Below are positions 1-47,238 of a stretch of DNA of 47,238 nucleotides, piece by piece. The DNA lies in NCBI GenBank assembly GCA_017446745.1, contig JAFSQF010000098.1, positions 1 to 47,238 of the forward strand. The letters are read 5' to 3'. Positions within the stretch are counted from its first letter, which is position 1; the number at the start of each line of letters is the position of its first letter. A program made the translations under genes and the position numbers. The DNA is from Bacteroidales bacterium. GTDB lineage: Bacteria > Bacteroidota > Bacteroidia > Bacteroidales > P3. The notes below the pieces were generated by a model. That model was not told where the DNA came from and did not search any database. It worked only from the letters and a program-made list of their open reading frames with translations.

Positions 1-1
1 C

Positions 2-766
2 ATCGACGAAAGACTCAACCGCCAATGGAATGAAACCAGCATCGTCAAAACCGTGAAACTGTTGGCTCAAGGCGGAAGCACGCTGATGGACGACCTGGCT
101 AAAAACCTGGAGAATTATCCCGAATTCCGCGAGTTCATGTTTCTGGTGTCGGTAAACAGCAAAGTGTACACCTTCACGTTGGTCGACCCCATGGTGAGCA
201 TGGGAAACATGTTCTCATACATCCGAAACGTTGATGGCCATGTCGCGATACACAACCTTGTCTTCGAGGAAACCCTGTATGCCTATTTTTGCAACAGGAC
301 AATGTTCGAGCAGGGCTACCGCCTGTCGCCGTTCCAGCTGAACTACGTGCGTGGCGGGAGGCTGATGATGGAGCACGTGGTGGAACGGTTCCGTGACCTG
401 ATCCGCGAGGAGTACCGCGAGAGCGACGAGGCCTTCCTCGAACGGCAGGGTCGCCTGCTCTTCCTCACTTTCCTCAAGCCCGTAATCAACGGCACCGGCT
501 TCTACTATGTTGAGCCGCAGACCCGCGACAACCGCCGCATGGACCTCGTGGTGACCTACGGACAGGAGGAATTCATCGTGGAGCTCAAGATCTGGCGCGG
601 GACGAAGTACGAGGAGTCGGGCCGCGACCAACTCGCCGCCTACCTGCATTCCCGCGGCCTGCAGCGCGGCTACCTCGTCACCTTCGATTTCTCCAAGCAT
701 AAGCACGACACAGCACCACAATGGATAACTCACAACGGCAAACAGCTCTACGAGGTCATAATCTGA
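2..766 (+). CDS. AAA-ATPase-like / PD-(D/E)XK nuclease-domain protein, C-terminal part (5' end outside window)
   Basis: The frame is open from base 2 to a TGA at 764-766. The GTG at 53 is therefore unlikely to be the true start and the gene begins before the window. The visible part matches the C-terminal half of the AAA-ATPase-like family (PF09820-type) common in Bacteroidales, which ends in a PD-(D/E)XK nuclease-like domain (PF08011-type). The nuclease signature is seen near the end: RRMDLVVTYGQ supplies the Asp strand and EFIVELKIWRG the E-x-K, followed by a Gln-containing helix (GRDQLAAYLHSRGL). The N-terminal Walker A/B ATPase part is not in the window. These proteins are often multicopy and their role is not established; mobile-element or defence functions have been proposed. 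Family assignment is fairly confident, biological role is not. Confidence 0.8.
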   Translation: MDERLNRQWNETSIVKTVKLLAQGGSTLMDDLAKNLENYPEFREFMFLVSVNSKVYTFTLVDPMVSMGNMFSYIRNVDGHVAIHNLVFEETLYAYFCNRTMFEQGYRLSPFQLNYVRGGRLMMEHVVERFRDLIREEYRESDEAFLERQGRLLFLTFLKPVINGTGFYYVEPQTRDNRRMDLVVTYGQEEFIVELKIWRGTKYEESGRDQLAAYLHSRGLQRGYLVTFDFSKHKHDTAPQWITHNGKQLYEVII

Positions 767-1025
767 CCACCTCGCTAAGACAGGAGCAGTATACAGGGTA
801 CTTTTAACCCGGCTTCACACCTTCCTTAATCCAACCATCATTTTAAGAGCCACTTCACGCCTATCGAGGGGTTTTTCTCATTCACTCGTCCTGCTCGCTC
901 TATGACTTTCTCATATTTTTTCGTGCCGCCTTTTTTCCAAAAGCCGCATTAGCCATCTCCATTTCTTCCTCGAATCGCTCTTTTTGGCATGAATTCGAAA
1001 TGGCTAATAATAGCCCCCACAAAAA
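767..1025. other. Intergenic stretch without a recognisable gene
   Basis: No convincing coding frame is seen. The only structure is a 9-bp inverted repeat, ATTAGCCAT at 948-956 and ATGGCTAAT at 1000-1008, separated by 43 bases. The stretch is T-rich on the plus strand. Confidence 0.4.
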
Positions 1026-1041
1026 GTTGAACCTGGGCTAA
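1026..1041. mobile_element. Possible solo insertion-sequence end
   Basis: GTTGAACCTGGGCTAA at 1026-1041 resembles the terminal inverted repeat of the IS1634-like element at 46412-47107, whose right end reads GGTTGAACTTGGGTTA, and its left end read in reverse complement (GGTTGAACTTGGGCTAA). It sits directly before a truncated coding fragment, as if an IS had inserted or deleted there. The match is short, so this is tentative. Confidence 0.35.
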
Positions 1042-1043
1042 GG

Positions 1044-1169
1044 GGCTTCAACCAGATCGACGCTAACCAGTACTCCGCCCCCTTCGCCTCAGCCCCCAAC
1101 CCCGTGGTCAAGGTCGGCGTCAGCTTCGACCTGGAGCAGTGGAACATCAAGGACTGGCTGATAGGATGA
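1044..1169 (+). pseudogene. 3' remnant of an unidentified gene
   Basis: A 41-residue open frame (begins GFNQIDANQYSAPFASAPN, ends QWNIKDWLIG, stop TGA at 1167-1169) has protein-like composition and local GC-rich codon use like genuine genes here. It has no plausible start. The alternating hydrophobic stretch VVKVGVSFDL and the terminal position suggest the last strands of a beta-rich envelope protein, but no family was recognised. Its left edge coincides with the possible IS end at 1026-1041, so truncation by an IS is plausible. Confidence 0.35.
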
Positions 1170-1177
1170 CGATAACC

Positions 1178-1500
1178 TGTAGGAGGTCGGGCTTCCCAGC
1201 CCGGCCAAAGCATCGACAGCCAGCAAGAGACGTTTCGTCGTCGCATTGGCGAAGCTGGGAAGCTTCGCCTCCTACTGTAGGAGGTCGGGCTTCCCAGCCC
1301 GACCAAAGCAACGACAGCCAGCAAGAGACGTTCCGTCGTCGCATTGGCGAAGCTGGGAAGCTTCGCCTCCTACTGTAGGGGGTCGGGCTTCCCAGCCCGA
1401 CCAAAGCAACGACAGCCAGCAAGAGACGTTCCGTCGTCGCATTGGCGAAGCTGGGAAGCTTCGCCTCCTACTGTAGGAGGTCGGGCTTCCCAGCCCGACC
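1178..1500. repeat. Tandem array of 98-bp composite palindromes (about 3.3 copies)
   Basis: Units begin at 1178, 1276, 1374 and 1472, an exact 98-bp period; the last copy is partial and ends at 1500. Each unit holds palindrome B (stem GGTCGGGC, loop TTCCCA, stem GCCCGACC) preceded by GTAGGA. A spacer of about 40 bases follows, then palindrome A in the opposite sense (GGCGAAGC, TGGGAA, GCTTCGCC) followed by TCCTAC. Each unit is thus bounded by inverted GTAGGA/TCCTAC. Short open frames across the array are translations of the repeat and are not counted as genes. The same composite in the opposite orientation forms the array at 10027-10782 and the single copy at 47109-47196. Confidence 0.95.
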
Positions 1501-1560
1501 ATCACATTGTAAAAACCAATGGGGATCCTAAAGAGAGGACGATGCTTTCAACGCTGCAAC

Positions 1561-3858
1561 TCACTTGTCTAATCGCAAGAGGAACTGGAGCATCTGGTCA
1601 CGGCGGGTGCGCTCGGCATCAATCACTTCGTCGGTATAGTAGTGTGCTGTGGAGCCCTGATGGTAATGCCACACCATAGCTTTGGAAGCACTCTGCTTGC
1701 TGTCGATGTCGAAGCTCTTGAGGACCTCGATGGCCTCGGGAATACGGCGTTCCTCATAAAGGACATTGGCGAGGTTGAAATAGCTGAGGGCGAAGCTGGG
1801 GCTGATGCGTATGGCCTCGCGGAGAAGAGCAATAGCGGTGTCGGCATTGTGGTTCTGAGTGTATTCCAGACGGGCCACATCGTTCAGCAGCTGTTTGTTG
1901 TAGGGTGAATCGTGGAGAGCCTGACGGAAAGTAGCCAAGGCCGGTTTCTTCTGATATTCCTGAGCCATGGCCTGATAATAGGCGTAAGGGATGCCCGACG
2001 ACGAGATATTACACAGCGTGGTGCGAGCCTCCGCCGCGGCCTGCTCCACCGCACCCCATTGGCGTGCGTGAATGCCGAGGACTATGTCCTTGTATTGCCT
2101 CTCGCTGTGGAGGCGGGTTACGCCGACGGCGGCAGCGAGAAGGGTCAGCAGCAGGAGGGCGGGATTCCATCCCGACAGGAGTGCAGACAAAAGAGAACTA
2201 TGTGTGGGTCGTTGCTGTGGCGAAGCTTGGAAGCTTCGCCTCCTATTGGAAAAGCTGGAAGCTTCGGTTACTATTGGCGAAGCTGGGAAGTTTCGCCTCC
2301 TATTGGCAAAGCTGGAAGCTTCGGTTACTGTTGGCGAAGCTGGGAAGCTTCGCCTCCTATTGGCAAAGATGGAAGCTTCGGTTACTTTTGGCGAAGCTGG
2401 GAAGTTTCGCCTCCTATTGGCAAAGCTGGAAGCTTCGGTTACTGTTGGCGAAGCTGGGAAGCTTCGCCTCCTATTTAATTCGCTTCCTAACGCAACACCG
2501 AAAACGATGCTGCACCACAGAAGGAGCTCCGTGCGGTCGAACGGGAAATCGAAGAGGGCAAAGACCATGATTGCCACCGCAGCGGAGACAGGTATGATGA
2601 GGGCAATTGGAGACCACCGCATTCTGCGGTGGTGCCGCGACGCTCGGAGGCATAGGCCACTAAAGGACACAAACCTAAACGCTATGGGCAGCAGCAGGAG
2701 GAACAGCCCAATATAACCCGTCTCGGAAAGGAGACGAAGATATTCGTTGTGCGGACGCACAAATACGAAGTCCAGCACATCCACGGAGAAGATGTCGGCA
2801 GTGCCCACCTTGGGGTAACATATCTTCCAGTTTCCCACACCGCAGCCCAAAGCAGGGCTCTCGTCGACCATACGGAACGTGGTGCGCCAGAGTGCCTGGC
2901 GCTCATAAAGCGAGGCATTGGACAGCAGTCCACCGCTCTGGTCTGGCCCCGGCAGCTCCTTGAAAGCGAACCAGCGACAAGCACCGACAATAGCGACGCC
3001 CATGACTAATGCTGCGGCAACGCTCAGCAGAGCTCTCTTCCAAGCACCTGAATTGCCATACAAGGAGCTTTTCGCATTCTGCGAAAAAGACGGGGTGCCT
3101 TTCGCATTCTGCGAAAAGGAAAAGATATAAAAAATGACTACGGCTACAATCATGGCGACGAGAGCCAGCAGCACGGCACGGGCCTGCAGCAGCACAAGCA
3201 TGGCAAGCTGCGAGACCACAAGAGCCACATACAGCCAGCGGCGGCGGCGCATCATGACGATATGCATCAAGGGCAGCACCATAGTGAGCAGCACCATCAT
3301 GGCGAATGTACCCTTATGGGTGAAGAGCGACACCACGCTGTAGCGGCTGTCCCATGTAAGGCCGTCCAACTCCGAGACCTGCACCAAAGCCACGCCCGCC
3401 GAGGCGATGAAAACGATGGCCGAGAGGCGCGCAAGGAGCACCACGGTCTTTGCCGGATGACGCCGGTAGCAGTGCGCCGACACCAATACAACCATAGCGG
3501 CCATAAGCCAGCGCGAGGCATCATAGATGGCCTCGCCCTTGTTGGTGGCCCATACTATAGAAGCGAACTGCCAGAGGAGGAAAGGCAACAGGAGACCACC
3601 GCATTCTGCGGTGGTGCCGCTTCCTCTTTTGCAGCGCACGACTATATGCACCAGAATAAATGCCGAGAGGGTGGCTGCCAACGCAATGAAGCGCGGCATA
3701 TTGGATATGTCGGCAAGGTTGGGCGAGATGAGCAGTGTGGAGACGAGAATGCCCACGATGCTGACAAGGTAGAAAAGGCTATCCCCACGGTGGGGGATAG
3801 CCTTGGTTTGCTTGGAACGCGGGCGTCCTTGCCTGCGATCAAACTGTTTCTTTTGCAT
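1561..3858 (-). CDS. O-antigen ligase/polymerase-like (Wzy_C) membrane protein with C-terminal TPRs, invaded by palindromic repeats
   Basis: A 765-residue polytopic membrane protein. It has many hydrophobic segments between residues 29 and 455. The Wzy_C hallmark is GCGVGNW followed by HNEYLRLLSETGYIG near residue 371. A TPR-rich tail lies at about residues 560-760 (for example ALSYFNLANVLYEERRIPEA). The family joins or polymerises lipid-linked glycans in the inner membrane; the substrate is unknown here. Its ATG directly abuts the TAA of the upstream adhesin gene (stop at 3859-3861), so the two are probably co-transcribed. Oddities: residues about 7-28, 79-90, 246-263, 406-418 and 461-547 are encoded by five kinds of hairpin repeat, all within extramembrane stretches, and the frame stays open throughout. 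The last block is 4.5 copies of a 19-residue repeat (NRRRSFPASPTVTEASSFA). Family call is good; effect of the insertions is unknown. Confidence 0.85.
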   Translation of the reverse strand: MQKKQFDRRQGRPRSKQTKAIPHRGDSLFYLVSIVGILVSTLLISPNLADISNMPRFIALAATLSAFILVHIVVRCKRGSGTTAECGGLLLPFLLWQFASIVWATNKGEAIYDASRWLMAAMVVLVSAHCYRRHPAKTVVLLARLSAIVFIASAGVALVQVSELDGLTWDSRYSVVSLFTHKGTFAMMVLLTMVLPLMHIVMMRRRRWLYVALVVSQLAMLVLLQARAVLLALVAMIVAVVIFYIFSFSQNAKGTPSFSQNAKSSLYGNSGAWKRALLSVAAALVMGVAIVGACRWFAFKELPGPDQSGGLLSNASLYERQALWRTTFRMVDESPALGCGVGNWKICYPKVGTADIFSVDVLDFVFVRPHNEYLRLLSETGYIGLFLLLLPIAFRFVSFSGLCLRASRHHRRMRWSPIALIIPVSAAVAIMVFALFDFPFDRTELLLWCSIVFGVALGSELNRRRSFPASPTVTEASSFANRRRNFPASPKVTEASIFANRRRSFPASPTVTEASSFANRRRNFPASPIVTEASSFSNRRRSFQASPQQRPTHSSLLSALLSGWNPALLLLTLLAAAVGVTRLHSERQYKDIVLGIHARQWGAVEQAAAEARTTLCNISSSGIPYAYYQAMAQEYQKKPALATFRQALHDSPYNKQLLNDVARLEYTQNHNADTAIALLREAIRISPSFALSYFNLANVLYEERRIPEAIEVLKSFDIDSKQSASKAMVWHYHQGSTAHYYTDEVIDAERTRRDQMLQFLLRLDK
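2218..2475. repeat. In-frame 57-bp tandem repeat inside the O-antigen ligase-like gene (4.5 copies)
   Basis: The unit alternates a full palindrome A (GGCGAAGC, loop TGGGAA or close variant, GCTTCGCC, then TCCTATT) with a decayed version (GGCAAAGCTGGAAGCTTCGG, then TTACTGT). One unit is 57 bases, exactly 19 codons, so copy number can change without a frameshift. On the minus strand it encodes NRRRSFPASPTVTEASSFA and close variants. The stem-loop is recognisably the same as palindrome A in the intergenic arrays. Confidence 0.95.
2609..2638. repeat. Palindrome D, copy 2 (coding)
   Basis: A 30-base sequence identical to 3591-3620. The hairpin is ACCACCGCA, loop TTC, TGCGGTGGT. It lies inside the 1561-3858 gene and is read in a different codon phase from the other copy, here giving RHHRRMRWS. 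Confidence 0.9.
3068..3119. repeat. Palindrome E, two adjacent copies (coding)
   Basis: Two hairpins, at 3068-3089 and 3098-3119, each with stem TTTCGCA, loop TTC and stem TGCGAAA. They are read as FSFSQNAKGTPSFSQNAKSS in the 1561-3858 gene. The centre CGCATTCTGCG is shared with palindrome D but the outer stem differs. Confidence 0.9.
3591..3620. repeat. Palindrome D, copy 1 (coding)
   Basis: A 30-base element identical to 2609-2638: hairpin ACCACCGCA, TTC, TGCGGTGGT. Here it is translated on the minus strand as GSGTTAECGG, between predicted membrane segments of the O-antigen ligase-like protein. Confidence 0.9.
3775..3806. repeat. Palindrome F (coding, near N-terminus)
   Basis: Hairpin with arms AAGGCTATCCCC and GGGGATAGCCTT around a six-base centre. 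It encodes about KAIPHRGDSL near residue 20-27 of the 1561-3858 protein, just before its first membrane segment. Only one copy was seen in the window, so its status as a repeat is inferred from form and setting. Confidence 0.6.
3812..3839. repeat. Palindrome C-like element (coding, N-terminus)
   Basis: This 28-base stretch matches 26 of 28 positions of the intergenic palindrome C found at 30901, 30996, 31091, 31186 and 41054 (reverse-complement core ACGCGGGCGTCCTCGCCTGC). It encodes DRRQGRPRSK right after the start of the 1561-3858 gene. Confidence 0.8.
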
Positions 3859-6800
3859 TTATTTGACGATTAGTTTTTGCACCGAGCTACCGCCATTGCT
3901 GACAACGCGCACGAAGTAAGCGCCCTTGGCGAAGCCCGTGAGATCGATGGTGAGGGACTGCTGTCCGGCACGCGAGGAGGCGTGCTGTCCGGCAGCATAT
4001 TCTCCAACCACACGGCCGCCAAGGTCGATGATGGTGACGGTGGCAGAGCCGTCGACGCCGGCGAGTGCGATGGTGACACTCTCGCTGGCCGGGTTCGGGT
4101 AGATCGCGAACGATGCCGACTCGCCGTCAGCGCTCCAAATGCCCACATTCTCAACGGTGTCGAAGATGGCAGTATAGGTGGCATTGCCCAGCACCGTGAC
4201 GGTGCGCGGGTTCGCGGTGTCGCCATCGTCCCAGCGTATGAAGAAGTAGCCGCTGTAGGGCGTGGCGGAGAGTACGGCTTCGCTACCCGCCTCATATTCG
4301 CCGCCGCCGGCCACCATACCCCATTCGGGATTGTTGGCCACCACGGTGATGGAGAAGACCTCGCCCTCGTCGGAGGCGAAATAGGCTATGTAGGTAGTAT
4401 CCGCCACAGCCACCACCTGGCGCGGATTGTCGCTGTTGCCGTCGTGCCATTGCACGAAATGGAAGCCTTCGAAAGCCTCGGCGGTGAGGGTCACCGTGTC
4501 GCCCTCAGCGAAGAGGCCGCCGCCGGTAACAACACCCATAGCAGCATCTTCTGGTTCTGCAGTTATGGTGAAATACTGCGTCGAATCTTCATCGGAGGCG
4601 AAGATAGCCGTCAGGTCGACATCGGCTGTGGCCGGGAAGGTGTAGGGATTGTATGTCATGCCGTTGCTCCAACGCACGAAATGGTAGCCATCGAGTGCCG
4701 TGGCCGTGAGCGACACAGGCTGCAGGTATTCAAACTCGCCGCCGCCGCTGACGGTGCCCCATGCCGGGTCGTTGGGCTGCACCGTGACGGTATAGACGTC
4801 AGCCTCGAAGTATGCCTCGAAATTGTAGTTGGCAGCGACGGGGAACGAGAATGGGTTGTCGTCGACCTGAACAGAAACTCCTGGATAATCGGGAAAAGTC
4901 ACCACCCAATGGGTGAAGTGGTAGTGTGCCAACGGTATTGCCTCGACGGTGGCCGTGGAGTCGTAGTAGTAGGTGCCACTGCCTGTTGCAGTGCCCATGG
5001 CAGCGTTGTTCGATGTCGCCACCAACTGATAGGTGATGCGGCTGAACACCGCCTGTATGGAGGTGGAAGTGTTCGCGGCGAAACTGAAGCAGCGTGTGGA
5101 AGCCGACGAAGCGCTGCTGCTGGTCCACGTCTCGTTGATACGGTCCACATTGTTCACGTAGAGAGCCGTAAGCTGGCTTCCCTGACCGGGGATGAAGTCG
5201 TAGGAGGCTGTGAAACCCATGGGGTAGTAGTCCTCTTCGCCGCAGCGATTGTTGCCATAGTCAGCGCTCTTGTAAACCACGCCGGTGCCATCGCCCGAGC
5301 AAGAGACGGTGACAGCGACGGGCTGCGAAACGCTGACGGTGATGTCGTCGACCATGACATAACTATAATTGTTGCCGCTCGCACTATGATTGAAAGCAAA
5401 CCTTATTGATTGTCCGGCGTAGGCCGAGAGGTCTAAACTACGCTGCTGCCAATCGTTATCAGTGTACGAATAGTTCGCCACCGTACTCCAGGTCTGTGCA
5501 GTTTCATTGTAGACCTTGACATTGTAGAGAGATCCCGAATTATCGCTATACACAAAATCGTACCACGACAGAGAGGCAACAGCATCTGCGGGCAATTCAA
5601 GCACCGGGCTTACCAGCCAGTTGTCAACACTTCCTTCACTTACCAACGAGCCGAGCGAGCCAAAGCCATTATAGGCAACGGGGTCGCCCTGACTCCAATA
5701 CCATTGCTGCCATACACCAAAGTCGGTGCTGATGTTGCCGTAGTTCTGCCAGCAGTTGAGAGGTTCGTTCTGTTCGAAGCCCATGGTGTAGGGGAACGTA
5801 GTGATGGGGTCGCAGCTGAACACGTCGACCCACAGGGTGTCGCTCACCGAACCGGCAGCAGTGGTTGTAGTGGCCACAACGGAATATGTGCCGGCAGCAT
5901 TCCACACGGCTCGCACCACGGCAGGGTCGTTGGCGTCGACCATTGCCGTAGTGCCCTGCACCGTCCAGATCAAGGTTGCCGGATGCGTCAGCGATGCCCA
6001 GAACGTGGCGGTGTCGCCAGCAAAGACAGTGGCAGGACCATTGACGGTGGGGTACGACAGCGGCTCGCTCACCGAGAAAGATACGCTTTGCGGAGTGGTC
6101 ACATTACTGAGCGTAAACTCGATGAAAGTAAATTCATAACCATATTCGTCATACTGGCTGTATGTGCTGAACGGCACTGGTGAGCCATTGACATAGACAT
6201 TGTTGAAATCCAGACTGGTGCCACTCTCGGGGTAGACAGTATAGGTGACTGTTGAGCCCAACACCACGCTGTCGATCGCGCCACAAGCTATGGCGTTGTA
6301 GTTGCGTGAAATCTGCAGATTGTAGCCCGTAGGGCAGTTGAAAGCAACGGCAGTCTTCGGCACGAATTGAGCGGGACCCACAAGCAGGCGTATCATCGGG
6401 CGGCGAGTGGGGTTGCTCCATCTGACGCCATAAAATCCGCTTTGGAAATCATAGGCACCCATACCTCCATAAATCTCGTCGTCGACAGCAGGCATGAACG
6501 ACCCATTCACCACCTCGTAACCAACGCGATACATCATATTGGGTTTCAACTCTGGCTGCTCGGGGAACATCATGGTGATGACGTTGTAGTTGGAGACGAC
6601 ATCCCCAGTAATGTAGTTCCCGTTCTGGTTTGTTTCGTTGGCGGTGACGGTGTGCGATGCTGCTCCCGTGCTGAGCGTACGTCTTGAAAAAGTAGCATCG
6701 GAACCGTCATAATACGAGGAGTCTTCAAAGAGGACGGGCGCGATAATGGCTCCCGCTTCCGTCAATTCCGAAGAGGCCACGATCTGCATACCGCGCACAA

Positions 6801-9800
6801 CCCAGCCCGTGGGGACCGTCTGGCCCGTGCGATAGCGTACGTTCATTATGAACCCCGGCTGGTCATACCCTATCTCTTCAGGATTGTCGCTGTTGTATCC
6901 CGTGGTATTCTGCCCATAGCAATAATAGCTGCCATAGAGCATATTGCCGTTGTCCCAGGCCCATACATAGTCTGTGCCCACCGTGGCACCCACGGTATAG
7001 CTCATATTGATGGTGTCGGTGTGAAGACCACCGGGCATAGAAGTGACCGCAGTGAGCGTATGTTGCCCAACGGTAGCCGAGGGTATCAAACCATTATTAT
7101 AGATGGTGCCGAAAGTGCCGCCGTGATAATTAAAGCCGCCATTCACAGGGTTGTTGTTCCAGTAGGTGGTGTCGGTATAGAAGCCCGAAGCGTCGACTAT
7201 GGCATACTTCGTCTGGGCAAATGGTACCGAGACCACGTCCTGTCCCAGGAGATTGCCGTCGGCATAGAGCCGGGCAGTAGTACCCGCGAGGGGTTGAATT
7301 CCCATATTAGTGATGCGGCTCACGTAGGTGGCCGGAAGCTGCAAGCCCTGCGGCACCATCCCATAGGCTCCCCTTATAGCATTGGATGTGGTCCGGTAAT
7401 CATAGTCCGGTATGGGAATGACAAAGAAGTCGTCGACAGCCCATACATAACCGTAGGCTCCACCGGCATCGTTGTCACAGCTCCAACGCAGGCGGAGGTA
7501 GACTGAGGGTTGGTTGCCCAAGGCAATGGGCAGGTTTACAGATTTCCATCCTTGGACGGTACTATTCACATTAACGTCGACACTGCGGACGTTGATTTCG
7601 AGCGACGACCAGTTGACGCCGTCGGTGGAGTAGTCTATCCAGCATTTGTCGTTGTTGAAACAGCGATAGTACTGATAGAATTTCACGCGAATGCCTACCT
7701 CACCCATGGTGCTGAATGGTGGGAACGCGATATAGGCGTCGAAATTGCCGGTAGTGCCGTGTCCGCCCCATACGGCAATCTGGTCTTGCATGGTCATCAG
7801 CATAATGCCGGCATCACCCGAGATAGCGTTCAGCGACGAGTCCTCATAGCGGTTGGGGCGGAAAGGCCACGAATACCAGCCATCAAACGACGCAGGATAG
7901 TAAACATCGCTAAGGATGGTGTCAGTGTAGGAATCTATACGTTGCCAACGGGAGTGGTAGGCCGTCTGCTGATGGATAGGGATGGCCTCGCCGTTGACAT
8001 ACTGCGTGGTGGTCACCGTGCCGGTGCTATAGTACTGGTTCGGCACGCTAAAGTCGCAATAGAAAAGGGTGTCGCCCGACCGATACGGCTCCTCTGCCGG
8101 ACCCACAATCATACGTATCATGGGGCGGCGGCCCGGCTGGCGCCAGCTGTAACCAAAATAGCCACCGATAGCATCGTACTGGCCCATACCGTAGGTCGTG
8201 CTGTTGTCAACTGCCGGCAGGAAGTAGTAATTGTTGGCCATCTGATAACCCAGACGATACGAAGTGTTGGGCTGCAGTTCCGGCTGACTGGGGAACATCA
8301 CTTGAATGACATTGTAGCTGGTAACACCGTCACCCCGCACGTGGACAGCATCGGCATTGAGGTCGTCGCTCGCAACGGTATATGTCTGGGCTCCCGTGGG
8401 AATACTGACAAACGTAACGCTGTTGCCGCTTTCTGTAACAAAATTGCTGTCGTATGCAAGAAACGGATTGAACATGGCTCCGGCTTGAGTATACTCGGAG
8501 GATGTTACAATCTGCATACCACGGATCACCCACCCCTCGGGAATGACGTCGCCCGTGCGATAGCGCACATGGTAGCTATAACCCTCATAGCCGGCTCCAG
8601 CATCCTCCGGGTTGTTGGCAACAAACCCATCCGAATTGTTTCCCGCCAAAGCATAGTCGCCATAGTACATGGTACCGTTATCCCAGGCCCAAACCCGGTC
8701 GCCCGTCGAGCCGTCGACGGTGTACTGCCACTGCAGGGTGTCGGTAGAGAGGCCTCCCGGCATGGTGGTGAAGGCCGAGAGCGTGTGGGACCCGGCGGTG
8801 GCCGAAGGCATCATGCCTCCGTTGTAGAGCGTCCCCGATGTGCCGCCGTAGTATTGATAAGCCCCATATCTCGGGTTTCCGTACCACAGTGTGGTGTCGG
8901 TGTAGAATCCCGAGCGGTCCACTATGGCGTATTTACTGCTGAGAATCGGGACGCTGACCACATCCTGCCCCATCAAAGTGCCATCGGCGTAGATATTTGC
9001 CGTGGTGTTGCTGAGTGCCGAAGAACCCATGTTCTTGATTTGCGAGACGTAGGTGAGCGGCAGCTGCATGCCCTGCGGAATCGTTCCGTAAGCACCCCAG
9101 ATGTTGTTGGCCATGGTCTGCATATCGTACTGCGGTACCACGGTGACCGAGAAATCATCGACAAGCCAGAAATAGCCGTAGGCACCGCCCGTTGTGTTGT
9201 CGCTACTCCAGCGAAGACGCAGATAGACGTTGCTCTGGTTGCCAAGCGAGACAGGAAGGATTGTCGACTTCCAGCCAAGAAGCGAGCCGTTACTATTGAC
9301 GTCAATATTACGGACATTGATCTCCACAGCACTCCAGTTGACGTTGTCGGTTGAATAGTCAATCCAGCATTTGTCGTTGTTAAAGCATAGATACAGCTGA
9401 TAGAAGTTCACCTTTATCATACTGACACCCACTGTAGAGAATGCCGGAAATGCGATGTAGGCGTCAAAATTGCCAGTGTTTCCCGTACCTCCCCAAGATG
9501 CGATCTGGTCGCACATGGTCATAATCATCACGCCTTGGTTGGCAGTGTTTGACTCAAGATAGCCGAGCCACGATGGAAAAATTTCGGCGAAAGTAGGATA
9601 GTTGCTGTAACTGATGGAACTCATTGCCGTGTCGGCCAGGCGTTGCCAACGGGAATGGTAGGCCGTCTGCTGATGGATAGGGATGGCCTCGCCGTTGATG
9701 TACTGCGTGGAGGTCACGGTACCGGTGCTGTAGCCCTGGTTCGGCACACTGAAGTCGCAGTAGAAGAGCTCGTTCTGCGCAGACGCAGACACAGCAAGAG

Positions 9801-9852
9801 CAAAAAACACAGCAGCCGTGAATAACAATTTAAAGAAGTAATTGTGTTTCAT
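3859..9852 (-). CDS. Giant T9SS-secreted adhesin-like surface protein
   Basis: The protein has 1997 residues. A signal peptide (KLLFTAAVFFALAVSASAQ) is followed by two tandem copies of a ~565-residue unit (about 28-593 and 594-1163), each starting LFYCDFSVPNQ.YSTGTV and ending near RRPMIR..VGPA. Then come a PKD-like domain (about 1265-1340) and a cleaved-adhesin/MAM-like domain (about 1345-1507, ending VMVDDITV). Four Listeria-Bacteroides-type repeats follow (about 1605-1900; motif WGTVSGGGEFEY, then GYHFVRWSNG). Last is a type A T9SS sorting domain from about 1904 (SFAIYPNPASESVTIAL, ending SVQKLIVK). Family knowledge predicts T9SS export, C-terminal cleavage and anchoring at the surface. 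It is preceded by its own promoter and followed with no gap by the O-antigen ligase-like gene. Ligand unknown. Confidence 0.85.
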   Translation of the reverse strand: MKHNYFFKLLFTAAVFFALAVSASAQNELFYCDFSVPNQGYSTGTVTSTQYINGEAIPIHQQTAYHSRWQRLADTAMSSISYSNYPTFAEIFPSWLGYLESNTANQGVMIMTMCDQIASWGGTGNTGNFDAYIAFPAFSTVGVSMIKVNFYQLYLCFNNDKCWIDYSTDNVNWSAVEINVRNIDVNSNGSLLGWKSTILPVSLGNQSNVYLRLRWSSDNTTGGAYGYFWLVDDFSVTVVPQYDMQTMANNIWGAYGTIPQGMQLPLTYVSQIKNMGSSALSNTTANIYADGTLMGQDVVSVPILSSKYAIVDRSGFYTDTTLWYGNPRYGAYQYYGGTSGTLYNGGMMPSATAGSHTLSAFTTMPGGLSTDTLQWQYTVDGSTGDRVWAWDNGTMYYGDYALAGNNSDGFVANNPEDAGAGYEGYSYHVRYRTGDVIPEGWVIRGMQIVTSSEYTQAGAMFNPFLAYDSNFVTESGNSVTFVSIPTGAQTYTVASDDLNADAVHVRGDGVTSYNVIQVMFPSQPELQPNTSYRLGYQMANNYYFLPAVDNSTTYGMGQYDAIGGYFGYSWRQPGRRPMIRMIVGPAEEPYRSGDTLFYCDFSVPNQYYSTGTVTTTQYVNGEAIPIHQQTAYHSRWQRIDSYTDTILSDVYYPASFDGWYSWPFRPNRYEDSSLNAISGDAGIMLMTMQDQIAVWGGHGTTGNFDAYIAFPPFSTMGEVGIRVKFYQYYRCFNNDKCWIDYSTDGVNWSSLEINVRSVDVNVNSTVQGWKSVNLPIALGNQPSVYLRLRWSCDNDAGGAYGYVWAVDDFFVIPIPDYDYRTTSNAIRGAYGMVPQGLQLPATYVSRITNMGIQPLAGTTARLYADGNLLGQDVVSVPFAQTKYAIVDASGFYTDTTYWNNNPVNGGFNYHGGTFGTIYNNGLIPSATVGQHTLTAVTSMPGGLHTDTINMSYTVGATVGTDYVWAWDNGNMLYGSYYCYGQNTTGYNSDNPEEIGYDQPGFIMNVRYRTGQTVPTGWVVRGMQIVASSELTEAGAIIAPVLFEDSSYYDGSDATFSRRTLSTGAASHTVTANETNQNGNYITGDVVSNYNVITMMFPEQPELKPNMMYRVGYEVVNGSFMPAVDDEIYGGMGAYDFQSGFYGVRWSNPTRRPMIRLLVGPAQFVPKTAVAFNCPTGYNLQISRNYNAIACGAIDSVVLGSTVTYTVYPESGTSLDFNNVYVNGSPVPFSTYSQYDEYGYEFTFIEFTLSNVTTPQSVSFSVSEPLSYPTVNGPATVFAGDTATFWASLTHPATLIWTVQGTTAMVDANDPAVVRAVWNAAGTYSVVATTTTAAGSVSDTLWVDVFSCDPITTFPYTMGFEQNEPLNCWQNYGNISTDFGVWQQWYWSQGDPVAYNGFGSLGSLVSEGSVDNWLVSPVLELPADAVASLSWYDFVYSDNSGSLYNVKVYNETAQTWSTVANYSYTDNDWQQRSLDLSAYAGQSIRFAFNHSASGNNYSYVMVDDITVSVSQPVAVTVSCSGDGTGVVYKSADYGNNRCGEEDYYPMGFTASYDFIPGQGSQLTALYVNNVDRINETWTSSSASSASTRCFSFAANTSTSIQAVFSRITYQLVATSNNAAMGTATGSGTYYYDSTATVEAIPLAHYHFTHWVVTFPDYPGVSVQVDDNPFSFPVAANYNFEAYFEADVYTVTVQPNDPAWGTVSGGGEFEYLQPVSLTATALDGYHFVRWSNGMTYNPYTFPATADVDLTAIFASDEDSTQYFTITAEPEDAAMGVVTGGGLFAEGDTVTLTAEAFEGFHFVQWHDGNSDNPRQVVAVADTTYIAYFASDEGEVFSITVVANNPEWGMVAGGGEYEAGSEAVLSATPYSGYFFIRWDDGDTANPRTVTVLGNATYTAIFDTVENVGIWSADGESASFAIYPNPASESVTIALAGVDGSATVTIIDLGGRVVGEYAAGQHASSRAGQQSLTIDLTGFAKGAYFVRVVSNGGSSVQKLIVK

Positions 9853-9899
9853 GGGATAATGTTATTTGTTAGGAATTAAAAAAAAGATAATTGAAAGTG

Positions 9900-9930
9900 C
9901 AAAATTACAACTATTTTCCATATTATGCAA
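9900..9930 (-). promoter_or_regulatory. Bacteroidetes-type promoter of the adhesin gene
   Basis: On the minus strand TAATTTTG (complement of 9900-9907) fits the TAnnTTTG -7 element. A TTG (complement of 9928-9930) lies 20 bases upstream. The region is very AT-rich and lies 48 bases before the ATG at 9852. Confidence 0.7.
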
Positions 9931-10026
9931 CAAAAAAGAGCATTATTTTGTATTACAAACAACATAAAGATGTTTTTTAATTAATTATAAAGTATTTAAA
10001 GAAAAAAAATGCAGAGGCGATCAGGA

Positions 10027-10782
10027 TAGGAGGCGAAGCTTCCCAGCTTCGCCAATACGAATAGTAGGTTATCGTTTTGGTCGGGCTGGGAAGCCCGACC
10101 TCCTACATGAATGCCACAGTGCGATGTAAACGTAGGAGGCGAAGCTTCCCAGCTTCGCCAATACGTATAGTATATTGTCGTTTAGGTCGGGCTGGGAAGC
10201 CCGACCTCCTACATGAATGCCACTGAGCGATGGAGAACGTAGGAGGCGAAGCTTCCCAGCTTCGCCAATACGAATAGTAGGGCGTCGTTTTGGTCGGGCT
10301 GGGAAGCCCGACCTCCTACTGGAATGCCCCTGAGCGATGGAAACGTAGGAGGCGAAGCTTCCCAGCTTCGCCATTGCGAATAGTCTATTGTCGTTTTGGT
10401 CGGGCTGGGAAGCCCGACCTCCTACAGGAATGCCACTGAGCGATGGAAACGTAGGAGGCGAAGCTTCCCAGCTTCGCCAATGCGAATAGTATATTGTCGT
10501 TTGGGTCGGGCTGGGAAGCCCGACCTCCTACAGGAATGCCACTGAGCGATGGAAAAAGTAGGAGGCGAAACTTCCCAGCTTCGCCATTGCGTATAGAAGG
10601 TCGTCGTTTTGGTCGGGCTGGGAAGCCCGACCTCCTACATGAATGCCCCTGAGCGATGGAAAACGTAGGAGGCGAAGCTTCCAAGCTTCGCCAATGCTTA
10701 TAGTATATTGTCGTTTGGGTCGGGCTGGGTAGCCCGACCTCCTACAGACGTTTTGGTCGGGCTGGGAAGCCCGACCTCCTAT
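10027..10782. repeat. Tandem array of ~106-bp composite palindromes (seven copies plus a half copy)
   Basis: Copies start at 10027, 10133, 10240, 10346, 10452, 10559 and 10666, spaced 106-107 bases. Each reads: TAGGA, palindrome A (GGCGAAGC, TTCCCA, GCTTCGCC), about 25 variable bases, palindrome B (GGTCGGGC, TGGGAA, GCCCGACC), TCCTAC, then a conserved linker including GAATGCC and GCGATGGA. An extra palindrome B ends the array at about 10753-10782. The array separates the adhesin promoter from the korAB terminator. Open frames through it are repeat translations. Confidence 0.95.
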
Positions 10783-10789
10783 AAAAAAA

Positions 10790-10818
10790 AACGCGGGATA
10801 GTAAATCCCGCGTTTTTT
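10790..10818 (-). terminator. Rho-independent terminator after korB
   Basis: A perfect 10-bp stem AACGCGGGAT / ATCCCGCGTT with a five-base loop. It has a T-tract on the plus strand (10813-10818) and an A-run at 10783-10791 that reads as a T-tract on the minus strand, so it may work in both directions. It lies about 70 bases past the korB stop. Confidence 0.85.
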
Positions 10819-10889
10819 CATGATTGGTACTATTTTTCAGAATTGATACTATATGAAATATCAAAACTTTATAGGTATCAACGTTGACA

Positions 10890-11921
10890 TCACACTTCCC
10901 AGGTGTCGCCGCTGTTGAGGAGGTCGTCGACGCATTTGTACTTGCCGTTCTGCATCTGCTCGTCCATCTGGTCTTCGTAGAGCTGGGTGTAGCTGGTCTT
11001 CTTCACGTTGCGGATAACGCCGAGGGCAACGGGGAGGTCGCCGCCCATGTGGGCCAGCATCATGTGGATGCCGGTATCCTCGGTATCCTCGTGGTGCACC
11101 ATGATGTCGTCGATGGTGACGCCGTTCTCGCCGATGGTGACCACCTCGAGCTGACGCCCGTTGAAACGCAGACCTTTCTCCTTGTTCTTGCCGAAGAGCA
11201 TGGGCTTGCCGTGCTCAAGGACGATGGTGCGGTCGTCGCGGACAGCGCGGTCGGTGATGGCGGCATGGGTCTTATCGTTGAAGATCATGCAGTTCTGCAG
11301 CACTTCAACAACCGAGGCACCATCATGTTTTGCAGCCTGCTCCATCACCTGAGTGGTGAGGGCGGGGACGCAGTCGAGGGTGCGTGCGAAGAAAGTGCCC
11401 TGGCTACCCATCACCAGCTCGCCGGGATTGAACGGATAGTCGATAGTGCCGTAGGGCGAAGTCTTGGTGACCTGGCCGAACTTGGTGGTAGGGCTGTACT
11501 GGCCTTTGGTGAGGCCATAGATCTCGTTGTTGAAGATGGTGATGTTGAGGTCCTGGTTGCGGCGGATGGCATGGATCAGGTGGTTGCCACCGATAGCCAT
11601 ACTGTCGCCGTCGCCCATGTTCACCCAGACGCTGAGGGCCGGGTTGGCCAGCTTGACGCCCGTGGCGATGGCGCAGGCGCGACCGTGGATGCTGTGGAAA
11701 CCATAGGTGTCCACATAATAAGGTATACGGCTGGAGCAGCCGATGCCGGAGACCATCACGACGTTCTCTTTCTTGACGTGGGTCTTGGGGAAGGTGTTGA
11801 GCAGAGAAGAAAGGATGGCATGGTCGCCGCAACCGGGGCACCATTTAACCATCTGGTCGCTCGTGAAATCAGCCTTCGTATATTCTACGTCCGTTTTCGG
11901 AACAAAATGTCTTTCACTCAT
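10890..11921 (-). CDS. korB: 2-oxoacid (2-oxoglutarate-type):ferredoxin oxidoreductase, beta subunit
   Basis: The protein has 343 residues, the usual beta-subunit length. It binds thiamine diphosphate and, with the alpha/gamma subunit, converts a 2-oxoacid plus CoA to acyl-CoA, CO2 and reduced ferredoxin in the cytoplasm. Visible markers are KWCPGCGDHAI near the N-terminus, GIGCSSRIPYY, and the TPP/Mg motif GDGDSMAIGGNH followed by NITIFNNEIYGLTKGQ. It has no separate ferredoxin domain. It lies 59 bases downstream of korA on the same strand and ends before a strong terminator, so korA-korB is an operon. Substrate preference (2-oxoglutarate or another 2-oxoacid) cannot be fixed from sequence alone; the KorAB arrangement is the usual Bacteroidales form. 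Confidence 0.92.
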   Translation of the reverse strand: MSERHFVPKTDVEYTKADFTSDQMVKWCPGCGDHAILSSLLNTFPKTHVKKENVVMVSGIGCSSRIPYYVDTYGFHSIHGRACAIATGVKLANPALSVWVNMGDGDSMAIGGNHLIHAIRRNQDLNITIFNNEIYGLTKGQYSPTTKFGQVTKTSPYGTIDYPFNPGELVMGSQGTFFARTLDCVPALTTQVMEQAAKHDGASVVEVLQNCMIFNDKTHAAITDRAVRDDRTIVLEHGKPMLFGKNKEKGLRFNGRQLEVVTIGENGVTIDDIMVHHEDTEDTGIHMMLAHMGGDLPVALGVIRNVKKTSYTQLYEDQMDEQMQNGKYKCVDDLLNSGDTWEV

Positions 11922-11980
11922 GATTACTAGTTTTTAGCCTATAAGCACTAGACAGTCTGGACTATCTAGATGTTCTAGAT

Positions 11981-13819
11981 TTATCCGATTAAACTATTAA
12001 AATGATCTTTCAACTCGCCGACCTCGAAAGGCAGACCCATGACCTTGTTGTAGGCCGTCATGGGGCATTCGGGGAACTTGGTGCGGAGATAGCCGAGGAA
12101 CTGTCCGTTGTTGAGCTCGCACACCACAATCTTCTTGTAGCGGCGCAGTATGTCGCCGGTGTTCTTAGGCAGGGGGCAAATATAGTTGAAATGGGTGTAG
12201 GCCACCTTCTTGCCCTCTTTGTTCATCTCCTCTACTGCGAGGGTGAGGGCGCCGCTGGTGCCGCCCCAGCCAACGACGAGCAGGTCGGCGTCGGGGTCGC
12301 CCTGCACCTCCTGGTCGGGGATGTAGTTAGCCACGCGGTTCACCTTCTCCTGACGGTTGTTGACCATGAGCTGGTGGTTTTCCGGGTCGGTGCTGAGGGG
12401 GCCGTCGGGGCATTTCTCGAGGCCGCCGACGCGATGGCGGAGGCCCTCCATGCCGGGCAGGGCCCATTCGCGGGCGAAAGTCTCGGGGTCGCGGCGGAAC
12501 GGACGGTAGTTGGGGTCGTTAGGAGTGGCCAGACGCGGTTTGATTTCGGGCAGGTCGGCCACTTTGGGGATGCGGAACAGCTGCGAGCCGTTGCCGAGGT
12601 AGCCGTCGGTGAGCAGGATGACGGGGGTCATGTGCTCGAGGGCCAGCTTGGCGGCGGTGTAGGCCCAGTAGAAGCAGTTGGCGCTGCTCGAGGCGGCGAC
12701 GACGATGAGGGGGGCCTCACCGTTGCGTCCGTAGAGGGCCTGAGCCAGGTCGCTCTGCTCGGTCTTGGTGGGCAGACCCGTGGAGGGGCCGCCGCGCTGC
12801 ACGTCGACCACGACGAGGGGCAGCTCGGTCATGACCGCCAAGCCCAGGGCCTCGCTCTTCAGCGACAGGCCGGGGCCGGAGGTGGAGGTGCAAGCCAGAG
12901 CGCCGGCGAAAGAGGCGCCTATGGCAGAGCAGATACCGGCAATCTCGTCCTCGGCCTGGAAGACGCGGGCACCGAGGCTCTTATGTTTGGCCAGTTCCAC
13001 CATGACGTCGGTGGCGGGGGTGATGGGATAGCTGCCGAGGAAGAGGCGGCGTCCGCTGCGCTCGCTGGCGGCAAGCAGACCCCATGCGGTGGCCACGTTG
13101 CCCGTGATGTTGCGGTAACGGCCTTTAGGCATCTCGGTGGCGTGCGACACCTCGACAATCTTGGAGTGGATAAGCTCCAGCTTGTCGGCATATTCATAAC
13201 CCTCAGTGAGGACGGCTTTGTTGAGCTTCACCACATCGGGTTTCTTGGCGAACTTGCGTTCCAGGTAGGCGTAGGTTTTGTCGAGGGTCTTGTGGGTCAG
13301 ATAGAAAATCATGCCGAGGGCAAACATGTTGCGGCACTTCTCGGTGGTTTTCTTGTCGACACCCTGCTCCGCACCGATCTTGTTGGTGAACGAGGTGATA
13401 GGGGCATGGACAATAGTGTAGGCACGCTCCAGCTCGTCGGTGAAGGGGTCATCCTTGTAGCCAGCCTTCTCGAGGGCATCTTCGGTGAAGGTGTCCATAT
13501 CCACTATGACTGTAGCACCTTTCTTGGCCCATTTCAGCTGCGACTTGAAGGCGGCGGGGTTCATGGCAACGAGGATGTCGCACTTGTCGCCGGAGCTGTA
13601 GATGTGGGAGCCCACATGGACCTGGTAGCCCGAAACGCCGGCAACGGTGTTGTGGGGTGCACGGATTTCGGCGGGATAGTCGGGGAAAGTGGCGATATCG
13701 TTGCCCGTAAGGGCACTGGCGTCGGAGAACAGCGTACCGGAAAGCTGCATCCCGTCGCCCGAGTCACCAGCAAATCGGATAACAAGGTCATCCTTATTAA
13801 CAATCTGATCTTGTGACAT
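11981..13819 (-). CDS. korA: 2-oxoacid:ferredoxin oxidoreductase, fused gamma-alpha subunit
   Basis: The 612-residue protein joins the gamma domain (residues about 8-190; FAGDSGDGMQLSGTLFSDA and FPDYPAEIRAPH) to the alpha pyrimidine-binding domain (from about 235; FLGSYPITPATDVM, QAEDEIAGICSAIGASFAGA, TSTSGPGLSL). The C-terminal transketolase-like domain (LLVVGWGGTSGAL) binds CoA or helps assembly in related enzymes. It partners with KorB immediately downstream. The start ATG is preceded by a Bacteroidetes promoter -7 element 43 bases upstream. The product is cytosolic and central to anaerobic carbon metabolism, forming or using 2-oxoglutarate in a branched TCA pathway. Confidence 0.93.
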   Translation of the reverse strand: MSQDQIVNKDDLVIRFAGDSGDGMQLSGTLFSDASALTGNDIATFPDYPAEIRAPHNTVAGVSGYQVHVGSHIYSSGDKCDILVAMNPAAFKSQLKWAKKGATVIVDMDTFTEDALEKAGYKDDPFTDELERAYTIVHAPITSFTNKIGAEQGVDKKTTEKCRNMFALGMIFYLTHKTLDKTYAYLERKFAKKPDVVKLNKAVLTEGYEYADKLELIHSKIVEVSHATEMPKGRYRNITGNVATAWGLLAASERSGRRLFLGSYPITPATDVMVELAKHKSLGARVFQAEDEIAGICSAIGASFAGALACTSTSGPGLSLKSEALGLAVMTELPLVVVDVQRGGPSTGLPTKTEQSDLAQALYGRNGEAPLIVVAASSSANCFYWAYTAAKLALEHMTPVILLTDGYLGNGSQLFRIPKVADLPEIKPRLATPNDPNYRPFRRDPETFAREWALPGMEGLRHRVGGLEKCPDGPLSTDPENHQLMVNNRQEKVNRVANYIPDQEVQGDPDADLLVVGWGGTSGALTLAVEEMNKEGKKVAYTHFNYICPLPKNTGDILRRYKKIVVCELNNGQFLGYLRTKFPECPMTAYNKVMGLPFEVGELKDHFNSLIG

Positions 13820-13862
13820 TTCTATTTAGTTTTAGTCAATTATTTTATGTGTTAACAGTTTG

Positions 13863-13870
13863 CAAAAGTA
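13863..13870 (-). promoter_or_regulatory. -7 element of the korAB promoter
   Basis: The minus strand reads TACTTTTG (TAnnTTTG consensus) in an AT-rich gap between apt and korA. The matching -33 element is not clear. Confidence 0.55.
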
Positions 13871-13911
13871 CAACATTTTTTTGAATTGCATAATAGTTTT
13901 TAATGTGTTGT

Positions 13912-14487
13912 TTAATCCCCTTCAATTTGGATGAACGACTTGATGGGAGCAATGGCGTTAAGGCGAGCATGGTCGTAAAGGTCGGGGAACTCGGCCAAAA
14001 AGATAAATTCTCTGACCTTGACTTTATACTCCTTGCCGTCGACGACGACGACCTCCCTGTTGAGTGATTCGGCGATGCCGGCAGCCGTCCCACCTGTGGC
14101 GAGGATGTCGTCGAAGAAAGTGAGGTAGAACGTGTCGCCCTCGGGCTTGCCGGCGGCGATGTCGCTAAGCCTATAGAAGACGTGGTCGGGGCCATACTCT
14201 TTCATTATCTGCACGTCGCGCAGGTCGCCCTTGGCAAAGGGGAGTTTACCTTTCTTTCGGATAGGCACAATGTTCTGCACCAGCTTCGACTGGGTCAGCA
14301 ACGGAGTGACGAAGAGGAAGCCACGAGCCTCAACGGTGACAACATTGGGGCTGTGGACAGCAGCATCGAGGTCGCTGATGAAATGGCTGAAAGCCTCCTT
14401 GTTGGAAATGAAAGGGATGATGTCGATAAAATCGATGCCCGGCTTCGGAAAGTCAGGATAATGATTGATAACGTCGCGATAATTCAT
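13912..14487 (-). CDS. apt: Adenine phosphoribosyltransferase
   Basis: With the start at the ATG complementary to 14485-14487 (MNYRDVINHYPDFPKPGI), the protein has 191 residues, close to the family norm. An upstream in-frame ATG at 14547 would add 20 residues of repeat-derived sequence and would overlap the promoter's -7 element, so it was rejected. The enzyme makes AMP from adenine and PRPP. Markers are FPKPGIDFIDIIPFI, VEARGFLF, a basic IRKKGKLPF loop and the PRPP-binding FFDDILATGGTAAGIAE. The C-terminus is longer than in E. coli Apt and contains a somewhat diverged region (REFIFLAEFPDLYDHARLNA). It is transcribed divergently from the DUF4105 gene. Confidence 0.9.
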   Translation of the reverse strand: MNYRDVINHYPDFPKPGIDFIDIIPFISNKEAFSHFISDLDAAVHSPNVVTVEARGFLFVTPLLTQSKLVQNIVPIRKKGKLPFAKGDLRDVQIMKEYGPDHVFYRLSDIAAGKPEGDTFYLTFFDDILATGGTAAGIAESLNREVVVVDGKEYKVKVREFIFLAEFPDLYDHARLNAIAPIKSFIQIEGD

Positions 14488-14515
14488 GATTAGTGATTGG
14501 TGATTAGTGATGAGT
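14488..14515. repeat. GTGATTAGTGAT-type simple repeat before apt
   Basis: Short overlapping repeats of GATTAGTGAT/GATTGGTGAT lie between the apt start and its promoter. A similar GTGATTAGTGAATTGTGA stretch is at 34003-34040. They lie in the apt 5' untranslated region. Confidence 0.6.
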
Positions 14516-14544
14516 ATCTCTTCAATGGTCATTAAAAGAAAATG

Positions 14545-14577
14545 CAAATTTACAGAAATAATTCATATTAATGCAAA
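14545..14577 (-). promoter_or_regulatory. Bacteroidetes-type promoter of apt
   Basis: The minus strand reads TTTG (complement of 14574-14577), a 21-base spacer, then TAAATTTG (complement of 14545-14552). Both match the phylum consensus. Confidence 0.7.
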
Positions 14578-14583
14578 TATTTG

Positions 14584-14591
14584 TAATTTTG
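14584..14591 (+). promoter_or_regulatory. -7 element for the 14618-19363 gene group
   Basis: TAATTTTG fits TAnnTTTG and lies 26 bases before the ATG at 14618, divergent from the apt promoter. No clear -33 element was found. Confidence 0.55.
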
Positions 14592-14617
14592 CAAAAGATT
14601 TTTGAGCGTACCGAGTA

Positions 14618-15790
14618 ATGAAAAAACACTTTATATTATTAATACTAATTCTTTTACGTTTTCCTTTTGCCCAGACGCAGAACAGCATGGAACTGGGCGA
14701 TTCGGCTTTCGCAAGTCTGCTCACCGTGGGTGCCGGAGACGAATTTTATGAGGTTTTTGGGCACACGGCGTTGCGTTTCTGCGATTCGGCGAACAACATC
14801 GACCTGGTGTTCAACTACGGGTCGTTCGACGACTTCGAGGACAATTTCTACCTGAAATTTGCACGTGGGAAGCTCAACTATTGCGTTATAGCTCAATACT
14901 TCAACGATTTTATTTTCGAATATACCTACTTCGGGCGGCAAGTGTGGGAGCAACGGCTGATGCTTACTGACGATGAACTGAGAAGCCTGTTCCACGCCCT
15001 GGTGGTCAACGTGCAGCCCGAGAACATGTACTACGCCTACGATTTTTTCCGCGACAACTGTGCCACGCGGGTGCACGACATGGTGGTGGACAACCTCAGG
15101 GGGCGGTCGCTGATACTGCCCCCCGGCATTCCCGAGCCGCGGAAAAGGACAACGCTGCGCGACCTTGTGCACAAATACACCAACGGCGTCATGCCATGGT
15201 GGCAGACCGGCATCGACATCCTGCTTGGTGCACGGTGTGACAGACCTATCAACCGTGAGCAGCATCTGTTCGCCCCCATTGAAATGATGAACCAATACGA
15301 CACCATAGCGTTCAGCGACGGCGCAAGTGTGGCCGGGGGCACGACAGTGCTGCTTAGCGACACCCGCGAGCCGCAGAGAGCCCTCCCCTCGCCCACCCTC
15401 GTGACAGGCCTACTCCTCGCCGCCGTGGTGCTGCTGTCGGTGATGGCGCTGCGACGCGGATGGAAGCTGCTATGGCTCGATGGCACGCTGTTCACGCTGG
15501 CCGGACTGACATCGCTGCTGCTGCTCTTCCTTTGGTTCGGAAGCGACCACTGGTGCACCAAATGGAACATGAACCTTCTGTGGGCCAACCCCTTGCTGCT
15601 GTTTTTGCTGGCGCGCCTCCGCAAACCCAACCGAAAAGCAACCATCGCAGCCCTATGTTGCATCGGGCTTATGCTACTGATGTGGCTCGTGGGGTGGCCT
15701 CAGCATTTCAGCACCTCTCTGATGCTGATTGCCCTGACCTTAGCTACGCGGCTGGCGTTTCGCTTAAAAAAGGATGGTTACTTAAAATAA
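14618..15790 (+). CDS. DUF4105 (Lnb N-terminal periplasmic domain-like) membrane protein
   Basis: The protein has 390 residues. The N-terminal signal (KKHFILLILILLRFPFAQTQ) is followed by a DUF4105-type periplasmic domain: LTVGAGDEFYEVFGHTALRF, FNYGSFDDF and the conserved YAYDFFRDNCATRVHDMV with its Asn-Cys pair. The C-terminal 150 residues hold about four to five hydrophobic helices (for example LVTGLLLAAVVLLSVMAL, LFTLAGLTSLLLLFLWF). Family members are common envelope proteins in Bacteroidetes, and the NC and H motifs suggest a papain-like fold; no reaction is proven here. It starts a same-strand group with the two DUF3857 genes 23 and then 58 bases apart, which suggests a shared envelope role. 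Confidence 0.85.
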   Translation: MKKHFILLILILLRFPFAQTQNSMELGDSAFASLLTVGAGDEFYEVFGHTALRFCDSANNIDLVFNYGSFDDFEDNFYLKFARGKLNYCVIAQYFNDFIFEYTYFGRQVWEQRLMLTDDELRSLFHALVVNVQPENMYYAYDFFRDNCATRVHDMVVDNLRGRSLILPPGIPEPRKRTTLRDLVHKYTNGVMPWWQTGIDILLGARCDRPINREQHLFAPIEMMNQYDTIAFSDGASVAGGTTVLLSDTREPQRALPSPTLVTGLLLAAVVLLSVMALRRGWKLLWLDGTLFTLAGLTSLLLLFLWFGSDHWCTKWNMNLLWANPLLLFLLARLRKPNRKATIAALCCIGLMLLMWLVGWPQHFSTSLMLIALTLATRLAFRLKKDGYLK

Positions 15791-15813
15791 CGACATAATA
15801 AAACACTACGATA

Positions 15814-17820
15814 ATGAAAGTAAATAATACAACTCTACGTTTAACGATATGGGCAGTGCTGATGAGCGTCTGCTTTTATGCCAACAGCCAGCAGAACGAC
15901 CAGGCTGTTGCCAAGACAAAATACAGAGGCAGCCATACGGTTACACGGTTCGACTCTACGACAGTCTACATGGAGGAAACGGGATTAAGCCGTGTGGAGT
16001 ACCACAAACGCATCTCAATGGTGGACCACAAGGGCTGCGCCGACAACAGCGTGGTGAAGATGGACTACGACCCGCTGTCGGCCTATGTGGAGATCCGCAA
16101 GGTGCTGGTGCACCGCCACTATACGGGCCAGACCGACACCATCACCGCCCCGGTGCTCGACTATGTGGCTCCGGCGCGTCTGATTTATTGGGGGGCATCG
16201 CAAAAAATGGTGGAGGTGGGCCTGCTACACCCGGGCGACGAGCTGGAAGTGTGGTCGTTCCGCAAAGGATACACCTATGCCCTTTTGGGAGCAGAAAACA
16301 CAGTGGGGAACGTCCCCGAGCGTTCCATTGCATCGAACAGCAACGACGACAGCCGTTACATCCCTCCGATGCGAGGACATTTCTACGACATCGTGCCCTT
16401 CTGGAGCGACCAGCCCATCAACGACAAGGTGTACTCCGTCAACGTCCTGAAATCAAAGAAGCTGCGCTTCCGCTTCTACAACGACATGAGCGGTGTAACA
16501 ATAGATTCCACCGACCTTGGCGACCGCATGGTCTACACCTTCCGCCGGCACGACATCATGCCCCTCAAGCACGAGCCCTCGGCCCTGGCCGACAACGACA
16601 TGCAATGCAAACTGCTGCTCAGCACCGCTCCCAACTGGGAGGCTAAATCCATGTGGTTCTATGGCGTCAACGAGGACTATGGCAGTTTCACCACCACACC
16701 CGCAGTCACCGCCAAGGTGCGCGAGCTCCTGGCTCCCGCCAAGACCGAGCTTGACAGCATCAGCATCCTCACCCACTGGGTGGCCGACAACATCCGCTAC
16801 TGCGGCATCTCGATGGGCGACGGCGAGGGCTACACGCTCCACAACGCCGAGATGAACTTCACCGACCGTTGCGGCGTATGCAAAGACAAAGCCGGCATGC
16901 TGGTCACCATGCTGCGTGCCGCCGGCTTCAAGAGCTATGCCGCCATGACCATGGCCGGCGAACGCATAGACCGCATCCCCGCCGACCAGTTCAACCATAG
17001 CGTCTGCGTGGTGCAACGTCGCAACGGGCGCTACGAGCTGCTCGACCCCACGTGGGTGCCCAACGTGCGCGAGCTCTGGAGCAGCGCCGAGCAGCAACAG
17101 GGCTATCTCATGGGCTTGCCCCAAGGCGCCGACCTGATGGAGACCCCCACCTCGCCCGCCGAGAACCACTACCTGCGCATCAACGGCACCTCGACGATCA
17201 AGAAAAACGGCACCCTCGAGGGCACGTTCACCATAACCGCCGAAGGCCAGAGCGACGCAGCAGTGCGCGGCGTGTTCCGCGGGCGACAAAGCGAATGGCA
17301 ACGCAACCTGGAGCTGAAGTTGCTGCGCATAGCCCCCAACGCCACAATAAAGAAAGTGACCCACACCGACCCCGACCACTATCTGGACCAGCCTGTCAGC
17401 ATCACCTATTATTATAGTATCCCCGACTACGCCATCATCGACGGCGACAACCTCATTTTCATCCCGCTGACAGCACGCAACCTCTACGCCAGTGCCATGG
17501 GCCACCTGCGTTTCGACACGGTGATGGAAAGCCGCACGCAGCCCTTTGCCGACCGTTGCTCGCGTCTGGTGGAGATTAACGAGACCATCACCCTCCCAGC
17601 CGAATACAAGAGCATGGACTATGCCGCCACGATCGACGGCGTGGTGTCGCCCGCCGTCAACTACGGCTGCGGCTTCCAGCTGCAGGGCAAGCAGCTCCAT
17701 TTCGGCGAGAGCGCCATGTTCAACAAGCGCATCTACGACGCCGCCGACTGGCCCGCCTTCCGCCAAGCCGTCCGCAACCAGAAAGTGGTGGCAGCCACAC
17801 CAGTGATTTTAAAGAAATAA
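15814..17820 (+). CDS. DUF3857 and transglutaminase-like domain protein (catalytic triad present)
   Basis: The protein has 668 residues. A signal peptide (about 1-25, VLMSVCFYANSQ) is followed by a DUF3857 beta domain (about 40-290) and a transglutaminase-core domain (about 310-420). The Cys-His-Asp triad is visible as RCGVCKDKAGML, FNHSVCVV and YELLDPTWVP. A C-terminal beta-rich DUF3858-like region follows (about 450-660). The expected location is the periplasm. Related proteins are widespread in Bacteroidetes and their substrates are unknown. It lies between the DUF4105 gene and a catalytically degenerate paralogue, so the three probably act together. Confidence 0.85.
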   Translation: MKVNNTTLRLTIWAVLMSVCFYANSQQNDQAVAKTKYRGSHTVTRFDSTTVYMEETGLSRVEYHKRISMVDHKGCADNSVVKMDYDPLSAYVEIRKVLVHRHYTGQTDTITAPVLDYVAPARLIYWGASQKMVEVGLLHPGDELEVWSFRKGYTYALLGAENTVGNVPERSIASNSNDDSRYIPPMRGHFYDIVPFWSDQPINDKVYSVNVLKSKKLRFRFYNDMSGVTIDSTDLGDRMVYTFRRHDIMPLKHEPSALADNDMQCKLLLSTAPNWEAKSMWFYGVNEDYGSFTTTPAVTAKVRELLAPAKTELDSISILTHWVADNIRYCGISMGDGEGYTLHNAEMNFTDRCGVCKDKAGMLVTMLRAAGFKSYAAMTMAGERIDRIPADQFNHSVCVVQRRNGRYELLDPTWVPNVRELWSSAEQQQGYLMGLPQGADLMETPTSPAENHYLRINGTSTIKKNGTLEGTFTITAEGQSDAAVRGVFRGRQSEWQRNLELKLLRIAPNATIKKVTHTDPDHYLDQPVSITYYYSIPDYAIIDGDNLIFIPLTARNLYASAMGHLRFDTVMESRTQPFADRCSRLVEINETITLPAEYKSMDYAATIDGVVSPAVNYGCGFQLQGKQLHFGESAMFNKRIYDAADWPAFRQAVRNQKVVAATPVILKK

Positions 17821-17837
17821 CAAGAAAAATCCAGGAC

Positions 17838-17864
17838 CTATAGAAACTATAGAAACTATAGAAA
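17838..17864 (+). repeat. Three tandem CTATAGAAA units
   Basis: A perfect 9-bp repeat, three copies, in the 58-base gap before the second DUF3857 gene. It is followed by an A-run. Confidence 0.8.
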
Positions 17865-17878
17865 AAAAAACAACTTCA

Positions 17879-19363
17879 ATGAAAAGAGCCCTCAAAATAA
17901 TATTCGCTATTGCGACCGTCACAATTATCAATTCGCAAGCCTCCGTCAGCCAAGCACAGGATGCCGTCTACAACCTCATACGCCATCATTATACTTTGAA
18001 CGCCGACGGAAGCATAGACCTGCGCTACCGCAAAGAAATCAAGCTGCTGCGCAACCGAGCCATCACAGCCTATGCCGACAAGGGCGAGACATTCATAATC
18101 TACAACCCCGCCTACGACCAGCTGACCATCAACGAGAGCTATACCATCCGCAAAGACGGCAGCCGCGTGCAGACCCCTCCCAACGCCTTCATCGACCAGC
18201 TGCCATCGCAGTGCGAGAACTGCGGACGCTACAACGGCATCCGCGAACGCGTGGTGGTGCATACCGCCCTGGAGTATGAATGCACCATAGTGCTCGACTA
18301 CACCATCCACCACAAAGGCCTCAACGGTTGGAGAGAGAGCATCGAACTGACGAAAGACTGCCCCGTGGAAAAATTCGAACTTATTGTTGACGCAGCAAAA
18401 GACAAGCATTGGGAAGCCACCCTCACGAACGGCACCAAGAGCTGCAAAGAACTGAGCGATGGGCATGCCTACCACCTTGTTGCCACCAACCTGGAGCAAA
18501 ACATCATCGAGAGCTATTCGGCACAGTCCTACCCCACCGTCGACATTGCCCTTAATGCAACAAACCACATCAACGATACGGTGTTTGCCGCCCCCTCCCC
18601 TCTTCCCGAGGCCGAGGATGTGGTCGGCGAACTCTACGACCGCGATTCCACCGTGTGGGCCAACAACATACAGGGCTGGGTAGCCGACAACATTCACACC
18701 ATAGGCCTCGATATGCGTTATGTTGACTATACCGTCGCCGCGCCACGCACCACCTTGCTCAGCAGCTGCGGGACCCCCGCTGAAAAGAACGCCCTGCTTG
18801 CCGCCATGCTGCACGTGGCTGGCTTCAGAGCCAAGAGCTTCAGCGAGGGAGTGTTGCTGACCCTCAGCGAAAACAACATAGACCTGGACTACCACCTCTC
18901 GGCCAACAACAAGACGCCGATGCGCCTGTGGGGACGTGCCATCGACCATCAGCGTACCATCACCCTGACGCGTCAGCTGGCATGGAACGGCAAAGCCATC
19001 GGAGGGGGCTATGAGCAGATGACCATCCCCACCGAGGAGGGAAGCATAAGCATCGACCCTGCCCGGCTGACGCAGGAACGCAAAAGCCCTCTGCGCCTCA
19101 AAAACTGCGACGAACAATACCACTACACCATCGTCCCTCCCGCCGGCAGCCGCTTAGTGAAGCCCGTCAGCATCAGCTATTCGCAGAAAGGAATCGGCAC
19201 AATCGCCATAGCCATCAAGCAACTGGCCGACGGCAACATCGACGTGGTGCGCAAACTGAACATCGATGTGGAAAACGGCATAGTGACCACCAAGCAGTAC
19301 AAAAAATTCCGCAAGATGATGCAAGATTGGCGCACCAATTCCATCATCACCATAGCACATTAA
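17879..19363 (+). CDS. DUF3857/transglutaminase-like paralogue, probably catalytically inactive
   Basis: The protein has 494 residues. A signal peptide (about 1-26, ends SVSQAQ) is followed by a DUF3857-like beta region and a transglutaminase-like core around residues 265-320. Aligned with the upstream paralogue, KDKAGMLVTMLRAAGF corresponds to AEKNALLAAMLHVAGF. The catalytic Cys position (GVC) then falls on GTP, so Cys is replaced by Pro. No clear catalytic His follows, although an Asp-Pro (SIDPARL) remains. It may be a binding or regulatory partner of the active paralogue. It is a plausible operon member with 15814-17820. Confidence 0.75.
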   Translation: MKRALKIIFAIATVTIINSQASVSQAQDAVYNLIRHHYTLNADGSIDLRYRKEIKLLRNRAITAYADKGETFIIYNPAYDQLTINESYTIRKDGSRVQTPPNAFIDQLPSQCENCGRYNGIRERVVVHTALEYECTIVLDYTIHHKGLNGWRESIELTKDCPVEKFELIVDAAKDKHWEATLTNGTKSCKELSDGHAYHLVATNLEQNIIESYSAQSYPTVDIALNATNHINDTVFAAPSPLPEAEDVVGELYDRDSTVWANNIQGWVADNIHTIGLDMRYVDYTVAAPRTTLLSSCGTPAEKNALLAAMLHVAGFRAKSFSEGVLLTLSENNIDLDYHLSANNKTPMRLWGRAIDHQRTITLTRQLAWNGKAIGGGYEQMTIPTEEGSISIDPARLTQERKSPLRLKNCDEQYHYTIVPPAGSRLVKPVSISYSQKGIGTIAIAIKQLADGNIDVVRKLNIDVENGIVTTKQYKKFRKMMQDWRTNSIITIAH

Positions 19364-19381
19364 GCACACCGACGCCGAAAA

Positions 19382-19438
19382 CGTAACAAAATCTTAATGC
19401 TTTCGTAACCGTCACGTAACATTTACGCGCTACTTTTG
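19382..19438 (+). promoter_or_regulatory. Pho-box-like phased repeats plus promoter of the Na/Pi transporter
   Basis: CGTAAC occurs at 19382-19387, 19404-19409 and 19415-19420, and a related CTTAAT at 19393-19398. These four positions are spaced exactly 11 bases, the layout of PhoB/PhoP direct-repeat sites. They run into a -7 element TACTTTTG at 19431-19438. Phosphate control is inferred from the spacing and the downstream gene. Confidence 0.6.
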
Positions 19439-19466
19439 CAGTCGAAACGAGAAAAAGATTTCGACT

Positions 19467-21149
19467 ATGAACGTATTAGATGTTATACTGATTATCATCA
19501 AATTTGGCGGCGCACTGGCAGTGTTTCTGTTCGCCATGAAAATGATGAGCGAAGGCTTGCAGAAAATTGCAGGCAGCAAGATGCGTGCCGTGCTGAGCCG
19601 CTTCACGGGGCGTCCCTGGAACGGAATCCTCACGGGACTGATTGTCACGGCGGTCATCCAAAGTTCGTCGGCCACCACCGTGATGGTGGTAAGCTTCGTC
19701 AATGCCGGCATGCTGGCGTTGCGTGGCGCCATTGCCGTCATTATGGGTGCCAACATCGGCACCACGGCGACAGCGTGGATCATAACCTTTTTCGGCTTGG
19801 GTGGCGGCGGCGGAGCCTTCAGCCTGCCGATGCTGCTGGGCTTGATAAGCCTATTCTTCATATTCTCGAAGAGCGACAGACTGCAATATGTAGGGCAGAC
19901 GATTATGGGCCTCACCATGCTGCTGGTGGGCATGGACCTGCTGCAGGCTGCCATGCCCAACCTCGAGGAGTATCCCGGGTTGCTGGAGGCCATGGCCTCG
20001 GTGGGCGACCACGGTTTCTGGTCGGTGCTGCTGTTCATCGTCGTCGGCACACTGCTGACCTGCCTGGTGCAGTCGTCGTCGGCCATGATGGCCATAACGC
20101 TGCTGATGTGCTACAACGGCCTCATCACCATGCCAGTAGCCATAGCCCTGGTGTTGGGACAGAACATCGGCACCACTATCACTGCCAACCTGGCGGCAAT
20201 GGTGACCAACGCGGCAGGCAAGAAGGCGGCACGCGCCCACTTGGTGTTCAACGTGGTGGGAGTGCTGATAACCCTGACGGTACTGAACCCCTTTACAGCC
20301 CTCGTCAACAACATCTTCCCCAACGACCTGCCGATGGCCATAACCCTGTTCCACACCCTCTTCAATGTGGGCAACACCCTGATACTGGTGTGGTTCATCC
20401 CGCAAATAGAGAAGTTGGTGAACTGGATGGTGCCCGAGAAGAAAGAGGAGGGCGACGAAGTGTTCCGCCTCACATACATAGAGCCCACCCTGCTCTCCAC
20501 CGCCGAGCTTAACCTACAGAATGCCAAGAAAGAAATTGAGGTGTTCTCGCGCCGGGTGCTGAAGATGTATACCTTCCTACCCGGGCTGTGCACCGCCAAG
20601 GACGACAAGGAATTCGACGCCACAATGCAACGCATAGCCAAATATGAGGGCATCACCGACAATATGGAGATGGAGATAAGCAAGTTCCTCACCCTCGTAG
20701 GCTCTGGCGACCTCAGCAAACACGGCTCCGAGCGCATCAGCACCATGCTGCGTATCATCGACAACCTGGAGTCGATAGGCGACACCATATACCAGATAGC
20801 CATGACACGACGCAACAAACGCGAAGATGCGTTGCATTTCGACAACCAGATGAACGCCAATCTGGAAGAGATGACCGCGCTGGTGCAGGAAGCCCTCGAC
20901 GTGATGGACAGCAACCTTCACGACTACGACCATGTGAACCTCGACGCCGCCTACGAGGCCGAGCGTCGCATCAACGAATTCCGCAACCAGCTGCGCGCCA
21001 AGCATCTGGAAGCCATCAAACAAGGCACCTACGACTACGCCACCGGCAACGCCTACTCGAGCCTCTACGCCCTCTATGAGAAACTGGGCGACTACGTCAT
21101 CAACGTCAGCGAAGCCATCGACAATAGCCGCAAACATCAGGAAGACTGA
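19467..21149 (+). CDS. Na+/phosphate cotransporter family protein with PhoU-like C-terminus
   Basis: The protein has 560 residues. The NptA/SLC34-type membrane part (residues 1-320) carries two inverted QSSS repeats, VTAVIQSSSATTVMVVSFVN and LTCLVQSSSAMMAITLLM, each followed by a GANIGTT/GQNIGTT motif. The C-terminal cytoplasmic part (about 350-555) is helical and PhoU-like (for example MLRIIDNLESIGDTIYQIA). Expected role: sodium-coupled phosphate uptake or efflux across the inner membrane, tuned by the PhoU-like tail. It follows a separate promoter with phased 11-bp repeats and is followed by a terminator at 21241-21270. Confidence 0.9.
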   Translation: MNVLDVILIIIKFGGALAVFLFAMKMMSEGLQKIAGSKMRAVLSRFTGRPWNGILTGLIVTAVIQSSSATTVMVVSFVNAGMLALRGAIAVIMGANIGTTATAWIITFFGLGGGGGAFSLPMLLGLISLFFIFSKSDRLQYVGQTIMGLTMLLVGMDLLQAAMPNLEEYPGLLEAMASVGDHGFWSVLLFIVVGTLLTCLVQSSSAMMAITLLMCYNGLITMPVAIALVLGQNIGTTITANLAAMVTNAAGKKAARAHLVFNVVGVLITLTVLNPFTALVNNIFPNDLPMAITLFHTLFNVGNTLILVWFIPQIEKLVNWMVPEKKEEGDEVFRLTYIEPTLLSTAELNLQNAKKEIEVFSRRVLKMYTFLPGLCTAKDDKEFDATMQRIAKYEGITDNMEMEISKFLTLVGSGDLSKHGSERISTMLRIIDNLESIGDTIYQIAMTRRNKREDALHFDNQMNANLEEMTALVQEALDVMDSNLHDYDHVNLDAAYEAERRINEFRNQLRAKHLEAIKQGTYDYATGNAYSSLYALYEKLGDYVINVSEAIDNSRKHQED

Positions 21150-21240
21150 TTATTATAAAGTATTTTATATAGGGGACTTCTATTAATTGCCTCGAAGAGG
21201 CACACTCTCAATAACCCCGCACGTAGTGTGGGGAAATGTA

Positions 21241-21270
21241 AAATCACGGCCTTAGGGTCGTGATTTTTTT
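21241..21270 (+). terminator. Terminator after the Na/Pi transporter gene
   Basis: Stem AAATCACG / CGTGATTT (21241-21248 and 21259-21266) with a ten-base loop, running into eight T residues. It is about 90 bases past the stop, after the first hairpin repeat. Confidence 0.75.
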
Positions 21271-21271
21271 T

Positions 21272-21301
21272 AGCAATCATCAAAAAATAAGTTGATACAA
21301 T
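21272..21301. repeat. Dispersed repeat G, copy 1
   Basis: TAGCAATCATC, an A-rich stretch, then GTTGATACAAT. Further copies are at 21414-21445, about 30056-30085 and 42833-42862. ATCAA and TTGAT form short inverted arms. Confidence 0.75.
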
Positions 21302-21545
21302 AAAGCCCCGGAGGGGCTTACTCTCAATAACCCCGCACGTAGTGTGGGGCTAAAAAAATTTCACACCTTTGTCACACAATTCAAAATTTTTTGCCTCTAA
21401 CTTGGCGAAAGAAGTAAGCAATCATCAAAAAATAAGTTGATACAATAAAGCCCCGGAGGGGCTTACTCTCAATAACCCCGCACATAGTGTGGGGCTTGCA
21501 TACAATTCATAATCTCGTAATCTATAAAAATAGAAATCAAACAAT

Positions 21546-23537
21546 ATGAAAAGACTTTTATTGATATTAATAATTTGCCTTTCTTCTTTATCCGCCCAAG
21601 CCCAGCACTTCGACTGGGTGAGGTCCTACTTCGGTCCTGACTATGATGACGGTATCCCGGCGAATGAAGTCCTCGGCTCGGTGATGGACAGCAAAGGGAA
21701 TGTCTATATCCTCGGACAGTTCCTCGGTAGTGCCAGATGGGACGACGATACAGGTATTCTTCCATTTTCAGCCCACCGCAATCGGAGTGCCGTCATAGCC
21801 AAGTTCTCGCCAACGGGCGAAATGTTGTGGCACAAGGAACTGTATTCCAGCTATACCGATGTTAATGTATACACAATAAGGATGTTAGGTGATACTGCCC
21901 TTATGCTATATTCTATGTTTATGTTCCCTTTTGACCACGGATACAGCGAAAAGAATGAGTTATATTACTTTGATACACTACTGACCACATCCGAACGGTT
22001 TCCTCAAGCACCAGATAGTCTGGTGTCTCCTGACTTTTACTATGTATTTTCAACTTTGGGGCTGGAAAGTGGAAATGTCATAGAGGAACATTCCTGGATA
22101 CCCGCTTTTGTCAAGAATGACGGTTCCCTGTTAAGATTTCGAGAAGGCGGCTATTTATGTACAAACCTTGCGCAACGAAACTCTTTCAATGTTGACAGCG
22201 ACGGGAATATAATTCTGGCTCGCGTCACAAATGATCTTTTTGGAATATACTGTGACACCTGTCCCGGTGGACGTTCTTACTGGTCTCCTTCCTATGGCAA
22301 CCTCCGTTCGTTCCGAATGTTGATAGACGGAGGTTCGAAGATACTGGAGGTTCCGTTGGAACCATCCAGTGTGTGCAACTATCAGTTGTTAAAACTATCG
22401 CCCCATTTCGACAGTATTATTGCAAGCACATATATCTTCGACTCTACCTGGCGCGACACACATGAAGGAATGAGAACTTTGAATTTGAATTCCATTGATA
22501 TTGATATCAACGACAATATATATATGGCTTTTGATCGTACACAATATCCTCTCGACAGGATGCCTGTAAAAAAATCCGATACGTTGGCAATGGAGTGGAG
22601 TTCGTGTATGATTAAGTACAATTCGGAATTAATGCCTACGGGTCTTGTACAGGTGACAGCCTCTGAAGCACCTAGCGGGCATCCTGCAGGAGTTTTGAGC
22701 ATTATAAGCACATACTACGACACGACGAGCAACTCTCTCTTCCTGCGCGGTACATCGGGTAGAAGTCCCGAATACTCCACATTGAACTACAGAGGCGACA
22801 CGCTCAACCTTATGAACAACGCTTGCTGGCTCCGCTTGAACGCCGACGACCTAAACCTTCTCTCCTACGGCAAGGCCCGTTCTTTAGGGACAAGATCATA
22901 CGAAAGGACTTATTTTTACTCTGACAGATATGCTTGGTCCCATAACGGCTCATTTGTAGCATCAGGCAACAGGGTATTCTGCCAATTGATGTTCCAGTCC
23001 AACATACTCTACAAGGACACTCAGATAAACAGCCCCTACGGTATGGGACTCTTTATTTGGGACTATGACGGCCACGAGTTAGCCTATATCGACTACAATT
23101 CCAACAGTATAGATAATCAGCACGCCTACATCCATTTTAAGGATTGTTCGTTGTTAGTTAGCGGCACCCTTGCTGCCGATGCCGACTTTGGTAGTTTCCA
23201 CGTAAATGCAGCGTACAACAGCCACGCATATCTCGCTAAATACACCGACACGGCGTTTATGCTACCGTATGTATATACCGACCCCCATCCAGAACAAATT
23301 GACGAAACAGAACAATCAATTTGCCAGATTTACCCTAATCCGACATGCGACAACCTGTTTATTAATGTCACTGACGAACAAATATCTAATGTCTATATAA
23401 TTTCATCGCTGGGAAAACGAAAGGAAATCAAAGTGTTTGGCAATAGGGTATCTTTGTCAATGGTGCCATCTGGCATCTATTATCTTCAGATTATCACAAA
23501 TAGGAATATCTATCAACAAAAAATAATAAAAATATGA
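21546..23537 (+). CDS. T9SS-sorted secreted protein with beta-propeller-like repeats
   Basis: The protein has 663 residues. The signal peptide is LLLILIICLSSLSAQAQ. The body has repeated SBBP/NHL-like blade features (for example MDSKGNVYILGQFLG, AVIAKFSPTGEMLWHKEL, NDNIYMAFD), which suggest a propeller. The C-terminus is a T9SS type A sorting domain (CQIYPNPTCDNLFINV, ending NRNIYQQKIIKI). Family knowledge predicts export through T9SS and surface attachment or release. Its TGA overlaps the ATG of the next gene (ATGA at 23534-23537), so translation of the two is probably coupled. Function unknown. Confidence 0.8.
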   Translation: MKRLLLILIICLSSLSAQAQHFDWVRSYFGPDYDDGIPANEVLGSVMDSKGNVYILGQFLGSARWDDDTGILPFSAHRNRSAVIAKFSPTGEMLWHKELYSSYTDVNVYTIRMLGDTALMLYSMFMFPFDHGYSEKNELYYFDTLLTTSERFPQAPDSLVSPDFYYVFSTLGLESGNVIEEHSWIPAFVKNDGSLLRFREGGYLCTNLAQRNSFNVDSDGNIILARVTNDLFGIYCDTCPGGRSYWSPSYGNLRSFRMLIDGGSKILEVPLEPSSVCNYQLLKLSPHFDSIIASTYIFDSTWRDTHEGMRTLNLNSIDIDINDNIYMAFDRTQYPLDRMPVKKSDTLAMEWSSCMIKYNSELMPTGLVQVTASEAPSGHPAGVLSIISTYYDTTSNSLFLRGTSGRSPEYSTLNYRGDTLNLMNNACWLRLNADDLNLLSYGKARSLGTRSYERTYFYSDRYAWSHNGSFVASGNRVFCQLMFQSNILYKDTQINSPYGMGLFIWDYDGHELAYIDYNSNSIDNQHAYIHFKDCSLLVSGTLAADADFGSFHVNAAYNSHAYLAKYTDTAFMLPYVYTDPHPEQIDETEQSICQIYPNPTCDNLFINVTDEQISNVYIISSLGKRKEIKVFGNRVSLSMVPSGIYYLQIITNRNIYQQKIIKI

Positions 23538-26500
23538 AACACTCAGTATTAAACAGACAATGCCGAGTGATGGCTCTATTATTAGCCTGCCTCATCTCGT
23601 CGGTTGTTCGTGCACAGCAACCGCCGCAACCGTGCCACATTACCATAACAAGCGACTTCGAGTCGCAATGTCTCATGCCGTTGGATAAAGACTCCGTATA
23701 CAACGAAGAACCAGAAACCATCATCGCGTGTCAGGAAAGCACTGTCAATTACACCGCTTCGACCAATACTGGCGGTATTCCTGTTGCCCAGTGGTCTTGG
23801 TCTGTTGTTGGTGCTTCATCGTGGAATGACAATGGGAACGGTTCCATAACAGTCATTTGGAGCAATGGCACAACAGGCCAGATCACCGTCTCAATCACAA
23901 CTGCCGCCAACTTCACCTGCTCCTTGACACAAAATGTGAAGTTGATCGAAAAGCCGGACATTTATGTCAGCACAGCCCCTGCTTACACCGAAATGCAGAA
24001 TGGCGACAAGATAATCACCGTCTGCAAGGGCGAGACAATAGAGTTTACCGACCTGTCAAGTACAACCAATAGCGACATTGTCGGCTACTCTTGGGAATGC
24101 GACAATCCTACAATCACATCGTCCACGCCAAAATTCAGGCTTGACAATACCTTGGATGATTGCAAAGTAACCCATCGTGTTTACAACAACTGTGGTTGCT
24201 ACGATGAAGAGGTATACCATATTAAAGTCATTGAGGGTGAATTGCTGAAACTCAGTTGCTATGGAACAGTGTGCCATAATGCCATTGTTACATATACGGC
24301 AGAGAATCCCCCATGTGACCAGTATAGTTGGTATGTCGAGGGGGGCACCATCATCGGAAGTCAAAACCAACAGACGGTAACTGTACAATGGGATAATTCT
24401 CAGAATGGTTATGGTATCATCGGGCTTGATGGCATATTGTGCGGACAGGATGTGTGTCCTACAATGTTGAGCAAGAAAATCCCCATCATTGAGGACACCG
24501 TAACGATAAAAGGTCAAGAGGTGGCTTGTGTCGATGAAGCCGTCATCTATAGCATTCCCCTCTATGGCTCCACAAGGTACACTTGGGACATACAACCCAC
24601 CAATGGTGCCGACATTTTTGAGGTTAACGGAGCCAACCAGAAAGGTGTGGTCTTCACCCAGCCAGGCACATATCAAATCACCGTTTCCTACGAATGCGAA
24701 TTCCTTGACTGCGGAGAATTTACCTCTAAACCTCTCAACGTCACCGTCAAACCCAAGCTCGAAATCACCGGTGAGGAGCGTATCTGCATCACTAACAACT
24801 GTGACCTTAAAACTGACCCCAATGTCGCAGCAATATGGAAAGTGCAGGATATAGACAATAACAACAATACTATCCACACCTCACCCAACACTTCCTCTTT
24901 TTCCTATCACTTCCCACACGCTGGCAAATACCGCGTCACAGCCGAGAATCCAAATTACTGCCGACCCGCTGTTTTTGTTATAACCGTCGTAGCAGCACCA
25001 CCCACCCCTACTGATGCAGATTTCGACCCCAGTAACCCAACTGTGGCTTGTCCTAATTCGGGCATTCTGTTGAAAGCCAACCCCACCAATCCTGATTATA
25101 CTATTGTATGGGAACCGTCGTGTGTGGATGCTAATCCTCAGACAGTTTCAGGTAATAGTGTTACTATCAATTATCAAAACAACGTCTGCGACATCAATGC
25201 CTACAACTACGATCGCGTGTTGGGATGTCTCTCCGAGACTCCCTATGTACACACCGTCAGCGAGTTTCAACTGGCGAGTCACAGTCTGCCCACCAATATC
25301 ACCGTTTGTCCTGGAGCCGAGATGCCATTTAGTGTGCCCAACCAGAGCAGTGTAATATACGAATGGCAGTTGCAAAGCAATAAACAATACTGCGTATCGG
25401 TGCAAGGGGACATTTTTAGCAATGCTATTGAACTTCTCGTCAACGAAATCCCCACCCCCGAAACATTCACTCTGACGCTGAAACGTGAGTACTGTTCCAA
25501 CTTGGTCGATTACCACACCATTAATATCACTGTCAGAACCGACCTACAGTCGGCAATCACAATCAACAACCCCAGCCCTGTATGTCAAAACAACGAGGTT
25601 CAGTTGAACGGAACGGGATGTAGCGGCAATGATATCGAATGGCATATTGAGGACAACGTCATTTACGGAAGTCCAATCAACTATACATTCCATCACGCTG
25701 GCAGCATTCCTGTAACACTGATGTGTAATCCTTACTATAGCTGTCCAAACAGCAACTATTATGCCAGTTCAACAATACTCGTCAATGTTAATCCCGAACC
25801 TCCGGTGACCGGCATAGAATACGATCCATTCATGCCCACTCCTTCTGTTTATGTCGTCCCAGCCTCTTTAAGTGCAACCAATTATGATTTTGTGTGGGGC
25901 CACACTGCCATAAACAACAATGCTGTCGATGCAATACTTTTCCAATGGGAATACACCTGCACCGTTATTGACAAAGTAACACAATGCGAAAAAACGGTTA
26001 GCGCCGATGTGCAGCCTTGCCAGAATACACTAATTGTTTTACCCGACTTGCCCTACGACTATTGCACGAATGAAATATCATTTTATGTGCAGAATGCTAG
26101 CGACAGTATTACATGGAATGTTACAGGCGGCGACCACACTGTAGAATCAATAACGGGAATCTATGGAGAATTTATCCGGATACGAATGAATGAAACTGGT
26201 AATTATACAATTACTGCGAGAATGGAAGACTCTCTATGCCATACTGGAACAGCCTCATTCTCCATACCCTTTGTACACTATTTCACATTCGAGAAGGCCT
26301 GCAACAATATTATTATCCATAACAAATCACACTACACTAATGGCAACAAGTTAATCGAAATACAATACAATGGCATTCCTTTGACTTTCCCCGCAAGTCA
26401 AAGTACCATCTACATCCCCACTACTACAAGCCTAACAACTTACAGTATCGTATTAACAAAGTACGACGGCAATATCATCAACTGTCCGCTTGGCGATGTA

Positions 26501-28816
26501 ACGATACAAAATACCACAGGACTGCCTGTTACCATCGATCTCCCCAACCCGACCACTCCGCTTTATCAGACCTGTGACAATACTCCTATACAATTGACGG
26601 CAAGTATACCATCTCCGCATTATATTGTGAGTACACAGTGGTATTTTGGTGATGGAAGTGGTTCCAGTCATTCAAATCCCATTTACCACACCTTCAAGCA
26701 AAATAGCCCAAACTATTACAATGTCATAGTTACAATAACAGACGAGAACAACTGCACCTCAACAGGAACAGTCAATGTCCGATCGTGGAAGAATGAATTG
26801 GTATCTGGAGCAATTCTTACTATAGATCCTGTTCAATGCGATGGTAATCCACGTCAGATAGAATATAGTCCAGCCCCCCTAGGCACCTCCTATGATTGGT
26901 CTGCTGGCTGCTTTCCGACGAACACTAACCCAGTATTGGTTTTCCAAACCGGCGACTATCACGTGGATGTGGAAAATCAAAATTATTGCAAAGCAAAGAA
27001 AAACAAAAATGTCTCCTTCTTTAATAGGCCGATGGCGCTTATCGTCACCGCCAGCACCATCTATTGTGAGGGCGAGACAATAAAGTTTTATGGTTCTCCT
27101 GATCCCGACTCAAACAGTTATACTTTTGATTGGAAAATAACCGATAATAGTACGGGCAACTTTGTCAACTATCCCTATGCCACTATCAGTTACACTCCCT
27201 CTCACGCAGGCAATTACACCGTCGACCTTACCATCACCAGTAACAATGGCTGCTCGGCATTTACCTCTGAGATAATCACTGTAAACCCGACACCTCAAGA
27301 GCCATCCATTTTCTTTAACGGCAACGAGTGCCTGGATAGGGGTGCTGTCGAACTTTCGGGAACAACGCCCACCACGCCAGCAAGTATCATCAATTGGAGC
27401 AACGGCTATACAGGACCCAATGCCAACTACTACACTGCCGGCGAAGCAAGAGCCTGGTACTACGACATCAATACTGGCTGTAAGTCTAAGGAAGCAAAAA
27501 TTCATATTGAACCCCAGCCTGATTTCGACGCACTCCTTACTGGCTGCTACAAGAAATGCAGAGGTTACATCGAAACGAACCCGAAGCTTCCAGTTTGGGG
27601 GCTGACTTCCGGAAGAGAAGACATCATTTGGAAATGGTTGTTTAACACCAACAATATAGCCAATGGTACTGTCAGTTATCCCGACTATTCGCTCTCTCTG
27701 CCCCTGCAAGGTTTTGGCGACTACAACCTGCACCTGGATTATCATAACGGAATCTGCGGAACGCTCATATCACCCACTCTGACAATTGAACCCAAAGACA
27801 CTTGCGACTGCATAAATCTCGACGTGTCTTACAAATACGAAATGCGTGTTGAAGACTGCAAAATCTATTATGACGTAGATGTTACCGTATGCAACAATTC
27901 CAATAATACTGACTGCTTGCGTGCCCTTGAATATCTTTTCAACGAAGAGTACATCCATGTGGTCTATACAGACTTCACAAACACCTCGATTGCTCCAAAC
28001 GACTGCTACACTTTCCACATGACAATCGAGGCCTTGCAGTTTGTCCCGTCATCCACAATCTCTTTCCGCATCTTCGACGAGTGCAACAACTGCACAACAA
28101 CCTTCAGCATCAACCTGATGCCCGAAAAATTCAATTGCGAAATGGAGATGCAGCTTGTTTTTTTCGACATCAATCCTGAATTGTCAAGCAACGTGGCTGC
28201 ATACTTTGATTTCAGGTTTGACGTCTCTCCCTGCCAGAACCTCATTGCCTTCTGGTCGGAGCCGCCAATGGTCATCAACTACTGGTATGATGGTACTGCA
28301 ATGGTGCAAGGCCTTGGTATGGTAAATTATGCTACGCTCACACAAATGATTGCTGAAGGCAGCAAGGTCTGTTTCTATGCCATCACCTGCGAGGGCGACA
28401 AACTCTGTAAGCGTATGTACTGCATCTCACCCGAAGAAATTCTGTATATTCTGCAGGGAATGGGCATCGAACCACGGCAGTCGAGCGACACCACCTCTGA
28501 CAATGACGGCAATGGAACAAAACGGTCGAAATCCCAAGAATTGGGCAATGACACCATCCCGCAACTAATGCCCAATCCCACTACTGGCGAGGTCAATGTC
28601 ATCGGTACAACTGACGAGGTCGTCGAAGTTCTGGTAATGGATATGAACGGTCGAAAGATGGCCACTTTCGAAAACTCCGCCAACTTCAACATCTCCACCC
28701 TCCCCTCCGGTATCTACATCGTCCGCGTCAAGACCCATCACGACAATGAAACGCACAATGCCTCTCCACGCACTCCACAGGAGCTTGTGACATACCTCAA
28801 ACTCGTGAAGAAATAA
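23534..28816 (+). CDS. Large T9SS-sorted protein with PKD/Ig-like repeats, cysteine-rich
   Basis: The protein has 1760 residues. The signal peptide (about 1-27, LLLACLISSVVRAQ) is followed by at least a dozen beta-sandwich modules with PKD-like signatures (for example YSWYVEGGTIIGSQN, STQWYFGDGSGSSHSNP, VFTQPGTYQITVSY, YTPSHAGNYTVDLTI). Paired cysteines are unusually frequent and may form periplasmic disulfides. A low-complexity Ser/Thr/Asp/Gly linker lies near 1650-1680. A T9SS type A domain (LMPNPTTGEVNVIGT, ending PQELVTYLKLVKK) closes it. SprB-like or other adhesion roles are possible but unproven. It overlaps the previous gene by four bases. Confidence 0.82.
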   Translation: MKHSVLNRQCRVMALLLACLISSVVRAQQPPQPCHITITSDFESQCLMPLDKDSVYNEEPETIIACQESTVNYTASTNTGGIPVAQWSWSVVGASSWNDNGNGSITVIWSNGTTGQITVSITTAANFTCSLTQNVKLIEKPDIYVSTAPAYTEMQNGDKIITVCKGETIEFTDLSSTTNSDIVGYSWECDNPTITSSTPKFRLDNTLDDCKVTHRVYNNCGCYDEEVYHIKVIEGELLKLSCYGTVCHNAIVTYTAENPPCDQYSWYVEGGTIIGSQNQQTVTVQWDNSQNGYGIIGLDGILCGQDVCPTMLSKKIPIIEDTVTIKGQEVACVDEAVIYSIPLYGSTRYTWDIQPTNGADIFEVNGANQKGVVFTQPGTYQITVSYECEFLDCGEFTSKPLNVTVKPKLEITGEERICITNNCDLKTDPNVAAIWKVQDIDNNNNTIHTSPNTSSFSYHFPHAGKYRVTAENPNYCRPAVFVITVVAAPPTPTDADFDPSNPTVACPNSGILLKANPTNPDYTIVWEPSCVDANPQTVSGNSVTINYQNNVCDINAYNYDRVLGCLSETPYVHTVSEFQLASHSLPTNITVCPGAEMPFSVPNQSSVIYEWQLQSNKQYCVSVQGDIFSNAIELLVNEIPTPETFTLTLKREYCSNLVDYHTINITVRTDLQSAITINNPSPVCQNNEVQLNGTGCSGNDIEWHIEDNVIYGSPINYTFHHAGSIPVTLMCNPYYSCPNSNYYASSTILVNVNPEPPVTGIEYDPFMPTPSVYVVPASLSATNYDFVWGHTAINNNAVDAILFQWEYTCTVIDKVTQCEKTVSADVQPCQNTLIVLPDLPYDYCTNEISFYVQNASDSITWNVTGGDHTVESITGIYGEFIRIRMNETGNYTITARMEDSLCHTGTASFSIPFVHYFTFEKACNNIIIHNKSHYTNGNKLIEIQYNGIPLTFPASQSTIYIPTTTSLTTYSIVLTKYDGNIINCPLGDVTIQNTTGLPVTIDLPNPTTPLYQTCDNTPIQLTASIPSPHYIVSTQWYFGDGSGSSHSNPIYHTFKQNSPNYYNVIVTITDENNCTSTGTVNVRSWKNELVSGAILTIDPVQCDGNPRQIEYSPAPLGTSYDWSAGCFPTNTNPVLVFQTGDYHVDVENQNYCKAKKNKNVSFFNRPMALIVTASTIYCEGETIKFYGSPDPDSNSYTFDWKITDNSTGNFVNYPYATISYTPSHAGNYTVDLTITSNNGCSAFTSEIITVNPTPQEPSIFFNGNECLDRGAVELSGTTPTTPASIINWSNGYTGPNANYYTAGEARAWYYDINTGCKSKEAKIHIEPQPDFDALLTGCYKKCRGYIETNPKLPVWGLTSGREDIIWKWLFNTNNIANGTVSYPDYSLSLPLQGFGDYNLHLDYHNGICGTLISPTLTIEPKDTCDCINLDVSYKYEMRVEDCKIYYDVDVTVCNNSNNTDCLRALEYLFNEEYIHVVYTDFTNTSIAPNDCYTFHMTIEALQFVPSSTISFRIFDECNNCTTTFSINLMPEKFNCEMEMQLVFFDINPELSSNVAAYFDFRFDVSPCQNLIAFWSEPPMVINYWYDGTAMVQGLGMVNYATLTQMIAEGSKVCFYAITCEGDKLCKRMYCISPEEILYILQGMGIEPRQSSDTTSDNDGNGTKRSKSQELGNDTIPQLMPNPTTGEVNVIGTTDEVVEVLVMDMNGRKMATFENSANFNISTLPSGIYIVRVKTHHDNETHNASPRTPQELVTYLKLVKK

Positions 28817-28827
28817 CCCCAAAAAAC

Positions 28828-28861
28828 AGTGGTTAGTGGGCATCCAAGCCCACTAACCACT
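28828..28861. terminator. Strong hairpin after the T9SS gene pair
   Basis: A 14-bp perfect stem AGTGGTTAGTGGGC / GCCCACTAACCACT with loop ATCCAA, twelve bases past the stop at 28816. It lacks a T-tract on the plus side (AAAATCC follows) but has an A-run before it, so as a canonical terminator it faces the minus strand. It is still likely to end or stabilise the upstream transcript. Confidence 0.55.
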
Positions 28862-28941
28862 AAAATCCAACAATATCCTCCATTACACAACAAACTATAA
28901 TACCCAATGGGAACGAAACGTAAAACAATTATCACCCCGCG

Positions 28942-29148
28942 ATGCAGGACGAGCCGAAAGCCGTCTTCCGGACGGGCTATGCTCACATCAGCATCAGTGT
29001 CGGCAGCAAAGAGGCTGTCGATACCCTGACCGACACGCTCCGTCGCAACGGCTACTCCGTCGCCGACGGTCCCCGCACCACGGGCGACGGCTACTACGAG
29101 AGCAGCATCGTCGGCCTCGAGGACAATGTTATCGAAATCACCGTCTGA
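28942..29148 (+). pseudogene. C-terminal remnant of a VOC (glyoxalase-like) family protein
   Basis: A 68-codon frame matches the second half of VOC-superfamily proteins, which are normally about 125 residues: YAHISISVGSKEAVDTL, then SVADGPRTTGDGYYESSI and VGLEDNVIEITV, with the metal-ligand His and Glu positions of that half. The N-terminal beta-alpha-beta-beta-beta module is missing and a stop lies 21 bases upstream of the ATG in frame. It is most likely a deletion remnant. Expression as a half-VOC dimer is possible but not supported. Confidence 0.7.
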
Positions 29149-29173
29149 CCATTCCACTCATTCGACGAACAAA

Positions 29174-29201
29174 CGGCTGCCATCCTTGCGGACGGCAGCC
29201 G
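29174..29201 (+). terminator. Hairpin after the VOC remnant
   Basis: Stem CGGCTGCC / GGCAGCCG (29174-29181, 29194-29201), extended inside by TCC/GGA. It is followed by an A-rich stretch and not a T-run, so its terminator role is uncertain. Confidence 0.45.
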
Positions 29202-29232
29202 AAAACGAAAAAACAATAAAATTAGACAGACA

Positions 29233-29298
29233 ATGAAGAATATCATTAAGGTAGAATCAGATGGGAAAACCAGTGCAATAAAAATTATTAAAAAATAA
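29233..29298 (+). CDS. Possible 21-residue peptide
   Basis: An ATG-to-TAA frame encodes a lysine/isoleucine-rich peptide (starts MKNIIKVESDG, ends IKIIKK) six bases upstream of the chagasin-like gene. It could be a leader or chance frame. No family recognised. Confidence 0.25.
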   Translation: MKNIIKVESDGKTSAIKIIKK

Positions 29299-29304
29299 AG
29301 TGTT

Positions 29305-29652
29305 ATGAAAAGAGTTGTATCAATAGTTTTATTGGCTGTTAGCTTGCTGTTCGTATCATGTGGCAAAGAGTATGACTATGAAATATGTGTCGGTGAGCAA
29401 ATAGTACTGGATTTACAGTCTTCGGGTCCGAGTACTGGATATGTGTGGCATTGGGATAAGCATGATGACGTTTTGGATACTATTAGCCATGTGTTTTCTC
29501 CTTATGATGAGAGTTTTAGTGGAAACCCCGGAATCGAGCATTGGACATTCGTTGGCAAAAGAAAAGGCTCAACGACCATTCGAATGCTTTATAAGAGAAC
29601 CTGGGAAAATGAGATTGAGGATAGCCGGGAGTATAGCGTGAATGTCAAGTAG
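29305..29652 (+). CDS. Chagasin-family (I42) cysteine-protease inhibitor lipoprotein
   Basis: The protein has 115 residues. The signal ends in a lipobox (LLFVSCG), so it is probably lipidated. Three inhibitor loops of the chagasin family are recognisable: GPSTGYVW (for NPTTGY), NPGIEHWTFVGKRKGST (for the GxxGxxxW loop) and the position of RPW (KRTWE). Members block papain-like cysteine proteases. In bacteria they may guard against host or own proteases at the cell surface. The loops are somewhat diverged, so affinity is uncertain. The gene stands alone between a decayed VOC gene and an IS remnant, which suggests a horizontally acquired or rearranged site. Confidence 0.75.
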   Translation: MKRVVSIVLLAVSLLFVSCGKEYDYEICVGEQIVLDLQSSGPSTGYVWHWDKHDDVLDTISHVFSPYDESFSGNPGIEHWTFVGKRKGSTTIRMLYKRTWENEIEDSREYSVNVK

Positions 29653-29735
29653 TTTAGGCGCGGTGCCGCAATAAAACCATTGCAATAATAACATAAATGT
29701 ATAGCAACATGAAGAAAATCTGGTTCAACATAAAT

Positions 29736-30059
29736 TTGCTTAGGTGTATTAGGCGACCTTGAAGTCATGTAGAGCTAGCAGCCGGAGATTGAAGTAGACG
29801 TTGTCTCTGAAGCCATAGGCGGCCCGTTTGAGGGTTTTGATTTTGTTGTTGATGCCACTTCCTTCGTTTCTACATGTAGAATTATTTCTTTGCCAGAGCA
29901 TTCCGCTCTCGTGCATACTTGCTCACGTATGCCATGCTGATGGTATAAATCACTAGGGTTTGCTCCTCCTTGGTCGCAGGGCATACCACATGTTTTGATT
30001 ATTTATCTGTTCATTTACAAAACGTTAATGAACCCTATTTTAGTATACCACCTAAGCAA
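29736..30059 (-). mobile_element. Remnant of an ISL3-type insertion sequence with intact ends
   Basis: The 324-base element is bounded by inverted repeats TTGCTTAGGTG (29736-29746) and CACCTAAGCAA (30049-30059). Inside the left end lies the transposase C-terminus on the minus strand. The rest of the transposase is deleted. No clear target duplication is seen. Confidence 0.7.
29749..29880 (-). pseudogene. ISL3-family-like transposase, C-terminal fragment
   Basis: The minus strand reads GINNKIKTLKRAAYGFRD followed by YFNLRLLALHD and a TAA (complement of 29749-29751). This matches the end of ISL3-type DDE transposases, whose conserved EGINNKIK-LKR-A-G-R-- -FRLRIL pattern is visible. The catalytic core is missing, so it cannot move on its own. 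Confidence 0.65.
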
Positions 30060-30376
30060 TAAGTAAAAAATAAGTTGATACAATCGGGTAGGCGCAAAAA
30101 AGGTAAAACGATTGTTTTTTGGGGGTCTACAAATTATCACGAATTACATGATTTTCAAGATATGCGACTCCGAATATAAAACTATTTTTTTCGCAGGCGA
30201 AATGAATTTACACGAATTATAGTTGCATTTTTTACATCACTATCGTTACACCTTATTTTTTTACCGTTACTAAGCATTTTTGTGAAGAACCGAAAAAAAA
30301 ATGGCCGTATTGTAATAATTCCGGTAACTGCTACGTATCTTGTTCAGAAAAAAAAAAGAAAACAGCCTCTGAACAG
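30060..30376. other. AT-rich intergenic region with dispersed repeat G, copy 3
   Basis: From about 30056 the sequence carries AAAAAATAAGTTGATACAAT followed by a tail (GGTAGGCGCAAAAAA) also seen at 42862-42880. The rest is AT-rich upstream sequence of the sigma-factor gene with no gene. No consensus -7 element was found, which would fit control by an alternative sigma factor. Confidence 0.5.
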
Positions 30377-30871
30377 ATGACCACCCGCGACTACAACGAC
30401 TGCGTGAAGAAGTACAGCGACGACCTGTACCGCTTTGCACTGCGCTACACCGGCGACGGCGATGCCAGCAAGGACTGCGTGCAGGACTGTTTCGTGGCTC
30501 TCTGGGAGCATCGCGACGAGCTGGCGGCAGAGGGCATCAAAGGATGGATGATGCGCACACTCTACCGGCGCCTTGTAGACCGCCACCGCCACCTGTTGGT
30601 GGAACGCGAGGCTCAGGCCAACCTGATTGAACAACAGAAACAATACGACCAACATCACAATTTCGAACTGCACGACGCCATGCAACAAGCCCTCAACCAA
30701 CTCCCCGACATACAGCGACAACTGGTTCTGCTGAAAGACCTGGAGGGCTACAGCTACGACGAAATGGCACAACTCACCGGCCTCAACGAACAACAGGTGC
30801 CCGTCTACCTTTTTCGGGCAAGAAAAAAAATGAGAGAACTACTGACCCCGATCCAGAAAAGCACAATATAG
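30377..30871 (+). CDS. ECF RNA polymerase sigma factor
   Basis: The protein has 164 residues, typical for ECF sigma factors of Bacteroidetes. Region 2 is at about residues 5-70 (YSDDLYRFALRYTGD, DCVQDCFVALWEHRDEL). Region 4 is at about 100-158 (ALNQLPDIQRQLVLLKDLEG, YSYDEMAQLTGLNEQQVPVY). It redirects RNA polymerase to a small set of promoters. The expected regulator is the membrane anti-sigma factor encoded next (31231-32043), followed by two envelope proteins, probable targets. The last codons (ELLTPIQKSTI) form the first unit of a 95-bp tandem array that pushes the anti-sigma gene 360 bases away. Confidence 0.9.
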   Translation: MTTRDYNDCVKKYSDDLYRFALRYTGDGDASKDCVQDCFVALWEHRDELAAEGIKGWMMRTLYRRLVDRHRHLLVEREAQANLIEQQKQYDQHHNFELHDAMQQALNQLPDIQRQLVLLKDLEGYSYDEMAQLTGLNEQQVPVYLFRARKKMRELLTPIQKSTI

Positions 30872-31215
30872 ACATTCCATAAGCCACAGAAAACCAAATA
30901 TCGCAGGCGAGGACGCCCGCGTACCAAAGAGAACTACTGACCCCGAACAAGAAAAGCACAATATAGACATTCAAGAAAATATAGAAAACCAAATATCGCA
31001 GGCGAGGACGCCCGCGTACCAAAAAGAACTACTGACCCCGAACAAGAAAAGCACAATATAGACATTCAAGAAAATATAGAAAACCAAATATCGCAGGCGA
31101 GGACGCCCGCGTACCAAAAAGAACTACTGACCCCGAACAAGAAAAGTACAATATAGACATTCCATAAGCCACAGAAAACCAAATATTGCAGGCGAGGACG
31201 CCCGCGTACCAAAAA
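30836..31215. repeat. 95-bp tandem array containing the sigma-gene 3' end and palindrome C (four copies)
   Basis: Units start at 30836, 30931, 31026 and 31121 (exact 95-bp period). Each has GAACTACTGACCCCGA.., a copy of the last codons of the sigma gene, then ACATTC, an A-rich stretch, and palindrome C (stem GCAGGCG, loop AGGA, stem CGCCCGC, then GTACC). Only the first unit is coding. The last ends just before the anti-sigma start. Confidence 0.95.
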
Positions 31216-31230
31216 AAACAACAAAAAAAG

Positions 31231-32043
31231 ATGATAACCACCGAAAACTACGAACCATACTTGATGCGCTACGCCGACGGCGAGCTCGCGGACGCTGAGC
31301 GGCTTCAGGTGGAGGCCTTTCTGGAGCAGCACCCCGAGCTGCGCCGGGAGCTGGAGGAGCTCTGCGACCCCGCTATTCGAGTGACCCCACCCCTTGCCAC
31401 CATGCCCGACAAGAAAAGCCTCATGCACCGCGAAGCCCACGCATGGCTGCGCGTGGCAGCAGTCATAGTATTCTTCATAATGGCCGCCGGGGCAGTACGG
31501 CTCCTGCTGCCAACAGCAGAGCCTTCCCTTATTACCGCCGAGAACGACAGCACCATAACCATCCTACAGCATGGCGACACCATCACGCCCGACAGCCTTT
31601 ACATCAACACCGGCAAACGTCTGCCCGTTTACTTAGCCGAGCAGGTAGCCCTCCCCCGCCCGCACACAAACAACGACTACAGCTCTGCTGCCGAGACAGC
31701 CCAGCCCGAAAACGACACCCTATTTTTCGAGAACGACCACGACGACATGTTTCTAAACCTCCAGGCCATCGCAGAGCACGACACCACCGACGGCGTGAAG
31801 GCGGAGCAGACCTACAGGATTGTGGGCGGCATGATAATAGTGGCCAATGCCCAATTGGCTGAAAGCGTACCATCCACGCCACCGACAAATAATCCCAACG
31901 TCACCATCGGACAGACCGTGGAGAGCACCATGCTGGCAGAAAACAGCCAAGGGAACCTGCTGGAACGCACAAAACAGGCACTCGTGAGGCTGCTCCGCCT
32001 CAACCAGGCTGCTGACGAACCCTTACTGGCTTTCTCGGAATAG
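31231..32043 (+). CDS. Membrane anti-sigma factor
   Basis: Starting at the ATG at 31231 (MITTENYEPYLMRYADGEL) gives 270 residues. An earlier in-frame ATG at 31186 lies inside palindrome C and was rejected. The N-terminal cytoplasmic part (1-65) has the helical YADGELADAERLQVEAFL pattern of anti-sigma N-termini. There is one membrane helix (71-93, WLRVAAVIVFFIMAAGAV) and a ~175-residue periplasmic tail with no recognised domain. It probably holds the ECF sigma factor until an envelope signal arrives. Same-strand spacing to the GIN-domain gene is 38 bases. Confidence 0.75.
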   Translation: MITTENYEPYLMRYADGELADAERLQVEAFLEQHPELRRELEELCDPAIRVTPPLATMPDKKSLMHREAHAWLRVAAVIVFFIMAAGAVRLLLPTAEPSLITAENDSTITILQHGDTITPDSLYINTGKRLPVYLAEQVALPRPHTNNDYSSAAETAQPENDTLFFENDHDDMFLNLQAIAEHDTTDGVKAEQTYRIVGGMIIVANAQLAESVPSTPPTNNPNVTIGQTVESTMLAENSQGNLLERTKQALVRLLRLNQAADEPLLAFSE

Positions 32044-32081
32044 AACAACAGATACCGATAATAATCTAAAAATCAAAAGTA

Positions 32082-33383
32082 ATGAATAGAGTAAAGACAC
32101 TTCTTACGACGATGGCACTGCTATGGGGCATAACCGCAGCAGCACAGCCGATGCCCATCGTGTTGACACAAAAACTAACCACTGCGCCAAAAACCATTGA
32201 GGCCGGCAACAACTACGACATCAAAGTGGTTGCCGACACTGCAAATTACATCGACATCAGAACCACGGGCACCGTCAAGGAGCTGGAAACAATGCGATTC
32301 CCCGACAACAAGCTTCAGCTGAGAAACGACGGTACGACGCTGGTATTCAGCAAGGACTTCCCCTACACCGAAGGCATTCGAATCCACACCACATCGAAGG
32401 AGATTAATATCGTGGCCTATGGTTCGGCACAAATCAACCTGCACGCTGCCGACAAAGGCCCCATGAAGCTCGGCACTCTGAATCTGTCGGCGAGCAATAT
32501 GGCCGTCATTGCCGTGGAGGACGACGTGACTGTCGACGAGGCCACCCTCGAAGTGCAGGGCTTCGGATGGATCCGCTACAACAAGATTGAGGGCCGCAAC
32601 GTCAAGAAGCACATATATGGCTCGGGGCGCATATCGAGCAACAGCGACGGCGTAGAAGAATCCGCACTGAGCCTGCTGACCATGGACCACAACGACATGC
32701 CACTCTTTATGGACTGGAACTTCGGCACCAGCACCCTCACCGGAAGCCCCTTCGGCGGCTTCAACACCCTTACAAACAACTTCATCTGGACCAACGCCTT
32801 CGAATTCAACTACACTTTCCGCTATGCTTTCTGGCACAAGAAGCATTGGGACCTCTCGGCAGGCTTTGGCGTCAAAGCACTCAGCGGCAAGGCCGACAAC
32901 GCCTATTTGGCTCTCAAGACCGACCCGATGACGGGCGCTACCCGGCTCATTGCCGACGATGCCGCCACCTTGTTCGCCGCAGAAGAGGCCGCAAATGGCA
33001 AAATCCTATGGTCTTCATCGTTCAGCACTGCATATATCCTCTTCCCCATACGGCTGGAATGGCGCAACCGCACCAACTACAAAGGCTTGAATATTAGCCT
33101 CGAGCTGCAACCCTCCATAAATATTATGCGCAAGCAGACCTACCTGGTTCGCAGGGGCATCTACCAAGACATACCACAGTCGGCCTCCACACGCGACGAA
33201 GATTTCGGCAAATACCTCAACCCTTTCATGCTGGGCACACGCCTCAGTGTTGGCTACAGCAACGTGAACTTCTTCTTGGAAAGCTCACTGACACCCATGT
33301 TCCGAACAAAACAGTCTGCCGACAGCCGCTCTATCGACCACAAGCTCTACCCCATTTCTTTCGGCTTTTGTTTCACCTTCTAA
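32082..33383 (+). CDS. GIN-domain (DUF2807) envelope protein with beta-barrel-like C-terminus
   Basis: The protein has 433 residues. A signal peptide (LLTTMALLWGITAAAQ) is followed by a parallel-beta GIN-type domain (about 30-190; YDIKVVADTANYIDIRTTGT, INIVAYGSAQINLHAA, KHIYGSGRISS). The second half (about 230-433) alternates aromatic and polar residues (FEFNYTFRYAFWHKKHWDLS, YILFPIRLEWRN) and ends in Phe (ISFGFCFTF), a sign of an outer-membrane barrel. Head-GIN proteins are often encoded with ECF sigma/anti-sigma pairs in Bacteroidetes and may be their targets. Role unknown. Confidence 0.75.
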   Translation: MNRVKTLLTTMALLWGITAAAQPMPIVLTQKLTTAPKTIEAGNNYDIKVVADTANYIDIRTTGTVKELETMRFPDNKLQLRNDGTTLVFSKDFPYTEGIRIHTTSKEINIVAYGSAQINLHAADKGPMKLGTLNLSASNMAVIAVEDDVTVDEATLEVQGFGWIRYNKIEGRNVKKHIYGSGRISSNSDGVEESALSLLTMDHNDMPLFMDWNFGTSTLTGSPFGGFNTLTNNFIWTNAFEFNYTFRYAFWHKKHWDLSAGFGVKALSGKADNAYLALKTDPMTGATRLIADDAATLFAAEEAANGKILWSSSFSTAYILFPIRLEWRNRTNYKGLNISLELQPSINIMRKQTYLVRRGIYQDIPQSASTRDEDFGKYLNPFMLGTRLSVGYSNVNFFLESSLTPMFRTKQSADSRSIDHKLYPISFGFCFTF

Positions 33384-33396
33384 ACATCTGCATATC

Positions 33397-33996
33397 ATGA
33401 AAAAAATAGTCCTCATTATAATACTGCTGACTGCCACGATGCTGGCCGCAGCCCAGAACAACAGCACTTTATTGGAACGCGTCAACATAGGCCTCGCCTA
33501 CAACATCACGGGGAACCCGAATTTCACGTTCGGTCCCGGCATACTGAAGGACCGCCCCTCCTCAGCCATCGAGGCCTCGGCATCAGTGCGCCTGTGGCAA
33601 CACCTCGGCGTTGGCGCACACCTAAGCCTCATGGGTGCCAAGCCCACCACGTCGGCGGCCATCGATATCGACCCGACGACAACGCTCTACACTTTAGGCT
33701 GGGAGAATGGCTATCGCCTCTATGGAGGCCTTTTCGCCGAGCTGCACTGGATGCCTTTCAGCAAAAGGCACGCCCAAAACTTCGGATACAACATGCTGGT
33801 GCGCGGCGGATACGACTTCGGCGGCCAGGCCGACGGCTGGTGGGGTGGCATCGGAATGGAATGGAGGCTGACGAAACAGCTGCTGTTCACCATGTACGCA
33901 GACTATGGCCAGCTGCCTTTCCGCGACCTCGACAAGGTTACGGAGAACACCGCCTACGGTCGCGCCTCTTTCGGCCTGAAGTTCTTCTTGAAGTGA
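33397..33996 (+). CDS. Small outer-membrane beta-barrel protein
   Basis: The protein has 199 residues. The signal peptide is IVLIIILLTATMLAAAQ. It shows beta-barrel strand patterns with Gly and aromatic girdles (LYGGLFAELHWMPF, YNMLVRGGYDFGG, WWGGIGMEWRLT) and ends YGRASFGLKFFLK. It lies 13 bases after the GIN-domain gene, so it is in the same operon. Function unknown. Confidence 0.75.
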   Translation: MKKIVLIIILLTATMLAAAQNNSTLLERVNIGLAYNITGNPNFTFGPGILKDRPSSAIEASASVRLWQHLGVGAHLSLMGAKPTTSAAIDIDPTTTLYTLGWENGYRLYGGLFAELHWMPFSKRHAQNFGYNMLVRGGYDFGGQADGWWGGIGMEWRLTKQLLFTMYADYGQLPFRDLDKVTENTAYGRASFGLKFFLK

Positions 33997-34002
33997 GGGA
34001 TG

Positions 34003-34040
34003 AGTGAATTGTGATTAGTGAATTGTGAATTGTGATTGGT
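34003..34040. repeat. GTGATTAGTGAATTGTGA-type repeat
   Basis: Overlapping copies of GTGAATTGTGATTAGTGAAT-like sequence follow the beta-barrel gene and form part of the downstream hairpin. Similar to 14488-14515. Confidence 0.6.
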
Positions 34041-34069
34041 GAAACGATAGATTTCGTTTCACTAATCAC
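34032..34069. terminator. Bidirectional hairpin between convergent genes
   Basis: A 16-bp stem (GTGATTGGTGAAACGA / TCGTTTCACTAATCAC, one G-T) with a six-base loop lies between the beta-barrel gene and the convergent djlA-like gene. T-runs are short. Confidence 0.6.
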
Positions 34070-34103
34070 TTTCTCGTCAACGGGTCACTTTCTCGTCAAC
34101 GGG
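34066..34103. repeat. 19-bp direct repeat
   Basis: TCACTTTCTCGTCAACGGG occurs twice back to back. A third TCACTTT starts right after and includes the stop codon of the 34104-35003 gene. Confidence 0.9.
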
Positions 34104-35003
34104 TCACTTTATTCCACGCAGGGTTTTCAAGGTCTCGTAGGCCTCGTTGATTTCGCGGAACTGAGCCTCGGCGTTCTTCTTCACCTCCTCGCCCAGACCT
34201 TCCACTTTGTCGGGATGATACTTCATGGCGAGACGGCGATAGGCTTTCTTGATTTCCTCGTCGGTGGCCGTAGAATCCAGACCCAGAACCTTATAGGGGT
34301 CCTTCTTCGACGTCGAGCTGCCGCCGGCGCCGTAGCGGCTGCGCGACGAACCACTGCTATAGCCTCCCGAACGGCTGCCGAAGGGGCCGCTTCCCGTACT
34401 GCCGTAGCTGCCATTGACATGGCGCCCCATAATCGACATAAAATCCAGCGCATTGACGCCAAGCCGGTTGCTGATGGTGCGCAGTACCGATGTCTCAGGC
34501 ATCGTCACCTCGCCGTCGGAATCGGCCAGAGAGAAGAGGAAATCGAGCATGTGGTAGCGCGTAGTGTAGTCGGTGTTCTGCTTAATCTGCTGGCACACAT
34601 CGCCAATGGGTATGTCGACCTGCTGAAGGTCGCGCAGTTTCAGCAACAGCTCTTTGGCTTTGTCTTCGCCATAGTTGCTCACCAGAAAGCGTTTCACCAG
34701 CTCCAACTCGCTTTTGCGCACCACGTTGTCGGCTTTCATCACCGCAGCGATAAGCACCAGGAGTGCGTGCGAGAGGTCCTCCTTGTTGCCCGTGTTGCGA
34801 TAGCGTTGCGAGCTTTCATTCCTCATACTGCCATAGGACTGTTTAGGAGGACGTTCATACGCCCCCGTTCTGCTTTCCGAACCGTCAGTCAAGCGGCTGA
34901 ACCCGTTTTCTATTCCGCGGCCCAGCAGATAGCCCAGGATAGCCCCAAGAGGGCCTCCCATCGACCATCCTATGCCGCCAAGTATCCATTTCCCTATTCC
35001 CAC
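34104..35003 (-). CDS. DjlA-like membrane co-chaperone (TerB + DnaJ domains)
   Basis: The protein has 299 residues. A glycine-rich N-terminal membrane/hydrophobic segment ([20 protein letters not shown]) is followed by a TerB-like all-helical domain (about 70-190; [36 protein letters not shown]) and a Ser/Gly-rich linker. A C-terminal J-domain (about 232-295) has the HPD motif in [10 protein letters not shown]. This order matches DjlA, which stimulates DnaK ATPase at the inner membrane. It is monocistronic or co-transcribed with the upstream AsmA-like gene 90 bases away. Confidence 0.88.
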
Positions 35004-35093
35004 GTTTTGAAAATTGTTAAGTTAAATAAATCCGTTTAATTATTGATTACAAATCAGCAGAATAGACTAATCCTAAAAGTCTTGTTCAGCAAA

Positions 35094-37367
35094 TCAATTT
35101 AAATTTTCACTTTCACCGTCGCCGGCCATTTCCGAATTGATCACATATCCCGACCTCGTGGCTTCCATCTCCACCGGAGCCAACTTCAGTTGCCTCTCGT
35201 TAACGCCATGCTGTTCGAAGAAGAAACGGCGCAGGTATTCGTTGCGGAAGCCTGCCAAGTTCTCCAAACTGGATATTGCCGCATCCTTCGGATAGAGCCT
35301 CTCGGCCAGCCGCTGCACCTCCTTGTCGGTAGGCTTTTTCGATGCTATTCCTTTACGACGGACGAAGGTCACAAAGCCCGTATCCTTCACCGTGATGGCA
35401 TTCACCTCGTTGAAGAACACCACCTGTGGGGGCACTTTGGCGTTGGCCTTATCGGGATTTTTTGAGATAAAATATTCCTCCTTGAGCAGGTAGAGGCTCT
35501 GCTGCTTGTAGGAGGCCTCGCCATTGATTTGCGGCACGAGGGTGACAACCAGACCGGTGTCGTATTGCAGCACCTCGGCAATTTTGTTCAGCGTGCTGTA
35601 CTGCTCCGAATTGAAATTAGCCTGCAAAGGGTTGAAGGCAATATAGTCAAGATTTCCGCTGATTCCCAAAGCCTTCGACACGGCGCGGAATGGCGACGTA
35701 GCCACCTTGACCATAAGGTTGCCCAGGGTTTTCCACACCATCTTCATGTAGGAGAACTCCGGCGAATCGATATTGCCGGCCACAGGGACATCGAGGTCCA
35801 CCTTACCATCCTTATCCTTAAGGACATACAGTGCCGCCTTGAGCGGGATGTTGACCTTGGCCTCGACGTCGCTGCGCTTGTCGCCGACCTCGGGGTTGAA
35901 CAGGTCGATGTTGTTACGGCCCTCAAGCTGGCTGAAGCGAATGCTGTTCTCGCTGGTGAACGAGAAAGTGCCATCGGTGAATGGGAAGCCCAGGTAAGCC
36001 ACCGAATAGGGCGAAAGATCCTTGAGCTGCAGGTTCTTGATGTTCAGCACAAGGTGTTGGTTCTTTTTCCAACTGTCGATGTTGCCATGCCAGTTGACGA
36101 TGGCCATGCCGCCATGAGGCAGTTGCGCCATGATACGAGCGTTGTTGTCGCCCTGCGAGGTGACATGATCGGCCTTGATGTTGATTTTCTTCACCGGGAA
36201 AGAGAATCGGTCGGGGAGCGAGAAATCGTTGTAGGTGAACTCAGCATTCGAAACAGCGAAACTGCCCACGCTGAACCTCAACGGTTTGGGAGCCCCGTCA
36301 GGCTTCTCCGAAGCGGCTGATTGTTGCGAATTGCTCGGCATCTCAGATTGCTCAGTGCGCTCCGGCATCGCTTTCTTCGCTGTGAGGCGCGAAAAGTTGT
36401 TGCCATTGCTGTAGAGGTCGAAATGCGAGGCAAGGCCATCAATATCAACGCTCTTGATGTCGTAGTAATTCTCGGCCAAATTGATACGGTTGACTGCAAT
36501 GGCTATATTATTGCACGCCAGAACTTGGCCATCGTTATCGTCGCGAATGTCGATCTCGTCGAGAGCCACGTTGCCCTTGACATTCATCTTCATGATATCG
36601 CTGAGGTTGCCATCGACGTCGATGGCGGCATTGAGGGTTCCGTCGAGCCTGCCAATATTCATTGCATCAGCCAGATAGGCTTTGACGTTGCTTATGGCGA
36701 AATTCTCGAGGGCCAAATCTACCGAGAAGTCGTTGTTGTCCATATTCATCGAGGCCTCAGTGCGCAGCACGCCGCCATCGGCCAGCTGTAGCGCCAGTCC
36801 GGCATCGGTGTTGGCCGAGCCATCAAAATAAACGCCAGGAATTCTCAGGTTCAGGTTCTTGAGGTCCCATTCGCTCTTCAGCTTGGCATCGGCGTAGTAG
36901 ACCTCGCCGTCGCTGAGCCGTATTTTATAGAAGCCGAAGCTCCAGGCGCTGGGAGTAGTGTCGTTGTCGGGCTCCTCATCGTCCGTTTTGAAATGGTCGA
37001 TGATGCTGCTGAAATTAAAGCGGTTGCCATCCTGAAGCAGCCGCACTTGCGGATGTGCTATCGTTATGTGGCGCACGTGGATGTCGTGGGAAAGCAGTCG
37101 GCGAAGCTTTAGAGAGACATCGAAAGTGTCGAGCCTGAAGAACGCCGTCTTGTCGTCGTCCTCATACACCACCAGGTCGTAGATTTTCACCCTGCCGGCA
37201 AGGGCATTGACGCGCAGTTTGCCGACATTAATCTGGCGCCCGATGAGTTCTTTCCCATGACTATTGACATAACTTTTTGCGATTGGCGACACCAAAAGAA
37301 GCACCAAAAGAAGAAGCGCAACAATCGACGAGCAAACTATCAAAATGATTTTCAACCATTTTTTCAT
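35094..37367 (-). CDS. AsmA/DUF748-like envelope protein
   Basis: Starting at the ATG complementary to 37365-37367 (MKKWLKIILIVCSS) gives 757 residues. A start 17 codons earlier lies too close to the promoter and was rejected. There is one N-terminal membrane helix and then a long beta-rich periplasmic region with AsmA/DUF748 signs (VNSHGKELIGRQINVGKLRV, LRRLLSHDIHVRHITIAHP, VSKALGISGNLDYIAF, FNSEQYSTLNKIAEVLQ). A Gln/Ser linker is near 340-370. Family members bridge the periplasm and affect outer-membrane lipid or protein homeostasis. It is transcribed divergently from the nif3 gene. Exact role not determined. Confidence 0.8.
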   Translation of the reverse strand: MKKWLKIILIVCSSIVALLLLVLLLVSPIAKSYVNSHGKELIGRQINVGKLRVNALAGRVKIYDLVVYEDDDKTAFFRLDTFDVSLKLRRLLSHDIHVRHITIAHPQVRLLQDGNRFNFSSIIDHFKTDDEEPDNDTTPSAWSFGFYKIRLSDGEVYYADAKLKSEWDLKNLNLRIPGVYFDGSANTDAGLALQLADGGVLRTEASMNMDNNDFSVDLALENFAISNVKAYLADAMNIGRLDGTLNAAIDVDGNLSDIMKMNVKGNVALDEIDIRDDNDGQVLACNNIAIAVNRINLAENYYDIKSVDIDGLASHFDLYSNGNNFSRLTAKKAMPERTEQSEMPSNSQQSAASEKPDGAPKPLRFSVGSFAVSNAEFTYNDFSLPDRFSFPVKKINIKADHVTSQGDNNARIMAQLPHGGMAIVNWHGNIDSWKKNQHLVLNIKNLQLKDLSPYSVAYLGFPFTDGTFSFTSENSIRFSQLEGRNNIDLFNPEVGDKRSDVEAKVNIPLKAALYVLKDKDGKVDLDVPVAGNIDSPEFSYMKMVWKTLGNLMVKVATSPFRAVSKALGISGNLDYIAFNPLQANFNSEQYSTLNKIAEVLQYDTGLVVTLVPQINGEASYKQQSLYLLKEEYFISKNPDKANAKVPPQVVFFNEVNAITVKDTGFVTFVRRKGIASKKPTDKEVQRLAERLYPKDAAISSLENLAGFRNEYLRRFFFEQHGVNERQLKLAPVEMEATRSGYVINSEMAGDGESENLN

Positions 37368-37391
37368 TTCAAGATGTATTTTTTCAAGATA

Positions 37392-37420
37392 CAAAAGTAA
37401 TAAAAAAAAGTGAACCACAA
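37392..37420 (-). promoter_or_regulatory. Promoter of the AsmA/DUF748-like gene
   Basis: The minus strand reads TACTTTTG (complement of 37392-37399) with TTG 18 bases upstream (complement of 37418-37420). This is close to consensus, about 25 bases before the chosen start. Confidence 0.6.
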
Positions 37421-37429
37421 AAAGCTAAT

Positions 37430-37437
37430 TAGTTTTG
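37430..37437 (+). promoter_or_regulatory. Possible -7 element of the nif3 group
   Basis: TAGTTTTG fits TAnnTTTG, 41 bases before the ATG at 37478. No good -33 element was found. Confidence 0.4.
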
Positions 37438-37477
37438 TTGCATACTAAGATTGACGTTTCTGCGTTAGAGAGCAATC

Positions 37478-38596
37478 ATGAAAATAAAAGAAATAACAGA
37501 TTATCTCGACCGTCGGCTGCTGCCTGTTTATCAGGAGAGCTACGACAACTCCGGTTTCCTTGTCGGCGACAAGGAGCAGGAAGTGAGCAATGTACTTGTC
37601 ACCCTCGACGTCACGCCTGCCGTCGTCGACGAGGCCATAGCCAAAGGCTGCAACCTCATCGTCAGCCACCATCCGATGATTTACAGCGGCATGAAGCGCA
37701 TCACGCCTGCCAACCAGACCGGACGTATGGTGATACGCCTGCTACAGAACCACATGGCCGTCTACGCCGCCCACACCAACCTCGACAACCTGGACTTTGG
37801 AGTGAGCGGGGCCTTGGCGCAACAGCTGGGGCTTGCAGATTGCCGCGTGCTGCGTCCGGTAGAGGGGGTGCTGCGCAAGCTGGTCACCTACGTCCCCCTC
37901 CGGCATGCCGCGGCAGTACGCCAAGCCCTCTTCGAGGCCGGTGCCGGATGCATAGGGGCCTACGACGGGTGCAGCTGGAACAGCGACGGCACAGGCACTT
38001 TCCGCGCCTCGGAAGGCTCGCACCCTTTCTGCGGCCAGATCGGCGAGCATCATCACGAGGCAGAGACGCGCATCGAGGTGGTCTACGAGCAACGCATTGA
38101 GCAGAAGCTCATAGCCGCCCTCATCAAGGCCCATCCCTACGAAGAGCCGGCCTACGACCTGATAGCCCTCGGCAACAGATACGCCAGAGTGGGGGCCGGG
38201 ATGGTTGGCGCCCTACCCCACCCTATGGAAGTCGGCGACTTCTTCGCGATGGTCAAGCAACGCCTACGCCTCCCCGTAGTCCGCGCCTCGCGCTCCACCC
38301 TTCCCGATGCCGGCACCTTCGCACGTTCCCGAATCCGCACCGTGGCGCTCTGCGGTGGTTCCGGCAGCTTTCTGATAGGCGACGCCAAAGCCGCCGGGGC
38401 CGACATCTACCTTACCGGCGACCTTAAATATCACGACTTCCAGGCTGCCGAGGACGACATCATACTGGCCGACGTGGGCCACTTCGAGAGCGAACAATTC
38501 GCAAAAGATGTATTATTCAACATTATTTCCGAAAAATTTACTAATTTTGCTTGCCGAAAATCGGAGAAAGACATCGGTTATGTATATTATATTTAA
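37478..38596 (+). CDS. Nif3-like dinuclear metal centre protein
   Basis: The protein has 372 residues, the long form with an inserted PII/CutA-like middle domain (about 130-240), as in B. subtilis YqfO. Metal-site motifs are visible in both halves: LIVSHHPMIYSG, YAAHTNLDNLDFG and, near the C-terminus, DVGHFESEQF. The protein is annotated in databases as GTP cyclohydrolase I type 2-like, but its reaction is unsettled. It lies 73 bases upstream of a zinc-ribbon coiled-coil gene, a pairing common in Bacteroidetes. Confidence 0.9.
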   Translation: MKIKEITDYLDRRLLPVYQESYDNSGFLVGDKEQEVSNVLVTLDVTPAVVDEAIAKGCNLIVSHHPMIYSGMKRITPANQTGRMVIRLLQNHMAVYAAHTNLDNLDFGVSGALAQQLGLADCRVLRPVEGVLRKLVTYVPLRHAAAVRQALFEAGAGCIGAYDGCSWNSDGTGTFRASEGSHPFCGQIGEHHHEAETRIEVVYEQRIEQKLIAALIKAHPYEEPAYDLIALGNRYARVGAGMVGALPHPMEVGDFFAMVKQRLRLPVVRASRSTLPDAGTFARSRIRTVALCGGSGSFLIGDAKAAGADIYLTGDLKYHDFQAAEDDIILADVGHFESEQFAKDVLFNIISEKFTNFACRKSEKDIGYVYYI

Positions 38597-38669
38597 TTAA
38601 TATATAATAATATACCATAACTTACACCATCCTTATCCAACCGCAAAAAAAAGTAAAAATCAATATAAA

Positions 38670-39506
38670 ATGGCAAAAAAAGTCACATCGAAAAAAGAAA
38701 CTCAGCAAGAGAGCACCGTCACTCCCGAGATGCAAGCCTACCGACAGCTTGATGTTGACGTGGCCGTCGAGAAACGCCTCGTGGCCCTCTACACCCTTCA
38801 GCTCGTAGACTCCGAGATTGACAAAATCAAGATTATCCGCGGCGAGCTGCCGCAGGCCATCGAAGACCTTGAGGACGAGATTGCCGGTCTGGAGACCCGC
38901 ATCAGCAACTTCAACAACGACATTGAAGCAACCAACCAGAAAATGGCCGCTGAGAAAAACGAGATTGCCGAGCACAACGAGATGATCAAGAAATATGAGA
39001 AGCAGCAGGACAATGTGCGCAACAACCGTGAATTTGAAGCCATCAACAAAGAAATAGAGTACAAGAACCTCCAGATACAGCTTTGCGAGCGCCACCTGAA
39101 AGAGGCCAAGGCACATATCTCGGAGGTGGAGCAGCACATCAAAGCCGCCGAACTGCTGCTCGAGAACCGCCACAAAGACCTCGACGTCAAGAAGGCGGAG
39201 CTGGACGACATCATCAAAGAGACCGAGAAGGACGAGAACAGGCTGATGGAGAAGTCGCACGAGCAGGAACAATTCATCGAGCCCCGCTACCTCACGGCCT
39301 ACAAGCGCATCCGCAATGCCGCCCGCAACGGCCTTGCCGTCGTCACCATCGACCGCGACGCCTGCGGCGGATGCTTCAGCAAGATACCGCCCCAACGCCA
39401 AACGGAGATTAAGATGCACAAGAAAGTGATTGTCTGCGAGCACTGCGGACGCATCCTCGTCGACGACGACATCGCCGAAAAAGCCCAAGCCGGCATCCAG
39501 AAATAA
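38670..39506 (+). CDS. Coiled-coil protein with C-terminal C4 zinc ribbon
   Basis: The protein has 278 residues. A Lys/Glu-rich N-terminus is followed by a long antiparallel coiled coil (about 40-215) and a C-terminal zinc ribbon with two Cys pairs (CGGCFSKIP and CEHCGRIL). It resembles the CT398-like family; a nucleic-acid or assembly role has been proposed, without proof. It lies between nif3 and hutH on the same strand. Confidence 0.85.
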   Translation: MAKKVTSKKETQQESTVTPEMQAYRQLDVDVAVEKRLVALYTLQLVDSEIDKIKIIRGELPQAIEDLEDEIAGLETRISNFNNDIEATNQKMAAEKNEIAEHNEMIKKYEKQQDNVRNNREFEAINKEIEYKNLQIQLCERHLKEAKAHISEVEQHIKAAELLLENRHKDLDVKKAELDDIIKETEKDENRLMEKSHEQEQFIEPRYLTAYKRIRNAARNGLAVVTIDRDACGGCFSKIPPQRQTEIKMHKKVIVCEHCGRILVDDDIAEKAQAGIQK

Positions 39507-39543
39507 AACAGTTTTAAAGCAAGTTCACTTTTCACAACACGCA

Positions 39544-41040
39544 ATGACACATCATATAACCCCCGAAACACCGCTAACGATAGCGAAGATCAAAGAGATT
39601 ATCGACGGGCACGCCACGCTGGCCCTCAGCGACGAAGCCGTCCGCCGCATCGAGAAATGCCGCAACTACCTCAACCAGAAGATGGAGACGCAGAAAGAGC
39701 CCATCTACGGTGTCACCACCGGATTTGGCAGCCTCTGCAACATCAGCATCAGCAAGGAGCAGCTCAGCCAGCTGCAGAAAAACCTCGTCATGAGCCACGC
39801 CTGCGGCGTGGGCGACGAGGTGCCGCAAGAGGTGGTGCGCCTCATGCTCCTTCTTAAGGCCCAGAACTTCTGCTTCGGCTACAGCGGAGCGCAGCTGCAG
39901 ACCGTGCAGCGCCTTGTCGACTGCTTCAACGACGACATCCTCCCCGTGGTTTACCAGCAGGGCAGCCTCGGAGCCAGCGGCGACCTCTGCCCGTTGGCCA
40001 ACCTGATGCTTCCTGCCATCCTCGGCATGGGCGAGGTGTACTGGAAAGGACGCCGTTGCACAGCCGAAGAGGTCTACAAGGCCAAAGGCTGGCAGCCCAT
40101 AGAGCTGCAAAGCAAGGAAGGCCTGGCGCTCCTCAACGGCACCCAGTTCATGAGTAGCTATGCCGTGTGGAGCCTCATGAAGGCCGAACGCCTCAGCGCC
40201 CAGGCCGACATGATTCTGTCGCTGAGCCTCGACGCATTCGACGGCCGCATCGAGCCTTTCTACGAGAGCCTCCACCTGGTGCGCCCCCACAAAGGCCAGC
40301 TCCTCACCGCCGAGGCCGTGCGCCGCTACACCGACGGCAGCGAGATTATCCGCCGCCACAAAGAGCATGTGCAGGATCCCTACTCGTTCCGCTGCGCCCC
40401 ACAGGTGCATGGTGCCGCCAAGGACACTATAGCCTATGTCCGTAGCGTTGTCGAGACCGAGATCAACTCCACCACCGACAACCCCATCGTCCTTCCCGAC
40501 GAGGATATGGTTATCAGCGGCGGCCACTTCCACGGCGAGCCCCTCGCCATGGTCCTCGACTTCTTAGCCATCGCCGTTGCCGAGCTGGGGGCCATCAGCG
40601 AACGCCGCACCTACCAGCTTATCGACGCCAAGCGCGGCCTGCCCAGCTTCCTCGTGGCCAAGCCGGGCCTCAACAGCGGCTTCATGATTCCGCAATATAC
40701 CGCCGCGGCCATCGTCAGCCAGACCAAGCAGCTCTGCACCCCCTGCAGCGTCGACAGCATCCCCAGCAGCCAGAACCAGGAAGACCTGGTCAGCATGGGC
40801 GGCAACGCCGCCACAAAGTGCTACCGCGTGTGCGAAAACGTGGAACGCGTCCTCGCCATCGAGCTCTTCAACGCCGCCCAGGCCCTCGACTTCCGTCATC
40901 AGGAAGGCCTCAAGAGCAGTCCTTTCATCGAGAAGCTCTTCGCCGACTACCGCAAGGTGGTCAACTTCGTCGACATCGACGAGGTTATGTACCGTCACAT
41001 CCACGCCAGCGTCCGCTTCCTGCAGGAGATGGCAGTCTGA
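39544..41040 (+). CDS. hutH: Histidine ammonia-lyase
   Basis: The ATG at 39544 (MTHHITPETPLTIAKI) gives 498 residues. In-frame sequence before it overlaps the zinc-ribbon gene and was rejected. The enzyme converts histidine to trans-urocanate and ammonia. The MIO-forming Ala-Ser-Gly is at residues 144-146 (GSLGASGDLCPLA). Other active-site segments include YGVTTGFGSL, STTDNPIV, and SSQNQEDLVSMG near the C-terminus. The remaining hut genes (hutU, hutI, ftcD) are not in this window, so it is either part of a dispersed pathway or a stand-alone lyase. It lies 37 bases after the zinc-ribbon gene. Confidence 0.92.
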   Translation: MTHHITPETPLTIAKIKEIIDGHATLALSDEAVRRIEKCRNYLNQKMETQKEPIYGVTTGFGSLCNISISKEQLSQLQKNLVMSHACGVGDEVPQEVVRLMLLLKAQNFCFGYSGAQLQTVQRLVDCFNDDILPVVYQQGSLGASGDLCPLANLMLPAILGMGEVYWKGRRCTAEEVYKAKGWQPIELQSKEGLALLNGTQFMSSYAVWSLMKAERLSAQADMILSLSLDAFDGRIEPFYESLHLVRPHKGQLLTAEAVRRYTDGSEIIRRHKEHVQDPYSFRCAPQVHGAAKDTIAYVRSVVETEINSTTDNPIVLPDEDMVISGGHFHGEPLAMVLDFLAIAVAELGAISERRTYQLIDAKRGLPSFLVAKPGLNSGFMIPQYTAAAIVSQTKQLCTPCSVDSIPSSQNQEDLVSMGGNAATKCYRVCENVERVLAIELFNAAQALDFRHQEGLKSSPFIEKLFADYRKVVNFVDIDEVMYRHIHASVRFLQEMAV

Positions 41041-41049
41041 CAAATATTC

Positions 41050-41180
41050 ATATCGCAGGCGAGACGCCCGCGTACCAAAATCTATAAATCCCCAAAACTC
41101 ACTTTTTTTTCGAGTTTTGGGGATTTATAACATCTATAATTCCCCAAAACTCACTTTTTTTTCGAGTTTTGGGGATTTAT
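41050..41180. repeat. Palindrome C followed by two tandem long hairpins
   Basis: A palindrome C copy (about 41050-41078, one base shorter in the loop) follows hutH. Then come two 52-bp tandem copies of a hairpin. The first has a perfect 18-bp stem (TATAAATCCCCAAAACTC, 41083-41100, with 41112-41129) and the second one mismatch (41136-41152 with 41164-41180). Both have an ACTTTTTTTTC loop. They could terminate hutH transcription. Confidence 0.9.
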
Positions 41181-41195
41181 ATTCTAAAAAAAACA

Positions 41196-41203
41196 TATCT
41201 TTG
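41196..41203 (+). promoter_or_regulatory. -7 element of the AAA/DUF234 gene
   Basis: TATCTTTG fits TAnnTTTG, 26 bases before the ATG at 41229. A TTG lies 24 bases further upstream, inside the second hairpin, which is longer than the usual spacing. Confidence 0.5.
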
Positions 41204-41228
41204 CAAACGAAAAAGACATTAACGCAAT

Positions 41229-42659
41229 ATGTGTAAAGAGTTTATTGGCAGACAATTAGAACAAAAGCAGCTGAAAAAATATTTCAGTTCCAATAGGGCA
41301 GAATTCATAGCCGTCTATGGGAGACGCCGTGTTGGAAAGACATACCTTATCCAGCATTTCTTCAACAACCAATTCACTTTTTCTGCTACGGGCATTATAG
41401 ACGGAAGTTCAGAGGAACAGCTCTTTTCCTTCACCCGTTCGCTAATTCAAGCCGGCCATACGGGGAGCAACCCGTCAAATTGGCTTGAAGCATTCGAGAT
41501 CTTAAGGACGGTACTTGAGAACGTCACGACAAATGGTCGTAAAGTAATTTATATTGACGAGCTTCCCAGTTTTGACACTCCGCGGTCAGGCTTCATACGC
41601 GCTTTGGGGTATTTCTGGAACAGTTGGGCATCCGGTCAAAAAAACATCATGCTAATAGTTTGCGGTTCGGCGACATCATGGATGATCAACAATCTCATTT
41701 CCGACCACGGAGGACTGCACAATCGCATAACACACACTATATATCTCAGACAATTCACCTTGGCCGAGACCGAAGAATACCTGAAAGCGAAATGTATCCA
41801 CTGGCCGCACCACACGATAGCGGAGACATACATGATGCTTGGTGGCATTCCGTTCTACCTCAGTCTTCTGGACAGCGAAGAGAGTCTTGCTCAAAACATC
41901 GACAGACTGTATTTCATGCAGCATGGAGAACTGACACAAGAATATCATCGTCTGTATAGCTCATTGTTCAAGAATCCAGAAGGATACACCAAAATAATCG
42001 ACGTGCTGGCCTGCAGCCGGCAAGGGATGACACGCAGCGAGATAATAGAAGCCCTGCGGCTCACCTCCAGCAAAACCCTGACGCAGCAGTTGAACGACCT
42101 GGTGAACTGCGACATAATACGTCAATATTACACAAAAGTCAACGGGAAGAGAAAGACCAGCAACGCTTACTATCAGCTGATGGATTTCTTCACCTTGTTT
42201 CATCTGACATTCAGTAAACGCATTTCATCAGAGAGCTATTGGCAGCAACGCGTCAACAGCCCATTGGTGAACACGTGGCAAGGGCTTGCTTTCGAGCAGG
42301 TGTGCATGGCCCACATGCCGCAGATACGCCATGCTTTAGGGCTGGACCGGATAGCAGTGGAATACTATTCCTGGCGAAGCCACGAGGATTCCAAAGCCCA
42401 GATTGACATGATAATAGAGCGTGCCGACAGACTTATCAACCTCTGCGAAATAAAATATTCACAGAGCGAGTATATAGTAACCGCAGACGAAGACAGGAAG
42501 ATGCGAAACCGCGCAGCAGCCTTCCTCAAAGAAAGCAAAAGCCGTTGCGGCATCATTCCCACATGGATAACGACATTCGGACTAAAACCCACCCCGTACA
42601 CTGCCGAGATACAGTACCAGATTACGCTGGCCGACCTGTTCCGGAGAGCAGAGCAATAA
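41229..42659 (+). CDS. AAA-family ATPase with C-terminal DUF234/PD-(D/E)XK-like domain
   Basis: The protein has 476 residues. Walker A (GRRRVGKTYL, about residues 31-40) and Walker B (VIYIDELPS, about 105-113) are clear, with a sensor-like region (LIVCGSATSWM). A winged-helix segment (about 255-310) is followed by the DUF234-type C-terminus with QIDMIIERADRLINLCEIKYS, a D..E-x-K nuclease-like pattern. Such ATPases are common and multicopy in anaerobes; their role is not firmly known. It stands at the edge of an accessory region. Confidence 0.85.
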   Translation: MCKEFIGRQLEQKQLKKYFSSNRAEFIAVYGRRRVGKTYLIQHFFNNQFTFSATGIIDGSSEEQLFSFTRSLIQAGHTGSNPSNWLEAFEILRTVLENVTTNGRKVIYIDELPSFDTPRSGFIRALGYFWNSWASGQKNIMLIVCGSATSWMINNLISDHGGLHNRITHTIYLRQFTLAETEEYLKAKCIHWPHHTIAETYMMLGGIPFYLSLLDSEESLAQNIDRLYFMQHGELTQEYHRLYSSLFKNPEGYTKIIDVLACSRQGMTRSEIIEALRLTSSKTLTQQLNDLVNCDIIRQYYTKVNGKRKTSNAYYQLMDFFTLFHLTFSKRISSESYWQQRVNSPLVNTWQGLAFEQVCMAHMPQIRHALGLDRIAVEYYSWRSHEDSKAQIDMIIERADRLINLCEIKYSQSEYIVTADEDRKMRNRAAAFLKESKSRCGIIPTWITTFGLKPTPYTAEIQYQITLADLFRRAEQ

Positions 42660-42728
42660 GACGCATGGCTTGACTTGCATCATGATGAGTTGATTGAGAA
42701 TTGGGACAGACTTTTAGTTGACATTTAA
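42660..42728 (+). pseudogene. Probable C-terminal remnant of a DUF4160 protein
   Basis: Immediately after the ATPase stop, 22 codons read DAWLDLHHDELIENWDRL.. and then stop. This resembles the C-terminus of DUF4160 proteins (AWIELHREDLIANW type), found in toxin-antitoxin-like pairs. No start or N-terminus is present. Confidence 0.5.
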
Positions 42729-42757
42729 ATTCACGAACATTCACGTTCCACAGCGTT

Positions 42758-42797
42758 ATTTATGGTAATTGCTGTTCATTTATGGTAATTGCTGTTC
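42758..42797. repeat. 20-bp tandem duplication
   Basis: ATTTATGGTAATTGCTGTTC occurs twice head to tail (42758-42777, 42778-42797). Confidence 0.9.
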
Positions 42798-42832
42798 AAA
42801 GAAAATTAATATTATTTTCGATCAGCCACTTA

Positions 42833-42862
42833 GCAATCATCAAAAAAAAAGTTGATACAATC
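42833..42862. repeat. Dispersed repeat G, copy 4
   Basis: TAGCAATCATC, nine A, then GTTGATACAAT, as at 21272, 21414 and about 30056. The bases after it (AGGTGCAATAAAA) also resemble those after the 30056 copy. Confidence 0.7.
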
Positions 42863-42953
42863 AGACAGGTGCAATAAAAATTTGGATTTGTAGTTTAAAA
42901 ATGTGTAATTTTGCAAAATCAAACAGTTACAAGCCCTGCCTGAAATGCGTATT

Positions 42954-43217
42954 CCGGCGATAGCCGTTCACCAATTCCGATGATATCCGTTCACTCGGTT
43001 GGTGATTTACTCTATCGGCGGCAAAGTTAATACTTTTTTCTTAAACTCTCGCCTTTTAGCAAGAATCAGAGGTGAACGGGTATCGGCCGGAAAAATGTCG
43101 TCTCAATGTCCATAATGTCCACTTTTTTCATTCTTTTTCTGAATGAATGGACATCAAAACGGGGCTTTCTCATGCCTCATCGGGGCTTTGAATAGCCCCC
43201 GGAAAGTGAACGGGTAT
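42954..43217. mobile_element. Possible transposon-end remnant with repeated CCGTTCAC motifs
   Basis: CCGGCGATAGCCGTTCACC (42954-42972) is matched in inverted orientation by GGTGAACGGGTATCGGCCGG (43071-43090). A second CCGTTCAC is at 42987-42994 and another GTGAACGG at 43206-43213. Multiple inverted and direct short end repeats are typical of transposon ends such as those of the IS21 family. No transposase is left, and part of the unit is a hairpin (CGGGGCT..AGCCCCCG near 43179). Confidence 0.45.
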
Positions 43218-43404
43218 GGGGCGGATTACGCAGGGAATGCTGTCCACGGAACATCAGTCATATTATGCCGACATGCTACAAAGCGAGATTGACAAAGAGG
43301 AGGAAAGTGAACTAATAAACGATATACTCGACGTGTCAGATAGCCGAAGCTACTCACTATTCCGCATGGCTTTGATCCGTATGGTTCAAATTTTAAAGAA
43401 ATAA
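43216..43404 (+). CDS. Small unidentified open frame
   Basis: A 62-codon frame (residues include STEHQSYYADMLQSEIDKEE and SYSLFRMALIRMVQILKK) has protein-like amphipathic character. It has no recognised family and lies next to transposon-end-like repeats. It may be the tail of a lost gene. Confidence 0.35.
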   Translation: MGRITQGMLSTEHQSYYADMLQSEIDKEEESELINDILDVSDSRSYSLFRMALIRMVQILKK

Positions 43405-43506
43405 CAGCACCCAAATAGCGCTGGTTTTGTGAAAATTACACTTCATTCAAAAACCCCTCCTACCTCCCAAGAGACCACTTTGCTGATAATATTTTTTCAC
43501 AAGATA

Positions 43507-43536
43507 TTGTGTATTAAATTATTTTTTGTATTTTTG
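43507..43536 (+). promoter_or_regulatory. Promoter of the AbiE-like three-gene cassette
   Basis: TTG (43507-43509), a 19-base spacer, then TATTTTTG (43529-43536) fit the Bacteroidetes consensus well, about 55 bases before the ATG at 43591. Confidence 0.7.
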
Positions 43537-43590
43537 CATTGTTTTCAGTATGCATGAAAATGATACATAATAACCGAAATCTATTTGAAT

Positions 43591-44538
43591 ATGAATAATA
43601 TAACATATATTGCCGGAAAACAATATCAACTTGAGATTATCAACGACAGCGAACTGCGCAAGGTGTGGGTGGAGGCGAGAACAGCATTTCGTTTTTATTC
43701 CACCAATTTCAAGGGAATGAAACTTGTCCTGCTTGAGTCTAAATCATCGGTGCGGTTTACTCCCCGCAAACTGAAACTCATGGCAGTAAGGTTGAATGAC
43801 ATTATGGGAAAGCCCGTAGTGTTTCTATTTGAAAGCCTGTCATATGTGGAACGCAACCGTCTTATCGAGCAAGATGTCTATTTCATTGTTTCCGGGAAGT
43901 ACGCCTATCTACCCAGTCTGCTTCTATCCGTCCGTGAAACAGAACCAGTGAAGGTCGGAAAACTCACCGCAGTAGCACAATGGCTCCTTATGGCCTATCT
44001 CCAAGGACTGGAAATAAACCACAAGACAGCCAAGGAGTTGGAAAAAATCGCACCCTACCAGTACGTCACACTGACACGGGCGTTCCGGCTGCTGGAAGGG
44101 TTGTGTCTGTGCCATATCGAAACTGATGTAGCTCGGTTCCGACATATCTCGTTCAATACCGACAAACGCGCAGTGTTCGAACAGGCGAAAGAGTATCTTA
44201 TCCCACCGACAAAGCAACGTTTGTATTGCGACGAGGTCTTTTCCCCTCAACAGTACAAAATATCCGGTATAAACGCGCTGTCACACTATTCCTCTCTCAA
44301 TCCCGAAAATATGACGACTCTTGCATTGACAACGGAGCAATGGAAGAATCGAAAAGAAAACGATTTTATAAATGTGAACCCCATTGAGGGCGACTATTGT
44401 GTGGAGATATGGCATTACCCACCGGTTCCCACCGATAAACAATACGTGGACAAGCTGTCGTTGGCTCTGTCTATGAACGACGACCACGATCCCCGTGTAG
44501 AAAAGGAAGTTGAACTTATGATTGAAAAGATATGGTAA
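43591..44538 (+). CDS. Winged-helix (MarR-like) protein, probable AbiEi-type antitoxin
   Basis: The ATG at 43591 is preferred over a TTG two codons earlier and gives 315 residues. A predicted winged helix lies around residues 130-190 (TAVAQWLLMAYLQG, TAKELEKIAPYQYVTLTRAF, RLLEGLCLCHIET). Such DNA-binding proteins precede AbiEii-type nucleotidyltransferases and act as antitoxin and autorepressor in type IV systems. Here the downstream gene, which overlaps by seven bases, is such a nucleotidyltransferase. The N-terminal 120 residues lack a clear family match. Antitoxin function is inferred from context. Confidence 0.65.
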   Translation: MNNITYIAGKQYQLEIINDSELRKVWVEARTAFRFYSTNFKGMKLVLLESKSSVRFTPRKLKLMAVRLNDIMGKPVVFLFESLSYVERNRLIEQDVYFIVSGKYAYLPSLLLSVRETEPVKVGKLTAVAQWLLMAYLQGLEINHKTAKELEKIAPYQYVTLTRAFRLLEGLCLCHIETDVARFRHISFNTDKRAVFEQAKEYLIPPTKQRLYCDEVFSPQQYKISGINALSHYSSLNPENMTTLALTTEQWKNRKENDFINVNPIEGDYCVEIWHYPPVPTDKQYVDKLSLALSMNDDHDPRVEKEVELMIEKIW

Positions 44539-45311
44539 AGGGATTGGATACTTTCAGGATGGCGATGCGTCCGTTCAGGGATAATTTTGTTATCATCGGC
44601 GGAACGGCTTGCGACATCCATCTGTCTGGTTCCATCATGCGGCCGCGTGCCACCGATGATATTGATATTATTGTTGTTGTGGAGCGGTTGACACAAGATT
44701 TTGTCAATGCCTTATGGCAATTCGTGCGTGAAGGGAACTACCGAGCCGAGAAACGTATCAACGAAGCAGGAGCATCCGTCTATGCCCTCTATCGTTTTAC
44801 TTTGCAGGATGAAAACATGGCCTATCCACAAAAGATAGAATTACTTTCGCGTCATTCCGACTTGCTGGGTGAACCGTCGGGCTTCCACATCGAGCCCATC
44901 CCGACTGACGAGTTGCACCAAAGCCTCTCAGCAATCATCATGGATGACGATTATTACAGCTTCACTGTCATTCACTCCGAAGAAGTCGATGGTCTGATGA
45001 TTGCAGGTAACTTGGCGTTAATTGCATTGAAAGTGAACGCATATCTCAACTTGACCAAGGAAAGAGACGAAGGTCAGTCAGTGAACAGCAAAGACATTAA
45101 GAAGCACCGCTCCGATGTTCTGAAACTCGTGGCGGCGGGTGCCTATTCCACCCCTGAGTCCGTTGAGCCGAAGATATACGATGCCGTCCAGCATTTTGTC
45201 GTGGATTGCGAACAACATTTCCAATCATTGACAGACTCGCTTGGCGTGGATGAGAATTCCGTCCGTGCGTATTTGGACATTCTCCGTAATGAAATATTTG
45301 AGCGGAAATAG
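44532..45311 (+). CDS. AbiEii-like nucleotidyltransferase, probable toxin
   Basis: The protein has 259 residues. The DNA-polymerase-beta-type nucleotidyltransferase signature is visible: IIGGTACDIHLSGS, then RPRATDDIDIIVVV with the Asp pair of the metal site. Helical C-terminus (about 190-259). In AbiE-type systems the toxin transfers nucleotides to cellular targets such as tRNA and blocks growth. It overlaps the upstream winged-helix gene and is followed after three bases by a metallophosphoesterase, so the three form one operon. Toxicity is inferred, not shown. Confidence 0.75.
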   Translation: MVKGLDTFRMAMRPFRDNFVIIGGTACDIHLSGSIMRPRATDDIDIIVVVERLTQDFVNALWQFVREGNYRAEKRINEAGASVYALYRFTLQDENMAYPQKIELLSRHSDLLGEPSGFHIEPIPTDELHQSLSAIIMDDDYYSFTVIHSEEVDGLMIAGNLALIALKVNAYLNLTKERDEGQSVNSKDIKKHRSDVLKLVAAGAYSTPESVEPKIYDAVQHFVVDCEQHFQSLTDSLGVDENSVRAYLDILRNEIFERK

Positions 45312-45314
45312 TCT

Positions 45315-46097
45315 ATGAAGATTCAATATGCAAGCGACCTGCATCTTGAATTCCGAGACAATTCAAGATGGCTCAAAGACAACCCCTTGCAAGTCAGCGG
45401 AGACATTCTTGTGCTGGCCGGTGACACAATATATCTTGGCGACGATGGATTGGAGAAGCACCCATTCTGGAGTTGGGCTTCTGACAACTACAAGGAGGTG
45501 CTGGCAATCCCAGGCAATCACGAACTCTACAAATACTATGACATAAACATCCTTCATGAGGGTTGGGAATACCGGCTGCGGAACAATGTGCGCTATTGCA
45601 ACAACAAGGCAATAGACCTTGGTGATGATGTTGAACTGCTGATGACCACTCTATGGTCGAAGATTAACATAAGCGAAGCCTACTTTGTCGAACACGGGGT
45701 GTCTGATTTCCATCGCATCATGAATGGAGAGTACCGACTCACCTACGACCGCTTCAACAAAGAACACGACAAATGCCTCGCATGGCTGACAGGGAGGCTG
45801 TCAAATACAACGAGGAAATGCCGCGTGGTCGTAACACATCATGTGCCGTCATACATGTTGAGCGATCCTGCCTTCAAAGGAAGCCAAATCAACGGTGCCT
45901 TCACGGTGGAACTGTCCGACTTCATTGGACATTGCAGCCCAGAGTTCTGGATATACGGTCACTCCCACAGAAACATCGATGCCGTGATTGGCAAAACACT
46001 ATGTGTATCCAACCAACTCGGCTACGTCATGAACGGGGAGCATTGCGGATCAAATGGTTTCGCCGCATTCTCCTCAGCCAAATACATTGAGCCGTAA
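45315..46097 (+). CDS. Calcineurin-like metallophosphoesterase
   Basis: The protein has 260 residues. All standard metal-site motifs are present: SDLHLEF, LAGDTIYLGD, IPGNHELYKYY, VVTHHVPS and YGHSHRN. It hydrolyses a phosphate ester, and the substrate is unknown. It follows the nucleotidyltransferase gene by three bases in the same operon. That arrangement suggests it might reverse or limit the transferase reaction, or form a second defence effector; both are hypotheses. Without the neighbours it would be annotated only as a general phosphoesterase. Confidence 0.88.
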   Translation: MKIQYASDLHLEFRDNSRWLKDNPLQVSGDILVLAGDTIYLGDDGLEKHPFWSWASDNYKEVLAIPGNHELYKYYDINILHEGWEYRLRNNVRYCNNKAIDLGDDVELLMTTLWSKINISEAYFVEHGVSDFHRIMNGEYRLTYDRFNKEHDKCLAWLTGRLSNTTRKCRVVVTHHVPSYMLSDPAFKGSQINGAFTVELSDFIGHCSPEFWIYGHSHRNIDAVIGKTLCVSNQLGYVMNGEHCGSNGFAAFSSAKYIEP

Positions 46098-46103
46098 AAG
46101 CTC

Positions 46104-46408
46104 TTACTTCATATTACCGATGAGTTGGAGGTACATTTCTCTGTTCTTTGGGTCTTGCGCGACGATGACATTCTTTTTCTTATCACCTTTTTCCTCTCCG
46201 TCGAGGCTCGGTATTACAGCTCCGTAAAGGATGAGATTGGCATAGGATATGTTATACAGCACATCACTGAACGATACCCTGTACCATTTTGAGAACGACC
46301 CTATCGTTGCCCAGATACTGTCGTTTCCGCTTTCGTCGGCTTTGTGATATTTACCCCTGCCAGGAAAGCGGTAAGCGCGAAAAAATCAGCCACCTGCATC
46401 TCACGCAT
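46104..46408 (-). pseudogene. Frameshifted fragment of a possible Bacteroidales prophage protein
   Basis: The minus strand holds a start-like MREMQVADFFALTAFLAG in one frame. In the next frame it has KADESGNDSIWATIGSFSKW and VLYNISYANLILYGAVIPSL, ending at a TAA (complement of 46104-46106). A frameshift splits them. The sequence resembles small proteins seen in Bacteroidales prophages, from memory only. Its 5' side is abutted by the IS1634-like element. Confidence 0.45.
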
Positions 46409-46411
46409 TAG

Positions 46412-47107
46412 CCCAAGTTCAACCCTGATTTTTTTTGGGGGGCATTTCTCAACCAATCAAATTTGTAAAATGTTGATCTATAATAATACCTAGTCTGCAA
46501 AATAGCAAAAGTCGGTTTGTACTACCCAAAGCGTATGAAATATTGTTCCTTTTCAAGGGTCGTTTTCTCGCCTCAGCATAGTGCAAACACTTCGTGATTT
46601 GCCCTCTGCATTCGGCTTAACGAAAACGTTTTCTTCGACTTGACGAATTTTTATTTCGAGGGGCGCAAGGCCGCGAGCCACAAGGCCAAATTCGGGCGCA
46701 GCAAGGAGAAGCGCATTGACTGCCGCCTGCTGGTGCTTGCGCTGTGCATCAACACCGACGGCTTCATACGCTACTCGACCATACTCGAGGCGGGCACCGC
46801 GGACCCCAAGTCCCTGCCCGCCATGGTGGACATAGAGCGCGTCGCGCGTGCGCAGGGTAAATACCCCTCGATATCACAATACTATGACATAGAATACATC
46901 CGCAGCGAGACCTATCCCGATAACATGGAGCGTGTGGAGTGGACTATCCGAGACCTCTCCGCGCTGGAGAGCGGACACGGAGTCTACTTCATGCGCACCA
47001 ACATCCGCACTTTCGAAAAATGAAAATCTGTAGTACCCAAACATGAAAGCCCGAAGCGCCAAATCGCTCATGACAGGATAGTTAGATTAAGCAAGGTTGA
47101 ACTTGGG
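46412..47107 (+). mobile_element. Internally deleted IS1634-like insertion sequence
   Basis: The 696-base element is flanked by exact 13-bp inverted repeats, CCCAAGTTCAACC (46412-46424) and GGTTGAACTTGGG (47095-47107), with TTAG on both outer sides (46408-46411, 47108-47111), a possible target duplication. Complete relatives are about 2 kb, so most of the element is missing. It cannot move by itself. Confidence 0.75.
46598..47023 (+). pseudogene. IS1634-family-like transposase, internal fragment
   Basis: The open frame contains FFDLTNFYFEGRKAASHKAK and GRSKEKRIDCRLLVLALCIN, typical of the RNase-H-fold core of IS1634-type transposases. A deletion then joins PAMVDIERVARA to YDIEYIRSETYPDNMERVEW, and the frame ends prematurely after TNIRTFEK. 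The usual N-terminus and the last catalytic part are absent. Confidence 0.75.
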
Positions 47108-47108
47108 T

Positions 47109-47196
47109 TAGGAGGCGAAGCTTCCCAGCTTCGCCATTGTGACGACAAAGGGGGATTGTTGTAGCGTTGGTCGGGCTGGGAAGCCCGACCTCCTAC
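47109..47196. repeat. Single A-B composite palindrome next to the IS end
   Basis: TAGGA, palindrome A (GGCGAAGC, TTCCCA, GCTTCGCC), a spacer of about 33 bases, palindrome B (GGTCGGGC, TGGGAA, GCCCGACC), TCCTAC. It starts right at the right end of the IS1634-like element. The last 42 bases of the window contain nothing recognised. Confidence 0.9.
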
Positions 47197-47238
47197 AGAG
47201 GTGGTCGAAACACGCATCTGCAGCCTGCCCACCAAAGC

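Follow-up and report, generated by a model that had tools for sequence, protein, structure and literature searches.

In-frame copies of four palindromic repeat families within one O-antigen-ligase-like gene of a Bacteroidales bacterium

How does a membrane-protein gene come to carry copies of several palindromic repeat families while its reading frame stays open, and are such elements tolerated by the gene or selected to be readable? Both possibilities were raised in an earlier note on a gene located at positions 1561-3858, on the minus strand, of the window, by which is meant the whole stretch of 47,238 nucleotides that was analysed. This gene is a single open frame of 765 codons, uninterrupted across every element. 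It belongs to a 2.79-Mb draft genome of 117 contigs, which is 91.9% complete.

The host gene and the elements that it contains

The encoded protein has a Wzy_C domain (48.1 bits, with a cut-off of 31.7), followed by C-terminal TPRs, and it is one of four Wzy_C proteins encoded by the genome. When its predicted fold is compared with the PDB by Foldseek, the top match is WaaL (7tpg_B, E-value 1.4e-4, target-length TM-score 0.53), which is also the sole match below 0.001. A domain above the cut-off together with a WaaL-like predicted fold would class the gene among the Wzy_C/WaaL O-antigen ligases, and the product, which retains the RPHN motif, is apparently an intact O-antigen-ligase-like membrane protein. 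The start of the frame is supported by the position of its ATG, immediately after the TAA of the upstream gene (3859-9852). The C element and palindrome F, which are found near this start, are therefore presumably translated, a later start being possible.

Seven element stretches, at five sites and from four repeat families, are found within this one ORF. They are listed here from the N-terminus to the C-terminus of the protein, together with palindrome F.

3812..3839, minus strand: C element, at about residues 7-16, reading RRQGRPRS; two substitutions compared with the family consensus
3775..3804, no strand assigned: palindrome F, with 12-bp arms, residues 19-28; single copy in the genome
3589..3617, plus strand: D1 (D/E family), with the stem ACCAC/GTGGT, reading TTAECGG, between TM2 and TM3
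3095..3118, plus strand: E2 (D/E family), reading SQNAK, at the end of TM8 and in the loop TM8-TM9
3060..3090, plus strand: E1 (D/E family), with a CAAGGAG end, reading SQNAK, in the loop TM8-TM9
2639..2662, plus strand: G element, ACGCTCGGAGGC..GGCCACTA, adjoining D2
2607..2637, plus strand: D2 (D/E family), reading RHHRRMRW, in the loop TM10-TM11
2211..2475, plus strand: A-element (REP) array of 57-bp units, (RRRSFPASPTVTEASSFAN)n, residues 462-550, in the loop TM12-TM13

The open frame with a C-like element, two D and two E palindromes and a 57-bp array, as described in the earlier note, is thus present in full. Its view that several families occur in one gene holds (C, D/E, A and the additional G), but its five kinds of palindrome are divided differently. 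D and E have a common core, CGCATTCTGCG, and differ in their outer stems, which are usually complementary (CCAC/GTGG, TTTT/AAAA, CCTT/AAGG and others); they are a single palindrome family with four copies in the host gene. Palindrome F, which had been taken for a repeat, is a real hairpin, but its sequence, CTATCCCC..GGGGATAG, is found at one place in the genome. The fourth family is G, which the note had missed. D1 and D2 are 37-bp copies that are 95% alike, the cores of E1 and E2 are 30 bp apart, and the D-G neighbourhood recurs at another locus of the genome (L187, G000:C72). The array has a period of 57 bp according to TRF, or alternatively a period of 28 with 9.0 copies; each 57-bp unit consists of two A-derived copies, the second being degenerate. 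The host gene contains elements that lie in frame and wholly within an ORF of more than 120 residues, as intragenic REPs do.

The repeat families in the genome

All four families are dispersed in the genome. The A core, GCTGGGAAGC, has 212 copies in the 2.79 Mb, compared with 3 for the reversed pattern; the D/E core has 79 copies and the C pattern, GGACGCCCGCGTWCC, has 143, compared with 0 for the reversed pattern in both cases. The sequence of the C element is CGCAGGCGRGGACGCCCGCGTACC. An 18-base G pattern, with at most three mismatches, is found at 19 places in 0.74 Mb of the same genome (overlaps included, equal contexts counted once), and two control patterns are found at none. Among 119 other genomes of this genus, none has more than 18 copies of the A core or more than 6 of the D/E core, so that the expansions of A and D/E look private to this lineage.

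The layout of the A element is GG-NNNN-GCTGGGAAGC-N'N'N'N'-CCTCCTAC, with four main complementary versions of the stem (CGAA/TTCG, TCGG/CCGA, CAAA/TTTG and TCAG/CTGA). Among 134 A elements with at least two perfect outer pairs, the end is TAGGAGG in 114 and GTAGGAGG in 75; the A elements thus have the GTAG end of the GTAG REPs, in a partly degenerate form. Like these REPs, they have alternative complementary stems and occur as singles and as inverted pairs; in the sample, neighbours no more than 120 bp apart form 31 pairs, of which 18 are inverted. They also flank a RAYT-type gene, as do GTAG REPs. This gene (L137, frame 1165-1815, on contig 112) encodes a Y1_Tnp protein that scores 58.9 bits for REP_Tyr_transpos, below the 80-bit cut-off, and five A cores are found within about 0.2 kb of its frame (at 1014, 1103, 1836, 1926 and 2019). 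An A-like copy runs into the 3' end of the gene, where it is translated as GGRASLPD in the C-terminus. The motifs NHVH, WQ and YINNNP of the encoded protein agree with those of RAYT subclass 2.4 (NH[IFV]H, WQ and YIxNNP), which would place it in this subclass. Element A is a REP, and its end reads (G)TAGGAGG. Neither D/E nor C cores were found at the loci of the four Y1 genes of the genome, and D/E has neither the tag of the GTAG or CGTC superfamily nor, as would go with GTAG, a linked transposase among these loci. Upstream of 46 of the 64 D/E elements there is a GGAG. D/E is REP-like, and is placed in neither superfamily.

Other repeats are seen nearby and elsewhere in the genome. Arrays in which A stem versions alternate flank the host gene and its upstream neighbour, at 1177-1501 and 10027-10788 of the window, with periods of 98 and 106-107. 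Three short Y1 transposases of the same genome (L134:1477-1947, L135:1489-1929 and L136:1486-1932, on contigs 67, 113 and 81, respectively) have DH[IV]H and YI..Q.EHH motifs and resemble subclass 1.2 of PMC6006769, a subclass described there as generally being without typical terminal IS200 structures. Each adjoins palindromic repeats, of the types ATCCCCTACGGGGAT, GAGCCCCGTAGGGGC and CCCCGCAC..GTGTGGGG, and the first and third of these types have further copies in the genome sample. Another palindrome family, with the core GGATTGCAAATCC (TTGCGTCGGATTGCAAATCCGACGCAA and variants), is represented by 17 hairpins in the 435-kb sample of the genome (G000).

The insertion sites in the protein

The earlier note had proposed that orthologues be examined for the absence of the repeats. 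Eight orthologues, 38-44% identical to the host protein, are found: five in the 119 other genomes of the genus (E-values up to 1e-12) and three others (L100-L102). The comparison does not include L003 and L004, which are 20% identical, or L108-L113. Segment lengths were taken between anchor residues that are identical in all nine proteins, with the upper median of the eight orthologues as the reference. In the twelve element-free segments the host protein is within one residue of this median. It exceeds the median by 89 residues at the array, 19 at the E pair, 12 at the N-terminus and 8 at D2 and G; the gain at the N-terminus is 3 when compared with the longest orthologue. The D1 segment is 1 residue longer than the median and 9 residues shorter than the longest orthologue, three orthologues being 8-9 residues longer there. 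The aligned lengths thus indicate clear extra length at the array, the E pair and D2 with G, and leave it unclear at D1 and the N-terminus. As there is no net gain of length, D1 is no clean insertion at such a distance; it may be of old date, or loop sequence may have given way to it. No single clean length step covers C, G or D2 individually. With orthologues that are 38-44% identical, neither an empty site nor a target duplication is demonstrable at the nucleotide level. In one orthologue (G075), a different short repeat of the CATTCAAG type is found in the loop after TM12, where it adds little length, and also at the C-terminus; since another repeat is present there, this is a hint that the loop following TM12 is permissive.

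An AlphaFold2 model was calculated from the nine sequences and has a mean pLDDT of 73.6. The pLDDT falls under 50 in stretches that coincide with or adjoin the elements (residues 1-4, 11-23, 78-86, 254-269, 407-414 and 467-560) and also in three element-free loops (48-51, 169-178 and 308-313). According to the earlier note, all repeats lie between membrane segments or before the first one. In the model they are indeed within or bordering loops, but four of the palindromes overlap with helices: F with the start of TM1, D1 with the start of TM3, E2 with the end of TM8 and G, which sits mostly at a helix end, with the end of TM10.

The two sides of the membrane can be compared by the distribution of basic residues. 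In the orthologues, lysine and arginine account on average for 14.25 of the 54.6 residues of the even loops (26%) and for 11.9 of the 127.8 residues of the odd loops (9%). By the positive-inside rule the even loops are probably cytoplasmic, and with them all five insertion sites, as these all fall in even loops; the RPHN loop is on the opposite side. With 14 loops and tails in two sets of seven, the chance that all five sites fall in one set is 21/2002, about 0.01. This one-sided clustering is suggestive, the loops being different in length and function.

Tolerated insertion or selection for readability

Copies within other genes bear on this question. A copy was counted as internal when it is at least 30 residues from both ends of a predicted ORF, the predictions coming from a home-made gene finder that overlooked two long ORFs of the window. 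The contexts cover 76 of the 79 D/E copies, 141 of the 212 A copies and 54 C copies (the genome-wide 143 being obtained with a slightly longer pattern); the C copy of the host gene differs from the pattern and is outside the 54. For having fewer than two perfect outer pairs, 12 of the 76 D/E and 7 of the 141 A contexts were dropped. Six of the dropped D/E contexts are stemless, four in predicted genes (L065, L067, L068 and L185) and two not (L047 and L198), and look like chance occurrences; some of the remaining ones, for instance L178 and L193, resemble elements that have decayed. Four D/E copies are within 30 residues of an ORF end and hence not internal (L187, L046, L050 and L177).

Internal copies are 5 of 64 for D/E, 8 of 134 for A and 3 of 54 for C; the predicted coding share, by comparison, is 80.5% in a 435-kb sample of the genome. 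Four of the internal D/E copies are in the host gene and the fifth is in another Wzy_C gene (L189:247-2016, G000:C80), where it lies in a basic stretch of a protein that also has an unrelated C-terminal tandem repeat (EASKHRNIE-like). The internal A copies are confined to three genes: the host gene, a CobW GTPase (L194:84-1433, G000:C95) with five copies in a 36-bp period beside a His-rich stretch, and a DsbD (L126:3628-5718, G000:C37), with A between the N-terminal and membrane domains; in CobW, too, the A elements are located between domains. The stem version GGTCAG/CTGACC, a complementary change, occurs in six of the 134 A elements, all of them coding copies in CobW or DsbD. Intragenic C is not confined to the host gene, as internal copies occur in an ABC transporter (L116), in L123 near its start and in a periplasmic binding protein (L213). 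A giant protein of 3,870 residues (L117:18942-20000 and L118:1-10551, G000:C67) seemed to have many coding C copies; this DNA is part of a protein unit that is itself repeated and includes GGTPTYQTVNA, and it was not counted.

By the measure used, 10 of 288 sampled genes have any repeat load, and the host gene ranks second. This rank and the four of five internal D/E copies agree with the suggestion of a tolerance hot spot. The ranking is imperfect, since first place goes to a piece of the giant protein, whose other repeats are in the next stretch, and it is no test, the host gene having been chosen for its repeats. The other suggestion, selection for readable elements, is not borne out. Within the host protein, three different frames of the D/E element are in use (TTAECGG, RHHRRMR and SQNAK). 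Four array units that were compared differ at four sites, all of which change an amino acid (15 non-synonymous and 0 synonymous pairwise differences). When codons are scored against host usage, C, E2 with E1, G, D2 and the array come out negative, at -0.19 to -0.59 per codon, and the remaining four stretches that were scored have positive values (0.04 to 0.20); D1 (+0.13) and F (+0.07) have ordinary codons. Five of the six frames of the A element are open, and when hairpins matched for length and GC content are drawn at random, 14-80% of them lack a stop in all six frames. With three D/E frames, non-synonymous array differences, non-host codons and few internal copies, passive tolerated insertion fits better than selection for a readable element.

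The reading that is favoured, and that is considered probable, is tolerated insertion of REPs, with in-frame growth of the array, in an apparently intact ligase-like gene. The cytoplasmic loops and the N-terminal tail would take up copies of the four dispersed families, which would arrive by transposition; the A elements would be mobilised by the RAYT-type transposase whose gene is flanked by A copies. Selection would remove most intragenic insertions, and the survivors would be copies that keep the frame and are situated in disordered loops, at a distance from the RPHN loop in the periplasm. The A array would then expand by tandem duplication in frame, 57 bp being 19 codons; the inserts would be neutral and the gene expressed. 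Other array periods are 98, 106-107 and 95 for intergenic arrays in the window, 36 in CobW and 66 for an A array outside predicted genes on contig 12, and the divisibility of 57 by 3 lends weak support to growth in frame.

Other explanations account for parts of these data. If the inserts had been domesticated, their peptides (the basic loops and the RRR-rich array) would be of use, for instance by fixing the topology through the positive-inside rule or as a linker of variable length, and the elements would be selected as readable. The probable cytoplasmic location of all five sites agrees with this, as does the use of the most basic of the three frames by the array, C, D2 and G; but for E1, E2 and D1 the frame in use is not the most basic one, the single element type D/E is translated in three frames, the array units differ by amino-acid changes only and the eight orthologues manage without the extra length at the array, the E pair and D2 with G, so that domestication is unlikely. 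A preference of D/E for Wzy_C genes, or for the DNA of their loops, would explain why all five internal D/E copies are in two of the four Wzy_C genes of the genome. This pattern concerns two genes, however, and 59 of the 64 D/E elements do not count as internal to a predicted gene. The closeness of the two E cores and the similarity of D1 and D2 suggest that the four copies in the host gene may be just two arrivals, and in L187 another predicted frame contains a D copy, 26 residues from its end; such a preference is judged to be improbable.

That the host gene represents a pseudogene in decay, or an artefact of the assembly, is very improbable. The draft state of the assembly and the low coding score of the entire gene (0.05 per codon) would be in line with this, but the low score stems mainly from the element stretches, the frame is open through all elements, the RPHN motif is present and the element-free segments match the orthologues in length.

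Relation to known intragenic repeats

The description of GTAG and CGTC REPs in PMC3733652 (BMC Genomics 2013) includes repeats within genes, with clusters coding for 43-82 residues and with two insertions in one ORF (uvrA and uvrB), and it is stated there that such inserts may be neutral. The host gene is an extreme case of these already described intragenic REPs, with which it shares palindromes in frame, dimers or clusters, subfamilies with complementary stems, and positions that include the N- or C-terminus. Unlike the cases in the main part of that paper, from which its supplement of intragenic cases is separate, the present one has four families in one ORF, which encodes a polytopic membrane protein of a Bacteroidales genome; the GTAG repeats listed in that paper are from Proteobacteria, Cyanobacteria, Chloroflexi and PVC bacteria. 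The likeness to Rickettsia palindromic elements (RPE) that the earlier note had pointed out holds, in that palindromic inserts in frame, here of several families, are found in a gene that looks intact; in RPE they are spread across several proteins. The sequences are different, and there is a RAYT-type gene to which A is linked; for the CGTC repeats, among which RPE-4 and RPE-6 are classed in PMC3733652, no dedicated transposase is reported in that paper. The RAYT-type gene resembles TnpA-REP subclass 2.4 of PMC6006769, a subclass that occurs in Bacteroidetes, in its NHVH, WQ and YINNNP motifs and in having REPs around and into the gene. In contrast to the host gene, the REP insertions noted in PMC6006769 are in transposase genes, and the word "intragenic" is absent from its main text. 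Among the papers listed in literature searches, supplements excluded, none came up that describes several REP families sharing an ORF, GTAG REPs of Bacteroidales or a link of intragenic REPs to membrane sidedness.

REPs are termed extragenic, and the host gene shows to what extent a gene can be decorated with mobile repeats while its frame stays open, and which of its parts bear them. The case also includes a GTAG-type REP together with a RAYT-type gene in a Bacteroidales genome, and the host gene provides a concrete example for testing whether membrane topology filters insertions. It is conceivable, but doubtful, that in polytopic membrane proteins generally the REP copies in cytoplasmic loops alone persist, and that their frames often agree with the positive-inside rule. 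If this is true, the Wzy_C ligases would preserve a lasting record of several REP families, and would amount to a natural experiment in loop-scanning insertion.
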